DNA of 64,000 nucleotides from an uncultured Sulfitobacter sp. GTDB lineage: Bacteria; Pseudomonadota; Alphaproteobacteria; Rhodobacterales; Rhodobacteraceae. Below, one piece after another: positions 1-64,000 of this stretch. Each line of letters starts with the position of its first letter. Position 1 is the stretch's first letter. The notes beneath the pieces were generated by a model. That model made no database searches. It saw only the letters and a list, made by a program, of their open reading frames with translations, and was not told where the DNA came from. The DNA lies in assembly GCA_947501805.1 (NCBI GenBank), contig CANMXJ010000016.1, positions 1 through 64,000 of the forward strand, in the 5' to 3' direction. The position numbers and the translations under genes were made by a program.

Positions 1-43
1 GTTTCAGTCCCATAGTCAGTCTCCTTTGTTGCAGTAAATGCTA

Positions 44-1051
44 TCAAAGGAGCGGCATCAAACCGCGACAGGTCCAAACACCACCCCACTGAGCTGCAAA
101 TACAACGACAAACGCCACGATCGCCACCAGCCAAAATGGAAGGCGCAGGCCGTAGATGAGTTCGTTCCAAGTGCCCTGTTGTTCTTTAGATTGTGCCATC
201 GCCCGCCTCTCCCGCTTCCAGAAAGAAACGAGGTGCGCAATGAGCAGAAACGATGTGGGATAGAGGAAAAGGCACTCAATCGGCCAGCTGAGCGACCAAA
301 AGAATCCAACCTGCTTGGTTAAATCTGGTCGCGCCAGATAGGTTAGATCGTGGTTCCCGATGACAAATGACATCAAGCAAAGCAGGAAGAAGCCAGCCCA
401 GACGAATATGGCAATACTGAGACCGTCCACGCTTGTGAATAGTTTTTCAGACAGCCCGGCTAAGCTACTTCGTTTGTTTTGTGACCCATCTTTCTTTCTG
501 TCTGACGAAGAATCGTTGTCATTTTCGTCTGCCGGGGTTTTGCCGTCGCTTTCGCGACGCGCTTTGCGTATCGATGCAAGTCGCTTGTTCGCCGCTCGAA
601 GCTCCTTTCTCCATGCTGCAGTCGCATCCGGATCGCCCATACCGAACACGCGCGCTAAGCAAACTATGTTTTCTGAGCTGATACCCTTGTCATTGTCTTG
701 AAACCAATTTTGGACGGTCCGCACGTCCACTCCACGACCATTTGGGTCAACCGCTAAGATCGCCTCTGCTAGCAAGTTGGGCGTCCATTCACTGTTGGTA
801 TCTGCGGTTTTCACAAACGACAGACCTGCGCGGGCGGAAATTGCTTCCTGAAACAACTCCTTGAAATCAAGGTCTCCGCTCAGGGGTCTGGTCACGCAGC
901 TCTTGTCGATGTGCACCATCTTCGGGCCTTCGCTCTCTTTCTTCGCTAAATAGTTGTCGAACGATAGGCGAATTGATGGGTTTGTTTCTTTACATTTCAG
1001 AAGCTTGCGAAGCTTAATTTCGCCTTGGTCGTCTCTTTCGTGCGTTGGCAC
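44..1051 (-). CDS. Predicted membrane protein with N-terminal HTH-like cytosolic region and several C-terminal TM helices (resembles a Rhodobacteraceae family annotated as RcgA putative transporter; recollection only)
   Basis: Long ORF; N-terminal segment 'VRTVQNWFQDNDKGISSENIVCLARVFGMGDP' followed by a charged linker and hydrophobic stretches. Confidence 0.6.
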   Translation of the reverse strand: MPTHERDDQGEIKLRKLLKCKETNPSIRLSFDNYLAKKESEGPKMVHIDKSCVTRPLSGDLDFKELFQEAISARAGLSFVKTADTNSEWTPNLLAEAILAVDPNGRGVDVRTVQNWFQDNDKGISSENIVCLARVFGMGDPDATAAWRKELRAANKRLASIRKARRESDGKTPADENDNDSSSDRKKDGSQNKRSSLAGLSEKLFTSVDGLSIAIFVWAGFFLLCLMSFVIGNHDLTYLARPDLTKQVGFFWSLSWPIECLFLYPTSFLLIAHLVSFWKRERRAMAQSKEQQGTWNELIYGLRLPFWLVAIVAFVVVFAAQWGGVWTCRGLMPLL

Positions 1052-1239
1052 AAAGCTGCGAGTACATTCCCTTTTAACGAGAATTGTCAGTGCAACAAGG
1101 CGAAGGGACAGGCGACAGCTTTTTTGGCGGAATTTGTCTTAGAGAGACTTGTTCATTGGAGGACCCGCTCAAATCAGTGTTGAACATTTGGGGCAGATGA
1201 TTGCTCCGGCGACCATTTAGCAACGGAATAGGTAACGAG

Positions 1240-2034
1240 ATGGGTAGAATGTTGATTTCCGAAAACCTTAAAGCGAGTACGATCAAAGAAGGGCTCATTG
1301 TTCCAACACTAACACCCTTCGACGAGCGTGGGGCGGTGATGATGCGTGCCGTCACCGACCAGGCGAGACGCTTATCGCTGATTGATGGCATTCTCGGCAT
1401 AGCCGTCAACACAACAATCCGGGAACGGCAGTCACTGTGCCTATCGGAACGTCTGGATGTTCTTCGACAAACCCGAGATGGACTTGATCCCAGCCAGTTG
1501 GTCCTAGCCTGTGCCGACGAACTATCTGGCGATATCGAGGATGAGATCGCATCCTGCTTAAAGGCAGGAGCCGACGCCGTCGTCATCTTTCCGATCCGCT
1601 GGCAGGACGGCCTGAAGGCCTGCGCCCTCAACTCGCATATCGCAAAGCGGGCCGCGATGGTCGAGCAATTACCGCTACCGATCATCGGTGCCCTTGGTAA
1701 AAATCAGATTCGTAATGGCAAAGGAAAGCCTGAGGTCACCACACTGACGAGCTATATTGCCCCGTATGAGGTGGCGGCTCTCTGCAATTATTCCCGTGAT
1801 GGTCGGTTCCACGATGCTCAGGCTGTGCACAATCGTCTGTCTCCCCTTGCCAATCTCCTCGCGACCCATGATCGAAATACCAGCGAACTTATCTATCGTG
1901 AAATCGCACACAAACGCGGCCTTCTCGCGTCAACAAATGCGCGTGGAATAACCAAGCCACTTCCCATAGATCTTTGCGCGAGAGTACACAAAACACTTGA
2001 TGAGATCGCACTCATGCCGATCAGTTGGATTTGA
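1240..2034 (+). CDS. Dihydrodipicolinate synthase (DapA/NanA) family protein
   Basis: ORF 'KEGLIVPTLTPFDERGAV...DGILGIAVN...' typical of DHDPS-family TIM barrels; ATG at 1240 preferred over the upstream TTG. Confidence 0.7.
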   Translation: MGRMLISENLKASTIKEGLIVPTLTPFDERGAVMMRAVTDQARRLSLIDGILGIAVNTTIRERQSLCLSERLDVLRQTRDGLDPSQLVLACADELSGDIEDEIASCLKAGADAVVIFPIRWQDGLKACALNSHIAKRAAMVEQLPLPIIGALGKNQIRNGKGKPEVTTLTSYIAPYEVAALCNYSRDGRFHDAQAVHNRLSPLANLLATHDRNTSELIYREIAHKRGLLASTNARGITKPLPIDLCARVHKTLDEIALMPISWI

Positions 2035-2073
2035 AGCACCCATACGAACAGTTGATCCGCTGACGCATGTCTC

Positions 2074-5000
2074 CTACCGCTCTATGCCGCGCGACTGGTC
2101 CTTACCGCGGTCTGGCGACCGATCCAGCCGTTGGATCTGCTCCCGCATCTGGCCAATGACCGGGATCGCGTGGGCGACCACTTCGGCACGGTCCTGAATA
2201 AGTTTGCGCTCTAAAACTGATCGCAATTTCAACGCTGGATCTCGGTCAATACCTTTCCGGATGGCTTCATCCCCCTTGCCATAGCGCTCAGTAAGACCTT
2301 GGCGGAATCGGATGACTTCTTGAACCGACGCTGTGTCTGCGACCAAAAGTCTGGTTCGATCCTCCTTTTCCGGCCCTGACGGCATCTTATGGACTTCGGT
2401 CATTCGCTCCATATAAGCGCTCGCCTCGGGCGACAGATCGGGGATCGGTTTGCGCATGGCGACCTGTCGCACTTCGTGTGCTGCGACAATTTCGTGTTTG
2501 ACCTCTTCCAATATGGTGAAGTGCTCATCAATTTTGCGGGCCATCGTTGGCGTTAGTTCAAGTGCTGAGCGGCGATCTCCGTTTGCGATCCCAAGTCGCG
2601 TCTTGCCCTGCACATCACCAAAGCTTTCCGGCGACCGTTCGATCTCGGAAACCAATGCCCTGGTGTCTCCTTGCTCGATGTACTTTGCAACCATTCGAGC
2701 AACGGCTTGTTTGGGTTCGACATAGATCCGAAACGCCGCATCATTTGCCATGGCCAGACTCGGGCGCGCATCGATGTGTTCGGCGGCACGAACGCGCAGC
2801 TCTCGATCCTGCAACGGCGGCAGGTCAGGAACGGCATCGATCAACGGTTTTTCTGGCAGCATGTTGGACCTCATTTTATCTGTTGAGTGGTCTCGGGTTT
2901 TGTCGTGAACCTTCGATGGTGACCAATTTGTTCCATCGGTGAACGCTGATGCACGCTCAACATCCCAAGGCCGGATCCGCTCGATAAGCGGTTGTAGTGT
3001 CGCTTGCGTTTCAGCCCACTGGGCGGAAAACACCTCGGCCCAGTTCTCGCGGGCGAACTGCTGCCAGACGTCGGGCAATCCGCCCAGCACCGGCGCGTCG
3101 TCGTTCGGCGTGTGCGAGCCATGGTTCAAGATCGCATCTTTGGGAAAGGCCGCTCGAAGATCCGCGTTGAACGATCGCAGTTCGTGCGCAGACAGGGCGA
3201 GGTTCAACTCATAATGCGCCCGGCGCGCAAAGCCCCGTTCTTTGCGGCCACGGATCGTCTCCGATGCCAGAGTGTGTGACAGGCGGTGCAAGGACTTCTG
3301 CAGATGTACCGCCATCTCGCGCGGTCGGACGGCAACGTGAATGCGCGACGCAACGTCGCTGCCCTCTTCCCTTTCCGGAAGAAGGATCGACTTGTCTGGC
3401 GTGTTTTGACGCTCCGGTGCCGGATGACGCAATTGGTCGAACCGCGCAACCAAGTGATCAAGCCGCTCGCGCAGGTACTGGACATTGGCTTTTACGAAGT
3501 CGGTGATAACAAGTGTGGTCGGGAGCCCGTGCCGTTCGGCAAAGCCGCGTACAACATCTTTGTAATCCACCCCGTCACGATAGAGGGCCGTCGAATCCTG
3601 CAGCCGGTCGCGGATCATCAGCTCCACCAGTTCGCCTTTGCTTCGGAAGTCTTCCCGTGCGGCATAAAGCGAGACATCATCGCGATGCCGGGTCAGCGCC
3701 ACATAAGACAGCTGCGCGTCCATCGTCGGAGACAGATAGACGAAGGCGCGGTCGACCGTGTTGCCCTGTTCTTTGTGGATGGTGCGGGCATAGCCGTAGT
3801 CGATATGGTTGTACTCATTAGCCCGCAGCGTGATTAGATCGAACTGTCCTTCGACCAAGACCTTGAGCAAGTTCTTGTCGGCTTCAACGACAGATCCTGT
3901 CGATCCATTGAACACGCCGAGGCTGCGCTCGTTCTTAAGGAAGAGGATTTGATCCCCCGCCGCGAACGGCTTCTCGCCACGCTCTGATGCAAAGATATGC
4001 TCCTCACCAAGCGTGCCTTGGGATTTCAGCATCTCCCGCGCCGCAACGTTGAGCGCGATCACGTCCTTGTTGCGATGCGCCATGATGGTGATGTCGGCTG
4101 ACGCTTGATAGTACGGCATCCAGTCCCGGATCAGATCGGCCCGCGCTTCCTCATTGCTCTCAGACCAGCCGAGCTTTTCTTGCTCAATATAGGCCGCAAC
4201 GCCGATCTCCGCTCTGCCCGATCCAAACGCGATTGCGGCGTCGCGCATCCACGGCTCATGCTGGCGCACCACGCTGTCGAGCTCCGCGTATCCCGTCACA
4301 TCGACAAAGGCGCGGAACGCGGCACCGGCCTGTATGGGTTGCAGCTGACGCGCATCGCCGAGCACGATCATCCGTGCGCCGGCCCCGTTCAGCGTCCGTG
4401 TAATGCTCTCCATCTGGCGCGAAGATACCATGCCGGCCTCATCCATCACGAACACAGTTTTTGCGTTGGGCAGCATGTCGCCTTTGGCCCACTGATACTC
4501 CCAAGAGGCAAGCGTTCGACTTTCAATGCCCGCTTCCGACCGTAGATTGTCGGCGGCAATGCCGGCCAGTGCGCCACCCACGACGGTGTAGCCTTTCGCC
4601 TCGAAGGCGATACGTGTGGCCTCGGTCGCCGTCGACTTGCCCGCACCCGCATAACCGACAAGTGCCCCCGCACCGGTCTCACGGGTGAGATGCCGTACCA
4701 CCATCTTTTGCTGATCCGTCAGATCAAAGCCGCGCTTGGCCTCAAATGCCCTGAAGGCCTTTTCCAGATCACGATCAGCGATTGGAGCCGACATGCGGCT
4801 TGCAAGACCATCGATGTTTTGCACCATCTGGTGTTCGAGTGCGACCATCGTTCGGGTTGAGAACAGCGCCTCGCTTGTGGCAGCTCCTGTGAACGGATCG
4901 AACGCCGGTGCCGCAACTGGCACCAGCTCTTCATGCGCGCCAACTTGATAGAAGAGTGACTGGAACTCAGCAGCAGAACATTCCGTTCTGTGGATCTCCC

Positions 5001-5865
5001 GAGCGATATCATGGCGCGTAAATACCGCCTTCTGCGTGGTGATCTTTTTGAGCACAAGGGCCGGATCATCGGCATAGCGCAGATAGTTTTCCCGTGCTGC
5101 AAGTTTGGCCTTCTCGGCCAGTTCCGACACTTCACCTCGCGCGTCCATGTTGTCCGAGGCGGGTCCGCGATGTTTGCTCGGGACTGCATCAATCCCCAGC
5201 TCTTCAAACGAGCGATGATCAACCCGGATGTCAAACCCGAGTTTTGCAAGATGATGGTTTTGTGTCTCCGCCCAGGAGGCGCGCATATCGCGCAACCGTT
5301 CCAACCCGCCGGTGAATTGCTCATAACGGATCTTGCCGTCCTTACCCCGGACAGGTGCGCCATCATCACCCAAGACCGGCACACGCTTGGCCCCGAACCC
5401 TTCTTCTGTCAGTGGACGCAATGACGTCATCAAATGCACATGCGGGTTGTTGGTCATGTCGTGATAGGCCCAGTCCGCGACGATCCCATGCGCAGACAAT
5501 TCTCGCGCAACGAAGTCCCGTACCAGCTCAATGTTCTGCTCTGTCGTCAATTCGACAGGAAGTGCCAGAACGAATTCGCGCGCTAACTGCGCGTCTTTGC
5601 GGGTCTCGTTGGCTTCCACCGCGTTCCAGAAAAATGCGCTCGCTTCAGGCGCTGAATGATCCGCCGCAAATTCTGCAATCCAAGCTGGCCCATCCTTCGG
5701 CAGCGCAAATTCCGAATGCGCATTGCCGCCTTTGCGGGAATAGTCGATCTCTTCGGCGGTTTCCTCACGCTCCATCTTGGCGCAATGCCGATAGGCAGCA
5801 GCCGCCACGGCAGACCGTCCGCCCCCCTTGCCAATGATCTGCGCAGAAAGATGATAGATCGCCAA
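2074..5865 (-). CDS. traA: Ti-type conjugative transfer relaxase TraA (MobA/MobL relaxase plus RecD-like helicase)
   Basis: 1263 aa; N-term 'MAIYHLSAQIIGKGGGRSAVAAAAYRHCAKM', histidine motif 'NNPHVHLMTSLRPL', Walker A 'VGYAGAGKSTAT'. Confidence 0.95.
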   Translation of the reverse strand: MAIYHLSAQIIGKGGGRSAVAAAAYRHCAKMEREETAEEIDYSRKGGNAHSEFALPKDGPAWIAEFAADHSAPEASAFFWNAVEANETRKDAQLAREFVLALPVELTTEQNIELVRDFVARELSAHGIVADWAYHDMTNNPHVHLMTSLRPLTEEGFGAKRVPVLGDDGAPVRGKDGKIRYEQFTGGLERLRDMRASWAETQNHHLAKLGFDIRVDHRSFEELGIDAVPSKHRGPASDNMDARGEVSELAEKAKLAARENYLRYADDPALVLKKITTQKAVFTRHDIAREIHRTECSAAEFQSLFYQVGAHEELVPVAAPAFDPFTGAATSEALFSTRTMVALEHQMVQNIDGLASRMSAPIADRDLEKAFRAFEAKRGFDLTDQQKMVVRHLTRETGAGALVGYAGAGKSTATEATRIAFEAKGYTVVGGALAGIAADNLRSEAGIESRTLASWEYQWAKGDMLPNAKTVFVMDEAGMVSSRQMESITRTLNGAGARMIVLGDARQLQPIQAGAAFRAFVDVTGYAELDSVVRQHEPWMRDAAIAFGSGRAEIGVAAYIEQEKLGWSESNEEARADLIRDWMPYYQASADITIMAHRNKDVIALNVAAREMLKSQGTLGEEHIFASERGEKPFAAGDQILFLKNERSLGVFNGSTGSVVEADKNLLKVLVEGQFDLITLRANEYNHIDYGYARTIHKEQGNTVDRAFVYLSPTMDAQLSYVALTRHRDDVSLYAAREDFRSKGELVELMIRDRLQDSTALYRDGVDYKDVVRGFAERHGLPTTLVITDFVKANVQYLRERLDHLVARFDQLRHPAPERQNTPDKSILLPEREEGSDVASRIHVAVRPREMAVHLQKSLHRLSHTLASETIRGRKERGFARRAHYELNLALSAHELRSFNADLRAAFPKDAILNHGSHTPNDDAPVLGGLPDVWQQFARENWAEVFSAQWAETQATLQPLIERIRPWDVERASAFTDGTNWSPSKVHDKTRDHSTDKMRSNMLPEKPLIDAVPDLPPLQDRELRVRAAEHIDARPSLAMANDAAFRIYVEPKQAVARMVAKYIEQGDTRALVSEIERSPESFGDVQGKTRLGIANGDRRSALELTPTMARKIDEHFTILEEVKHEIVAAHEVRQVAMRKPIPDLSPEASAYMERMTEVHKMPSGPEKEDRTRLLVADTASVQEVIRFRQGLTERYGKGDEAIRKGIDRDPALKLRSVLERKLIQDRAEVVAHAIPVIGQMREQIQRLDRSPDRGKDQSRGIER

Positions 5866-5986
5866 CTTCCCTCTCCTTCCCGGCCTGTTTGAGTTGGTTG
5901 TTGTCTAAGTCCAGTCCGCTGCGACCGCCTATGTTGTTCAAGCGCTGCTAAAGCAGTCCCTTTGTGCGGCCCTTCAAGGTCGCACC

Positions 5987-6012
5987 CGTCGCCTGCGACG
6001 TATAAGTGCGCC
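5987..6012. other. oriT: oriT (RSF1010/Ti-like nic region with adjacent inverted repeat)
   Basis: CGTCGC-ct-GCGACG directly followed by TATAAGTGCGCC, which matches the MOBQ nic core TAAGTGCG^CC; lies between divergent traA and traC. Confidence 0.85.
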
Positions 6013-6052
6013 GTTGTCTTCAATTTTCTATCGCAAATCATTCATTATGTCT

Positions 6053-6070
6053 ATCGTTATATATAGCGAT
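6053..6070. promoter_or_regulatory. Near-palindromic 18-bp operator-like site, copy 1
   Basis: ATCGTTATATATAGCGAT; palindromic except one symmetric pair; near-copies at 11430 and 12003. Confidence 0.6.
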
Positions 6071-6135
6071 GCATGTTGAGTTGGTGTATCGTGATTTTAC
6101 ACACCTGCAACACCTCAGAATGGAGACCAAACCCC

Positions 6136-6363
6136 ATGGCCAGAAAACCCAAGTCAGTGATCGACATCGACAAAGAGATCGAAGCGCTCAGGGCACAGCG
6201 CGTCGCATCCCTTGAGGCGCGCGCGGACCAGATCGGGAAGATCGCCGCCAAGGCTGATTTGACAACGTTGAAGATTTCAGACGCGGAGTTGCTGAGGGAG
6301 TTTCAGGCGATAGCGGAGCGATTTCGCCGCAAGACGGATGCTTCCGATACTCCGAAAGCTTGA
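6136..6363 (+). CDS. traC: Conjugal transfer protein TraC (Ti-type, small)
   Basis: 'MARKPKSVIDIDKEIEALRAQRVASLEARADQIGKIAAKADL' and position downstream of oriT. Confidence 0.75.
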   Translation: MARKPKSVIDIDKEIEALRAQRVASLEARADQIGKIAAKADLTTLKISDAELLREFQAIAERFRRKTDASDTPKA

Positions 6364-6673
6364 CGCTCAGATCGCCAAAGGAGAACAACAGATGCAACGC
6401 GCCAAACACGCAAACAGGAAGCAAGAGACGCGAGCGAAGATCATGATCGGTGAGGCTGCGATGCGCGTAGGCGCGGCTCATTTGCCGGTGGGAGAGATCG
6501 AAGCTGTACTCGCACACTACGTCGAAACAGGTGGTAGCAAAGAGCTTCAGGCCTTTGTCACGCAATGGACCAATACACCGATCAAACAATCAGCCAATGG
6601 CAGCAGCGAAGCGTCCTGCCGAGGCGATGCGAAGATTGAGGCGATGGATCGTGCCAAGAGTGTTTTGCAATGA
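6338..6673 (+). CDS. traD: Conjugal transfer protein TraD (Ti-type, small)
   Basis: Overlaps traC; position and composition as in traCDG operons; exact start uncertain. Confidence 0.65.
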   Translation: MLPILRKLDAQIAKGEQQMQRAKHANRKQETRAKIMIGEAAMRVGAAHLPVGEIEAVLAHYVETGGSKELQAFVTQWTNTPIKQSANGSSEASCRGDAKIEAMDRAKSVLQ

Positions 6674-8484
6674 TCTATAAACCGGACGTCGCGCCCTATC
6701 GCTGGCTCATCATCGGCACTCTGATCTGTGCCTTGTGTACCGGTCTCGCGTATTGGTATTTCTTCCAACGTCTAGCCTATCGCGCACCGGATGGCGCGTC
6801 GATACCGATAAAGTGGGACTATGTGAAAGCCTGTCTCCATCCGTTCGATCAAGACTATTGCCGTCAGATCAAGGCGGCGATGTCGCCGGATTCTGAACAA
6901 CAGTTCTACCTTGGCACGACCACTTTTGCGGCCTTCGCCGTGATGGCCGCGGGCTGTTTCGGTTACTTGGTTTGGGAATGGGGGCTTCGCGTAAAGCCAC
7001 TGATCATCAAGGCGGGGTTTACCGTCGCAGGTGCAAAGGAATTGGCTCTCGCCTCGAACCATGAGATCAAACGCGACGCAAAAGGACTGCATTGGTTTGG
7101 TGATTTCTTCATCAGCCGGTTGCGCGAAGTGAACCACTTCTTGGTCTTTGGCGCCATCGGTGGCGGCAAGACACAAACGATCCTGCCGCTCCTTCGATCG
7201 GTCATGGAGCGCGGCGACAAGGTCATCGTGTTTGACTTCAAAGGTGATTACACCCGCATGGCGTTTTCCAAACCAAAGGGTGAAGCCGAACCACAAGATC
7301 CGCTCTTGCTCGCGCCGCATGATGATAGGTCTGTGATCTGGGACATCGCCAACGATCTCATCGTCGAAGAGGATGCGATCGAGGTGGCGAACCGCATCAT
7401 TCCGGAAACAAAAGATCGGTTCTTCTCGGACTCGTCCCGTACGGTATTGGCCCTTTGCATCATCACACTGATGAAGACCAAACCCCAGAAGTGGACATGG
7501 TGGGAATTGATGGAGACCACGCAATTGCCGCTCGAGCAGTTGCAAGCATTTGCCAAAAAGTACCATCGCGACGCAATGATCTATCTAAACGCGGACTACC
7601 GTCAGGTGTCCGCAACAATCTCCACGATGGCCGCAGGGCTGGGTGCGGTTCGCATGCTTGCCTATGGCTGGCGGTCGAGCGCGGGAAAACGGAAAACGTT
7701 TTCGCTGCGCAAGTGGTTACTCGACGAGGATACCAAGGATCGCACGCTCGTGCTGCAGCGATCGGGTCGGTTCCAGGATCAATCCGAAGGATGGATATCA
7801 GCCTTCCTGACGGTGATGTCCTCCAACGTTTCAGACGTGTCTTTCGGCGACAGTAATGACCGAAGGGTCTGGCTGTTCGTTGATGAGTTCGCGCAATTGC
7901 CCAAAGTGCATCGTTTTGAGGCGATGCTGGAGACCGGTCGTTCGAAAGGTCTCGCTGTTGTACTTGGTATACAAGGCGTCGAACAGCTGGTGGCAAAATA
8001 CTCGCAGCAGGTCGCTGACCAGATCGAGTCCTTGGTCGGCACGAAGGTGATCGCAAAGATCAATGTCGGGCAAACCGCCAGAAGACTTGAAGAGCAGTTC
8101 GGCAATACGATCATGATCACCCATAGGCGGGACACAGATGGCGGCGGTCGGCTCAAATGGATGCGAGAAGAAAAGCGTGAACCTGTCGTCCACCGCACAG
8201 ATTTCCAGACAGAGCTGGGACCGCTTCTTCATAAGAAAGGCGTGTACGTCTTGGTTAGCGGCATCGGCAAACACGTCTATCGTGTGCTGGTGCCCTACTC
8301 GAAATCCAAAGACATGCGTCCGGCTGAAGAGCCCGCAACATGGACGATGAAGTTGCGCGAAATTTTCGAGGACGAGGCGGAGGTCGCTCGGCAGAAGGAC
8401 ATTACCGCTCAGGAGGAGATGCGATTTGGCGAACGCGCGCTGGAGCATTCAATCGAACCAGACGACCGTGGAAAGGCCCGATGA
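6670..8484 (+). CDS. Type IV coupling protein (TraD/TrwB/VirD4 superfamily ATPase)
   Basis: N-terminal TM segments, Walker A 'FGAIGGGKTQT', Walker B 'VWLFVDEFAQLPK'; ATG overlaps the traD stop. Confidence 0.9.
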   Translation: MIYKPDVAPYRWLIIGTLICALCTGLAYWYFFQRLAYRAPDGASIPIKWDYVKACLHPFDQDYCRQIKAAMSPDSEQQFYLGTTTFAAFAVMAAGCFGYLVWEWGLRVKPLIIKAGFTVAGAKELALASNHEIKRDAKGLHWFGDFFISRLREVNHFLVFGAIGGGKTQTILPLLRSVMERGDKVIVFDFKGDYTRMAFSKPKGEAEPQDPLLLAPHDDRSVIWDIANDLIVEEDAIEVANRIIPETKDRFFSDSSRTVLALCIITLMKTKPQKWTWWELMETTQLPLEQLQAFAKKYHRDAMIYLNADYRQVSATISTMAAGLGAVRMLAYGWRSSAGKRKTFSLRKWLLDEDTKDRTLVLQRSGRFQDQSEGWISAFLTVMSSNVSDVSFGDSNDRRVWLFVDEFAQLPKVHRFEAMLETGRSKGLAVVLGIQGVEQLVAKYSQQVADQIESLVGTKVIAKINVGQTARRLEEQFGNTIMITHRRDTDGGGRLKWMREEKREPVVHRTDFQTELGPLLHKKGVYVLVSGIGKHVYRVLVPYSKSKDMRPAEEPATWTMKLREIFEDEAEVARQKDITAQEEMRFGERALEHSIEPDDRGKAR

Positions 8485-8563
8485 GCTGATCTTGGCGAAT
8501 GTCTTGTTGACCGCGACGGGACTGCATAACCCACCAGCCACACAAAACGACCGCATGCCGATC

Positions 8564-9007
8564 TTAAAACTTGAAGATCACCTTCTTATCAGATGTCGGT
8601 TTGATGACGTTACCGTCTGCATCCATCCGGAGAGCCACTTTAGGGTCGACCGAATAGAGCCCGTTGCGGTTCTGTCGCTTAAGCAATCCGGTGTCGGCAA
8701 AACGAGAACGCCAACGCTGTACCGTCACAACGGTCGTAGACAGGCGCTCAGCGCTGTCGTCCATGCGCCCGAGATAGCCGCTGTCCTGAATGTCCTGACA
8801 GATATCGGCAAGCACGCGGCAGGCGATGTTCTCTTTGGCTTTGTTGTAGTGGACTTTGACCTGTCGGAAGAGGTCAATATTCACGCCAAGGTCGCCAGGC
8901 TTTAACGCAGTCGCGTCAGGCGGCCCTTCGAAGAACCTGACTGGGGTTGCGCCAAATAATTCTTTTTCTTCAGTCAACATACACCCGTCTATTCCGCATG
9001 GTTCCAT
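8564..9007 (-). CDS. Winged-helix protein resembling plasmid replication/maintenance protein RepL
   Basis: 'LADICQDIQDSGYLGRMDDSAERLSTTVVTVQRWRSRFADTGLLKRQNRNGLYSVDP' reads as a wHTH. Confidence 0.5.
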   Translation of the reverse strand: MEPCGIDGCMLTEEKELFGATPVRFFEGPPDATALKPGDLGVNIDLFRQVKVHYNKAKENIACRVLADICQDIQDSGYLGRMDDSAERLSTTVVTVQRWRSRFADTGLLKRQNRNGLYSVDPKVALRMDADGNVIKPTSDKKVIFKF

Positions 9008-9133
9008 CTCTATCGTTTCTGACGCGCCACTTTTTCGAGGATGGCCGTTTTACAGTCATGTCGAACCGTAGTGGAAGGGAGGACCCGTGTCACCTCGATC
9101 CGAATACCGCATTGAGCTGAGAAGGAAAGATCA

Positions 9134-9170
9134 ATCGGCCCCGATGGTGGGAGGGTCCACCGGGGCCGAT
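9134..9170 (-). terminator. Strong hairpin downstream of the DUF736 gene
   Basis: ATCGGCCCCG ... CGGGGCCGAT with inner GGTGG/CCACC; weak T-tract on the minus side. Confidence 0.55.
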
Positions 9171-9177
9171 CTCTGGG

Positions 9178-9537
9178 TCAGGCGGCCATCTGGTTGTTGG
9201 CGGCCTGGGGTTCGCGGGCGGACCAGAGCATCAGGTGGGTGACACCGTCATCACCGATCTCGTCGAGCGCGATCACGTTGGCGTAGATCGCCATGGCGCC
9301 CAGTTCTGGGGCGGCCATTTTCACCGACAGGTAGTCGTTGCCGGTGGTGTCGGAGGTCTTCTTCCAGGCGGCACCGATCTCGTAGGTGCCATTGGCGAAG
9401 ACGCGGTAGTCTGGCTGGTCGCTGTGGGCCTTTGCGTTGGGGACGATCGTGATCTTGGAGCGAACGGCCATTGTGGCAAGTGTGCCGGTGAAGATGTCTT
9501 TTTCGTTCTTGGTGAGAGATGCGAGTTTGTTGCTCAT
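9178..9537 (-). CDS. DUF736 family protein
   Basis: 'DYRVFANGTYEIGAAWKKTS...GNDYLSVKMAAPEL' characteristic of DUF736. Confidence 0.9.
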   Translation of the reverse strand: MSNKLASLTKNEKDIFTGTLATMAVRSKITIVPNAKAHSDQPDYRVFANGTYEIGAAWKKTSDTTGNDYLSVKMAAPELGAMAIYANVIALDEIGDDGVTHLMLWSAREPQAANNQMAA

Positions 9538-10153
9538 TGTATTTTCCTCTTAAGTTGTCAGGAACCATTTCCTGATGACACTGGACCAGCATGGGTGAAG
9601 CCGAGAAAACGCACCGAGAAAACCCGAGTGGTGCGGCTCGCAGCCGGACAAGCGCAGCGTCAGCAAGCGTTAGGACGGCGAGAACTCGGTCGGGCTTTTC
9701 GACATTGCGTTTTGGAGCGCCCATGCCCAGTGGCGGTCAATCAGGAAGTGGTTAATGACAGCCGGTTCAAGTGAGGAAATCTCTTGAGCAATTTGCACCT
9801 CCACCCCTTAAGAACGAGGATGATGAAGCACACCCCTGCCCCAAGCCCTGCCTGTGCAAGATCTTGGCCCCATCGCAAAAGCCCGTGGCGATTAGCGCCG
9901 CTTTGCTTCGCCGCTTGATGCCCGATCGCGCTGATGCCGGAGACTTGCCATCTCCACCGGAAACAACTGGTCTGAGAAAATGGTGCTCCGACGGTGACTT
10001 TGGTCACACGCCAAATTGATTGTGTAATGGGATCGGTTCCGCGTCGCGGGTGCCACCAGTTCTGGGCTGACCCACATCCCGACAAATATCAGATGGTGCT
10101 GACCCTGTGGTCCGCTGCGCATCCCTCACCGCCGGGGTCGTTTGACCATGCCG

Positions 10154-10504
10154 TCAGGGGTCAGCTCGAAGGTCGGTTGGACCGTCGATGTGTTTGAGCA
10201 AGAGATCAAACCGCTGAATGACCAGATCCACCGCGCGCCGCTTTGCGTCCGCATCGTCGGTGAACGTACCGGTGCGGACATAGCCTTGGAAATGAACGAG
10301 ATCGCCGGGGGTGAGGTGTTCTACAAGTTCCGTTCGAAGGCTGTCTTTGAAACAAACAATGGTGTTCCATGCCGGCCGTTCCGGGCTGCGCGGCAGGGAC
10401 TTCTGGCTGTCTAGAGTGTGAAAGACCGTCAGGACAAGCGCCTTTTCGTAAGGTTTGATGGTGCCGATGCGCACGATTGCATCCCATGTAAAGGAGCCGC
10501 TCAT
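10154..10504 (-). CDS. Single-stranded DNA-binding protein-like (OB fold)
   Basis: 'SGSFTWDAIVRIGTIKPYEKALVLTVFHT...WNTIVCFKDSL...GDLVHFQGYVRTGTFTDD'. Confidence 0.7.
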   Translation of the reverse strand: MSGSFTWDAIVRIGTIKPYEKALVLTVFHTLDSQKSLPRSPERPAWNTIVCFKDSLRTELVEHLTPGDLVHFQGYVRTGTFTDDADAKRRAVDLVIQRFDLLLKHIDGPTDLRADP

Positions 10505-10530
10505 CGCTCATGCCTCCGCAATCGTGCGCA

Positions 10531-10965
10531 TCACCGGCACCAGGGCGACGGTCCGCGCTGTCCGAAAGGTTCTGCAAGCCCGGTCGCTAACATGACAGGC
10601 CCAATCTCCCCTTCTCGGACCCAGATTCGCGCAAGATGGCGGCCATATTGGTCCTGCCCCTCATAGGCGATCTGGACCAAGCCGGTGTTGAGGAGCCGGG
10701 TGAGCTCGATTGTTGCGGATTGCGCTAGCTGCCGTTCATTGAGGCAATACCCTTCAACCTCTGGCGCATCGATACCAAGCAGGCGAATTTTAGTCCCCTG
10801 ATACCAGAACGTATCACCGTCAACGACGCAGGTGACGCGGCGCTCGTCGAGGCGACATTCTTGCCAGAGCACGTTGCCATTTTCCGCTATGGCCGAGACA
10901 GGTCTGATCAGGCCCACCACAAGCAAGACCGCCATCGCCCACGCGCATGTCACGCCCTTTTGCAT
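10531..10965 (-). CDS. Thermonuclease (SNase-like) family protein with signal peptide
   Basis: 'CVVDGDTFWYQGTKIRLLGIDAPEV...GRHLARIWV' SNase motifs; hydrophobic N-terminus. Confidence 0.9.
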   Translation of the reverse strand: MQKGVTCAWAMAVLLVVGLIRPVSAIAENGNVLWQECRLDERRVTCVVDGDTFWYQGTKIRLLGIDAPEVEGYCLNERQLAQSATIELTRLLNTGLVQIAYEGQDQYGRHLARIWVREGEIGPVMLATGLAEPFGQRGPSPWCR

Positions 10966-11399
10966 TCCGGCCGGAGCTCATAGAGATACTGGAAATCCGA
11001 TAGGTGTCCATCTTGATGAAACGCGCCGTACACATCGGGCCCGTCGCCAATATCGCCGCTCAAAGTGCGTATGTAATCTTCGATACGGTCGCGATAACCC
11101 GGATCATCAACTGTATAGGGGAACGGTTCGGCTGCAACGACACGGCAATCCTGGACCGCAACGATGTACCACCCCGTGGTGCGGAAATCGAAGGCTTCGA
11201 TCTCGGCCTTGCTTAGGTGCTTTGTGATCAGTGGCTGACAGAGGTCTTTATCGACGGGCAGAGATGCGCGCGCATGAATGCTGATGACTTTCTGGCGGGA
11301 GCGTAGCCGGTTGGCGAGCATGAAGATGAGGTCGTCGTAACGATCCTCGTCGAGTGCTCGCAGCAGGCTTTCCTTGAAACTATTGTCGAGGCGCTTCAC
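10950..11399 (-). CDS. Hypothetical plasmid protein
   Basis: Coherent ORF overlapping the TNase gene; downstream of operator copy 2. Confidence 0.6.
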   Translation of the reverse strand: MKRLDNSFKESLLRALDEDRYDDLIFMLANRLRSRQKVISIHARASLPVDKDLCQPLITKHLSKAEIEAFDFRTTGWYIVAVQDCRVVAAEPFPYTVDDPGYRDRIEDYIRTLSGDIGDGPDVYGAFHQDGHLSDFQYLYELRPECKRA

Positions 11400-11429
11400 A
11401 TCACCGCTCCTCAGAAATCAGGCTCTTAT

Positions 11430-11447
11430 ATCGTAATATATACCGAT
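11430..11447. promoter_or_regulatory. Near-palindromic 18-bp operator-like site, copy 2
   Basis: ATCGTAATATATACCGAT, 16/18 match to copy 1; just upstream of the 11399 start. Confidence 0.6.
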
Positions 11448-11516
11448 ATTTACGCGAGCTGTCCTGCGCCAATGTAAAGACCGTACTATCATAGCGTGTA
11501 TCCGCCGATTGTACGC

Positions 11517-11726
11517 TCAAGCTTTGATGAACAGCTCGCCCCGGTCTTTTACACAAGTGAACAGCTCGTCCTGAAGATATATCCGGAAGACGTCATCGGA
11601 CAAAGTCAGCTCATTGGACCTGAGATAGTCCGCCAGCTGGGTGAAGGCGTGCTCGGCGTCACCATTTCGCAGCGCTTGTGCGATGCTCTCGAGTGCGCTG
11701 TCACTGATAAATTCCGCCTGCGTCAT
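11517..11726 (-). CDS. Small hypothetical protein
   Basis: 'MTQAEFISDSALESIAQALRNGDAEHAFTQLADYLRSNELTLSDDVFRIYLQDELFTC...' with SD GAGGAGG upstream. Confidence 0.55.
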   Translation of the reverse strand: MTQAEFISDSALESIAQALRNGDAEHAFTQLADYLRSNELTLSDDVFRIYLQDELFTCVKDRGELFIKA

Positions 11727-11755
11727 GTCATGCCTCCTCAGAGTTGAGGCATGAC
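11727..11755 (-). promoter_or_regulatory. Perfect 10-bp hairpin sequestering the SD of the 11517-11726 gene
   Basis: GTCATGCCTC-ctcagagtt-GAGGCATGAC (+ strand); on the minus strand GAGGAGG falls at the loop/stem junction, immediately before the ATG. Confidence 0.6.
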
Positions 11756-11767
11756 CCAAGCCGGGTG

Positions 11768-11879
11768 TTAGAAACCTTCCGTAAGAAAGGCGCGCCGCTT
11801 TTAGGCGCGAGCGCCCTGTACATGGCAAACGCCACCCGGCCGCTAAGGCCGTTTGGAGTTCTTACGGAGAGGTTTCTAA
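11768..11879. repeat. Long inverted repeat (20-bp arms) enclosing about 70 nt
   Basis: TTAGAAACCTTCCGTAAGAA (11768-11787) vs TTCTTACGGAGAGGTTTCTAA (11859-11879); differ by one inserted base. Confidence 0.8.
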
Positions 11880-12002
11880 GCCTCACGCCCCGTATGCGGA
11901 GCGCGATTGCCTTATGCGCCCGAAGGGGACGCAATGCAATGAAAACAACGTCGCGACCCCTCATCGAATGCAGAAACGCTGCACCGTTTCCGGCGCAGGG
12001 TT

Positions 12003-12020
12003 CTCGTTACATATAGCGAT
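12003..12020. promoter_or_regulatory. Near-palindromic 18-bp operator-like site, copy 3
   Basis: CTCGTTACATATAGCGAT, 16/18 match to copy 1. Confidence 0.55.
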
Positions 12021-12542
12021 ATCGATGTACGGACTTGCACCGATGGCGTGTTGCCAAGGTTTGGCGCGCGCGATCGTTACCGGATGGCGAAGACTGCGTC
12101 AGCAGGCTTCGGGAGCGCAGCGAGTAGAGCGCGGCCGGAACGGCGCGCAATTCCTCATTTCCAAAACGGACACAACCTCAGACGACGACAACCCAATACC
12201 TTCCATCAAACCAGCTGATCTCGTCGCTTGACTGTATTCAGCCGAAGGTGCCACTGATAAAAAAAGGTGTGTGCAGAGCTGCGCCGCTTCGCACCAAGGA
12301 CCGTATCATCAGGCGCCAGCAAGACTCAAAGCTGCCGCAAGAGGCATGCAACCGTTATGGAAATGACCATAATTTATGAACTTATGAGCAACGACCTGGC
12401 TGTCAAACAGCCGTGCCAACAAAAAAAGATGGTTGATCCGGACTCCTGATGTCTATGCCGTTTCCAGTTTCTAAATTCGGCAGAACCAGTCTGGGTGATG
12501 ATAACTAGGAAGTATCATTACCGGGTTTTGCGACGGAACAAA

Positions 12543-12573
12543 CCTAGCAAAACCTTAGCAGTTTTGCCCTAGG
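12543..12573 (-). terminator. Putative terminator downstream of the cupin gene
   Basis: CCTAGCAAAAC-cttagca-GTTTTGccCTAGG hairpin; minus-strand tail TTTGTT. Confidence 0.45.
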
Positions 12574-12690
12574 ATTTTGGCCAAGCTAAGTAGCTGACAA
12601 TCGGCTGTCTGCAGCGTTTCTGGCGCATACGTTGTGGTCGAAATTCACTACTCATTGTACGAAACTTTGCGGATACTCGACCTCCAGCGC

Positions 12691-13086
12691 CTACTCAGTT
12701 GTCCGTCCGTCAAAATGCTCGTGAGACGCCTCGGCATCCGCCTTGGTCTCGTGAATAGTGCCTTCAAGATGCTCTGGTGGACCGTAAATCGTGTAGAGCC
12801 GCAGTGTTTCCGATCCTGAGTTGACGACGTTGTGCTTTGCGCCCGCCGGAACGATAACGCCGTCATCGGCCTTAACTTGGTTGGCGGCACCATCGATCCA
12901 GACTTCGCCATTGCCTTGTTCGAAGCGGAAAAACTGATCACGATCCTCGTGTATTTCTTCGCCAATATCCTCGCCCGGCTGGATCGCCATCAACACCAGT
13001 TGAATGTTCTGACCTGTGTAGAGAACTTGGCGGAAGTTGTCGTTTTCCTCGGTCAGTTTTTCTATGTTTTCTGCAAAACCTTTCAT
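12691..13086 (-). CDS. Cupin domain protein
   Basis: 'LMAIQPGEDIGEEIHEDRDQFFRFEQGNGEVWIDG...VIVPAGAKHNVVNSG' cupin motifs. Confidence 0.9.
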   Translation of the reverse strand: MKGFAENIEKLTEENDNFRQVLYTGQNIQLVLMAIQPGEDIGEEIHEDRDQFFRFEQGNGEVWIDGAANQVKADDGVIVPAGAKHNVVNSGSETLRLYTIYGPPEHLEGTIHETKADAEASHEHFDGRTTE

Positions 13087-13190
13087 TAGAGAGTCTCCTG
13101 TTAAGTGATTAGTTTCATTATTTAGACGTTGTTAGCCCCTCACGGTTGCGAAGGAAAAATGCCGCAATTGTCTCGCCTTTAGCAAACAGA

Positions 13191-13604
13191 TCAAGCCTCG
13201 CTTTCAGACCTAGGGTACCTGTCGATGTGTTTCCAGGCCACAACGGAAATCGCCGCCCAAACACCAGTTCGCAGGATCATTGCCCCGCCGGTGCGCATCT
13301 CGAATGCGCCACCTTGCGCCATGTGTAGCCCGAAGGCCAGCATCACCAGAAACGTGGTGGCAAGAATACCAATTGATACCCAGACCGCCGGAGAGTGCCG
13401 TAGAAACAACCCGATCCCGGCAACGATATACGCGAACCCCGCTAAAAAGTTGAACCAAAGCACGAAGGGCACCGCATTGCCGACCGCCGCGCGCGCTTCG
13501 TTTGATCCGAAAAGCGCCCGGCCACCGGACAAGACCGTCAACAGTCCGAAAACAATTGCCACACCTGACGCTATCAACAGGCTGGTTTTTCGATTGGTGC
13601 TCAT
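13191..13604 (-). CDS. Small multi-pass membrane protein
   Basis: Four hydrophobic segments; paralogous remnant at 22984-23214. Confidence 0.7.
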   Translation of the reverse strand: MSTNRKTSLLIASGVAIVFGLLTVLSGGRALFGSNEARAAVGNAVPFVLWFNFLAGFAYIVAGIGLFLRHSPAVWVSIGILATTFLVMLAFGLHMAQGGAFEMRTGGAMILRTGVWAAISVVAWKHIDRYPRSESEA

Positions 13605-13647
13605 TTGCTTTCTCCTTTGATGTGCCGCGCCCAGAAATGGCTATGTC

Positions 13648-15555
13648 CTACTTCTGAAACACATATGTCCCCGGTGCATCGGCTATGGCTGCATAGCCCG
13701 CCTTTGGGGCGCCCATTGCAGGCGGCTTGGTCGTTGCGCCTGAACGATCGTCCAGCCACGCTACCCAAGCTTCCCACCACGACCCGTCCTGTGTCTCGGT
13801 TTCCGCCACCCAGGCTTGCGGGTCGATATAGCGATCCATCACACCCTTCGTCTTGATCCGGTACGACCTGCGCGGGTGGCCCGGTTCGCTTACTATGCCT
13901 GCGTTATGCCCACCGCTTGTCAGCGCAAAGGTCACTTCCGTATCGGTCAATGCCTCGATCTTGAAAACCGAAGACCAGGGCGCGACGTGGTCCTTGAGGG
14001 TGCCGACAGCAAAGATCGGCGCGCGAACATCAGACAAGGCGACAGGGCGGCCGTCAATTTCAAAGCGCCCTTCTGCCAGATCGTTGTTAAGGTAAAGCTT
14101 TCGCAGATATTCGGAATGCATGGCATAAGGCATGCGCGTGCCGTCCGCGTTCCAGGCCATGAGGTCGTTCTCAAACGGTTGCTCGCCCTTCAGATAGTTC
14201 TGGGTCACGCGAGACCAAAGCAGGTCGTTTGAGCGCAACATCTGGAACGCTCCGGCCATCTGCGTGGTGTCGAGATAGCCTTGTTTCCACATGACGCTGT
14301 CCAGGAAGGAAAGCTGGCTCTCATTGATGAAAAGCTGCAATTCTCCGGGTTCGGTGAAATCGACCTGACTGGCCAAAAGAGACAGTGATGCGAATGGATC
14401 ATCCTTGCCCCGGGCAATCGCGGCCGCCGCAATGGTCAACAGGGTCCCGCCTAGGCAATAGCCGGTGGCGTGGATTTTCTGGTCCGGAATGATCGCCTTG
14501 ATCGCGTCGAGCGAAGCCATCACACCCAGTTGGCGATAATCTTCCATGGTCAGGTCGCGATCGCCTGCATCGGGATTCTTCCACGAAATCATGAAGACGG
14601 TGTATCCCTGACCCACGAGATACTTCACCAGCGAGTTCTGAGGTGAGAGGTCGAGGATGTAGTATTTCATAATCCAAGCAGGAACGATCAGGATCGGCTC
14701 GGGGTGTACCGTCTCTGTTTGGGGGGCATACTGAATGAGCTCGATCAACTGATTGCGATAGACGACCTCTCCTTTCGTCACCGCGACGTCCCGCCCCGGC
14801 TGGAAATCTGCGGTGCCATTGGCGGATGCGTCAGCCATCATCCGCTGCATGTCTTTTGCTAAATTCTGCGCACCCCGAACCAAATTCTGGCCGGCGTCTT
14901 CGCGGGTCCGTTGCTGTATCTCGGGGTTGGTGGGCAGGAAATTGGACGGCGAGACCGTATCAAGAAGCTGCCGCACCAGAAATTGCAGTTGGCGTTCGTG
15001 CTCGGCCGTGACGCCCGGAACGCCGGTGACCGCATTGTGCCACCATTGCTGCTGAAGCAGGAAGCCCTGATAAATCATGTTGAACGGCGGCAACTGCCAA
15101 GCGTCACCGCTGAACCGATTATCTTGCGGTAACGGTTCAATGCAAGGCTCGGTCTTATTGGTCGAATTGGCACAGGTGGTCGCAAACCGGACATGCCGAC
15201 GGACTTTGTCGACCGCCTTTTCGGTGAGTTGCAAGCGTTTGCCTGGCGCGGCGACAATATGCGTGGCCCAGTCGAACCATGCGCCCATCACTGCAGCTGG
15301 GGACAGCCCATGAGTGAAGCGGGCAATGGACGCACTAGCGGCATGATCAAGGGTTTCATAGACGACGGACATCGCATCAGCATCTTGCGGAGCTTTCGTC
15401 ATTGCCAAAGTCTTCGCCTTCGCATCCCGCCCGTCAGGTTCACGTGCAGGGGGCAGAGGCTGGTCTGCGCCGCGACGTACCTCCATTGTGCCAGCCCCAT
15501 TCCTGGGACCACCCTCGCGCAGCGACACCACTGTATCCTTGCTCGTGCTATCCAT
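13648..15555 (-). CDS. phaC: Poly(3-hydroxyalkanoate) synthase, class I-like
   Basis: 'PLPQDNRFSGDAWQLPPFNMIYQGFLL', lipase-like box 'HATGYCLGGTLL', 'WKNPDAGDRDLTMEDY'. Confidence 0.9.
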   Translation of the reverse strand: MDSTSKDTVVSLREGGPRNGAGTMEVRRGADQPLPPAREPDGRDAKAKTLAMTKAPQDADAMSVVYETLDHAASASIARFTHGLSPAAVMGAWFDWATHIVAAPGKRLQLTEKAVDKVRRHVRFATTCANSTNKTEPCIEPLPQDNRFSGDAWQLPPFNMIYQGFLLQQQWWHNAVTGVPGVTAEHERQLQFLVRQLLDTVSPSNFLPTNPEIQQRTREDAGQNLVRGAQNLAKDMQRMMADASANGTADFQPGRDVAVTKGEVVYRNQLIELIQYAPQTETVHPEPILIVPAWIMKYYILDLSPQNSLVKYLVGQGYTVFMISWKNPDAGDRDLTMEDYRQLGVMASLDAIKAIIPDQKIHATGYCLGGTLLTIAAAAIARGKDDPFASLSLLASQVDFTEPGELQLFINESQLSFLDSVMWKQGYLDTTQMAGAFQMLRSNDLLWSRVTQNYLKGEQPFENDLMAWNADGTRMPYAMHSEYLRKLYLNNDLAEGRFEIDGRPVALSDVRAPIFAVGTLKDHVAPWSSVFKIEALTDTEVTFALTSGGHNAGIVSEPGHPRRSYRIKTKGVMDRYIDPQAWVAETETQDGSWWEAWVAWLDDRSGATTKPPAMGAPKAGYAAIADAPGTYVFQK

Positions 15556-15643
15556 GAATCAAGCCTCCTTAGCGTGCTTCGGAACGGTTTTGACAAAGAT
15601 TCGAGCCCGAACCGCACATTGTGACAGAATCGTCTAGCTACCA

Positions 15644-15665
15644 AGATAGTAATTAGTTACTATCT
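15644..15665. promoter_or_regulatory. Perfect inverted repeat, probable TetR operator
   Basis: AGATAGTAA-ttag-TTACTATCT between divergent phaC and the smORF/tetR operon. Confidence 0.65.
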
Positions 15666-15729
15666 AAATACAAGTCATGCTGAAACGTGTAGCGGAAGTT
15701 CACCTAACAGCAGCCAAAGGAGATTCATC

Positions 15730-15849
15730 ATGTTCACCGGCAAGTCCAATGACGCGTCACCGATCTTTGTCTTCGGCGGTGAGTTATCGATGGTCCTAGC
15801 CATGGGATGGCTCACTTTCGCGGCTTGGCAATTGGAGATAAACCCATGA
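15730..15849 (+). CDS. 39-aa small membrane protein overlapping tetR
   Basis: MFTGKSNDASPIFVFGGELSMVLAMGWLTFAAWQLEINP*; RBS AAAGGAG; its TGA overlaps the tetR ATG (ATGA). Confidence 0.55.
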   Translation: MFTGKSNDASPIFVFGGELSMVLAMGWLTFAAWQLEINP

Positions 15850-16490
15850 ACGCAAGCCCTCAGCCAAAGAAACTTCCTGCAGACGAACGGCGCAACGTCA
15901 CGGTCGAAGCAGTTGTCGAACTTGCTGCCACGACGAACCCCGCCGAAATCACGACAGCCGCAATTGCCAAGCACATGAACCTGACCCAAGGTGCGTTGTT
16001 TCGTCATTTCCCTAACAAGGAAGCCATCTGGCAAGCTGTAATGAAATGGGTGGGCGAACGTCTCATGGCACGGATCGAAAAGGCGGCTGAAGGGATCAGT
16101 TCGCCGCTGGAGTCGCTCCAAGCGATGTTTCTTGCCCATGTCTGCTTTGTTGCGGACCATCCCGGCGCACCGCGCATGTTGTACGGCGAGCTACAGGGGG
16201 CGAAAGCAACACCGGCAAAACGGCTCGCGAGCCAGATGATGAAACAATATGCGGCGCGGGTGAACTACCTGATCGAAGCCGGAAAAACGCAGGGCGAACT
16301 GCATCCCGAATTGGACAACGAAGCCGCTGCAACGTTATTTATCGGCACGATTCAGGGGCTTGTCATGCAGTCCCTGATCGCGGGCGACATGGAACGGATG
16401 CGCACCGACGCGCCGCGCGTCTTTGCGATTTATCAACGCGGCATCGCATCGTCTCATGTAGCGAAGAATGATACAAAGGGAGTTTCCTAG
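15846..16490 (+). CDS. TetR/AcrR family transcriptional regulator
   Basis: 'ITTAAIAKHMNLTQGALFRHFPNKEAIWQAVM' TetR HTH. Confidence 0.9.
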   Translation: MNASPQPKKLPADERRNVTVEAVVELAATTNPAEITTAAIAKHMNLTQGALFRHFPNKEAIWQAVMKWVGERLMARIEKAAEGISSPLESLQAMFLAHVCFVADHPGAPRMLYGELQGAKATPAKRLASQMMKQYAARVNYLIEAGKTQGELHPELDNEAAATLFIGTIQGLVMQSLIAGDMERMRTDAPRVFAIYQRGIASSHVAKNDTKGVS

Positions 16491-16492
16491 TC

Positions 16493-17548
16493 ATGTCACG
16501 AAAAGTGTCCATTGTTCTTGTTCTAGCGGTGCTTGCGGCGTTTTTAGGCTACGCAGCCTGGAAGGTCCTTTTGGCACCGAGCGACCTGCCGCCGGAAGGC
16601 TTCGCACGCGGCAATGGTCGGATCGAGGCGGATTTGATCGACATCTCGACGCGCCTGACCGGTCGTGTCGCCGAAATCGCGGTGCGTGAGGGCGATCTGG
16701 TGCAGCTCGGCGACCTGCTTGCCGTTATGGATACCAGCGAGTTGGAGGCACAAAAAATGCGGGCTCAAGCCGCCGTTGCAAGTGCGCAAGCCGCCGTTGC
16801 GGTTGCTGCAGCAGGCGTGACGCAAGCCGAGGCGAGCCTTGCCCTGTCACAGAGCGAATTGGCCCGAACCGAAACGCTGAGCGAGCGTGGTGTGGTCTCG
16901 GGTGAGGAACTGGATATCAGACGCACCGAGGCACAACTGGCCGAGGCGGGTCTGGCTGCAGCGCGCGCGGGCGTCGTTGCAAAACAACGCGCCGTGGACG
17001 CCGAAAACGCTGCCCTTCGCGAAATTGAGGCACGGATCGCCGATAGCACGCTTTACGCATCGGCGGCGGGGCGTGTCCTCTACCGGCTGGCACAGCCTGG
17101 AGAAGTTCTCGGTAGCGGTGGCAAGGTGCTGACACTCGTCAGCCTTGGCGAGGTCTATATGGAGTTCTTTCTGCCCGCCAGCGCCGCGCCACGGGTGCGA
17201 CTGGGTGACGAGGCGCGTATCGTCGTCGATGTCAGACCCGATGTCGCGATCCCTGCCGTTGTCAGTTTTGTAGCACCCCAAGCGCAGTTCACGCCGAAGC
17301 AGGTTGAAACTATCGAAGAACGCGAAAGCCTGATGTTCCGCATTCGCGTCCGGATACCATCCGAATTGGTTTCTGCGCGGCTTTCCCAGATCAAGACTGG
17401 AGTGCGCGGTGTGGCTTGGGTGCGGCTGGTGGGATCGGATGGCGAGGTAATAGACTGGCCAGAGGGTTTGACACCCCCTGTTGCCACCGAACTGCCTGCT
17501 CCGCTTGACGGTACCGGATCAGATAAAGGGGATGCGGCCTCGCAATGA
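16493..17548 (+). CDS. HlyD-family periplasmic adaptor (YhiI/YbhG-like)
   Basis: Single N-terminal TM, lipoyl/coiled-coil pattern, adaptor C-term 'GVRGVAWVRL'. Confidence 0.9.
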   Translation: MSRKVSIVLVLAVLAAFLGYAAWKVLLAPSDLPPEGFARGNGRIEADLIDISTRLTGRVAEIAVREGDLVQLGDLLAVMDTSELEAQKMRAQAAVASAQAAVAVAAAGVTQAEASLALSQSELARTETLSERGVVSGEELDIRRTEAQLAEAGLAAARAGVVAKQRAVDAENAALREIEARIADSTLYASAAGRVLYRLAQPGEVLGSGGKVLTLVSLGEVYMEFFLPASAAPRVRLGDEARIVVDVRPDVAIPAVVSFVAPQAQFTPKQVETIEERESLMFRIRVRIPSELVSARLSQIKTGVRGVAWVRLVGSDGEVIDWPEGLTPPVATELPAPLDGTGSDKGDAASQ

Positions 17549-20310
17549 ATGACACCGCTGACATTCCCGATGCCAAAAACCCGCCGGTGGCGCGGCTGGA
17601 TCAGGTAAGCCACAGCTATGGCAAGGTTCTTGCGTTGAACGAAGTCACACTGGATTTGCCAGCCGGGCAGATGATCGGACTGATCGGACCGGACGGTGTC
17701 GGCAAGTCGACGTTGATGGCCCTGGTCGCCGGGGCCAAGAAGTTGCAGAAGGGGCAAGTCCAAACGCTCGGGGGTGATATGGCCTCTGCGCGTCACCGGG
17801 CCAATGCGGGGCGGCGGATCGCCTTCATGCCGCAGGGGCTAGGTCGCAATCTCTATCACGATCTTAGCCTGCAAGAGAACCTGGATTTTTTCGGCAAGCT
17901 TTTCGGGTTAAACCGTGCCGAGCGTGCGGCTCGCATCTTGCGTCTGACCCGTGCGACCGGGCTTAGCGCGTTCATGGAAAGGCCCGCAGGCAAATTGTCA
18001 GGCGGGATGAAGCAGAAACTGGGGCTTTGCGCAGCGTTGATCCATGACCCGGACTTTTTGCTTCTGGACGAGCCGACAACGGGAGTTGATCCACTGTCGC
18101 GGCGTCAGTTCTGGGACTTGATCGACACCATCCGTGCCGATCGCCCGCAAATGAGCGTGCTGGTGTCCACCGCCTATATGGAAGAGGCTGCGCGTTTTGG
18201 CCATCTGGTCGCGATGGACGATGGGCGCGTGTTGGCGACCGGTAGCCCGGCTGACCTTATGGAGCGGACCAAAATGGCCACTGTTGAGGCGGCTTATGTT
18301 GCGCTCTTGGGCAATGGCAGTACGGAGACTCGGGCCCCCCAGAAACAACTCGTTAGAACCGATGACAAGGAGGGGCCACCCGCCATTTGTGCCGAAAGCC
18401 TGACCAAGCGGTTCGGCGATTTCACCGCCGTCGATGCGGTCAGTTTCGAGATCGCGCGTGGCGAGATTTTCGGCTTTCTAGGCTCGAACGGCTGCGGCAA
18501 GACAACGACAATGAAAATGCTGACCGGGCTGACACCTGCAACCGAGGGTGAGGCGTGGATATTCGGCAAGCCGGTAGATGCACAAAACCTCGACGCCCGG
18601 CGGCGCGTTGGTTTCATGTCACAATCCTTCTCGCTCTATGGCGAGTTGACGGTTCGCGAAAACCTGTTGCTGCACGCGCGGTTATTTCATCTGGGCCGCG
18701 CGCTGACAGATGAACGGATGGCGGAACTGGTGCCGCGCTTTGGCCTTGAGCCCTATCTTGATCAGGGTGCAGCATCGCTGCCGCTCGGGGTGCGCCAGCG
18801 TCTGTCGCTGGCGGTCGCGGTAATCCACGCGCCCGATATCCTAATTCTGGACGAGCCGACCTCGGGTGTCGATCCGCAGGCGCGCGATGCGTTTTGGGAT
18901 ATGTTGCTGGAGCTGGCGCGGCGCGACGGGGTGACGATCTTTATCTCGACCCACTTCATGGACGAAGGCATGCGCTGCGACCGAATTTCGCTGATGCATG
19001 CGGGCAAGGTGCTGGTTTCGGATGAGCCAAAGGCGTTGATTGCAGCCCGCGGAGTTGAGACGCTTGAAGACGCCTTCATCGCCTATATGATCGACGCAAT
19101 GCCACCAGAGGTGCCGGTGGACGAAGGGTTGCTGACGGGCACTGACGCGCCTGAGGCGGACTCGACAGCGCCACGCTTCAGCATGCAAAGACTTCTGGCC
19201 TTCACCACACGCGAAGCAATGCAGGTGCGCCGTGATCCGGTTCGTCTGGTATTTTCCTTTGTCGGTAGTGCACTTCTGTTGCTCATTATGTCTTTCGGCA
19301 TCTCACAAGAGGTCCGCAACATCCCCTTCGCGGCCTTCGATCAGGACCAAACCCCTGAAAGCCGCGCTTATCTTTCCGGGTTCGAGGACTCGGCGTGGTT
19401 CTTGCAAGCGCCGCCTATCTCGGATGCAAACGCGTTAGAAAGCAGAATGGCGAGCGGTGAGTTGGCGCTGGCGCTGCAAATTCCACCCGGTTTTGGCAAG
19501 TCTGTGCGGCGCGGTGAAAGCCCGGAAATCGCCGGGCTGATCGACGGTTCTGACACAAATCGGGCTGGTACAGTAGAAAGCTACGTCGATGGCGCGCATA
19601 GCCACGTCCTGACCTCGGGCGCAGGCGCTGCTTTGGCACTTGCGGATCTGCCCGGTGTGGTTCCCCCGGTCCAGATGATCCCGCGTTTTCACTATAACCC
19701 GGCGATGGAAAGCCTGCCCGCCATCGGTCCGTCGATCCCCCCGCTTTTGTTGTTGCTGTTCCCTGCGATCCTTATGGCGGTCAGCGTGGCGCGGGAGAAA
19801 GAGATTGGCACGATCACCAACTTCTACGTCACCCCCACCAGCCGCGCCGAATTCCTGATTGGCAAACAGTTGGTCTACATTGTCATAACATTGTTGAACT
19901 TCGTCATCCTGACGGCGCTTGTAGTTACGGTGCTGGACGTACCGCTCAAGGGTGATCCGGTGGCGCTGGTGTTGGGCGCGTTGCTCTATGCGGTGGCGGC
20001 AACAGGCTATGGCCTTGTCGTATCGATGCTGACGAAAACGCAGGTCACAGCCGTTTTCGCAGCGGCAATCCTGTCGGTTATGCCAACGCTGCAATTCTCG
20101 GGCATGATCACGCCAGTGTCGGCGCTGGAAGGGGCCGCGCGGATCATGGGCACGTTCTGGCCGACCACCTGGTATATGGGCATCAGCGTCGGCACCTTCA
20201 CCAAGGGGCTGGGCCTGTCTGAGCTTGCGGGCCATCTGCTGCGTCTGGCAGCCTTCGGGCCGATCCTCACTTTGCTGGCCGTGCTGGCCCTGCGCAAGCA
20301 GGAGCGCTGA
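17545..20310 (+). CDS. ABC transporter: two fused ATPase domains plus ABC-2 permease (RbbA/YhiH-like)
   Basis: Two Walker A ('GPDGVGKST', 'GSNGCGKTT') and two 'LLDEPT/ILDEPT'; C-terminal ABC-2 membrane domain. Confidence 0.93.
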   Translation: MNDTADIPDAKNPPVARLDQVSHSYGKVLALNEVTLDLPAGQMIGLIGPDGVGKSTLMALVAGAKKLQKGQVQTLGGDMASARHRANAGRRIAFMPQGLGRNLYHDLSLQENLDFFGKLFGLNRAERAARILRLTRATGLSAFMERPAGKLSGGMKQKLGLCAALIHDPDFLLLDEPTTGVDPLSRRQFWDLIDTIRADRPQMSVLVSTAYMEEAARFGHLVAMDDGRVLATGSPADLMERTKMATVEAAYVALLGNGSTETRAPQKQLVRTDDKEGPPAICAESLTKRFGDFTAVDAVSFEIARGEIFGFLGSNGCGKTTTMKMLTGLTPATEGEAWIFGKPVDAQNLDARRRVGFMSQSFSLYGELTVRENLLLHARLFHLGRALTDERMAELVPRFGLEPYLDQGAASLPLGVRQRLSLAVAVIHAPDILILDEPTSGVDPQARDAFWDMLLELARRDGVTIFISTHFMDEGMRCDRISLMHAGKVLVSDEPKALIAARGVETLEDAFIAYMIDAMPPEVPVDEGLLTGTDAPEADSTAPRFSMQRLLAFTTREAMQVRRDPVRLVFSFVGSALLLLIMSFGISQEVRNIPFAAFDQDQTPESRAYLSGFEDSAWFLQAPPISDANALESRMASGELALALQIPPGFGKSVRRGESPEIAGLIDGSDTNRAGTVESYVDGAHSHVLTSGAGAALALADLPGVVPPVQMIPRFHYNPAMESLPAIGPSIPPLLLLLFPAILMAVSVAREKEIGTITNFYVTPTSRAEFLIGKQLVYIVITLLNFVILTALVVTVLDVPLKGDPVALVLGALLYAVAATGYGLVVSMLTKTQVTAVFAAAILSVMPTLQFSGMITPVSALEGAARIMGTFWPTTWYMGISVGTFTKGLGLSELAGHLLRLAAFGPILTLLAVLALRKQER

Positions 20311-20312
20311 TC

Positions 20313-21437
20313 ATGCAGCAGCTGACAAACATCTTCTGGCTTGCTGGCAAAGAGCTGAAAAGCGTTCTTGGTGACCCGGTGATGGTCATTTTGATCCTGT
20401 GGTCTTTTGTTGTCGCTGTCATGCTTGAAGCAAGCGGCGCTGGCGACACAGTCTATAACGCTGCAATTGCCATTCTTGACGAGGACAACTCTGCGCTGAC
20501 CCGCCAACTGACTGACGCTCTTGGGCCACCATGGTTCCAGCCGCCAGTGATGATTGCGCCCGATCAGATGGCCACAGAAATGGACGCCGGTCGGATCATG
20601 TTTGTTCTCAGCTTTCCACCGGGTTTCGAGGCTGATGTGATGGTGGGCCTTGCGCCTGCGGCCCAGCTTGACGTGGACGCCACGGCAGTCAGTCAAGCTC
20701 AACTTGGCACCGACTACATCGCCAATATCCTTACCTCTGAAACCCGCGCCTTTCTGTCCGGCAGCCCCGATGCCCCTGACTCCGCCTTGCAACTGGAGCT
20801 TCGGCGCGCCTTTAACCCGAACGGCAATCCGGTTTGGTTCAAGGCAATGTCGTCGCTGCTAAACCAGCTCTCGCTCTTGACCATCGCGCTGACCGGCGCG
20901 GCGATGCTGCGCGAGCGCGAGCAAGGCACAATCGAACATTTGATGGTAATGCCGCTGACTCCGTTTGAAATTGCGCTTTCAAAAGTGATTGCCAATGTCG
21001 TTGTGGTTCTGGCAGCTTTCACGCTGTCGCTTACCTTTGTCGTCCAAGAGCTGTTGCAGGTTCCCGTGGCGGGTTCGGTGCCGCTGCTATTGGCTGGAAC
21101 GGCGGTCTATCTGGCGGCAGCGGCGGCAATCGGCATGTTCCTGGGCACGATGGCGCGCAGCATGGCCCAGTTCGCGCTGTTGGTCATCATGGTCATCATT
21201 CCCATCATCATGCTGTCAGGCGGCATGGGGGCCATCGAAAGCCAACCCGATATCGTGCAGCGCCTGACGATGGTGCTCCCGTCGCGCCACTTCCTAGCTT
21301 TTGCCAAAGCGGTAGTGTTTCGGGGTGCAGGAGCCAGTTCGGTATGGCTCGAATTGTCGCTGATGGCAGGGCTTGGCTTGGCTTTCTTTGTGGCAAGCCT
21401 CTTGTTGTTTCGCCGATCGATGAGCTTGTCGGGATGA
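20313..21437 (+). CDS. ABC-2 type permease (YhhJ-like)
   Basis: 'REREQGTIEHLMVMPLTPFEIALSKVIAN' ABC-2 signature. Confidence 0.92.
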   Translation: MQQLTNIFWLAGKELKSVLGDPVMVILILWSFVVAVMLEASGAGDTVYNAAIAILDEDNSALTRQLTDALGPPWFQPPVMIAPDQMATEMDAGRIMFVLSFPPGFEADVMVGLAPAAQLDVDATAVSQAQLGTDYIANILTSETRAFLSGSPDAPDSALQLELRRAFNPNGNPVWFKAMSSLLNQLSLLTIALTGAAMLREREQGTIEHLMVMPLTPFEIALSKVIANVVVVLAAFTLSLTFVVQELLQVPVAGSVPLLLAGTAVYLAAAAAIGMFLGTMARSMAQFALLVIMVIIPIIMLSGGMGAIESQPDIVQRLTMVLPSRHFLAFAKAVVFRGAGASSVWLELSLMAGLGLAFFVASLLLFRRSMSLSG

Positions 21438-21492
21438 TCAACAAACATTTGACCGATCGGGCCGACATATCGCAGCAAGAGGAAGACCGAAG

Positions 21493-22614
21493 GTGACCTT
21501 TTTTCAACGCATTGATCTGAACACACTGACACCGTTGCTTCTCCTTTCGCTGTTCCTTGCGGCAGCTGGGTGCGCACCTCGACCCGGACCTCAGGCGCTG
21601 TCGGTGGTTTCGCATGGCGAAGCAGCATCACAGCAGGTAGCCATCACTGTTGCCACAACACGCGCACGCGATGCCAGCACTGGCACCTACTCCAATGCCC
21701 GCGCGCCCACGCTCAACTTTGAGGCCTTCACGATCTCTATCCCACCAACCCACAAGGTCACACAAATCGAATGGCCGACATCAAAACCGGATCCGCTGAC
21801 TAGTTTTGCTGTAATGGATCGCACGATTTTGCCGGATCTTGCGTTAGGTCGCAATCCGCCCCGTTCGGGTCCGGGTGCTCACTCCGCTGGCAAGCGCGAT
21901 ATCCTGATTTTTGTTCACGGGTACAATTACAACTTTGCGGAATCGCTGTTCAGGCTGGCGCAGGTTGCTGCTGACGGAAATCTGGAGGAAGTGCCGATCC
22001 TTTTTGCCTGGCCGTCTGCAGCATCCGTAACAGGCTATGTCGCAGACAGGGATGCAGTTGCCTACTCGCGGGATGATTTGGTCCATGTATTAAAGGCCGC
22101 CTCGACCGACCCAGCAGTCGGAAGTATCACTCTGTTTGGACACAGCATGGGTGGCTATCTTGTTGCCGAGGCGTTGCGACAACTCAGGCTCAGCGGCCAG
22201 GACAAGGTGATTGACCGTTTGGAAAATGTGGTGCTGGCCGCTCCGGATATCGACATAGATGTATTTCGTCGTCAGGTCCAAACCATCGGCGCACTCAACC
22301 CACCGATAACCCTGCTCGTCTCACCGGATGACCGGGCACTCAAGCTCTCCGAGCGGCTGTCAGGTTCGCGCGGCAGAGTTGGCACAAGGGACGCAAGCGA
22401 TCCCAGGGTTCAGGCTCTTGCGACGGCCAACGGTATTCGAGTGATCGATATCTCGAAAGTTGACGCTTTAGACGGAAGCAAACACAACAGGTTCGCGGCA
22501 CTGATGAAGGTGCTCCCGCGCGGGACCAAGGCGACATTCGCTTCGCTTGCATATGCCGGCTCGTTCATACTTGAACCCGTGAGTGCCACGCTGGTAGCAA
22601 CTCGCGAGCGGTGA
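21493..22614 (+). CDS. Alpha/beta hydrolase (DUF900-like), putative lipoprotein
   Basis: 'LFLAAAGCAPRPG' lipobox-like; 'ILIFVHGYNYNFAESLFRLAQ', 'LFGHSMGGYLVAEAL'. Confidence 0.85.
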   Translation: MTFFQRIDLNTLTPLLLLSLFLAAAGCAPRPGPQALSVVSHGEAASQQVAITVATTRARDASTGTYSNARAPTLNFEAFTISIPPTHKVTQIEWPTSKPDPLTSFAVMDRTILPDLALGRNPPRSGPGAHSAGKRDILIFVHGYNYNFAESLFRLAQVAADGNLEEVPILFAWPSAASVTGYVADRDAVAYSRDDLVHVLKAASTDPAVGSITLFGHSMGGYLVAEALRQLRLSGQDKVIDRLENVVLAAPDIDIDVFRRQVQTIGALNPPITLLVSPDDRALKLSERLSGSRGRVGTRDASDPRVQALATANGIRVIDISKVDALDGSKHNRFAALMKVLPRGTKATFASLAYAGSFILEPVSATLVATRER

Positions 22615-22983
22615 GGCTCCACAACTGGTAGTTTGTCCGGATTTGGTGCTGTTGTATCAATTGGAGACGACGAAATTTTCGAGAAAAAAGGTCAAGTCTC
22701 AACTCAAACGCGACAAATTTCAGCATGCTGAGCGACAAATGCAGCGCCCGTTATGATTCAATTTCACACTTCAAGAATTATTGCGACAGTCCCCTTGATC
22801 CTCATAAGGCTGAGCACAGCTGTCATGTACCAGATGGTCCGAATGAATTGACCGTCGAGGACCAGATCGACCGCGTCAAGGCGGAGGTGTTCTCCGTTTC
22901 GACGCGCCGATGCAAGGGGAGGGTGAGCATCTTCTGCCGGATCGCCGCCATAGCATTTTAGGCAAGGCTTTGCTGAATCAAGC

Positions 22984-23214
22984 CCATATGTCGTAGTTGG
23001 AATCGGGTTATTTCTCCGGCACAGTCGGGCAGTCTAGGTATCAATTGGAATTCTTGTCACCGCGTTTCTGGTGATGCTGACCTTTGGGCTACACGTAGCG
23101 CAGGGCGGCACTTATGAGATACGCACAGTCGGTGCCATGATCCTGCGAACAGGCGCTTGGGCGTTCGTATCCTTCATGGCTTGGAAGCACATCTGGCAAA
23201 CTCGCAATATCTGA
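22984..23214 (+). pseudogene. Truncated paralogue of the 13191-13604 membrane protein with an in-frame TAG
   Basis: 'PYVVVGIGLFLRHSRAV*VSIGILVTAFLVMLTFGLHVAQGGTYEIRTVGAMILRTGAWAFVSFMAWKHI' vs intact 'AYIVAGIGLFLRHSPAVWVSIGILATTFLVMLAFGLHMAQGGAFEMRTGGAMILRTGVWAAISVVAWKHI'. Confidence 0.88.
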
Positions 23215-23226
23215 CGTGAGTGACGC

Positions 23227-24564
23227 CTAATCTATCTGCGCACGGCCCGGCAATTGAAACACCGCCTCAAATCCGTCCGGCTGGCCCTGCGCCGGGGAAT
23301 GCAATTTTAGCGTTACCTGCGCCCCATCGGCAATCGCTTGCACGATGGAAAGGCCGAGCCCGCTACCGTCCGATACAGATTGCCCACGATTGAAACGAGC
23401 AGTTAATCCCGCCAATGTCTCCTGGGCGACTGACGGGCCATCGTTGACCACCACAAGAGTGTCGCTCGTCAGGACCACCTGAACAGGTGCGCCACCACTT
23501 CCGTGGCGCAGTGCGTTCTCGATGAGGTTTCGTGCGACAATCGCAAAGGCGTCCGGATCAAGGTTCGAAAGCACCGGATCAACCGGAAGCGTGCTGTGGA
23601 TACCATCTGGACCTGCGAGGCGTTCGAAGTCCGCCAGCACCATGGTCAGCACGGACCGCAGATCTGAATCCGCATCGCTCCGCAAGCGTCCACCCTCGGC
23701 CCGCGCCAGTTGGATGAGCTTCTCGGAAAGGCGGGTCAGCCGTTTGAGCGCGACCTCGATCTCTGCCGCGCGCCCCGCCGCAATGCTATCAGAGGTTTCG
23801 GCCATCAGCCGTTGCGTCTGAGCAAGTGCTGCCGCTACCGGAGTGCGTAATTCATGTGCGGCGTTGGCAGTAAAACTGCGCTCGGCCTCAAGGGTGCGTC
23901 CAAGACGGCTCAGAACATCATTGACAGCCTCTGCCACAGGTTTGATCTCATTTGGTAAAGTGCCGTCACCCACCGCAGAAAGATCGCGTGAGCCACGACT
24001 GGACAGCGCAGTGCTAAACCGCCGCACGGGACGTAGGCTAAATCTGACGATCCCGAAAACGCCAAACAAACCAAGTGGAATGACGATAATCAGCGGTAAG
24101 GCGAGTCCTACCACTACTTCGCGCGCCACCTCGGCGCGATGACTAAGCGGTTCGGCGACGGCGATGGTGATCGTGCCTTGTAGTGCCGCGTCATAATAAA
24201 GCCGGTGTGTCGCGGTCTGACGGAACCCCATACCCTCGAACGCCGGAAAATCCGCATCTTCAGCTGCGTGTGAACGTATAAGAACACGCCCCTGATCGTC
24301 TCGGACGATGTATGTAAAGAACTCTTCATGTTCACGCAGAGTGGCGATGCGCTGGCTGATGCCTTCTTCCTCGCGGCTGATGATATCCATAGCCACCAAC
24401 GGCAGGATGCGCTGTGCGGTTTCTTCGAGCGTTGAATCGAACACCTCGTTCATTTCACTGCGCAGCAAGGTCGACGTGGCCCAAGCTGTCACCAGCCAGA
24501 GCACTGTTAATCCCAGCCCAAGCGCCAATGCCAAGCGACCTTGAAGAGAGCCGGGCATCCTCAT
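23227..24564 (-). CDS. Sensor histidine kinase
   Basis: HAMP-like region, 'FTANAAHELRTPVAA' H-box, 'NLIENALRHG' N-box, 'GSGLGLSIVQ' G-box. Confidence 0.95.
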   Translation of the reverse strand: MRMPGSLQGRLALALGLGLTVLWLVTAWATSTLLRSEMNEVFDSTLEETAQRILPLVAMDIISREEEGISQRIATLREHEEFFTYIVRDDQGRVLIRSHAAEDADFPAFEGMGFRQTATHRLYYDAALQGTITIAVAEPLSHRAEVAREVVVGLALPLIIVIPLGLFGVFGIVRFSLRPVRRFSTALSSRGSRDLSAVGDGTLPNEIKPVAEAVNDVLSRLGRTLEAERSFTANAAHELRTPVAAALAQTQRLMAETSDSIAAGRAAEIEVALKRLTRLSEKLIQLARAEGGRLRSDADSDLRSVLTMVLADFERLAGPDGIHSTLPVDPVLSNLDPDAFAIVARNLIENALRHGSGGAPVQVVLTSDTLVVVNDGPSVAQETLAGLTARFNRGQSVSDGSGLGLSIVQAIADGAQVTLKLHSPAQGQPDGFEAVFQLPGRAQID

Positions 24565-25220
24565 GGTGCACCCAGTCGATACCCGAGGCCCCGCACTGTC
24601 TCGATCCGTTCGCGTCCCAATTTCTTGCGCAAGCGACTGACATGCACCTCAATCGTGTTGCTCTCTACTTCGGTATCAAAGGAATATAGCCGCTCTTCCA
24701 ACTGCGCCTTGGACAAAAGCTGCCCTGGTCGCTGCACGAAGGCCTCGAATAGCACCCATTCGCGGGCAGTCAACACCACCGGCTTGCCACTGCGAAAAAC
24801 AGACCGTGCAGCGAGATCAACCTCCAGATCACCTAAGGTAACCAGTGGGTTCGGGTTGCCTGTATAGCGCCGCGCCACTGCACCAACCCGCGCCGACAGT
24901 TCCGACAGGTCGAAGGGTTTAACCATGTAGTCGTCGGCACCGGCGTTCAACCCCTCGATCCGATCGCTGATCTGGTCCATCGCGGTCAGGATGATCACAG
25001 GCGTTACATCACCGCGCTTGCGAAGTGCGCGCAAGAATGGCTGGCCCCGCCCGTCAGGCAGCATAAGGTCCAGAAGGATCAGGTCATAGGCGGCGACATC
25101 CAGATACTCGCCCGCGTCGTCCAACCGCGCGGCCCAGTCAATGGAATGACCGTCGGCAGCAATCTGGTCGCGCACCGCAGCACCCAGCACCGTATCGTCC
25201 TCAATCAGCAGCACACGCAT
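24561..25220 (-). CDS. OmpR-family response regulator
   Basis: 'MRVLLIEDDTVLG', 'DLILLDLMLPDGRG', C-terminal wHTH 'SNTIEVHVSRLRKKLG'. Confidence 0.95.
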   Translation of the reverse strand: MRVLLIEDDTVLGAAVRDQIAADGHSIDWAARLDDAGEYLDVAAYDLILLDLMLPDGRGQPFLRALRKRGDVTPVIILTAMDQISDRIEGLNAGADDYMVKPFDLSELSARVGAVARRYTGNPNPLVTLGDLEVDLAARSVFRSGKPVVLTAREWVLFEAFVQRPGQLLSKAQLEERLYSFDTEVESNTIEVHVSRLRKKLGRERIETVRGLGYRLGAP

Positions 25221-25301
25221 ATCTGTCATTTCCTGTTCCGTCTGTGACCCTTCTATCACCGGCAAAGCTGACGTGCACCTGAAGCACAAAGTTGGCGCTC
25301 T

Positions 25302-25323
25302 TCAGGTAGGCGTCAGGTTGGCG
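25302..25323 (+). promoter_or_regulatory. 11-bp tandem direct repeat, candidate response-regulator site
   Basis: TCAGGTAGGCG-TCAGGTTGGCG between the divergent RR and PepSY genes; similar TCAGGTAGATA-TCAGCC at 25949. Confidence 0.55.
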
Positions 25324-25365
25324 GGCGACAAAGCCTCATCAACGCGAGCTTCAGGAGACGGAACA

Positions 25366-25749
25366 ATGAAAAAGTATCTGATGGCAACTACCCTTTTGAT
25401 GAGCCTCGGTGCGGCAGGTGTCGCTCTTGCCGATGACGATGATTGTCGGGTGCCCATGGCCGACTGGCAACCACGAGAAGCGGTGCAGCAAGTGGCCGAG
25501 GACCAAGGCTGGACCGTGCGCCGGATCAAAACCGATGATGGCTGCTACGAGATCAAGGGCCGCGATGCGACGGGTCGTGAGATCGAAGTCAAAATCGATC
25601 CTGCCACGCTGGCCATCGTCGAGTTTGAATATGAGGATGACGACGATGATGATGATGACAGTCGAAATACTGCCGCACCAGCCGGGTCAGTGGAACCACC
25701 CGCAAATGGGTTGTTTACACCTGGCACAGCGCCCGTGGTTGAACAATGA
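25366..25749 (+). CDS. PepSY domain periplasmic protein with poly-Asp stretch
   Basis: Signal peptide; 'AVQQVAEDQGWTVRRIKTDDGCYEIKGRDATGREIEVKIDPATLAIVEFE' PepSY; acidic 'EDDDDDDDD'. Confidence 0.9.
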   Translation: MKKYLMATTLLMSLGAAGVALADDDDCRVPMADWQPREAVQQVAEDQGWTVRRIKTDDGCYEIKGRDATGREIEVKIDPATLAIVEFEYEDDDDDDDDSRNTAAPAGSVEPPANGLFTPGTAPVVEQ

Positions 25750-25868
25750 TCGGAGTTCATGGTCCAGTCCCCCTTTTCGCGGGCATTCGCGGTGACGCTG
25801 GTTCCATTTGAAATCGTCTGACACAAGGCCGAAGTTTGCGAACCGTTCGTCCCGACGGTTTGCTAACT

Positions 25869-25906
25869 GACCCCGTCGCCACCCCAAGCGCGGCGGGGTC
25901 TTTTTT
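25869..25906 (+). terminator. Rho-independent terminator
   Basis: GACCCCGTCGC ... GCGGCGGGGTC followed by TTTTTT. Confidence 0.88.
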
Positions 25907-25948
25907 GGCCAAACCTGACCCCAGACTGAAGTGATTTTCCGTTTCCCT

Positions 25949-25963
25949 TCAGGTAGATATCAG
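25949..25963 (+). promoter_or_regulatory. Second TCAGGT-type 11-bp phased repeat upstream of the DUF2271 gene
   Basis: TCAGGTAGATA followed by TCAG at +11; shares CTTCAGGTAG 10-mer with 25300-25309. Confidence 0.45.
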
Positions 25964-26012
25964 CCGAATCCGACATACAGAATTTGTAACACCTTCACTA
26001 TGGAGATTTCCG

Positions 26013-26483
26013 ATGAAAACCCTTTTATCAGCACTTGCGCTGACCACCGCCCTGACCGTTCCTGCTCTGGCAATTGCCAAACCGGTTACCCTGACCGCTA
26101 ACATGAACCAATACGGCGGCGATGGCGCTTACCTCGCGCTTTATGTCACGGATGCAAATGGCACCTATATGGGCAGCCTGTGGATGGCAGGTGGCAAGTC
26201 GAAATACTACGAACATCTGAGCGACTGGTATCGTGCGACGGGCGGCAACACAGCCGAAATCAACGGTATCACCGGTGCCAGCGTTGGGGCCGGACGGGAG
26301 CTGAAGATTACGCTCGATCTTGCGCATGCGCTGTTTGATGCAGGTTATGAATTGCATATCGACGTCTCTGTCGAGGACATGCGCGACAGCCCGTCTGAAG
26401 TGGTCGTGCCGCTGACCACAGCTGGCGCAGGTCAGCCCACAACGGGCCGCCGCTACATCCGTGATTTCACCTACGACATGTAA
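26013..26483 (+). CDS. DUF2271 family periplasmic protein, probable flavinylation substrate
   Basis: Signal peptide; 'GGDGAYLALYVTDANGTYMGSLWMAGGKSKYYEHLSDWYRATGG'; motif NGITGAS. Confidence 0.85.
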   Translation: MKTLLSALALTTALTVPALAIAKPVTLTANMNQYGGDGAYLALYVTDANGTYMGSLWMAGGKSKYYEHLSDWYRATGGNTAEINGITGASVGAGRELKITLDLAHALFDAGYELHIDVSVEDMRDSPSEVVVPLTTAGAGQPTTGRRYIRDFTYDM

Positions 26484-26505
26484 TTCTTCCAAAAGGAGCA
26501 TCGCG

Positions 26506-28713
26506 ATGTTGCGCGCCCTGCACAAATTCCCCGGCCTGATCGCGGCTCTGCTGATCGTCGTCATGACGCTCAGCGGGGCGGTACTGAGCGTTCTTCCCGC
26601 GCTGGAGGCTGTGCAGGCCCCCGCACAGCCTGACCTGACCCTGACCGTTGCCACATTGGCGGATCGCATCGGCATCGCTTATCCCGGTGTTGAACAGATC
26701 CGCCGTGCTCCATCCGGGCAGGTTACGGCATTCTATTTCGATGCAGGACAACCCGGCGCAGTGATTATCGACCCCGCGACAGGTGTCGGTGTGAGGAATT
26801 ATGAGCCCTCCGCCTTTCAGCGCTGGGTGACCAATCTACACCGTTCGCTATTTCTCGACGACGCAGGACGGCTGACCGCAGCGGCGGGGGCGGCTTCACT
26901 ATTGGTGCTGTCGATCTCGGGCATGATGCTGACACTGCGCCGTGTCGGGGGTTGGCGGCGGTTCTTCTCTCGCCTGCGTGGTCCGCTGATGGGACGGCTG
27001 CATGTCGAAGTTGCGCGGGTGACTGTCGCGGGGCTTCTGCTGTCTTCAGCCACAGCGCTGTTTATGACGGCCAGCACCTTTGATCTTCTCCCACAGGGCA
27101 GCACCCCCGCATTTCCTGCGGCCGTCAGTGGCCAGACTGGGGCCGTCCCCGGCATGATGGCTTTGCTGCGCGATACGCCAGTAGACTCCTTGCGCGAACT
27201 GACATTTCCATATCCCGATGACCCCACCGATGTGTATATGCTCAAGACAAACACGGGTGAGGGGTATCTCGATCAGGGAACAGGGGAGATGTTGATCTGG
27301 GCCGATGCAGGCGCATGGCAACGCTTCAACGAGACAATCTACATGCTGCACACCGGGCAAGGCATGGCATGGCTGGGGGTGATCCTCGGACTGATGGTGC
27401 TTGGTGCGCCGTTCATGGCCGCAACTGGCGTGATCCTCTGGGTACAAGCCCGCCGTGCGCGGCCCCGCATAATAGGCAATATTGCGGCAGGACAGGCAGA
27501 CACGATTCTGCTGGTCGGCAGCGAGGGTGGTAGTACCTGGGGCTTTGCAGCTACCCTGCATGCAGCACTGACCCAGGCTGGTCAAAAGGTTCACGCAGCA
27601 CCAATGTCGCAATTTTCGCCACATCGGTACAGCCGTGCCGAAAGGGTGATCGTGCTGGCTGCCACCTATGGCGAGGGTACAGCACCTGCTTCGGCCAAAG
27701 GGTTCCTTGATCGGCTTTCGGATTTGTCAAACGCTCCCGACATTCCTCTGGCTGTGCTGGGGTTCGGTGACAGGAAGTTCCCCGAGTTCTGCGCTTATGC
27801 CTTTGATGTGGCCCGCAAGGCCGAGGAAAAGGGCTGGGAGCAATTGTTGCCGGTGTCGACCGTCGACCGCCAGTCGCCGCAGCAATTCGCCCGCTGGGGA
27901 CGTGATCTTGGTGCAGCACTTGGTCAGCCGCTGGAGCTGGCGCACAGCCCGGCGATCCCGCGCAGTCATGCGCTGACCCTGATCTCGCGCCGCGACTATG
28001 GTGTCGAAATGCAAACTCCCGCCGCGATCTTGCGCTTCGCCGTCCCGAAGGATGGGCTTTGGGCACGACTTGCGGGCCGCAGCTTGGGGCGGTTCTCATC
28101 AGGTGACCTGCTGGGCATTGTTCCGGAAGGCTCACACGTGCCGCGGTTCTATTCTCTGGCGTCGGGACGCAGCGATGGTTTTGTCGAGATTTGCGTTAGT
28201 CGCCATCCCGGTGGGCTTTGCTCTGGCCAGCTTATAGATTTGGCCGTTGGCGACAGCGTGAAAGGATTCGTCAGACACAACCCAGACTTCCGGCCCGCAC
28301 GGGGGCGAAAACCGGTGATCCTGATCGGAGCGGGAACCGGTATCGGCCCGTTGGCAGGCTTTGCGCGCACCAACCACTCGGGCCGTCCCATGCATCTCTA
28401 TTTTGGCGCAAGACATCCAGACAGCGACCTTTTCTACGGCGAGGAAATGCAGGAATGGAGCACAGATGGTCGTCTTGCGTCCGCTACAAACGCCTTTTCG
28501 CGCACCGGTGCCCGTATCTATGTGCAGGATGCCCTGCGCAACGATGCCGAACGGATTGCCACGTTAATCAGTGAGGGTGCGCAGGTTCTGGTATGTGGCG
28601 AGCGTAGCATGGCAGCAGGCGTTGCAGATGCAATGGCTGATATCCTGGCACCCACCGGATCAACGCCCGCAATGTTGAAAGCCGAGGGACGTTATGTCGA
28701 AGACACCTTTTGA
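26506..28713 (+). CDS. PepSY-TM / flavodoxin / FNR-type flavoreductase
   Basis: N-term PepSY membrane part; 'AATYGEGTAPASAKGFL' flavodoxin; 'LIGAGTGIGPLAGF' NAD(P)-binding. Confidence 0.9.
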   Translation: MLRALHKFPGLIAALLIVVMTLSGAVLSVLPALEAVQAPAQPDLTLTVATLADRIGIAYPGVEQIRRAPSGQVTAFYFDAGQPGAVIIDPATGVGVRNYEPSAFQRWVTNLHRSLFLDDAGRLTAAAGAASLLVLSISGMMLTLRRVGGWRRFFSRLRGPLMGRLHVEVARVTVAGLLLSSATALFMTASTFDLLPQGSTPAFPAAVSGQTGAVPGMMALLRDTPVDSLRELTFPYPDDPTDVYMLKTNTGEGYLDQGTGEMLIWADAGAWQRFNETIYMLHTGQGMAWLGVILGLMVLGAPFMAATGVILWVQARRARPRIIGNIAAGQADTILLVGSEGGSTWGFAATLHAALTQAGQKVHAAPMSQFSPHRYSRAERVIVLAATYGEGTAPASAKGFLDRLSDLSNAPDIPLAVLGFGDRKFPEFCAYAFDVARKAEEKGWEQLLPVSTVDRQSPQQFARWGRDLGAALGQPLELAHSPAIPRSHALTLISRRDYGVEMQTPAAILRFAVPKDGLWARLAGRSLGRFSSGDLLGIVPEGSHVPRFYSLASGRSDGFVEICVSRHPGGLCSGQLIDLAVGDSVKGFVRHNPDFRPARGRKPVILIGAGTGIGPLAGFARTNHSGRPMHLYFGARHPDSDLFYGEEMQEWSTDGRLASATNAFSRTGARIYVQDALRNDAERIATLISEGAQVLVCGERSMAAGVADAMADILAPTGSTPAMLKAEGRYVEDTF

Positions 28714-29626
28714 ACCTATGCGCCATGCACTGAACGGCCCGACGATGGGCACCCGTTGGTCAGCGCTGTTTTATACCCCCGCGGCGACTGACCCCGAACC
28801 GATACGCGATGCATTGGCCGAAAGCGTGGATATTGTGGATCGCCAGATGTCCACTTGGAAGCCTGATAGCGACCTGATGCGCATCAATCACGCGCCGATT
28901 GGAACATGGTGCTCCGTTCCTCGAGAGCTGATGGAGGTCTTGGTCAAAGGGTTGGAAATCGGGAGGCTCTCAGATGGTGCCTTCGACATCGGTATGGGGG
29001 ACATCGTCACCGCGTGGGGGTTTGGTCCGCAAGAGGCTGATACACAGGCGATACGCGCCATGCTAGGCAAAGCGCGCGCTCCGACACACGACACGCTGAA
29101 GCTCGATACCGATGCGTTGAAGGTTTGCAAATGCTCCCCGCTGACGCTGGACCTATCGGGCATTGCCAAAGGCTATGCCGTTGATCGTATGATGGCGGTT
29201 CTGGGCCGTTTCGGAATCACCGACGCCCTCGTGGGCCTCGATGGCGAAATGCGTGCCTGTGGCGCGCGGCCAGATGGCCAAGCGTGGACGATAGCTTTGG
29301 AACGCCCCGACTATGAGGCCCGGGCACCCTTGTCCGTTATCGAACTCGCCGATGCCGCAGTCGCTACGTCAGGTGACTACCGGCACTGGGTCGAAGCTGG
29401 TGGAAAAAGGCTCTCGCATACGATGGACCCGGCCTGTGGCGGCCCCCTAAGGGACACGCCCGCATCTGTTACTGTTCTTGCCAAAACCTGCATGGAAGCA
29501 GATGCTTGGGCGACGGCTTTTATGGTTTCTGGGCAGCAGAAAAGTGAGATCTGGGCCAAGAGATCAGGACTGAATGCCGTTTTCATCTACCGTGACAGTG
29601 ACAAGTTTCGACAATCTCATATATGA
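28694..29626 (+). CDS. apbE: FAD:protein FMN transferase (ApbE)
   Basis: 'GPTMGTRWSALFY', 'DIVDRQMSTWKPDSDLMRIN', 'LSGIAKGYAVDRM'. Confidence 0.92.
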   Translation: MSKTPFEPMRHALNGPTMGTRWSALFYTPAATDPEPIRDALAESVDIVDRQMSTWKPDSDLMRINHAPIGTWCSVPRELMEVLVKGLEIGRLSDGAFDIGMGDIVTAWGFGPQEADTQAIRAMLGKARAPTHDTLKLDTDALKVCKCSPLTLDLSGIAKGYAVDRMMAVLGRFGITDALVGLDGEMRACGARPDGQAWTIALERPDYEARAPLSVIELADAAVATSGDYRHWVEAGGKRLSHTMDPACGGPLRDTPASVTVLAKTCMEADAWATAFMVSGQQKSEIWAKRSGLNAVFIYRDSDKFRQSHI

Positions 29627-30081
29627 GGGCCCGACTGAGGCGGCTCGGCCCACATCTCTCAGCACAATTCAAACCGAAATCATGATGAATGCAACGTCTG
29701 TTTTACGGGTCCTTCACGCTAACATTCCGAAACGCGGGCTTTGCACAATTAGCACTCACCAATAAAAATTGCCGTATGTGTCCGGCGTTGGAAGCTGCCT
29801 TAATCTTCAAGAGAGTCTCGTGCTACAAATCCTTTGAAAGGGGCCTTGGTATTGCCATTTCTTTGCACTAGGTCGCTTAGTCGCATATTCATCAATCGCG
29901 CAGCATCAAAGGGAATGGATACTTTTCGGGCTTTAGCCACACTCAACACCCGTGGTTGTATTCCGTCATGACGCCGGAGTTGCAATAAGGTGGGGCCATT
30001 ATCGTTACCGCCCTTGCGGGTGGATTTTGGCCAGCTCCAAGGCCGTGATGGACTGGCGGGACACCTCAATAGGAGTCCCCA

Positions 30082-30987
30082 ATGCCCCATCTCGATCACA
30101 CTGCTTTCGTCAATTCTTGCCGCGATGAACGCGGCGTCGGCCGTCACACGCTGCGGGCCTATGCCCAGGATCTGCGCACCTTCGCGCGCTTCACCAAAAA
30201 CCGTCAGCTCACGGACCCGCTGTCGAAAGAAGATATCCTCGCCTACCATCGTCACTTGCGCGATGAGCTCGACGCCAAGCCTGCGACCATTGAACGACGT
30301 CTGGTCACCCTCAAGTCGTACTTCGCTTGGCGCGCTGATCGGAACAGCGCCCTGCCCTCGCCGTTTGCCTGCGTCCGCATCTCGGTCCGGATTCCAAGGC
30401 GCCTGCCCCGCCCGATAGAACGGGATACCCTGAAAGCCATATTGCAGTCGGAAACCGGTTTCACCAATGCACAGCCGGCAGATCGGGAGATCACGATCTT
30501 GATGATCAAGCTGCTGATCGTGACCGGCCTGCGGATCAGCGAACTCACCAACCTGAAAATCCGCGATGTCTCACCCGATGCGTCCCAAATGATTGTCCGC
30601 GGCAAGGGCAACAAGGAACGGATCGTTTTTGTGCCCAACGAGGAGTTGCAGGCGGTCTTTCGGCAGTACTGCGCAGATCGCGCAAAGAACGACTCCTTGA
30701 AATCGCCACTCTTCCTGAACGCGGTTGGTCGTCGGCTTCGGTCGCAAACGTTCCGGAAACGGTTGCGCGTGCTGTCCCATCGTTTGGGGATCGTGCCACA
30801 TCTGACACCGCACAGGTTCCGCCATTCGGCGGCGACGTTGCTCATCGAGGAAGGCACCGATATTCGCATGGTGCAGGCTTTGCTGGGACATGCCAGCCTT
30901 AGGACCACTGAGATCTATGTGCGGGTTTCGAACACAGCGCTGCGAAGGGCCTTGGAAAAGGCCGATATTCTCGAAGCGCTCAGATAA
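30082..30987 (+). CDS. Tyrosine recombinase (XerC/D-like integrase)
   Basis: 'VTGLRISELTNLKIRDV', 'LTPHRFRHSAATLLIEEGTDIRMVQALLGHASLRTTEIYVRV' catalytic residues present. Confidence 0.93.
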   Translation: MPHLDHTAFVNSCRDERGVGRHTLRAYAQDLRTFARFTKNRQLTDPLSKEDILAYHRHLRDELDAKPATIERRLVTLKSYFAWRADRNSALPSPFACVRISVRIPRRLPRPIERDTLKAILQSETGFTNAQPADREITILMIKLLIVTGLRISELTNLKIRDVSPDASQMIVRGKGNKERIVFVPNEELQAVFRQYCADRAKNDSLKSPLFLNAVGRRLRSQTFRKRLRVLSHRLGIVPHLTPHRFRHSAATLLIEEGTDIRMVQALLGHASLRTTEIYVRVSNTALRRALEKADILEALR

Positions 30988-31147
30988 TAAAGTCCAAAAG
31001 CGGTCTTCCGCAGATGGGTCAAGATGTTGCGGAGTGGTCCATCGTAGGAGACGTTCGCCGCGCTAGCAAAATGTAACTCCGCACCAACTCACACATCGCG
31101 GACTTTGCCGCCGTTGCCGTTGCGATTTGGAATGTCTGCTATCCCCG

Positions 31148-31564
31148 TCAGTGTTCCCTGCTACAAAGCTCATGATCCGCCAGAGATGCCAGCACATAGC
31201 AATCTTCAGATATGCCCTGTCCATCACAGCCCTTGGAGATTCGGATCAGTTCCTTTTCCAATAGCTTGAGCCGTTTGATTTTCTCACGCACGTCCGCTAG
31301 CTGCGACACGGCGATGTCCGTCGCGGTTTCGCACGATCGGTCTGGATGCTCCTGTAGTTCAATAAGCGATGAAATGGCTTCAATCGAAAACCCCAGATCG
31401 CGCGCATGGCGGATGAAACTCAGCCGTTCCAATCCGGTTTTGTCATACCGTCTTTGATTTCCACTTGTGCGCTCAGCTTCTGCCAACAGCCCCATTTCCT
31501 CATAGTAACGGATGGTTGGAACCTTGACCTTGGTGCGCTTTGAAAGCTCGCCGATAGAAAACAT
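31148..31564 (-). CDS. MerR-family regulator, CadR/PbrR-like
   Basis: 'FSIGELSKRTKVKVPTIRYYEEMGLL'; C-terminal 'RSCE...GCDGQGISEDC' cysteine pattern. Confidence 0.9.
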   Translation of the reverse strand: MFSIGELSKRTKVKVPTIRYYEEMGLLAEAERTSGNQRRYDKTGLERLSFIRHARDLGFSIEAISSLIELQEHPDRSCETATDIAVSQLADVREKIKRLKLLEKELIRISKGCDGQGISEDCYVLASLADHELCSREH

Positions 31565-31575
31565 GAAGAAACCTC

Positions 31576-31606
31576 TTGAACCTCTAGTCACTAGAGATTG
31601 TAGATA
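31576..31606 (+). promoter_or_regulatory. MerR-type promoter with 19-bp spacer
   Basis: TTGAAC-19 bp-TAGATA; dyad CTCTAGT-c-ACTAGAG (31582-31596) inside the spacer. Confidence 0.85.
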
Positions 31607-31634
31607 GGGTGGGACACAGACTCAAGAGGCTACC

Positions 31635-32405
31635 ATGACCGACCAATACCTGTCCCCGACCCCCCTTCTGGACTTCGAAGCGCCACCCATCCAGCACCTC
31701 GTTACGGACCGTGGCTGGCTGAACCTGTCTCAGACCGACCGGATTGGCGCAGCCTATGACTTTGTCCGCAACGAAATCCTGTTCGGCTACAATTCCGATG
31801 ATGCGTTGCCAGCTTCCAGGGTGCTGGCTGATGGCTATGGGCAGTGCAATACGAAGGGCACTTTGCTCATGGCACTCCTGCGCGCCCTTGACGTGCCGTG
31901 CCGCTTCCATGGTTTCACCATCGACAAACGGTTGCAGCGCGGGGTGGTGCCGGAGTTGGTCTACCCGCTTGCCCCCGCAAACATCATCCATTCGTGGGTC
32001 GAAATCCAACACGAAGGACAATGGCTCGAGCTGGAGGGCTTCATTCTGGACCCACCTGTCCTTGCTGCGCTGCAAGGTGCTTTTCCAGATCGCAACTCGC
32101 TATGCGCTTACGGCGCAGGGACAAATTGCCTCCAAAACCCTGACGTCGCTTGGCGCGGCGCAAGCACCTACATTCAAAAGACCGGAATCAATCATGACTT
32201 CGGCACGTTCGATGATCCTGACGCGTTCTATGAAAATCACAGGCAGTTGTCGGATGTGAAAGGAGTTTTGTATCGCCTATTCGTGCGTCACTGGATGAAC
32301 CACCGCGTCAAGAAAATGCGGATAGGCCATGTCCCAACGATCCCCGGGGGCGAGGCGAACCTTGTTCCGGTTCAATCAAACTTTCAAACGCGGGAGGCGA
32401 TCTGA
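31635..32405 (+). CDS. Transglutaminase-like domain protein
   Basis: 'VLADGYGQCNTKGTLLMALLRALDVPCRFHGFTI...IIHSWVEIQHEGQWLELEGF' Cys/His motifs. Confidence 0.85.
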   Translation: MTDQYLSPTPLLDFEAPPIQHLVTDRGWLNLSQTDRIGAAYDFVRNEILFGYNSDDALPASRVLADGYGQCNTKGTLLMALLRALDVPCRFHGFTIDKRLQRGVVPELVYPLAPANIIHSWVEIQHEGQWLELEGFILDPPVLAALQGAFPDRNSLCAYGAGTNCLQNPDVAWRGASTYIQKTGINHDFGTFDDPDAFYENHRQLSDVKGVLYRLFVRHWMNHRVKKMRIGHVPTIPGGEANLVPVQSNFQTREAI

Positions 32406-33040
32406 TGGCTGGTTGCTGCGGACATGACGCCAAGTTTGACGGCGTTTCAGATGATTACAAACGACGGCTCTGGATCGTCATTGCCTTAAACGCGACAATG
32501 TTCGCGGTTGAGATGACTGCGGGCCACTTTGCCAAGTCACAGGCGTTGCAGGCCGACGCCCTCGACTTCGCGGGTGATGCAATGACCTACGGCATTTCTC
32601 TGGCCGTCATTGGGGCGTCACTTCGCGCCCGCACCAATGCCGCGCTGTTCAAAGGTTTCAGTCTTTTGCTGATGGGGCTGTGGGTCTTCGGATCGACCGT
32701 CTACCGCGTCTTCTATGTCGGAGTTCCAACAGCCGAGATCATGGGCGCTGTTGGCTTTCTGGCTTTGCTCACCAACCTTGCCAGTGTGTTCTTACTGGTG
32801 CGCTACAAAGACGGCGACGCCAACGTGCGGTCGGTTTGGCTCTGTTCGCGCAATGACGCCATCGGCAACGTCGCCGTCATGTTCGCGGCCTTGGGCGTCT
32901 GGGGTACAGCAACAGGCTGGCCTGATTTGATCGTCGCAACGATTATGGCTGGACTGTTCCTGTCGTCCGCTTTCCAAATCGTGCGGCAAGCCCTCGCAGA
33001 GCGACGGGAAACAATCGACCACAAACACGCGGAGGCATGA
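32405..33040 (+). CDS. Cation diffusion facilitator-type transporter
   Basis: 'NATMFAVEMTAGHFAKSQALQADALDFAGDAMTYGISL' CDF signature. Confidence 0.88.
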   Translation: MAGCCGHDAKFDGVSDDYKRRLWIVIALNATMFAVEMTAGHFAKSQALQADALDFAGDAMTYGISLAVIGASLRARTNAALFKGFSLLLMGLWVFGSTVYRVFYVGVPTAEIMGAVGFLALLTNLASVFLLVRYKDGDANVRSVWLCSRNDAIGNVAVMFAALGVWGTATGWPDLIVATIMAGLFLSSAFQIVRQALAERRETIDHKHAEA

Positions 33041-33588
33041 TGCAGGGCTTTCTCATTATGCTGGGTCTGGGCGTTGCCGCCATGACGCTAGCAGCAATCC
33101 TCTGGTCGATTGCCTTTCCTGAGCGGCGGATATGGCCGCCAAGACGCTACACGACACTCACGCCTTTCTTTGTCTGGGTGCCAACATTCACGCTGTTCGG
33201 GGTTCTCATCCTGCTTGGTGTCTGGGGTTGGGCTGATCTGGTCATTCCAAGTTGGTTGCGGTTTGGCGTCGGCCTGCCGCTCATCCTGATCGGCAATATT
33301 GTCGTGTGGATGGAAGTCTCACATTTCGGGGTGCCGCAGACAGGTGGAGCCAAAGGGACCCTGCGCACCGAAGGCATGTATGGCTACTCGCGGAACCCGC
33401 AGTATATGGCTGACATTGGCATCGTAAGTGGCTGGATGATCTTGTCAGCAGCGCCTTGGGCCATGGTTGTCGGACTGGCTGGGATAGTGGTGCTTATTGC
33501 CGCGCCATTTTCCGAGGAGCCTTGGCTCAAAGACCAATACGGCACCGAATTCGAGAACTACTCGTCGCGGGTACGGCGGTTCCTCTGA
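33037..33588 (+). CDS. Isoprenylcysteine carboxyl methyltransferase (ICMT)-family membrane protein
   Basis: 'LRTEGMYGYSRNPQYMADIGI...FSEEPWLKDQYGTEFENYSSRVRRFL'. Confidence 0.85.
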   Translation: MMQGFLIMLGLGVAAMTLAAILWSIAFPERRIWPPRRYTTLTPFFVWVPTFTLFGVLILLGVWGWADLVIPSWLRFGVGLPLILIGNIVVWMEVSHFGVPQTGGAKGTLRTEGMYGYSRNPQYMADIGIVSGWMILSAAPWAMVVGLAGIVVLIAAPFSEEPWLKDQYGTEFENYSSRVRRFL

Positions 33589-33999
33589 GGTAGGGCCAAA
33601 ACCTGAAAAGCTGCCTTTCGCGGCGCGATCAACGAACTGGTAAGATGCGGGACAAACCGGACTTGTGCAGATGCAGCTATTGCTGACGCAGAAAACGTTC
33701 GCATTTGTAGCGTCGCTCATTTGGCAGTGCAGCACATTCCACCATATCGGCCATTCGAACGCACCGATTTGAGCAAATCTCAGACTAATTTTTCGCTTCG
33801 CTTGGTTCCAACAATCACGACCCGAACTTTTCTGCCGTTTACTCCACCGCAAGCAGTGACCGCTCTCAGCCCAAAGCCCTTGTTTGGTTTCTCTATTGGT
33901 CAGCGGACACAATACGAATTTGCACGCTGGATCGAAGTCGGCTTCGGCCTCTTGACCCACAAAACAACTGATCTGCTTGAAGTTGGAAATTGATGGGTT

Positions 34000-34806
34000 T
34001 CAAACGCGGCCGACCCTGAAGCCCAGTGACAAATGATTACGCATCGCAAAGAGTAAAACGGCCCCCGGTATCATTGACGCCGTTGTAACGGCCATGACCA
34101 GGCTGATGTCAGTTTGAAATCCGAAAAGCGCATTGATCGCCATGCTGATGGGTTTGCCGTTAGTGGTTGTCAGAATGCGCGCAAAAACAACTTCGACCCA
34201 AGAGAACATAAAGCAAAAGAACGCTGTCACGGCTATCCCCGGAGCAATCTGTGGCAGCAGGAATTTCCAGATAAAGCGCGGGCGGGAATAGCCGTCCAGA
34301 AAGGCGGTTTCGTCCATTTCTTTGGGGACGGCCGAGATGAACCCCTGCAAAATCCAGATGGAGATTGGCAGATTGAACAGGCAATGTGCCAATGCGATCC
34401 CAAAGACTGAATTCACAATGCCAAGCGCCGAGAACAGCTGAAAGATTGGCAAAGTCAGGACCACAGGCGGCGTGATCCGGAAGGCGATGAAAGCCAAAAA
34501 AAGGTGCTTGTCGCCTGAAAAAGACATTCGCGAAAAGGCATAAGCTGCAGGTATCGCTACGGGAACGGTGATGCAGATGTTGATCAGCACATAGGCAATC
34601 GAATTGACAAAAGCGGAACGCAGATTGGGGTTGTTCCAGATGCTTGCGTAGTTGCTGAGTGTGAGGCTGCCCACCTCAGCACTCGGCTTTGGTAGCGTCA
34701 CGGTGAAACTGATGATTGTCATTTGGACCAGCGGCAGGCAGGCAAAGAGGATGAAGGCCAACAAGACCATGCCTTTCAGGGCAGGCAAGTATCGATAAAC
34801 AACCAT
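34000..34806 (-). CDS. Sugar/glycerol ABC transporter permease (GlpQ paralogue)
   Basis: 'AAYAFSRMSFSGDKHLFL...VPKEMDETAFLDGYSRPRF' EAA loop; strongly resembles the 41423-42271 product. Confidence 0.9.
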   Translation of the reverse strand: MVVYRYLPALKGMVLLAFILFACLPLVQMTIISFTVTLPKPSAEVGSLTLSNYASIWNNPNLRSAFVNSIAYVLINICITVPVAIPAAYAFSRMSFSGDKHLFLAFIAFRITPPVVLTLPIFQLFSALGIVNSVFGIALAHCLFNLPISIWILQGFISAVPKEMDETAFLDGYSRPRFIWKFLLPQIAPGIAVTAFFCFMFSWVEVVFARILTTTNGKPISMAINALFGFQTDISLVMAVTTASMIPGAVLLFAMRNHLSLGFRVGRV

Positions 34807-35672
34807 CAAGACCTTTCCCCGCGATCCAGCTTGCCCTGCGCTTTGCTGAACATCCACGCCACCGTCAAAACGATCATGAAATAGATCACGGATCGCGCAG
34901 CGGAAGGGCCATAGTTGAACGCCTTTATCTCTTCGCCCAAATCCACGGCGAGAAATGTCGTTGTCCCGTCAGGGCCACCTGCATTAATTGGAAAGGCTTC
35001 GGTGTAAATCATGAAAGAATCCATGAACCGCAGCAGGATCGCCATTAACAGAACATGGTGCAATTTTGGCAGTTGGATATGGCGAAACATTTGCCATGGG
35101 CTGGCCCCATCAATCGCCGCCGCCTGATAGTAAGCTACTGGAATTGTTGTTAAAGCACTGTAGCACAGGATCACCACAAGGCTGGTCCAATGCCAGACGT
35201 CCATCACGATAAGAACGGCCCAAGTGTGCCGCGTCGAGAGTTGCCATTCGGAGGGCCATCCCAGATATGGCAGCATGCGACCCAATAAGCCGGTCTCAGA
35301 ATTCAGCAGGCTGAGCCATAGCGACGGGATCATGTTCCAAGGCACCAGCAGCGGGAGCGCGACGACCGCAAGCGTGATGCCGACCCAGACCTTGCGCTTG
35401 GGAATACAAAGTGCGATCGCAATGCCAAGGGGGATCTGGAGGGTGAGGACAAATGCGGAAAACAACGTGCTGCGACCAAAACTGGCCCAGAAGCGCCCGG
35501 ACCCGATTATATCGGCGTACCATTCCGTTCCGACCCAAAAACGCGCGTCCAGAATGAAGATCTCAAAAAAAGAATAGTTCACCACTGTGATCAGGGGAAC
35601 CAGCCCGACAAGCGACAAGATCACGACAGCAGGTGCTACGAACAACCAGCCAATCTCAGTCCGGCCCTTCAT
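34806..35672 (-). CDS. Sugar/glycerol ABC transporter permease (GlpP paralogue)
   Basis: 'VMDVWHWTSLVVILCYSALTTIPVAYYQAAAIDGASPWQMFRHIQLP' shared with the 40551-41423 product. Confidence 0.9.
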   Translation of the reverse strand: MKGRTEIGWLFVAPAVVILSLVGLVPLITVVNYSFFEIFILDARFWVGTEWYADIIGSGRFWASFGRSTLFSAFVLTLQIPLGIAIALCIPKRKVWVGITLAVVALPLLVPWNMIPSLWLSLLNSETGLLGRMLPYLGWPSEWQLSTRHTWAVLIVMDVWHWTSLVVILCYSALTTIPVAYYQAAAIDGASPWQMFRHIQLPKLHHVLLMAILLRFMDSFMIYTEAFPINAGGPDGTTTFLAVDLGEEIKAFNYGPSAARSVIYFMIVLTVAWMFSKAQGKLDRGERS

Positions 35673-35706
35673 CAGGGTCTCACGCCAGAAAAAGCCGACA
35701 ACATGT

Positions 35707-36468
35707 TCATAGAGTCACAAGTCGAATACCCCAGGTGTCGCATTTGGCCGTCAGCTCTGGGGATAGTTTGCCATCGGTAAACAGTACGTCAACATCGCTC
35801 AATGAGCAGATTGTCAGGGGTGCTTTTCGTTTAAACTTGAGGTGGTCGGCCACAATCATAACTTCGCGAGACCGCTGTATTGCGATCTTGCTGACCATCA
35901 CTTCTTGCCCGTCGAAATCCAGCAGGTCACCGTCGGCATCTATGGCCGAGCAGCCCAGAACCGAGTAGTCAAACTTGAACTGCTTGACCATTTCGACTGT
36001 CAAACCGCCAACGATGCCGCCATCTGCCCGGCGCAGGACACCACCTGCTAGAATGATTTCGCAGCTGTGATTGATGGCCAGAATGTTCGCGATATTCAGG
36101 TTGTTTGTGACCACCAGCAGATTTTCATGATCTAGCAACTCATGCGCGACTGCTTCGGTAGTTGTGCCGATGTTCATGAAAACCGATGCCCCATCAGGGA
36201 TAGCGCGGGCACATTCAACAGCAATCGCTTTTTTGCCCACATCGTTCAGTCGGCGGCGTTCTTCGTAAAGGATGTTCACAACGCCAGAAGGCACAACCGC
36301 CCCTCCGTGCACCCTTTCAAGCCGGCCACTTTCTGCAAGATCGGAAAGATCACGCCTGATGGTCTGCACGGTGACATCATAGATATCCGCGAGGCCGTCC
36401 ACTGTGACTTTCCCCTCTTTGCGGGCTAGATCAAGGATCTCTTTCTGCCTGAAATTTGAGGCCATCAC
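35707..36468 (-). CDS. glpR: DeoR/GlpR-family transcriptional regulator
   Basis: 'RQKEILDLARKEGKVTVDGLADIYDVTVQTIRRDLSDLAESGRLERVHGGAV'. Confidence 0.9.
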   Translation of the reverse strand: MMASNFRQKEILDLARKEGKVTVDGLADIYDVTVQTIRRDLSDLAESGRLERVHGGAVVPSGVVNILYEERRRLNDVGKKAIAVECARAIPDGASVFMNIGTTTEAVAHELLDHENLLVVTNNLNIANILAINHSCEIILAGGVLRRADGGIVGGLTVEMVKQFKFDYSVLGCSAIDADGDLLDFDGQEVMVSKIAIQRSREVMIVADHLKFKRKAPLTICSLSDVDVLFTDGKLSPELTAKCDTWGIRLVTL

Positions 36469-36649
36469 TCACTCCATTACAACACCCATCCAACCACACA
36501 AAAGCGGGGTGCTTGTCACCTCTATCAGCCAGCAGACCTTGCGTCCCGTCAAGGCCACGGATTACTTAAAGGTCTAAAAAGTAAAAAATCCGTGCGAATT
36601 CGAAAGTAAATAGGCGTTAGTTTCAGCAGATTAGGTAAAAAGGAACAAA

Positions 36650-36663
36650 AACGAACATTCGTT
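36650..36663. promoter_or_regulatory. Candidate GlpR operator
   Basis: AACGAA-CA-TTCGTT inverted repeat between divergent glpR and glpD. Confidence 0.55.
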
Positions 36664-36749
36664 ATTGCTACACTCTGTGTTCTAGTGTTGACTGACTCAA
36701 CGTCGCGAGCTGGGAGGCTGCGGCCTAAAATGAATGCGGGGAGGCGTCA

Positions 36750-38348
36750 TTGGGTAGCAACGAAAATCAGGACATCGTTGATCTGTTCGTCATTGGCGGC
36801 GGCATCAATGGATGCGGGATTGCCCGTGACGCGGTTGGCCGTGGTTTGAGCGTTGAGCTGGCTGAAATGAACGATCTTGCCTCCGCCACATCTTCTGCCT
36901 CAACCAAGTTATTTCATGGCGGTCTTCGGTATCTTGAATATTGGGAAATCCGCCTCGTCCGAGAAGCCCTGAAAGAGCGCGAGACCCTTCTGAGCGCGAT
37001 GCCGCACATTTCTTGGCCGATGCGTTTTGTGCTGCCCTACCACAGAGGCATGCGGTTCGAGAGCGATACGCCAACCTCAAAAGTCTTAAATATACTGATG
37101 CCTTGGATGAAGGGGCGCAGGCCTGCATGGCTCATCCGGTTTGGTCTTTTTATGTATGACAATCTGGGCGGCCGGAAATTCCTGAAGGGCACGACCTCTT
37201 TGGATTTGAAGGGGTCACCAGAGGGTGCGCCGCTGCAAGACCGCTTTGAAAAGGCCTATGAATACTCTGACTGCTGGATTGAAGACAGCCGGCTGGTGGT
37301 TCTGAACGCCCGAGACGCTCAAGCCCGTGGGGCTCGAATCAATGTGCGGACCAAAGTCATCTCGGCAGCGCAAGTGGGGGGAATGTGGCAGGTTACTCTT
37401 GAGGCGCACGGCGGTGAGCAACGTATAGTGACAGCGCGCATGATCGTCAACGCGGGTGGCCCTTGGGTCGAAGACGTTATTCGCAATACGATGCGGATCA
37501 ATTCACCCGAAGGTGTGCGGCTGGTGCGCGGCAGTCATATCGTCACGCGTAAATTATATGACCACGACAAGTGCTATTTCTTCCAAGGGGAAGACGGACG
37601 GATCATTTTCACAATTCCGTACGAGACCGATTTCACCTTGATTGGCACCACCGATGCAGACCACACGAACGTGCATGAAAAGCCGGTTTGTACCCCGGAA
37701 GAGCAGGACTATTTGTTGGGCTTTGCCTCGAAGTATCTGAAGAAACCCGTCACGCGTGATGATATCGTTTTTACCTACTCCGGCGTGCGCCCGCTCTATA
37801 ATGATGGGGCGACTTCAGCGACGGCTGCAACGCGAGATTATGTTCTGTCGTTGGACCAATCCGCAGGTGCGCCCATCTTGAATATTTTTGGCGGCAAAAT
37901 CACGACCTACCGCACACTTGCGGAAAGTGCGCTTGAAAAAATTACGCCGTTTTTTGCTCAAACTGGTCCACAATGGACCGCAGGCGTCGCCCTTCCGGGT
38001 GGGGATTTTCCAGTTGATGGTGTCGATCCGCTCGCGGCAAAATTGAACGCAAAATACCCATTTCTGACAGACCGCTGGCTTGATCGTCTGCTCAAGGCCT
38101 ATGGAACGGAAGCTTTCGATCTATTGGGTGACGCAAAGACGGAGCGCGATCTGGGGCTAGATTTCGGATCGAACCTGACGGAACGCGAAGTAAACTGGTT
38201 GGTTAAGCACGAATTCGCCAATACCGCCGAAGATATCGTTTGGCGTCGATCGAAGTTGGGGCTCAGAATGACGTCGAAGGAAATCGTTGCGCTGGACAGT
38301 TGGATGGCGGATGCCGCCGCCAACCTGCCCGAGCAACAAGCAGTGTGA
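36750..38348 (+). CDS. glpD: Glycerol-3-phosphate dehydrogenase
   Basis: 'DLFVIGGGINGCGIARDAVGRGLSVELAEMNDLASATSSASTKLFHGGLRYLE'; GTG/TTG start plausible. Confidence 0.95.
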   Translation: MGSNENQDIVDLFVIGGGINGCGIARDAVGRGLSVELAEMNDLASATSSASTKLFHGGLRYLEYWEIRLVREALKERETLLSAMPHISWPMRFVLPYHRGMRFESDTPTSKVLNILMPWMKGRRPAWLIRFGLFMYDNLGGRKFLKGTTSLDLKGSPEGAPLQDRFEKAYEYSDCWIEDSRLVVLNARDAQARGARINVRTKVISAAQVGGMWQVTLEAHGGEQRIVTARMIVNAGGPWVEDVIRNTMRINSPEGVRLVRGSHIVTRKLYDHDKCYFFQGEDGRIIFTIPYETDFTLIGTTDADHTNVHEKPVCTPEEQDYLLGFASKYLKKPVTRDDIVFTYSGVRPLYNDGATSATAATRDYVLSLDQSAGAPILNIFGGKITTYRTLAESALEKITPFFAQTGPQWTAGVALPGGDFPVDGVDPLAAKLNAKYPFLTDRWLDRLLKAYGTEAFDLLGDAKTERDLGLDFGSNLTEREVNWLVKHEFANTAEDIVWRRSKLGLRMTSKEIVALDSWMADAAANLPEQQAV

Positions 38349-38368
38349 ACTGCGAAAGGGAGAAAGAA

Positions 38369-39457
38369 ATGTCACTTGTTCTTGAGGGTGTGTCCACGGT
38401 CATCAATGGCCAGACGCATATCTACCCAACAGATTTGGAGCTGTCATCAGGAACGATGAATGTTTTGCTTGGGCCAACGTCATCAGGGAAAACGTCGTTG
38501 ATGCGGATCATGGCCGGGCTTGATGTGCCAACCACAGGTAAAGTCATCTGGGGCGGCAAAGACGTCACCGGAATGCGGGTGCAGGACCGGGGCGTTGCGA
38601 TGGTTTATCAGCAGTTCATCAACTACCCGTCGATGACCGTTTATGAAAACATCGCCAGCCCGATGCGGCTGTTGGGCCAATCCAAAGACCAGATTGATGA
38701 GGCTGTCAAAAACGCCGCTGACCTGATGAAACTATCGCCCTTTTTGGATCGCAAGCCGCTTGAACTATCGGGCGGGCAACAACAACGCTGCGCCCTTGCC
38801 CGCGCGCTGGTTAAAGATGCGGGACTGGTCCTGTTGGACGAACCTCTCGCCAACCTTGATTATAAACTGCGCGAAGAATTGCGGGCCGAGATCCCCAAGA
38901 TATTCGAAGAAGCGGGGTCAATCTTTGTTTATGCCACAACCGAGCCTGAAGAAGCGCTGCTGCTTGGCGGCCACACGGCGGCGATGTGGGAAGGCAAGAT
39001 TACACAGTTTGGCAAGACTCCGACAGTATACCGCCAGCCCGTCAATGCCATTACGGCGCGGGTGTTTTCCGATCCTCCAATGAATTTTTTAAATATCCGA
39101 AAATCCGGTGACCACTTGCTGTTTGGCGATGAACAGTCCGCACCAGCATCCGGCGCATTTGAAGGGTTGGAGGATGGCAGCTATGTTGCGGGATTTCGCC
39201 CTAACCATCTTGAGTTGGAAAAACAGGCTCCGGGAGCGCTCGAGTTTACGGGAACGTTGAACGTTACTGAGATTACCGGATCTGAGACTTTCATCCATCT
39301 GGACCACCACGGAGAAAACTGGGTCGGTCTGGTGCACGGCGTAAAAACCTTGGAAATCGGCGCATCGCTGAACGTCTACCTTGACCCAAAACACGTCTAC
39401 ATCTTTGCCCAGGACGGCTCGTCTGTCGCCCCTGCGTCCTATGCAGCTGCGGCTTGA
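38369..39457 (+). CDS. glpS: Glycerol ABC transporter ATP-binding protein GlpS
   Basis: 'LLGPTSSGKTSLMRIMAGLD', 'LSGGQQQRCALARALVKDAGLVLLDEPL'; locus order. Confidence 0.88.
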   Translation: MSLVLEGVSTVINGQTHIYPTDLELSSGTMNVLLGPTSSGKTSLMRIMAGLDVPTTGKVIWGGKDVTGMRVQDRGVAMVYQQFINYPSMTVYENIASPMRLLGQSKDQIDEAVKNAADLMKLSPFLDRKPLELSGGQQQRCALARALVKDAGLVLLDEPLANLDYKLREELRAEIPKIFEEAGSIFVYATTEPEEALLLGGHTAAMWEGKITQFGKTPTVYRQPVNAITARVFSDPPMNFLNIRKSGDHLLFGDEQSAPASGAFEGLEDGSYVAGFRPNHLELEKQAPGALEFTGTLNVTEITGSETFIHLDHHGENWVGLVHGVKTLEIGASLNVYLDPKHVYIFAQDGSSVAPASYAAAA

Positions 39458-39469
39458 AGGAACAGAATA

Positions 39470-40549
39470 ATGGCAAAAATCACTCTTGAAAATCTGGCAC
39501 ATTCCTATCTGCCAAATCCGACCAGCGAAGATGACTTTGCGCTGAAAGAGTTGAACCACGACTGGGTCGATGGCGAAGCCTATGCGCTGCTGGGTGCCTC
39601 TGGCTGTGGTAAATCCACATTGCTCAATATCATTTCGGGCCTGCTGCACCCGTCTCAAGGACGCATCCTGTTCAATGACCGTGACGTGACAATGGCCCCA
39701 ACGACAGAACGGAACATCGCGCAGGTTTTCCAGTTTCCCGTGGTCTATGACACGATGACGGTGCGCGACAATCTGGCATTTCCGCTGCGCAACCGCGGCG
39801 CTGATCCGGCCTATATCAAAGAGCGCGTGCAGCAGATTGCCGCGATGATCGGGATGGAAGACACCCTGAACCACAAGGCCCGTGGCCTGACGGCGGACGC
39901 CAAACAAAAGATATCGCTGGGCCGTGGCATGGTGCGCGAGGACGTCAATGCGCTGTTGTTTGACGAACCGCTAACAGTGATCGACCCCCACATGAAATGG
40001 GAATTGCGCACGCAGCTCAAATCCTTGCACCATGAGTTTGGCCACACGATGATCTACGTAACCCACGACCAGACCGAAGCGCTGACCTTCGCGGATAAAG
40101 TCGTGGTGATGTTTGATGGCCGCGTTGTCCAGATGGGGACGCCTCAACAGCTTTTTGAACAACCAGAGCACACATTTGTCGGCTATTTCATCGGCTCGCC
40201 CGGTATGAACGTGCTGACAGCACAGGTGGACGGTGACAAGGCCGTGCTTGAGGGCACGCAGATTTCGTTGGGCAAAGGCTTTGGGTCGGTATCCGGCAAG
40301 GTTGAATTGGGTGTTCGGCCTGAGTTTACATCGCTGAGCGCGGGCGACGCAGGTCTGCCCGTTACGATAAAGCGGGTCGAAGACGTGGGCCGACATAAAA
40401 TTGTGCGCGCAGATTTCCACGGCACCGAGATCAACATCCTTGCTGCCGAAGGCGCTGACATATCGCCCGATATGAACCGCGTGGTCTTTGATCCGGCAGG
40501 GATCAACGTCTATTCAGATAGCTGGCGCGTCGCGCCGAAGGTGGCCTGA
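39470..40549 (+). CDS. glpT: Glycerol ABC transporter ATP-binding protein GlpT
   Basis: 'LLGASGCGKSTLLNIISGLLHPSQG', 'LLFDEPLTVIDPHMKWELR'. Confidence 0.88.
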   Translation: MAKITLENLAHSYLPNPTSEDDFALKELNHDWVDGEAYALLGASGCGKSTLLNIISGLLHPSQGRILFNDRDVTMAPTTERNIAQVFQFPVVYDTMTVRDNLAFPLRNRGADPAYIKERVQQIAAMIGMEDTLNHKARGLTADAKQKISLGRGMVREDVNALLFDEPLTVIDPHMKWELRTQLKSLHHEFGHTMIYVTHDQTEALTFADKVVVMFDGRVVQMGTPQQLFEQPEHTFVGYFIGSPGMNVLTAQVDGDKAVLEGTQISLGKGFGSVSGKVELGVRPEFTSLSAGDAGLPVTIKRVEDVGRHKIVRADFHGTEINILAAEGADISPDMNRVVFDPAGINVYSDSWRVAPKVA

Positions 40550-40550
40550 C

Positions 40551-41423
40551 ATGAACAAAACAGTTAATCAAAAAGCGTGGTTCCTAATTCTGCCGGTGCT
40601 CTTGCTGGTCGCATTTTCTGCGGTCATCCCATTGATGACCGTGGTGAATTACTCGGTACAGGACACCTTTGGAAAAAACCAATTCTTCTGGGCGGGCCTT
40701 GATTGGTTCAAAGAGATGCTGGCATCTGAGCGCATGTGGAACGCTCTGGGCCGCCAGATTACTTTTTCTGCGATCATTTTGGCCATAGAAATCCCACTTG
40801 GTATTTTCGTCGCGTTGAACATGCCAAAGAAGGGCTTTTGGGCCTCGCTTTGTCTGGTCCTGATGTCGCTGCCGTTGCTCATCCCATGGAATGTTGTCGG
40901 CACAATTTGGCAGATTTTCGGCCGGGTCGATATTGGCCTTCTGGGGTATACGCTGGCCGCCTTGGGGATCGACTATAACTACACCCAAGATTTCTATGCT
41001 GCATGGATTACGGTCATCGTCATGGATGTCTGGCACTGGACTTCGCTGGTGGCCCTGTTGGCCTACGCAGGCCTGCAATCCATTCCTGACGCCTATTATC
41101 AAGCAGCCAAGATTGATCAGGCGAGCCGCTGGAAAGTGTTCCGCTTTATCGAGCTGCCCAAGATCATGGGGGTTTTGATGATCGCGATACTGCTGCGCTT
41201 TATGGATAGCTTCATGATCTACACAGAACCCTTCGTGGTGACGGGTGGGGGGCCGGGCAACTCAACGACCTTCTTGTCGATTGATCTGGTCAAGATGGCG
41301 CTGGGGCAATTTGACCTTGGTCCCGCCGCGGCTTTCTCGATCATGTACTACCTCGTGATCCTGCTGGTGTCCTACGTGTTTTACACTGTGATGACGAACC
41401 TCGATAAAAGGGATGGCCACTGA
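40551..41423 (+). CDS. glpP: Glycerol ABC transporter permease GlpP
   Basis: MalF-type permease; EAA loop; locus order. Confidence 0.88.
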   Translation: MNKTVNQKAWFLILPVLLLVAFSAVIPLMTVVNYSVQDTFGKNQFFWAGLDWFKEMLASERMWNALGRQITFSAIILAIEIPLGIFVALNMPKKGFWASLCLVLMSLPLLIPWNVVGTIWQIFGRVDIGLLGYTLAALGIDYNYTQDFYAAWITVIVMDVWHWTSLVALLAYAGLQSIPDAYYQAAKIDQASRWKVFRFIELPKIMGVLMIAILLRFMDSFMIYTEPFVVTGGGPGNSTTFLSIDLVKMALGQFDLGPAAAFSIMYYLVILLVSYVFYTVMTNLDKRDGH

Positions 41424-42271
41424 TGTCTGACTTCACATTTACCCCGCCCAAACGCAGTTTTGGCCTGCCCAAGATCAGGGGCAACGCCATCGTCATGGGC
41501 CTCTACCTGCTGTTCTTGCTGTTGCCGATCTACTGGCTGGTTATGATGAGCCTCAAGACCAACTCCGAAATCCTTAACACCTTTACCCTGTGGCCACGTG
41601 ACCTGACGTTTGACAACTATATGACCATTCTGACGGATGCGTCATGGTATACTGGTTACCTAAATTCAATGGCGTACGTGGTCATGAACATGGTCATCTC
41701 GCTGCTGGTCGCCCTGCCTGCGGCGTATGCTTTCAGCCGCTATACTTTCATGGGGGACAAGCATCTGTTCTTCTGGCTGCTGACCAACCGGATGGCCCCC
41801 CCTGCGGTTTTTGCGCTACCGTTCTTTCAGCTCTACAGCTCAGTGGGATTGTTCGACACCCACATTGCCGTCGCTTTGGCGCATTGCCTGTTCAACGTGC
41901 CGCTGGCGGTCTGGATTTTGGAAGGGTTCATGCGTGGCGTGCCCAAGGAGATCGACGAAACAGCCTATATCGACGGCTATTCCTTTCCGCGCTTCTTTAT
42001 CCGTATTTTCACACCGCTGGTGGCTTCAGGCATCGGTGTCACCGCGTTCTTTCTGTTCATGTTTTCGTGGGTTGAACTGCTGCTCAGCCGTACGCTCACA
42101 TCGGTAAACGCAAAACCAATCGCGGCCACAATGACCCGGACAGTAGGTGCCGCTGGCATCGACTGGGGTGTGCTGGCAGCAGCCGGGGTTCTCACGATCC
42201 TGCCGGGTGCTTTGGTAATTTACTTCGTCCGCAACTACATCGCCAAGGGCTTTGCCCTGGGCCGCGTTTAA
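41423..42271 (+). CDS. glpQ: Glycerol ABC transporter permease GlpQ
   Basis: MalG-type permease; ATGA overlap with glpP. Confidence 0.88.
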   Translation: MSDFTFTPPKRSFGLPKIRGNAIVMGLYLLFLLLPIYWLVMMSLKTNSEILNTFTLWPRDLTFDNYMTILTDASWYTGYLNSMAYVVMNMVISLLVALPAAYAFSRYTFMGDKHLFFWLLTNRMAPPAVFALPFFQLYSSVGLFDTHIAVALAHCLFNVPLAVWILEGFMRGVPKEIDETAYIDGYSFPRFFIRIFTPLVASGIGVTAFFLFMFSWVELLLSRTLTSVNAKPIAATMTRTVGAAGIDWGVLAAAGVLTILPGALVIYFVRNYIAKGFALGRV

Positions 42272-42287
42272 AAGAGGAGAGACCACA

Positions 42288-42560
42288 ATGGAATGGATGG
42301 CATGGACTTGGCCGACCGCCGCTTTCTTCGGCATCATCGCGCTGACGCTGGTCACCTTTACGGTGCTTGCGATCAAATATCCGGAGGCCCCGCGCAGCGG
42401 CATCCTTCGGATCGAAACGACCCGTGGTGACAGATTATTCATCACGCTGCTGGGCTCGGCCTTTATCAATTTGGCTTGGCTTGGACTACTCAGTGCGCCG
42501 CAATGGGGTGCACTGATCGTCTGCTTCTTTTACGCCCTTGCGGTTTTCCGCTGGGTTTAA
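42288..42560 (+). CDS. glpU: DUF2160 small membrane protein (GlpU)
   Basis: 'MEWMAWTWPTAAFFGIIALTLVTFTVLAIKYPEAPRSGILRIETTRGDRLFI' DUF2160; locus order. Confidence 0.85.
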   Translation: MEWMAWTWPTAAFFGIIALTLVTFTVLAIKYPEAPRSGILRIETTRGDRLFITLLGSAFINLAWLGLLSAPQWGALIVCFFYALAVFRWV

Positions 42561-42627
42561 TCGAATGGGTGACCCGGCACGCAAGAACCGGTCCACCTTC
42601 ACTGTTCACTTTTAGGGAGGAACAAAA

Positions 42628-44349
42628 ATGAACTTGCGACTTAAAGGAACCACTGCGATAGGCCTTGCTGCTTGCATGCTTACCGCACCTGCGTTCGCTG
42701 ATATGGATGCTGCTAAGGCATTCCTTGATAGCGAAATCGGGGAACTTTCGACGCTGTCACGTGCAGATCAAGAAGCTGAACTGCAGTTTTTTGTCGACGC
42801 GGGAGCCCCATACACTGGCATGTCTATCAATGTTGTGTCCGAGACGATTGGTACTCACACGTACGAATCCACCGTTCTGGCACCTGCGTTTGAGGCCATC
42901 ACTGGTATCAAGGTAACGCATGACCTGATTGGTGAAGGCGACGTTGTTGAAAAGCTGCAAACGCAAATGCAGTCGGGCGAAAACATCTATGACGCCTATA
43001 TCAACGACTCCGATCTGATCGGGACGCACTGGCGTTACAAGCAGGCGCGCAACCTGACAGACTGGATGGCAGGCGAAGGCGCTGCCGTAACGAACCCCAA
43101 TCTTGATCTGGCCGATTTTATCGGTCTGTCATTTACTACGGGTCCGGATGGCAAGGTCTATCAACTGCCCGACCAACAGTTCGCAAACCTTTACTGGTTC
43201 CGTTACGATTGGTTCAACGACGAACAGAACAAAGCGGATTTCAAAGCCAAATACGGCTACGATTTGGGCGTTCCGGTCAACTGGTCGGCCTACGAAGATA
43301 TCGCTGAATTCTTTACCGGTCGTGACCTTTCGCGCCTTGGTGTCGAAGGCGAAGTCTTTGGCAACATGGACTATGGTAAGAAAGACCCATCATTGGGTTG
43401 GCGCTATACTGATGCGTGGCTTTCGATGGCTGGTGCCGGCGACGTTGGTGAACCAAACGGCCTGCCCGTTGACGAATGGGGCATCCGGGTCAATGACAAA
43501 TCACAGCCCGTTGGCTCATGTGTTGCGCGTGGCGGTGCCACAAACGGTCCCGCAGCGGTCTATGCTGTAACCAAGGCAATCGAATGGCTGGAAAAGTACT
43601 CTCCTCCGGCTGCTGCTGGCATGACGTTCTCTGAAGCAGGACCAATTCCTGCGCAGGGTAACGTTGCACAGCAAATGTTCTGGTACACGGCCTTTACTGC
43701 CGCGTCAGTAGAACCTGATCTGCCTGTGATGAACGAAGATGGCACGCCAAAGTGGCGCATGGCACCTTCGCCGCATGGTGCATATTGGGTTGAGGGAACC
43801 AAGATCGGCTACCAAGATGCCGGTTCATGGACGCTGATGGAATCGACACCTGTTGATCGTGCTCAAGCTGCGTGGCTCTATGCGCAATTCGTGACATCCA
43901 AGACTGTGGACGTGAAGAAAAGCCATGTTGGTCTGACATTCATTCGTGAATCAACGATCCAGCATGAAAGCTTTACTGAGCGTGCGCCAAAACTGGGTGG
44001 ATTGATCGAATTCTATCGCTCACCAGCACGGGTTCAGTGGTCGCCAACCGGCACCAACGTTCCTGACTATCCAAAGCTGGCTCAGCTGTGGTGGCAGAAC
44101 ATCGGCGACGCAATGTCCGGTGCCAAGACACCTCAGGAAGCACTCGACTCACTTTGCGCAGATCAGGAAAAGGTTCTGATCCGTCTGGAGCGTGCCGGTG
44201 TTCAGGGCGACCTTGGTCCGGTCATGAACGAAGAACAAGATCCCGAGTACTGGCTGTCTCAGCCCGGTTCGCCCAAAGCGAAGCTGGCCAATGAAGACGA
44301 AGCACCAGTAACGATCTCATATGACGAGTTGATCAAGTCCTGGGAATAA
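42628..44349 (+). CDS. glpV: Glycerol ABC transporter substrate-binding protein GlpV
   Basis: Signal peptide; extracellular solute-binding protein; locus order. Confidence 0.88.
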   Translation: MNLRLKGTTAIGLAACMLTAPAFADMDAAKAFLDSEIGELSTLSRADQEAELQFFVDAGAPYTGMSINVVSETIGTHTYESTVLAPAFEAITGIKVTHDLIGEGDVVEKLQTQMQSGENIYDAYINDSDLIGTHWRYKQARNLTDWMAGEGAAVTNPNLDLADFIGLSFTTGPDGKVYQLPDQQFANLYWFRYDWFNDEQNKADFKAKYGYDLGVPVNWSAYEDIAEFFTGRDLSRLGVEGEVFGNMDYGKKDPSLGWRYTDAWLSMAGAGDVGEPNGLPVDEWGIRVNDKSQPVGSCVARGGATNGPAAVYAVTKAIEWLEKYSPPAAAGMTFSEAGPIPAQGNVAQQMFWYTAFTAASVEPDLPVMNEDGTPKWRMAPSPHGAYWVEGTKIGYQDAGSWTLMESTPVDRAQAAWLYAQFVTSKTVDVKKSHVGLTFIRESTIQHESFTERAPKLGGLIEFYRSPARVQWSPTGTNVPDYPKLAQLWWQNIGDAMSGAKTPQEALDSLCADQEKVLIRLERAGVQGDLGPVMNEEQDPEYWLSQPGSPKAKLANEDEAPVTISYDELIKSWE

Positions 44350-44358
44350 ACCTATGGT

Positions 44359-44382
44359 CTGGGGTCCGGCAACGGGCCCCAG
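44359..44382 (+). terminator. GC-rich hairpin after glpV
   Basis: CTGGGGTCCG-gcaa-CGGGCCCCAG; only a short T run follows. Confidence 0.5.
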
Positions 44383-44412
44383 TTTCAGCGGCTTGACGAA
44401 CACGTCTAAACC

Positions 44413-44440
44413 CAGCGGCCCTGAAACAAAGGGGCCGCTG
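44413..44440 (+). promoter_or_regulatory. Second GC-rich hairpin between glpV and glpK
   Basis: CAGCGGCCC-tgaaacaaag-GGGCCGCTG. Confidence 0.5.
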
Positions 44441-44469
44441 TTTGCACCTCAAACAACCGGCGACCCCTC

Positions 44470-45957
44470 ATGACGTATGTCCTAGCAATTGACCAAGGCA
44501 CAACATCAACCCGAGCGATTTTGTTCGACGCTTCGATGACCGCCTGCGCCAGCGCCCAGGAAGAATTCGCGCAACATTTCCCCCAATCCGGCTGGGTTGA
44601 ACACAATCCCCAAGACTTGTGGGACACGACGCTGTCCACCTGTCGTAAAGCCATCAAACGCGCAGGCATATCAGCCTCGCAAATTGCCTCCATTGGCATC
44701 ACTAATCAGCGCGAAACCGTCATCGTTTGGGACAAGCAAACTGGCGAGCCGCTGCATAACGCGCTCGTCTGGCAGGACCGCCGTACCGCTGACACCTGCG
44801 CCGCACTGCGAGATGCGGGTCACGAGCCGATGATTACGGAGCGCACGGGGCTGTTGCTCGACCCCTATTTCTCAAGCACCAAGCTGAAATGGATCTTGGA
44901 TCACGTAGACGGCGCGCGAGCCCGCGCGCAAAACGGCGAGTTGCTGTTTGGCACCGTTGACGCCTTTCTCATTTGGAAACTGACCGGCGGGGAAACCCAC
45001 GCCACGGATGCCACCAACGCCGCCAGAACAATGCTTTATGATATTCGGAAAGGTCGGTGGAGCAGCACGATCTGTGAACTCCTTGATATTCCCATGCAGA
45101 TGTTGCCGCAGGTCAAAGACTGTGCCGCCGATTTTGGCAGCACTCAGCCGGATTTGTTCGGCAGCGAAATTCCCATCAACGGTGTTGCCGGGGATCAGCA
45201 AGCCGCGACGATTGGGCAGGCTTGTTTTGAGCCGGGTATGATAAAATCGACCTATGGCACGGGATGCTTTGCGCTTATGAACACGGGCGATACGCCTGTC
45301 ATGTCAATGAACCGTTTGCTGACTACAATCGCCTATCAGCTCGATGGCAAGCCGACTTATGCGCTTGAAGGATCGATTTTCGTCGCAGGCGCGGTCGTAC
45401 AATGGCTGCGGGACGGGCTGCAGATCATTCAGGATGCGGCCGAAACGCAGGCCTTGGCTGAACAGGCAGATCCACAACAAAACGTGATCCTCGTTCCGGC
45501 CTTTGTTGGTCTGGGTGCCCCCTATTGGAACCCTGATTGTCGAGGGGCTGCTTTCGGCCTGACCCGCGCAACAGGACCCGCTGAAATGGCAAAGGCCGCG
45601 CTTGAATGTATTGGCTACCAGACACGGGATTTGCTGCAAGCCATGGCGGCGGACTGGAAAGCTCCCGGTGTGCAACCCACGTTGCGGGTCGATGGCGGCA
45701 TGTCTGCCAACGATTGGGCGATGCAGTTCTTGTCTGATATTATTTCAGCTGCCGTCGACAGACCTTCGAGCCAAGAAACCACATCCCTTGGCGTGGCGTG
45801 GTTGGCAGGAATGCACGCTGGCGTCTATCCCGACCAAGTAGAATTCGCCAAGACATGGGTCTGTGAAACACAATTTATACCCGCGATGGACGACAGCCTC
45901 CGTGCCGAAAAATACGCGGCATGGGGCAGAGCCGTCCATGCCACGATGAGCGTTTAA
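44470..45957 (+). CDS. glpK: Glycerol kinase
   Basis: '[18 protein letters not shown]', '[14 protein letters not shown]', '[13 protein letters not shown]'. Confidence 0.96.
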
Positions 45958-45960
45958 GCG

Positions 45961-47103
45961 ATGTTTTCCTTTATCAGTCCCCAAGAGATCCACTTTGGCC
46001 GGGGTCAGAGCCAAAAAACAGCAGCATTGGCCGCAACCTTCGGTACCTCTGTTCTGTTGGTTCATGGCTCAAGTGTGGCTCGCGCGCAGTGGCTGATAGA
46101 TGCTTGTCGCTCGGCGGGTCTGACGACCGAAATGATCAGTTGTGCAAATGAGCCCAGCTTGCCCGATATTCAACGCGCGCTGCGCCAGTTGAATGGGGTC
46201 TCTCCGGATATTGTTATCGGGCTTGGCGGCGGCTCCGTCCTCGATTTTGCCAAAGCTCTGGCAGCGTTGATCCCCTGTAACGGCGATCCAATGACCTACC
46301 TCGAAGTGGTTGGGGACGGGTGCCCCTTAGATCACCCCCCCCTGCCGATGATCGCCTTGCCCACAACGGCTGGTACCGGTGCGGAAGTCACTAAAAATGC
46401 AGTCATCTTGGTGCCTGATCAGGGCATAAAAGTAAGTCTGCGCGACCCGCGGATGGTGCCGAACATTGCCATCGTTGACGCATCACTCATGCAGGGCGCA
46501 CCGAAACAGGTGGCCCTTGCGGCCGGGCTCGACGCGGTTACCCAAGTGATTGAGCCGTATCTGTCGATCAAAGCCAATCCGATGACCGACGCCTTGTGCC
46601 ATGCAGCCATTTCAAAGGGTCTAAGCGCGCTGAGAGATTTGGTGGAAAACGACACGCCTGAAGCGTGGGATAGCCTGGCTTGGGTCAGCACATGTGGCGG
46701 CTTGGCCTTAGCGAACGCGGGCCTTGGGGCCGTGCATGGTTTCGCAGGCGTGATCGGCGGAGAAACCAATGCTCCCCATGGCGCAATTTGCGGCGCACTG
46801 CTTCCTGCTGTCCTTGAATCCCACCTACGCAAAGCGGAGGAACATACGGAAGTATCTGCTCGCTTGCATTGGGTCTTGCATCAAGTCGACACCTATTTTG
46901 CACAGGGTGAAAAAGGGGTGGGTATTGCTGCGCTGCGGAGCTGGTCCCGGAAAATGGGTCTTCCGGGCTTGGAAGGGCTGGGGTTATCCTTGGCAGACTC
47001 TTCTAAAGTTGCCGAAGCCGCGTCTAAAGCATCATCTATGACCGGAAATCCTTTCGTTCTTTCACAACGTGAACTTCTGGAGATCCTACATTCTGCGAAG
47101 TGA
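45961..47103 (+). CDS. Iron-containing alcohol dehydrogenase
   Basis: 'IGLGGGSVLDFAKA', 'ALPTTAGTGAEVTKNAVI', 'NAPHGAICGALLP'. Confidence 0.92.
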   Translation: MFSFISPQEIHFGRGQSQKTAALAATFGTSVLLVHGSSVARAQWLIDACRSAGLTTEMISCANEPSLPDIQRALRQLNGVSPDIVIGLGGGSVLDFAKALAALIPCNGDPMTYLEVVGDGCPLDHPPLPMIALPTTAGTGAEVTKNAVILVPDQGIKVSLRDPRMVPNIAIVDASLMQGAPKQVALAAGLDAVTQVIEPYLSIKANPMTDALCHAAISKGLSALRDLVENDTPEAWDSLAWVSTCGGLALANAGLGAVHGFAGVIGGETNAPHGAICGALLPAVLESHLRKAEEHTEVSARLHWVLHQVDTYFAQGEKGVGIAALRSWSRKMGLPGLEGLGLSLADSSKVAEAASKASSMTGNPFVLSQRELLEILHSAK

Positions 47104-47958
47104 GGGATCCAAACGTTGTATTGAGTTTCCTATGCCGCTGCTGATTGGATCTTCAAAGACCCAGCGCTCCACGTTTCTTCCTATCGAAATCAGAACAGGC
47201 GTTAATATTGCCAATTCTGTAGATGGCCCGGCCTGCGGTTCGTCGCGAGACAGAGTTGCTTTCTGGGGCGGTCGATCAATTGCTTAAGTTTAATTAAGTC
47301 TAGATGAAACAATTGCCTGATTTGGATTTCCGCACTTAAACGAATCCATTATTGCCAGTCAAATTTCTCTCAGCCAACAGAGGCCTCAAGACACCACACA
47401 AGTCACGAAAGGTGGCTTTGCAAAATGCAGAGCGGCACTCAGTTCTTGCCACGAACCCCGTTCTTGGGTTGCAAACGCGAAATTGGTGCAGGCGCAGCGA
47501 ACGACCACAACGTCCGCAACCTGTGAGTTCGCCGGAATGGCATCGCTGCGTTTTGCATTAAAGGCCGGTTCTCCGGCCGCAAGGCAGCGTGGATGATTAT
47601 GCTCCTGCCGCATTTTTTGCGCTGCGAGCGCGCGCAGCGAGGAATTCAAACTTACAGTATGGGCTCTTTGCGGCCATTAAATCAATCGCAGCATTCGTGC
47701 GATACCAACTCGCTTCCACCTGCAAGGACGGCCCAAAGCCGCCATCCACCCAGTAGAAAATCGCTGCGCTGCGGCATATCTGAAGTAGCCATTGGTTGCT
47801 GATAAAAAAACCTTCGATTTGTCACGCATCACTCCCCGCTTTACCCTCCGTGCCTTATCAGCCAATCTAGCCATGGAAAGTGCCCGTCTTTCAGATCTCT
47901 GGCACAGCAACCGTTCGAGGTGACCCGGTAGTTGGACTTGAACCAAGGAGTTTTTTCT

Positions 47959-48819
47959 TTGTCAATCAGACCCATGAACAAGAGAAGCCCCAAAGACTTG
48001 CCTTCGAACAGAGAACTACCTTCCAAGCGCCATGGTAGGTTCTTAGAATTTGTGGATGAGACGCCTTTTGTACTCTTAGGCATTATGGTTCTGGGCGCAT
48101 ACGTTGGTCTTGTAGCGCTGGTTAGCTTTGTTGAGTTTGTCGCGCTCATCGGTTTCGAGCTAAATTTGGTGAAAGGGGCAAATGGCTGGTGGGATATCCT
48201 GTATTTCAATTTTATGACTATTTTAACTGTTGGTTACGGAGACCTCTCACCGCTGGGATTTGGCAAAGTCCTGTCTTCTCTTTTGGCACTTGCCGGCGTT
48301 GGTCTTTTTGCAGGCGGGGTATCTCTTCTAACCATAAAGGCATTGAGGCCATCGGCGCATACAATAGTTTTTTCGAAGTACGCTTACTACTGCAAAAGAG
48401 AGCAAAGATTTTTGATAATTTTCTTAAATACAAGCGTTGCCCGGTTGGAAAGCTGCACGATAAGCTCGTACTTCAAGCTTGGACGAGACTGGTCGGTGAA
48501 GCCAGCAATTGCGTCGCCATTCCTTACAAAGGCAGTGCAAACCTTCTTCATAGATGAGCACCCGATGGCTGACATTTCTGAAAGACTTACGGATGGCGAT
48601 TGCCTTCGAGTATGCGTAGCTGGAAATTTACTTGGCTCTGAAGTGGCGGAAACTGCCCAGTACAAGCCAGACGAGATCATAATAATTGAGAACCGTGATC
48701 TATTGGCATCCCATGAACCCTTCTGGCACCCAGATTTCAAGGACGAAGAGTTTGCTAAGATGTTTCACTATCGACCAGCCGGTGCCAAGTCTCTTCAAGA
48801 GCAGTTTGGATTGCGTTGA
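47959..48819 (+). CDS. KirBac-like two-TM potassium channel protein
   Basis: Selectivity filter 'TVGYGD', two TM segments, C-terminal region resembling inward-rectifier cytoplasmic domain; TTG start 8 nt after AAGGAG (alternative ATG at 47974). Confidence 0.75.
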   Translation: MSIRPMNKRSPKDLPSNRELPSKRHGRFLEFVDETPFVLLGIMVLGAYVGLVALVSFVEFVALIGFELNLVKGANGWWDILYFNFMTILTVGYGDLSPLGFGKVLSSLLALAGVGLFAGGVSLLTIKALRPSAHTIVFSKYAYYCKREQRFLIIFLNTSVARLESCTISSYFKLGRDWSVKPAIASPFLTKAVQTFFIDEHPMADISERLTDGDCLRVCVAGNLLGSEVAETAQYKPDEIIIIENRDLLASHEPFWHPDFKDEEFAKMFHYRPAGAKSLQEQFGLR

Positions 48820-48923
48820 TTGCGCCATCTCACCATACAGAAAATTCGTTGTGATGGTGTCAAACAGATCTGACTGGAGTGGCAACGGCCCGAAAGGTCC
48901 GCTTCCGTCCTAAGTATGGATAA

Positions 48924-50384
48924 TTAACCCAATGCAGCCTTTGCTGCCGGAGCACAAATGCTTTGCAGAATGATGCTGTCTGGACTTTGCCGTTCGATCA
49001 TATCCACTGAAGATTCTTGGAGTCTTGCAGACACACCAAGTCCGGTCAGAACCTTGCTTTGCTTTCGGATTAACATAAGAAAATTCGCCCGAGCACCGGC
49101 ATAAGGGCGTGCCAGAAAGTCACTTCGTATCTTCAAGAACATCTCTTTTGGATTATCTGCCACGGCAATAAGGTACACCAGTTGTTTGTCAGATAAGGTA
49201 GAGATAATTTCTGGATTATTCTCGGCGGTCTCGAAAATGAAGTTTTTTTCGAAAGTTCCAGCGGCGGCCCCTAACCTAAATACATAACCCAAGGTAGCAC
49301 GGAAGATGGTGTCCAAACGAATTGGATTACCCCTTCCATGCCATGCAAGAGCTGCTCGAAGCTTGCTCCTAAACTTCTTCAGGTTTCGATCACCAATGGC
49401 TGAAAGCACGTCGAGACCTCGGAAACGTGCTAATTCATCTCGTGTGTAAATCTTGGTTTTATGAGCATTTAGATTGAGGCCTTCTGGGAGGAGAAGCCTT
49501 GAAGCTTTATGGATGGCATCCTCTAGAATTTTTTTGTTTGGCCCAAAGATCATCATGTCGTCGGCCCAACGGACATAGAGCAAGCCATGATTTTGGCAAT
49601 ACGCATCAAATTCATCGTCAAAATTTTGCAAGTAATAATGCGATAAGAAGCGAGAGCCATCCGTAATAATTTCTTGCGGAATGCCTTTGGATGAGCGGCT
49701 GTAACCTTTTGTGCGTCTATCCCAAAGCCCAAGGAAAACTTCTAACAACTCAATAACATCTTTCGTTCCACGGGGCATATCCTTCCGTAGCCTTTCAATC
49801 AGGCGCGGGATTTCAATGGTATCATAAAAGTTTGCAACATCTGTCGTCGCTACAAAAGCGCCACTTGAAGCAGAGTCAGTCAACTCACGAATGAGTTGAG
49901 TGAATCCCAGAAACTCGCCAAACCACATGTCATTTGAAAAAGTTCCGGATGTGTATTCGTCTTGAAAGTCAGCGGCTTCCTCATTTTCAATCGGCATTTC
50001 CGAAGGGATGGATGCGACGCTGATGGGTATCGAGCGAAAGCCACCAAAAATACGGGGCTTCTTCTTCAATACCCTCTCACCGATATGGCCACAAAGGTGA
50101 TAGTAGACGGCCATGTCCTCTTTCGAAAGGATTGGTACAAAACGCGTCACTCCATTGCCTTTCTCACCGCCCAAATAACCATGGACAACTTCAGGGACGT
50201 AGCTTCGTCTCGCTAGACGTGCATTGTATTCCTTTACAAAATGACTGGCCTTTCCAAGATCAGATCTTTCTACTATCGGCACCTGACCATCCAATAGTTG
50301 TCGCCAGACGCTTTGAGTAAGACTCGTCTCCAATCGAAATTTTTTCACCCACTGCCCCAAAAAATCAAAAAATAGCTGCTGCAC
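48924..50384 (-). CDS. Reverse transcriptase (non-intron, Abi/UG-like, unclassified)
   Basis: 'FVATTDVANFYDTIEI', 'KGIPQEIITDGSRFLSHYYL', catalytic 'YVRWADDMMIFG', 'GLNLNAHKTKI'. Confidence 0.85.
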   Translation of the reverse strand: MQQLFFDFLGQWVKKFRLETSLTQSVWRQLLDGQVPIVERSDLGKASHFVKEYNARLARRSYVPEVVHGYLGGEKGNGVTRFVPILSKEDMAVYYHLCGHIGERVLKKKPRIFGGFRSIPISVASIPSEMPIENEEAADFQDEYTSGTFSNDMWFGEFLGFTQLIRELTDSASSGAFVATTDVANFYDTIEIPRLIERLRKDMPRGTKDVIELLEVFLGLWDRRTKGYSRSSKGIPQEIITDGSRFLSHYYLQNFDDEFDAYCQNHGLLYVRWADDMMIFGPNKKILEDAIHKASRLLLPEGLNLNAHKTKIYTRDELARFRGLDVLSAIGDRNLKKFRSKLRAALAWHGRGNPIRLDTIFRATLGYVFRLGAAAGTFEKNFIFETAENNPEIISTLSDKQLVYLIAVADNPKEMFLKIRSDFLARPYAGARANFLMLIRKQSKVLTGLGVSARLQESSVDMIERQSPDSIILQSICAPAAKAALG

Positions 50385-50586
50385 AAGACAGACATGAAAT
50401 TTTTAAGAAATGAAAGTTCTCACTCTCGCCAATAAATATCTTCTTCTGAGCCAGAGACGTCTACCCATGTCATACCGCCGTTGCCGAAGCGCAGCGAATG
50501 TCCGCTATCCGCCCACTCCTTGCAGAAACGGTGGCTCCTGGGCGAAGTGCCGCGGCCTTGGCAGCGGCCACCATAGTATGTTACAA

Positions 50587-50619
50587 AACCTCGGACCAAA
50601 TACAAATCTGTCTGAGGTT
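50587..50619. promoter_or_regulatory. Inverted repeat immediately upstream of abiEi, candidate autoregulatory operator
   Basis: AACCTCGGAC ... GTCTGAGGTT (9/10 arms), ending 8 bp before the abiEi ATG. Confidence 0.55.
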
Positions 50620-50627
50620 ATCTATCA

Positions 50628-51245
50628 ATGCCACACGACCTGACACAGAGGCAGCGCCTCCTTGAATACCTGAAATCCTATGCGCCGGCACGCGCACGGG
50701 ATCTTGAGGATGTTGGCGTCTCAGCGGCAGCAATCTCGCGCTCAGTGCAGTCCGGTGAAATCCTTCGTCTAGGCCGAGGGCTTTACGGCCTGCCCGACAG
50801 CGTTCCCAATACGCATGAAACCCTTATCGAAGTGGCCAAGCGGGCACCAAAGGCCGTCATCTGCCTGACGTCGGCTCTGGCATTTCATGGCCTGACCGAT
50901 CAACTGCCGCGGCGCGTCTGGATCGCCATCGGTGCCAAGGACTGGGAGCCCAAGATCACATATCCCAAGATCCGAGCAGTCCGGTTCCGTGAACCGTATT
51001 TCTCCGACGGCGTCGAGGAGCACCAGCTGGGTGGAACCACGATTAAGATGTACACAATTCCGAAGACGCTCGCCGACGCGTTCCGGAACCAACGCCTCGT
51101 TGATCGGTCGGTCGCCATCGAGGCTCTCAAGGCCGCGATCGAACAGCGTAAGGCGACGCCTTCAGCCATTGCCGAGGCTGCGCGGACCTACGGTGCCTGG
51201 AACCAAATGCGCCCCTACCTCGAAGCCGTGACGTCGAATGGCTGA
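50628..51245 (+). CDS. abiEi: AbiEi family antitoxin (type IV TA)
   Basis: 'GEILRLGRGLYGLPDS...AVICLTSALAFHGLTDQLPRRVWIAI...' AbiEi pattern. Confidence 0.9.
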   Translation: MPHDLTQRQRLLEYLKSYAPARARDLEDVGVSAAAISRSVQSGEILRLGRGLYGLPDSVPNTHETLIEVAKRAPKAVICLTSALAFHGLTDQLPRRVWIAIGAKDWEPKITYPKIRAVRFREPYFSDGVEEHQLGGTTIKMYTIPKTLADAFRNQRLVDRSVAIEALKAAIEQRKATPSAIAEAARTYGAWNQMRPYLEAVTSNG

Positions 51246-52104
51246 CCAGCCCAAGAACATCGCCGCATCGGTGCGCCAGAGACTGCTGAACCTCGCGCGC
51301 GCGGAGGGGCAGGCCTTCGACGTGGTGTTGGTCGCATTCGGACTGGAGCGACTCATCTACCGCCTGTCGGTGTCGGCACACCGCGATCGCTTCGTGTTGA
51401 AGGGCGGCATGCTCGTCACCCTTTGGACGAAGGATAGGGGCCGGTTTACCCGAGACATCGACTTCCTGTCGTTCGGGGCCGAAGACGAGGCGACCCTCAA
51501 GAAGACCATCACGGAGATCCTTGCGATCAACGTAGACGATGGCCTCGTCTTCGACGGTGCCAGTCTTACGGCAGCCCCGATCAGGGAAGATCAGGTCTAC
51601 GGCGGCATGCGCCTGAAAACTACTGCCTTTCTCGAAAAGACGAAGATTCCGATCACAATCGATGTCGGGTTCGGAGATGCGCTCGGAAACCCGGACTACA
51701 CACTCGACTATGACTCCCTGCTCGACTTTCCCTCGGCATCGGTGCGCGCCTACTCCCCCGAGACGGTCATCGCGGAGAAATTTCAGGCGGTTGTTGCGCT
51801 CGGCGTCATCAATGGTCGAATGAAGGATTACTACGACCTATGGGCGTTGCCAAAAGCCGTGGATCTCGATCTGGACGATCTGCAGGCCAGCATCGAAAAG
51901 ACTTTTGAGCGGCGTCAGACGGCGGTGCCAAAGGAGCGACCGACAGGGCTGTCCCAAGAATTCGCCACCGATGCAACAAAGTCCGCACAATGGCGCGCCT
52001 ATTCCGAGGCGACCGAGATCGAGGATCTGAGCCTCGGACAGGTCGTCGATGATATCTGGACCACGCTGGAGCCCATCTGCACCCGTGTCATTGGTGTGAC
52101 TTAA
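51238..52104 (+). CDS. abiEii: AbiEii nucleotidyltransferase toxin
   Basis: 'FVLKGGMLVTLWTKDRGRFTRDIDFLSFG', 'YSPETVIAEKFQAVVALG'; overlaps abiEi. Confidence 0.92.
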   Translation: MADQPKNIAASVRQRLLNLARAEGQAFDVVLVAFGLERLIYRLSVSAHRDRFVLKGGMLVTLWTKDRGRFTRDIDFLSFGAEDEATLKKTITEILAINVDDGLVFDGASLTAAPIREDQVYGGMRLKTTAFLEKTKIPITIDVGFGDALGNPDYTLDYDSLLDFPSASVRAYSPETVIAEKFQAVVALGVINGRMKDYYDLWALPKAVDLDLDDLQASIEKTFERRQTAVPKERPTGLSQEFATDATKSAQWRAYSEATEIEDLSLGQVVDDIWTTLEPICTRVIGVT

Positions 52105-52165
52105 GGGAGCCGATCTCAGCTTGTGCCTTCGATCACGGCCGGAGCACTGCACTACGACAGGACTA

Positions 52166-52194
52166 TGAGTTATAGAAATCCATTCTATAACTCA
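52166..52194. repeat. Perfect 12-bp inverted repeat with 5-nt centre
   Basis: TGAGTTATAGAA-atcca-TTCTATAACTCA; degenerate extra half TGAGCGATAGAA shortly downstream. Confidence 0.75.
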
Positions 52195-52239
52195 CGGCAG
52201 CCCCGAATTTGAGCGATAGAACTGGGTGCGGGGACTCCA

Positions 52240-52833
52240 TCACGTCTCTGTCAATCCCGCATCCGCCAATTGCTCACGATCCGGAAGATCTTGAAGCGTC
52301 TCCAGATCAAAGGTCACAAGGAACTTGTCGGTCGTCACGTAGGTATAGGGCGCACCGCGCCTAGGGGATCGAGGACCCGTCCCGATCAAACCCTGCGCGT
52401 GCAATCGCCCGATCAAGTCGCGACTGATCTCCTTGCCGAAGATGTCCTTCAACCCATCCCGTGTGATCGGTTGGTGATAGGCAATGGCGGCCAGCACCGC
52501 GACATCGAATTCGCGCAGATCGAGGTCCTGATCGCCGATACCCGCGGCCGTCCGGATCGCGGGCGCATAGGCCGGTCGCGTCCGCATCATCCAACCGCCG
52601 GCCACCTGCGCGACTTCGAAGGACCGTCCTTCCAGATCAGCAATCAGGTCCTCGACCAACAAGTCGACCGAGGTCCCCTGCCCCACAACGCGGGCCAGAT
52701 CTGCGTGCGGCACCGGCGAGGCGGAGGCGAAGAGCACGGCTTCGATCCGGCGCATCCATTCGCGCCAGCGCAAATCTTGCGGCAGGTCCTCGAGCCCGCG
52801 GTCAAGCTCCGTTTCAGTATGATCCTTCGCCAT
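52240..52833 (-). CDS. scpB: SMC-Scp complex subunit ScpB homologue
   Basis: 'RIEAVLFASASPVPHADLARVVG...EFDVAVLAAIAYHQPITRDGLKDIFG'. Confidence 0.88.
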   Translation of the reverse strand: MAKDHTETELDRGLEDLPQDLRWREWMRRIEAVLFASASPVPHADLARVVGQGTSVDLLVEDLIADLEGRSFEVAQVAGGWMMRTRPAYAPAIRTAAGIGDQDLDLREFDVAVLAAIAYHQPITRDGLKDIFGKEISRDLIGRLHAQGLIGTGPRSPRRGAPYTYVTTDKFLVTFDLETLQDLPDREQLADAGLTET

Positions 52834-52835
52834 CG

Positions 52836-53726
52836 TCAGACCCCGTAGAGCCGGAAAGTGTCGCGCCCGGTCAGCTCCCGCACGACACCGAGTTCTACCA
52901 ACCTGTCGCAGAACCGGCGCGCGGCCCGACCGGAGCGAAGCGAGGTCAGCGACGTTGGCGCCACAGCATCCCGGCTCAGAAACAACGCCACCGCCCCGTC
53001 GGCGCCCCTCGCCCGGAGCTTGGGGGCAACCTCTTTCAGGCGAGTGGCTCGGCGAGACAGGTTTCCTGCCTCACGCACTACTTCGGCCGCGGCCGCCGAG
53101 ATCGCCCGATGGCAGGCCAACCGTAGGTCCGCATCGGTCTTCCGCAGATCAGCCCGCCTAAGACCAAGCGCGAAGAGCGGCAGGACATGGCTCCACCCGA
53201 GCGCTTGTGCCAATGCCGCGTCTGCTAGGATCAACCCCACGGTGAAATCACGGGGCCGATCCGCGAGAACCGCCTGCAGCACGGCCGCAGCCCGAGGGAT
53301 CGGCGTCCCCTGCCCTTCATCCAACCAGCAGGCAATTTGCTCTGCGCCGATCCGGGGCAATGCGCGGCACAGCACCTTCACTGAGATCGGCCGCTCCACC
53401 GCACGTCGCCAAGAGAGATAGGTCTCGCCCGCGGGACCCGGTTTATCGCCGGGCTGCAGAAACGCCACCGCATCGCGTAACTCTGCAGCCCGTTCTGGCC
53501 GCCCCTGATGCGTCACGCAGGCCTCTGCCGCGCGCAACGCCAACCGCGCCCGCAACAAGCTCTGGGGCACGTCATCCCGGCTCACCACAAGATGCAGGTG
53601 GCTGAGCGCCGCCCCTGACAAAAACGCCACATCTTCGGGGGTTTCAGCCCGCATGGAGGTGACCCAACCCGGGAGTTTGGGTACGTTGATTGGGTCGTCC
53701 AAGATGGTATTCGACTGATAGGTCAT
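52836..53726 (-). CDS. DUF1403 family protein
   Basis: 'AFLSGAALSHLHLVVSRDDVPQSLLRARLALRAAEACVTHQGRPERAAELRDAVAFLQPGD'. Confidence 0.88.
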   Translation of the reverse strand: MTYQSNTILDDPINVPKLPGWVTSMRAETPEDVAFLSGAALSHLHLVVSRDDVPQSLLRARLALRAAEACVTHQGRPERAAELRDAVAFLQPGDKPGPAGETYLSWRRAVERPISVKVLCRALPRIGAEQIACWLDEGQGTPIPRAAAVLQAVLADRPRDFTVGLILADAALAQALGWSHVLPLFALGLRRADLRKTDADLRLACHRAISAAAAEVVREAGNLSRRATRLKEVAPKLRARGADGAVALFLSRDAVAPTSLTSLRSGRAARRFCDRLVELGVVRELTGRDTFRLYGV

Positions 53727-53802
53727 GCCACAACACTATCCCGCTACGGCGCTTTCCGCCACAATATATTGCTATAACCGCCCCACCCTGCGGGTCTCTG
53801 CT

Positions 53803-53831
53803 ATGTCCAATAAGTTTGCATTATCGGACAT
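53803..53831. other. Recombination-core-like inverted repeat (11-7-11) upstream of an integrase gene
   Basis: ATGTCCAATAA-gtttgca-TTATCGGACAT (10/11 arms). Confidence 0.55.
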
Positions 53832-53882
53832 TGCGAGATATGCTGAAAACCAGTTTAATTACATCACTGGATTCACGGGAAA

Positions 53883-54998
53883 ATGGCATCAGCGGACGAG
53901 AAATCGACATCATCAAACTCTGGTGCGTTCCGTATCGCTCAGGACGACGAGATAGATCAAGAGAAAAGCGATGGCATCGCCCTGCCCGCACATGTCGCAG
54001 GTTCAGGCGCGCTTGATCGCCTTGTTGATACCGCGCGGGATTACGCCCGCCAAGCGACGTCCGAGAACACCAACAAGGCCTATAAGAAGGACTGGGCCCA
54101 TTTCTCCAGCTGGTGCCGCAGACGTGGTGCCGACCCCCTGCCCCCGTCTCCGGAACTGGTCGGCCTCTACATTGCCAACTGCGCGGCTCCGGATACCAAG
54201 ACCCCATCGCAGTCGGCGTCCCGACCCCTGTCCGTAAGTACGATCGAGCGCCGTCTCTCTGGCCTTGCATGGCAGTACCAGCAGCGCGGGTTTACGCTGG
54301 ATCGCAAGAATCGCCACATCGCCACGGTGCTGGCCGGGATCAAACGCAAACATGCCCGTCCGCCGGTCCAGAAAGAAGCCATCCTGCGCGATGACATTCT
54401 CGCCATGATCGCCACCCTGCCCTACGACCTGCGAGGGCTGCGCGACCGATCTATCCTGCTACTTGGATTTGCGGGCGGACTCAGGCGATCCGAGATCGTC
54501 AGCCTCGATCACGGCAAGGACGACACACCAGATAGTGGCGGCTGGATCAAAATCATGGACGAAGGCGCCCTGATCACACTCAACGCAAAGACCGGATGGC
54601 GCGAAGTGGAAATCGGCCGGGGATCGAGCGACCAGACATGCCCGGTGCATGCGCTGGAACAATGGCTGCATTTCGCCAAGATCGATTTTGGGCCTGTGTT
54701 CGTCCGCACCTCCCGCGATGGCAAGAAGGCACTGGAGGCACGGCTCAGTGACAAACACGTCGCCCGTTTGATCAAGCAAACAGTGCTGGATGCTGGCATC
54801 CGGTCGGACCTGCCTGAGAAAGACCGGATGGCGCTTTTCTCGGGCCACTCGCTGCGCGCCGGCCTCGCAAGTTCTGCGGAAGTCGACGAACGCTACGTCC
54901 AGAAACATCTCGGCCACGCGTCCGCTGAGATGACCCGCCGCTACCAACGTCGTCGCGACCGATTCCGCATAAATCTAACAAAAGCTGCAGGGCTATAG
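53883..54998 (+). CDS. Tyrosine recombinase/integrase
   Basis: 'ENTNKAYKKDWAHFSSWC', 'GFAGGLRRSEIVSL', 'FSGHSLRAGLASSAEVDERYVQKHLGHASAEMTRRYQRRRDRF'. Confidence 0.93.
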   Translation: MASADEKSTSSNSGAFRIAQDDEIDQEKSDGIALPAHVAGSGALDRLVDTARDYARQATSENTNKAYKKDWAHFSSWCRRRGADPLPPSPELVGLYIANCAAPDTKTPSQSASRPLSVSTIERRLSGLAWQYQQRGFTLDRKNRHIATVLAGIKRKHARPPVQKEAILRDDILAMIATLPYDLRGLRDRSILLLGFAGGLRRSEIVSLDHGKDDTPDSGGWIKIMDEGALITLNAKTGWREVEIGRGSSDQTCPVHALEQWLHFAKIDFGPVFVRTSRDGKKALEARLSDKHVARLIKQTVLDAGIRSDLPEKDRMALFSGHSLRAGLASSAEVDERYVQKHLGHASAEMTRRYQRRRDRFRINLTKAAGL

Positions 54999-55007
54999 GC
55001 CCCTGCC

Positions 55008-55361
55008 CTACTCAGACGAGCCGGATAGCAAGCGCGTGAGCATGTGTCGGATGTGATCCTGAGATCCGAAGAACACCGCCAGAATTTGGACGATCTTCCG
55101 ATCTTCCTGTGCAATGAACCAGAACACGGCCTTGTCGTGCCCAACGAATCGCAGGCCAGGGAGAACGTCGGGGCGGAGCGTTCCTTGAAACGGGACTTTT
55201 GCAAGGTCACTGGCAGAGGACTGGATACTCCCGATACGCCGCTCCGCGCGTTCAAATGCTGTGTCAAAATCGTCCCCGAATTCCTGGTACGACTGCAAAA
55301 GATGGTCAAAAATCAGTTCGAAGTCACGCTCAGCCGCCGCCGCAAACTCAACTGTCCACAC
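55008..55361 (-). CDS. parE: ParE/RelE-type toxin
   Basis: 'WTVEFAAAAERDFELIFDHLLQSY...GHDKAVFWFIAQEDRKIVQILAVFF'. Confidence 0.85.
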   Translation of the reverse strand: MWTVEFAAAAERDFELIFDHLLQSYQEFGDDFDTAFERAERRIGSIQSSASDLAKVPFQGTLRPDVLPGLRFVGHDKAVFWFIAQEDRKIVQILAVFFGSQDHIRHMLTRLLSGSSE

Positions 55362-55623
55362 GGGCAGTTCGCCGTTTTCTATCGATCATCGCAGTAATGC
55401 GCCCATCCATATCCGCTCCCGACACGAAATTACCTTTTGATCGGGCAAGCAGCACCGCTTTCAAGGCAGCTGTTTCGGCCTCTTCGGCTTCGGTTCTCTG
55501 GCGCAGAAGATCAAGACTGTTCTGGATCACAGCACTGACACTTGAATACCGGCCCTGTTCCACCAGCTGACGTGCGAAGGCAGCCTGTTGATCAGACAGT
55601 GATATTGATGACTTTACGCCCAT
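55348..55623 (-). CDS. parD: ParD-type antitoxin
   Basis: 'KSSISLSDQQAAFARQLVEQGRYSSVSAVIQNSLDLLRQR'; overlaps parE. Confidence 0.88.
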   Translation of the reverse strand: MGVKSSISLSDQQAAFARQLVEQGRYSSVSAVIQNSLDLLRQRTEAEEAETAALKAVLLARSKGNFVSGADMDGRITAMIDRKRRTARVDS

Positions 55624-55687
55624 GATGTCGCTCCTTCAAGATAATAGGTAGCACTGAGTAGCACCGCTTTCAAGATGAGATCATTCA

Positions 55688-56971
55688 TCACGCCGCCATT
55701 TCACTCAAGCGACCGTAGAAGCTACGCTCCAGATGCAGCTCCCCTGCCCCAGCCTTTTCGACCATTCCACGCAGATATCCGCCTGGTGAAGCCACTTCGC
55801 CGGAACTGTGCTTTTCGAACACGAGCACAAGCGCTGCTGTCGCCACTTGCTTGCCCAATCGATCCTGGGCAACGTGCCAGGCGTGCTCTGAAATGCCGAT
55901 CATTGGTCGGAGCTGGCCTGCGACGCGGTAAAGATCGCCCCAATCCTTCAGATATCCTCCCATATTGTGCGCCCAGGACGCGAATTCGGGGCAAGCCTGC
56001 ATGACTGTCTGCAGATCAAGCGCTGTTCCCCGCTTTTTACGGGTTTCAGCCACCCAGTCTTCCAGCTCCTGATCAACACGCTCTTCCGGTGGCGCATTTG
56101 GCACCACGGCCGTCGCGTTCTCATTCTCTGAGGACTTACTAATTACAGGATTAAGTTGTTTTGTAATTAGTATATGAGGTTCGGAAATGACCTCCTTGGG
56201 GTTCATATCTTGAGTCTTTCTAGATGTCTGCTCATTCGTTGCAGAGCTGTTATCCACAACTTCATCCATCGCAGCTGCCTTGAGGAACGATGCTTCGACG
56301 CGCTCTTGAAGCTTCCTGAACCAGTCCAGAAGGCATCCAAGTGTCTCGGAGGCCTCGTGGCGACGCGGGAGCCTGCCCAGAAGGTCTTGAAACATGTCAC
56401 TGAAGACGCCCCAAGGGCCCTTCAGTGCGCCGCTGAGCGCCGCATCGATCCGGGCGCGGATCATCCGGCGTGCGATTGTGATCTGACGCTTCAGGCGCTG
56501 GCACAACGCGCGTTCAGCCTGAAGCTCGGCGTGGAGATGCTCGAATTCTGCGACACGGGCGGACATGGGCGAAAGATCAAAGCCGTAGGCCTCGATGATC
56601 ACGCCATCCGCGTCCCTGCGTCCCCACCGCTTGCCATTAGGGCTATCCTGGAAGGCAATGATGCCCGCCTCTGCGAGGCGGCGTGCGTGACGCTTGAGCG
56701 CAGAGAGCGAAAACCCGGTCTGCTCCATCAGGTAGGCGTTGGAGGCCCACACGATCGGTCGCCTGCCCTCTTCCCAGTCCTGAGTCTGAGTAAAGGCCCC
56801 GAGCGTGTCGAGGAGCATCATATCGCCCGCCTTAAGCCCTATGTGCGCACCCACACGCTTTACTGCCACAAATGCCTTTGATTTGGGTACACTTACGCGT
56901 TCACCGGCTTGGGCAAGTTGCTCTGCAACCCCAAGACCCGGTGTCGGCTTGCGCCAACCTGTATGTTTCAT
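55688..56971 (-). CDS. repC: Plasmid replication initiator RepC
   Basis: 'WRKPTPGLGVAEQLA...FSLSALKRHARRLAEAGIIAFQDSPNGKRWGRRD'; order repA-repB-repC. Confidence 0.95.
   Translation of the reverse strand: MKHTGWRKPTPGLGVAEQLAQAGERVSVPKSKAFVAVKRVGAHIGLKAGDMMLLDTLGAFTQTQDWEEGRRPIVWASNAYLMEQTGFSLSALKRHARRLAEAGIIAFQDSPNGKRWGRRDADGVIIEAYGFDLSPMSARVAEFEHLHAELQAERALCQRLKRQITIARRMIRARIDAALSGALKGPWGVFSDMFQDLLGRLPRRHEASETLGCLLDWFRKLQERVEASFLKAAAMDEVVDNSSATNEQTSRKTQDMNPKEVISEPHILITKQLNPVISKSSENENATAVVPNAPPEERVDQELEDWVAETRKKRGTALDLQTVMQACPEFASWAHNMGGYLKDWGDLYRVAGQLRPMIGISEHAWHVAQDRLGKQVATAALVLVFEKHSSGEVASPGGYLRGMVEKAGAGELHLERSFYGRLSEMAA
56137..56172. other. oriV: Candidate oriV: AT-rich inverted repeat inside repC
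   Basis: TACTAATTACA-14 nt-TGTAATTAGTA perfect arms in an AT-rich stretch of repC. Confidence 0.55.
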
Positions 56972-57073
56972 GCCTGTATTCCACCTCCATTTTATGTGGA
57001 GGCAAAAGAAATCCGTTCACCAAATCGGTGTTGTTTTGTTGACAGCGATTCGCGGGAGAGGTATCTATCAGGT

Positions 57074-57127
57074 GTTCAGATTGATTAGATCAGCTCTCAG
57101 GCCGCTTGGTTTGGGGGCTTTTCTTTT
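57074..57127 (+). ncRNA. Counter-transcribed antisense RNA (ctRNA/inc-alpha) of the repABC operon
   Basis: Promoter TTGACA-17 bp-TATCTA (57039-57067); terminator AGCTCTC/GGGGGCT followed by TTTTCTTTT; antisense to the repB-repC leader. Confidence 0.85.
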
Positions 57128-57135
57128 GCCTTAAT

Positions 57136-58128
57136 TCACTTGTTCTTCTCCTGTTTTGACGAGAGAAATGCTTCGTAGAGGCCATCAAGGTTCTCGGTGA
57201 GATAATCACCAAAATCCGAGGCGTCTGTTGATGTCAGTGAGACGCTGAACGCTTTGCCAGACTTCCCCACAACACCTTTGATTCGGCCGCCATTGGCGGT
57301 CCAAGTACGCTTTGCTGGGGTCGCACGTTTCGTCTTCTTACGCACCGCCCTGCCCTTTTCAGAAAGCTTGCTTAGAAGCAGCTCAAACCGTGCGTCACTT
57401 TGCAACTCCGCAAAACTTTGCTCAGCCACCACTTGCTGTGCTAACTTTAAGTTTGCTGGTGCGGTCATCAGCTTCTTGAAGCCTTCCCAGCGATCACGTC
57501 CAATTTGTTTTGCTGGCCCGACGGCATCGATGACATCTCGTGGAATCTGCTTTGCGACAGACAACATCCGCGACAGAAGTGTTCCGTCAACGGTGAGTGC
57601 AGACATGATCACATCTTTTGGCTGCCCTATGTCTGCAAGATTTTTGGCAAAGACCGCTTTTTCAATGAACGACAGATCGGCTCGGGCCGTGTTTTCATGA
57701 CCCTGAGCAAGAATATGAGCAACATCGCCCATAGGCTTGACGACTGCTCGTACCATGCGTTCAAGCTCAGCAGCAGCGCGCACACGCCGGTGGCCAAAGA
57801 CCACCATGAAGCGTCCAGTAGTATTGGGATGGGGGCGCAACAACACAGGAGTGTCTTGCTGCCCTGTTTCTATCGAAGCCTTGAGCTCCTGAAAGGCTTC
57901 GTCATCCAGTCCAAGCCTGTCGCTGACAAAGGAACTGTCGATTAAGTCTGGCGATATTTCAACAATCGTTTCGCCATCCATCATGCGGCGTGCATCTTCG
58001 GCAAGGCTATCGATGGAAACTTTCATAGACTTAGATGCCCCGCGCATTGCGTAGTTCGTGCGCCCGCCATCAGATGCCTTATCGGCGGCTGGCTCCATCA
58101 CGCTTTTCAAGAGGTCTTTACGTGCCAT
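57136..58128 (-). CDS. repB: Plasmid partitioning protein RepB (ParB family)
   Basis: 'TGQQDTPVLLRPHPNTTGRFMVVFGHRRVRAAAELE' ParB/RepB. Confidence 0.95.
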   Translation of the reverse strand: MARKDLLKSVMEPAADKASDGGRTNYAMRGASKSMKVSIDSLAEDARRMMDGETIVEISPDLIDSSFVSDRLGLDDEAFQELKASIETGQQDTPVLLRPHPNTTGRFMVVFGHRRVRAAAELERMVRAVVKPMGDVAHILAQGHENTARADLSFIEKAVFAKNLADIGQPKDVIMSALTVDGTLLSRMLSVAKQIPRDVIDAVGPAKQIGRDRWEGFKKLMTAPANLKLAQQVVAEQSFAELQSDARFELLLSKLSEKGRAVRKKTKRATPAKRTWTANGGRIKGVVGKSGKAFSVSLTSTDASDFGDYLTENLDGLYEAFLSSKQEKNK

Positions 58129-58182
58129 GATGTGCCTCCAAAAGAGTTGCAATGCAGAGTTGTTTGGTCTCAATTTCTAAAT

Positions 58183-58198
58183 CTGCACGGCTGTCAAA
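58183..58198. repeat. 16-bp repeat CTGCACGGCTGTCAAA, copy 1 (parS-like)
   Basis: Identical to 59678-59693; lies in the repA-repB gap. Confidence 0.6.
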
Positions 58199-58209
58199 AA
58201 ATACCATTT

Positions 58210-59418
58210 TCAGCGCCCCCAAGCTTCATGAATAAGGTCTGTAATCTCATCGTTGACGGCATTAAGTGAGTCCATTGCACGGTCATACGTGGCGCGTACA
58301 AATTGGGCGCGCTCAACCTCATAAAGTGTTTGCTTAGTAATCCCAGCATCAGAAATCGCGGTAGACTTAACCATATGAGATTGCAGCATCTGGCCAGGAA
58401 ACATGGCTTGCATGAAGCCCACCATTTGCTTTTGCGGGCTATCTGTTGGTTCAAAGCGAGTCACAAGATAGCGAAACCACTTCAGGTTCATTTGAGCCCC
58501 CGCATCACGGATCGTCTTCATGATACCGCCCAACATGAGTAAAAACTGGCTCATCGACATCACGTCCAACATCTGTGGATGGACAGTAATAAGAACTGAA
58601 CTCGAAGCAGTGAGTGCCGTTAGGGTCAAATACCCCAGCTGCGGTGGGCAATCGATAACGACGATGTCGTACCGGTCATCGACCTCCTTCAACGCCTCAG
58701 AGATGCGTGTGAAGAACGCGCGGCCAGCCTGCGGGTCCTTGCTCGTTAAGGCGACCGGTGTATCGTACTCGTACTCTTGAAGATCCAGACTTGCAGGAAT
58801 GATATCGAGGTTTGGAATGTTCGTCTTACGGATTACCTCAGTTATAGATTTCCGTTCTTCATCGTAACGCAATGTCTCGTATAGGGACGGCACCTCATCC
58901 AACTCTGGCTGAATTCCATGAAGCGCTGTCAGCGATGCTTGTGGGTCCAAGTCGATCGCGAGAACTCTATGACCGCGCAGCGCAAGGTGCTGGGCGAGGT
59001 GGGCTGCGGTTGTCGTCTTTCCCGAGCCGCCCTTGAAGTTCACAACCGATATGACGTGGAGGTCTTCACCTTCTTGGCGATGCGGCACATATCGCTTCTT
59101 CCCAGAACGACCGTGCTTATCAAGGTAGGCCCTTAGTTCCAGCATCTGCTCCCCAGAATAACTACGCCGCCCTGAAGATGAAGTTGTTGGCTCAGGGCCT
59201 TTGCCCTCAAGATGCAATTTCTTGATATTGGATTGGGTTACCCCGAGAAAGTACGCCACTTCGGCCAAGCTGAACTGGCGTAGGCTCTTCTGAGCGTCCG
59301 GAGGGTACTGCTCCATGCGCAACATATTGAGTCTGTCAGAAATCAATTCCCCCTGTTGAAGGATGATCTCGTCGAAGGGTATGGTAGCCCCGTTGTTCTC
59401 AAATTCCCTCATAGTCAC
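58210..59418 (-). CDS. repA: Plasmid partitioning protein RepA (ParA family)
   Basis: 'ISVVNFKGGSGKTTTAAHLAQHLALRGHRVLAIDLDPQASLTALHG'. Confidence 0.96.
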   Translation of the reverse strand: MTMREFENNGATIPFDEIILQQGELISDRLNMLRMEQYPPDAQKSLRQFSLAEVAYFLGVTQSNIKKLHLEGKGPEPTTSSSGRRSYSGEQMLELRAYLDKHGRSGKKRYVPHRQEGEDLHVISVVNFKGGSGKTTTAAHLAQHLALRGHRVLAIDLDPQASLTALHGIQPELDEVPSLYETLRYDEERKSITEVIRKTNIPNLDIIPASLDLQEYEYDTPVALTSKDPQAGRAFFTRISEALKEVDDRYDIVVIDCPPQLGYLTLTALTASSSVLITVHPQMLDVMSMSQFLLMLGGIMKTIRDAGAQMNLKWFRYLVTRFEPTDSPQKQMVGFMQAMFPGQMLQSHMVKSTAISDAGITKQTLYEVERAQFVRATYDRAMDSLNAVNDEITDLIHEAWGR

Positions 59419-59677
59419 CGCCCGCCCTCATCAAATATCGCTTTTAGCGCGATTTCTTTAATACAAGTGTCACTAACGGCGAACTGCGAGTCGGGCAAGA
59501 TATTTTCTTCAATGCGTTTTCCACGGCAATACTTTTGAGGATCGCCCCACATCTTGTGTAAGCTCGGCCAAACAACACAATGATTTGTCCCCTGACGTTT
59601 GCGAAGCACGGCAGGTAACGTCTCATGGACTTGACTTAGGACTAGCACCTCATTGTTTAGCAACACTTTTTAAGCTC

Positions 59678-59693
59678 CTGCACGGCTGTCAAA
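59678..59693. repeat. 16-bp repeat CTGCACGGCTGTCAAA, copy 2 (parS-like)
   Basis: Identical to 58183-58198; upstream of repA. Confidence 0.6.
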
Positions 59694-59735
59694 TCGCCAA
59701 TATCGCAGTCCCACCTGCCAACAAAGCGGCCCAAA

Positions 59736-60305
59736 TTAAAAGTCATCGCGCAACGCCTGAGGACGAGAGGAGCTAAGCCAGTTCACTTTGATCCCAACAA
59801 ACTTGACACCATCTCGAGTCGAGAACCCTAAGTTTTGGATAGAAGGAATTGAACGTAGAACATGGTGCGATTCTCTACTTATCAGCCGGAATACCCTCCA
59901 ACGCTCAATAAAACGCTGGCATCGGGACTGCGCTTTAGTAAAAGGAGCAGCATACAACAATGGCGTGGTTCCATTGCCTACTACGATGTAGTCATTCCTC
60001 AAAGCGTCCGACCCAAAGTCCACCATCGGCCGCAGCCGCGTGTACGCGACAGCTGGACGGAACGGCCCCACGATCTTCGACCGCAACAACCGGAAAAAGT
60101 TCTCAAGCGAGTAGTTGAAGTGGTTCGCACTCGTAAACCCCGCGATGGCAAACACCAGCACCGCAAACGTCCACCACCGAATGTGGAAGACGAACAGTAT
60201 GATGAAGAAGATCAGGCGCGCATCGAAAAACATCAAATGCGGTCGCGCCATCGCATAGCGCCAATGCACTGTCGAACGATAGATGTTGTATCTGTCTTCA
60301 GCCAT
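59736..60305 (-). CDS. IcmT/TraK-like T4SS protein with C-terminal extension
   Basis: 'VHWRYAMARPHLMFFDARLIFFIILFVFHIRWWTFAVLV...' IcmT-like; adjacent to dotG/H/I. Confidence 0.7.
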   Translation of the reverse strand: MAEDRYNIYRSTVHWRYAMARPHLMFFDARLIFFIILFVFHIRWWTFAVLVFAIAGFTSANHFNYSLENFFRLLRSKIVGPFRPAVAYTRLRPMVDFGSDALRNDYIVVGNGTTPLLYAAPFTKAQSRCQRFIERWRVFRLISRESHHVLRSIPSIQNLGFSTRDGVKFVGIKVNWLSSSRPQALRDDF

Positions 60306-60323
60306 TGCCTCGCTCCATCGCCC

Positions 60324-61619
60324 TCATCTGTCCGGCCGCATAACATTGCTGGTGAACAGGACGCCAATGATCTGACGCGATCTCAGAGAGATCAGCGGAC
60401 CGTTGGGCGCACTCTGCACAAACTCTCCGGCCAGATCATTGCCAGCTTCGGCCAGCCCTTTGTAGAGCCCTTGTTCGATGGTGGCCGCGGGGCGTGTGAC
60501 GCCCGTGACACCGCCAACGTCGATCAACGATGTTCCAGGATCAGATAGAGCTTCACCGACACCGGACACGAACGCCGCCGCCACCCGTGGCGCATAGCGT
60601 GCAAACAGACGCCGATCCAGATCAGTCCGCACGGCGAGTGACCTCTGGCGGGCGTCAACTGCGTAGGCGGTGACGGGGATCTGCGTGCCGTCTTCAAGTA
60701 CAGCTGCATTGAACCGGACAATGAGATGGGTGCTGTTTTGATTTGCCTCAAACCCACCAAGTAGGCGCGCTCCTTCAAGCGGGCCTTTCCTGATTTGTGC
60801 TACCACAGGGCCGGGCGTGTCACTGTCATTTGTGATGATAGTGGACGCGAGAACCACATCGCCGGCACGAAGGAGCGGTTCTGAAAGGGTAGGGGAGATG
60901 GCCGGGCCTGCACTTCCGTTCAGCGCAGTTGCTTCAGCGACGGCTTCCTCGTTAGGCAAGAGGTTCTCTTCAACAACGACGGTCACAGCTGATGGCTGGG
61001 CGTTCCAAGCGCCAAGCAGCCCTTGTTGCTGTGTGGCCATCAACTGAGCGAGATGATTGATACGGGCATGGTCAGGTTGTGCAGGTTGATTTGGCGTCGG
61101 CTGTGCCTGCTGTAGCACCGGCTGTTGACGGTCGATGACCACAGTCCTGGGCTGCTGGGGCTCATTGGGATCGTTTGCAGGCGGCAGGGGACGGTTCGGA
61201 TTAGGCGCAATGACTGGAGGTTTCTCATCGATCTGACGCAGCGGTTCGTCCGGTGTTGCGATGAACGATGTATCCGTGTCTTCCGCGTTTCGTGCACCGT
61301 CTTCGTTCTGTTGCCGAAGATTGTCCTGATAGCGCTCCGATGTGCGGAGCTGATCTCCAGCTGGCGTATCATCCACGTTCGGCGTACCGGCGACCCGGCT
61401 TGGGCCGATGAGGTCAGGGTTCTTCCAAACCTCGAAGCCGACAGCACCACCCACGATCAACACGGTCAGTAAAGCTATGTTTCTAAATGACAATAGGCCG
61501 CCATTGCGTCCACGCGTAACTCGACCCCCTTTGGCACGATCGGTGGTGTCAGCCGAATTAGCTGCAGGACCATTGTTTGCTTCATCTTTGTTTTCGTTGG
61601 GTTCTTTTGACTCACTCAT
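60324..61619 (-). CDS. dotG: DotG/IcmE (TraO/VirB10-like) T4SS protein
   Basis: Single TM, proline-rich region, 'LLRAGDVVLASTIITNDSDTPGPVVAQIRKGPLEGARLLGGFEANQNSTHLIVRFNA'. Confidence 0.88.
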   Translation of the reverse strand: MSESKEPNENKDEANNGPAANSADTTDRAKGGRVTRGRNGGLLSFRNIALLTVLIVGGAVGFEVWKNPDLIGPSRVAGTPNVDDTPAGDQLRTSERYQDNLRQQNEDGARNAEDTDTSFIATPDEPLRQIDEKPPVIAPNPNRPLPPANDPNEPQQPRTVVIDRQQPVLQQAQPTPNQPAQPDHARINHLAQLMATQQQGLLGAWNAQPSAVTVVVEENLLPNEEAVAEATALNGSAGPAISPTLSEPLLRAGDVVLASTIITNDSDTPGPVVAQIRKGPLEGARLLGGFEANQNSTHLIVRFNAAVLEDGTQIPVTAYAVDARQRSLAVRTDLDRRLFARYAPRVAAAFVSGVGEALSDPGTSLIDVGGVTGVTRPAATIEQGLYKGLAEAGNDLAGEFVQSAPNGPLISLRSRQIIGVLFTSNVMRPDR

Positions 61620-62827
61620 TGGGAAATCCTCACTTTAGACACGCGTCCGTTCAAAGAAATCAACGCCACAGATGTGGGTCTGACCCGATAGGCTTTGACT
61701 TGACCGGGACCGGTCAAAATCCTCGACGCTGGTGGGGAGATGATCGCATCTGCCGATTGCAGATAGATCGCGCCGTCATAACTCCAGGCTCTTACACTCG
61801 GGTTGTCCGTCGACAGCCGTACCGCATTGCCAGGAATGTCCGCTCCGGTAGCGAACGCCATCATCACATCATTGGAGGCACGGGCGACCGGTTCACTCTG
61901 CCGGGTTTGCAATGGTCTAGACGCAGCATTCGGACCTAAACCATGCACTGTGAAATCCCGGCGATAATGGGTATTGAGTGAATTGGTCCGAACGTCGAAG
62001 ACCAAGGGTCGGCTTTCACCGACGAGCGACACCACGATGTTGGAGAACCCGTGCGGAACAAGCGGTGTGACCGCCATTTGGTTGGAACCTTCCTGCATCG
62101 CGTAGACTTGGAAGCTTTTGGGCTTGCCGATCACGTAAGACGCGATGGGCCACGCGGCACCTGTCCGATCATAGAAGGCCATGACGCTGACGGTATCTGG
62201 CCCGGTCAGCAGGATCTCCGGCTCCTGCGCGGAATCGAGCGTCAGTCGCTTCGCATCAGTGATCGGCTTGGGGAACTGGCCCGATGGCGGCGAGGCGGCC
62301 GCTTTCTGGCTCTCATCAACACGGCGGCGATAGTCGCGGATCATCTCCGGCGTCATCGGGAACTGGCTTTGGATCGCAGCACCATAGGCAGTGATCTCTT
62401 CCGGCGTTAGCGGACGGTCGAGATCGTCCAGGCTTTGCAACAGATCTTGGGCACCGACAATTGGGAAATCCCCCGGCGGGGTCACTTGCTGTTGTTGATC
62501 TGGCTGGAGGCGTTGATTGCGCTCGTTTTGAGTCAATGGCTCAGCGCCGATTGGCAGGGACTGCTGCGTGGGCGGCTGCTCGCCGCCATTGTCTATCGTG
62601 ACGACCGTCCTCCCATTGTCGGCATCGGGCAATGTTGCTGCCGGACGGGTGGTGACCTGGGGCAGGGGGGTCTGAACCTCAGTACCGATCGGAACGGTCT
62701 CGTCGCCGTTGGCATCTCTGAGCACTTGCTGCGCCTGGATTGGCGTGAGCATCAAGCCAAGTAGAAGTACGCTGCCAAGGCCAGTCGATAGGCGAAACCT
62801 CCATGAGGATCGGTAAGTGGTTTGCAT
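61616..62827 (-). CDS. dotH: DotH/IcmK (TraN-like) T4SS protein
   Basis: 'MTPEMIRDYRRRVDESQKAA', 'LDSAQEPEILLTGPDTVSVMAFYDRTGAAWPIASY'. Confidence 0.9.
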   Translation of the reverse strand: MQTTYRSSWRFRLSTGLGSVLLLGLMLTPIQAQQVLRDANGDETVPIGTEVQTPLPQVTTRPAATLPDADNGRTVVTIDNGGEQPPTQQSLPIGAEPLTQNERNQRLQPDQQQQVTPPGDFPIVGAQDLLQSLDDLDRPLTPEEITAYGAAIQSQFPMTPEMIRDYRRRVDESQKAAASPPSGQFPKPITDAKRLTLDSAQEPEILLTGPDTVSVMAFYDRTGAAWPIASYVIGKPKSFQVYAMQEGSNQMAVTPLVPHGFSNIVVSLVGESRPLVFDVRTNSLNTHYRRDFTVHGLGPNAASRPLQTRQSEPVARASNDVMMAFATGADIPGNAVRLSTDNPSVRAWSYDGAIYLQSADAIISPPASRILTGPGQVKAYRVRPTSVALISLNGRVSKVRISQ

Positions 62828-63474
62828 CAGGCACCTCCGGGAGCCGCGATGAAGCGGGAGATTGCCATCGCATAAGGGGATTCATAGGTTTGCAGCCGCT
62901 CGATATTGACGGTGATCATGAAGTTCTGACCCGTCACTTCGGAAGCGGATTGGTAGGTCACGCGCAGCGGGATCTGCACGATCCATTCGTAAACGCCGCG
63001 GTCATTGATGCCCTCACGGACGATGACCGCGTTATTGGCGACGGCAGTCGTGTTAAGGCGGCGCGTTTGAACCAGATCAAGCATCTGGCTTTTTTGCACT
63101 GCTTCGACGAACTGGTTCCAGCCTGTCGGTTTGGTGAAATATTGCAGCGCGTTGTTAAAGTCGGTGCGGTAGTTGGCAAAATCATAGGTGAGCGACGATG
63201 TCACTGCCTTGACCGCAAAGTTGCTTACCTCGGCAGCCGACTGGTGCGGTTTGTCGAGCGGTACGAGCGGCAACAGTTGGCCGTCTGTCGTCGTCGCGAA
63301 ATAGCGCGGCTCTGGACGGCTGACCGCGAGATAGGCGGTCGAGCCAGCCAGCACTGTCGTCGACAGGCTGAGACCGACTGCGATCTTGGCCATGACTTTG
63401 TATGAAATCTCAAACGTGCGCGCCGAGCGAAGGATAGATTCAGCAGCACCTAGGTGTTCATTGTCTGGCAGCAT
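62827..63474 (-). CDS. dotI: DotI/IcmL (TraM-like) T4SS protein
   Basis: 'RYFATTTDGQLLPLVPLDKPHQSAAEVSNFAVKAVTSSLTYDFANYRTDFNNALQYFT'. Confidence 0.9.
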   Translation of the reverse strand: MLPDNEHLGAAESILRSARTFEISYKVMAKIAVGLSLSTTVLAGSTAYLAVSRPEPRYFATTTDGQLLPLVPLDKPHQSAAEVSNFAVKAVTSSLTYDFANYRTDFNNALQYFTKPTGWNQFVEAVQKSQMLDLVQTRRLNTTAVANNAVIVREGINDRGVYEWIVQIPLRVTYQSASEVTGQNFMITVNIERLQTYESPYAMAISRFIAAPGGA

Positions 63475-63486
63475 CAGCGCATCCCG

Positions 63487-64000
63487 TCATTCATCATTGG
63501 TCTGGCTTGCGGGTTTAGCGACACTCAGAATGTCCCTAGGAAGTTCCGAAAAAGCGAACTGCGCGCCTTGATCGGTCTCATAGAGAAAGAATGGAACGCC
63601 CGGCATCTTGTTGGCCCGCATCCAGTTGATGTTGTCGACGATACCTTGGATGACAGCCTTGTCGGCTTGGGTCGCGTCCATCTGGGCAACGGCCGCCGTT
63701 CCGCGTGTCTTTGACGTCATGTGCGCCATGAAGGTTTGCGGGATGTCCTCGGAATGTAGGATCGACAAAGATGTGTTGAATCCCTGAACACCCGTGATGG
63801 GCGCGGGAATGATCCGCAAATCGATCGCGCCGCTCGCAATCTCATTATGCATTTGATCAATCGTCCACTGGCAATGCGGACATTCCGGATCGGCAAGCAT
63901 GTAGACGACCGGCGCGCTGGGGTTCGGCGTTCCAGCAGAAAACCAGATACGGTCATCACCTGCTTGTCTGAAGATGGTGTTGATCCCGGCCTGAACATCT
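63487..64000 (-). CDS. DsbC/thioredoxin-like protein, 5' end beyond window
   Basis: Frame open to the edge: 'GDDRIWFSAGTPNPSAPVVYMLADPECPHCQWTID...'; CPHC redox motif. Confidence 0.8.
   Translation of the reverse strand, partial: DVQAGINTIFRQAGDDRIWFSAGTPNPSAPVVYMLADPECPHCQWTIDQMHNEIASGAIDLRIIPAPITGVQGFNTSLSILHSEDIPQTFMAHMTSKTRGTAAVAQMDATQADKAVIQGIVDNINWMRANKMPGVPFFLYETDQGAQFAFSELPRDILSVAKPASQTNDE

Follow-up and report, generated by a model that had tools for sequence, protein, structure and literature searches.

The reverse transcriptase and channel genes

The window (the whole 64,000-nucleotide stretch analyzed here, from a contig of an uncultured Sulfitobacter sp.) contains a reverse transcriptase (RT) gene and an ion channel gene that run towards each other. 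The RT is encoded on the minus strand (48924..50384) and the channel on the plus strand (47974..48819), with 104 bp between their stop codons (48820..48923), a gap in which neither an Rfam match nor a terminator-like site was found. An AbiEi/AbiEii pair (50628..52104, plus strand, ORFs overlapping by 8 bp), recognized by PADLOC at 257.9 and 329.3 bits and also by Pfam, starts 243 bp beyond the 5′ end of the RT gene. These measurements agree with an earlier note on this DNA, which had described the convergent genes across about 104 bp, with AbiE about 240 bp away. The same note had drawn the AbiE vicinity into a candidate module. We reject this on G+C composition: the RT and channel genes are low in G+C (45.6% and 46.5%) and the flanking genes higher (56–66%, with AbiE at 59–60%), so that AbiE forms a separate compositional unit outside the module. 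The contig (84,849 bases) carries RepA-, RepB- and RepC-type genes of a repABC replicon, a ParD antitoxin, an integrase and a TrbI-like gene, and the module is therefore probably plasmid-borne. On this plasmid-like contig, a ScpB and DUF1403 gene pair (window 52240-59418) is found near the integrase, the ParD gene and repABC.

The RT (486 aa, GTG start) was called unclassified in the earlier note, which is incorrect: PADLOC assigns it to group UG13b over nearly its full length (RT_UG13b, 403.6 bits, residues 15-453; the runner-up is UG21 with 95.6). The ORF is intact, matches RVT_1 in Pfam (46.1 bits; cut-off 29.6) and contains the motifs already noticed, TDVANFYDT, IPQEIITDGSRFLSHYYL and YVRWADDMMIFG. 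Motif A, TDVANFYDT (49818..49844, minus strand), includes the catalytic Asp182 and is invariant or nearly so in UG13b alignments; motif C, YVRWADDMMIFG (49542..49577, minus strand), includes the catalytic Asp275 and Asp276 and is invariant in them. All three aspartates are conserved in each of the eight aligned UG13b RTs, showing that the catalytic residues of the window RT are intact. The tryptophan that precedes ADD (in 'YVRWADD'), which had been pointed out as unusual, is indeed present, but it is no peculiarity of this enzyme, as most UG13b RTs carry WADD (two relatives, L001 and L058, have FSDD and FADD, respectively). UG13b itself is a group that has been catalogued but is, as far as we found, uncharacterised; our literature search returned no relevant paper naming UG13.

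By sequence alone, placement of the RT among the larger classes of UG RTs is ambiguous, because its weak matches span class 1 and class 2 UG families. The NCBIfam models for maturases, retrons, Drt2, Drt3a and AbiA all score far below their cut-offs. An AlphaFold2 model, built from a four-sequence alignment, predicts the core well, is of low confidence in the N-terminal third (mean pLDDT 65.6) and ends in an all-helical domain (residues 324-485; 48930..49415, minus strand; pLDDT mostly 74-96). Foldseek searches of the PDB with this model return DRT4, Abi-P2, AbiK, UG15, AbiA and DRT6 among the top matches (best E 7e-7, with TM-scores of only 0.2-0.4). Like the window RT as modelled, these proteins continue from the RT domain into an all-helical C-terminus, which in the window RT is predicted to resemble the helical-repeat domain of Abi-type RTs; in the structural alignments, however, they share only 11-18% identity with it. 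AbiK-type systems are not known to require a channel. Among UG RTs, class 1 enzymes that carry a helical-repeat domain synthesize DNA with no nucleic acid serving as template (PMC13174585; PMC11077055). Together with the best fold matches being of Abi type, this favours, but does not prove, assignment of the modelled RT to class 1 (Abi-like, template-free).

The channel gene encodes a two-TM potassium-channel-like protein of 281 aa. Its ORF is open from a TTG at 47932, with the ATG at 47974 as the likelier start. As the earlier note had seen, the protein is a two-TM channel (Pfam Ion_trans_2, 44.6 bits) with the K+ selectivity filter TVGYGD in its translation (48226..48243, plus strand), and its hydropathy profile has two strong TM segments (about residues 29-67 and 94-124). 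The pore aligns with those of NaK, MthK, Shaker and KirBac3.1; in PDB sequence searches, NaK-type and related potassium channel entries score best (E 2.5e-7), and KirBac3.1 is matched at 2.6e-4. The description 'Kir-like' holds only for the two-TM pore, the filter and the junction after TM2 (rPsAh-IvFSkyA), which resemble those of KirBac and inward-rectifier channels, although the pore sequence is no closer to Kir than to NaK, MthK or Shaker. The cytoplasmic C-terminal region (about 162 aa; 48331..48816, plus strand) matches no Pfam family up to E=10 (IRK_C included) and no PDB sequence. With HMMER, a KirBac profile built from five sequences scores this region no better than shuffled sequence, and with hhalign the region would rank 4th among 100 shuffles. 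Foldseek places Kir6.2 first, with a non-significant E of 0.099 and from a poor single-sequence model. A divergent Kir-type cytoplasmic domain is thus a fair hunch, not a result.

UG13b relatives and their convergent partners

After merging duplicates (such as G1151 with the Litoreibacter locus L004), eight distinct full-length UG13b RTs were retained, every traced one in Rhodobacterales. Besides the window RT, these are found on an Alloyangia plasmid (L001), a Tritonibacter plasmid (L002), Paracoccus pMOS7 (L003), in Litoreibacter (L004), in genome G296 (L009), on a viral or prophage contig (L012) and in genome G1173 (L058). The seven relatives are 41-55% identical to the window RT. UG13b is rare: full-length RTs occur in 2/397 sampled genomes of the family, 1/386 of the class and 4/336 of the order (plus one fragment), with the window's own genome included in each count and with a third RT from the family sample (G360) left out because it is UG13a. 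Other sources contributed three plasmid relatives above 40% identity, one relative on a genome contig and one on a viral contig. The nearest RT is a fragment (L059, genome G1182, 1-896, minus strand; 67% identity over 264 columns) that is cut near a contig end; neither the channel nor the 3′ half of this RT was found in that genome.

In six of the eight UG13b loci, the 3′ end of the RT gene faces a SLATT_5 gene on the opposite strand, coding for a pore-like membrane protein. SLATT_5 (PF18160) is recognized by Pfam in L001, L002, L003, L009 and L012, while the slot of L058 holds a protein 62% identical to the SLATT of L001. A seventh locus, L004, has no SLATT or other visible partner in this slot, which indicates that pairing is not strictly required. 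The eighth is the window, the only locus in which the slot is taken by a channel; in its own genome, no SLATT_5 scores above the cut-off. In the relatives, RT and SLATT genes are separated by 9-233 bp or overlap by 20 bp, and the 104-bp gap of the window exceeds the gaps in loci with an intact SLATT. Two of the six partners (L003 3983-4330 and L009 1909-2493, both minus strand) are shortened, ending after the first hydrophobic hairpin and without the C-terminal hydrophobic segment, which may mean that the intact effector is toxic or may stem from sequencing errors. Homology between SLATT and the channel was considered and dropped, as they show no meaningful similarity. PADLOC lists the L001 partner as 'RTasSLATT' under DRT, meaning that a link between UG RTs and SLATT is already known. 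According to myRT, SLATT_5 adjoins 82% of UG17 RTs (PMC8934634), and in DRT10, defence needs SLATT, for which control by cDNA has been proposed (PMC12632851).

The neighbour conservation on which the earlier note had made its idea depend therefore turns out in two ways: a membrane protein is regularly present at the RT 3′ end, but the RT–channel pair is a single case, in one of eight loci. Searches with the channel through about 700 sampled genomes and through plasmids, phages and viral contigs turned up neither a second RT–channel locus nor a full-length relative of the channel, and no such locus was found on searching the genome that holds the nearest RT. Compared with the UG13b + RTasSLATT locus of Alloyangia pacifica (NZ_CP154653.1), the window shares the RT group, the catalytic motifs, a convergent membrane partner and the character of a low-G+C two-gene unit. 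It differs in the partner itself, which is a K+-channel-like two-TM protein with TVGYGD and a cytoplasmic domain of about 160 aa instead of SLATT_5.

That the gene pair is the unit is also indicated by the DNA of L001 and L058, which aligns at 68.5% identity between the RT start and a point close to the SLATT start but not outside these limits. A low-G+C patch is likewise formed by the RT (plus SLATT where present) in most relatives. Their neighbours include a type I restriction enzyme (L058), AIPR (L002), BrnT/BrnA (L003) and phage head genes (L012), which fits mobile defence cargo. In the RT tree, the window RT and the L059 fragment are placed beside the SLATT-bearing L001 and L058 (86/97). 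Based on this placement, the simplest history for what is a single case would be a SLATT-bearing ancestor in which SLATT was later swapped for the channel.

Two further observations concern these genomes. Genome G360 encodes a UG13a RT (L050 5818-7632, plus strand; 669 bits in PADLOC) that faces a convergent pair on the minus strand, consisting of a small protein without assignment (7845-8387) and another that combines two hydrophobic segments with a long soluble tail and matches nothing in Pfam (8384-9316); the convergent membrane-partner theme may thus extend to UG13a. Secondly, a degenerate intergenic repeat (TGCCGAAGCGCAGCGAATGTCCGC-like) flanks several UG13b loci, being present at 47756-47776 and 50482-50505 of the window, at L001 5715-5780, L002 8516-8581 and L009 2826-2865. 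As it also occurs elsewhere in the window (33609-33649) and in related genomes, it is probably a general repeat of these genomes. The inverted repeat formed by 47756-47776 and 50482-50502 was considered as a mark of mobility and rejected, since it looks like the same degenerate element.

A candidate RT–effector module and its alternatives

The reading we prefer, to which we give an even chance, is a two-gene defence-type module of a UG13b RT in which the SLATT_5 partner has been replaced by a two-TM channel and in which DNA made by the RT controls this membrane effector. We infer all steps beyond the gene anatomy. The RT would oligomerise as Abi-type RTs do and make DNA that needs no external template and is probably linked to the enzyme itself. 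This DNA, or the DNA-bearing RT, would then control the membrane partner, either by holding it closed or by opening it. Interference of a phage with the DNA or the RT would release the channel, resulting in loss of K+ and membrane potential, and the infected cell would stop before phage release. Judging by their positions, SLATT and the channel would be exchangeable effectors of one RT type. A more specific version, in which single-stranded DNA made by the RT directly gates a K+-channel-like effector and SLATT and K+ channels are exchangeable effectors of one RT type, is one that we put forward as speculative and, on balance, doubtful.

This mechanism would parallel two described systems. DRT10 (a UG17 RT with SLATT and an ncRNA; PMC12632851) also combines a UG RT with a membrane partner, whose control by RT-made DNA its authors propose. 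The window differs in that its RT is UG13b, its genes are convergent, SLATT is absent and no ncRNA was detected by Rfam or in the flanks. In Hailong, as far as described in PMC13275509, poly-dA on HalB blocks the HalA ion channel. The likeness would lie in the proposed logic, a DNA polymer from one protein gating the membrane channel of another, although the DNA maker in the window is an RT and not a nucleotidyltransferase. The earlier idea of the RT as a synthesis arm and the channel as a membrane effector fits the UG13b family pattern of a defence-associated RT that, in the relatives, regularly has an effector-type membrane protein at its 3′ end. The SLATT partners of the relatives support the effector idea and reveal the window channel as a variant, yet this particular RT–channel pair is a single case. 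As to the candidate new defence module, the RT does belong to a defence-associated (UG/Abi, 'DRT') group; this RT group had already been catalogued, and the RT system is not wholly new.

The alternative that survives best is coincidental cargo, where a UG13b RT has lost its SLATT or acts alone and an independent potassium channel gene has landed beside it, on a plasmid that gathers accessory genes. We regard this as possible but rather unlikely. It would account for the RT–channel pair having been found once in the genomes and collections searched, and it agrees with the partnerless UG13b RT of L004 and with a contig rich in cargo (integrase, ParD, AbiE, repABC). Against it, the channel lies exactly where SLATT_5 lies and in the same orientation, resembles it in being a small membrane protein that has a cytoplasmic part, and has its atypical G+C in common with the RT. 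Moreover, the initial channel search raised only two candidate places in the whole genome, which makes a chance arrival of a channel in this slot unlikely, although this observation was made after the fact.

In a second alternative, which we judge improbable, the RT is templated by a cis-encoded ncRNA in the style of class 2 (DRT2, DRT9, DRT10), with the channel as a controlled effector or a bystander. Precedent exists in UG17/DRT10 and in some DRT9 loci, where SLATT is present and ncRNA templates are used (PMC12632851, PMC12483538), and Drt3a and Drt2 are among the weak sequence matches of the window RT. An associated ncRNA had indeed been suggested for 48820-48923 or 50385-50627, but a scan of 47000-51000 returned no Rfam match. 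Pairwise comparison of the flanks of UG13b loci revealed no common sequence other than the general intergenic repeat, with the closely related L002 and L009 as the one exception; the identity between L001 and L058 ends at about the gene starts, and in L004 the upstream gene and the start of the RT are only 13 bp apart. We therefore rejected the idea that the module includes an ncRNA in its gaps or flanks, and the predicted RT fold, being nearest to template-free Abi-type RTs, also argues against this alternative.

Finally, a housekeeping or mobile-element RT without a defence role (group II intron maturase, retron or DGR), to which the generic RVT_1 domain and weak maturase and retron matches could point, is highly improbable and already largely refuted by the low scores of these matches (maturase TIGR04416 54.2 bits with a cut-off of 300, in line with the earlier note, which had noticed no group II intron maturase features; retron St85 44.6 with a cut-off of 235), the nearly full-length UG13b match and the Rfam result.

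Implications for UG reverse transcriptases

A DRT3 pair is encoded in the genome of the window (G000:C24; L051 4844-6931 and 6921-8387, both minus strand; Drt3b 616 bits, Drt3a 384 bits), which brings the number of different defence-type RT loci to at least two. A further weak RT match lies at G000:C3:57815-58111 (L008, L052).

What is novel here is the channel partner in place of SLATT, seen once; the UG13b group and the link between UG RTs and SLATT were already known. For most DRT systems, the route from RT-made DNA to cell death or phage arrest is open, and control of SLATT by cDNA has so far only been proposed (PMC12632851). If SLATT has been naturally replaced by a channel with a recognisable K+ filter, this would offer a readout for the proposal, in the form of K+ current or membrane potential, and would suggest that UG RTs can pass a nucleic acid signal on to membrane effectors that are interchangeable. 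The presence of a channel in the usual SLATT slot suggests that such RTs can be connected to more than one kind of membrane 'kill switch'.
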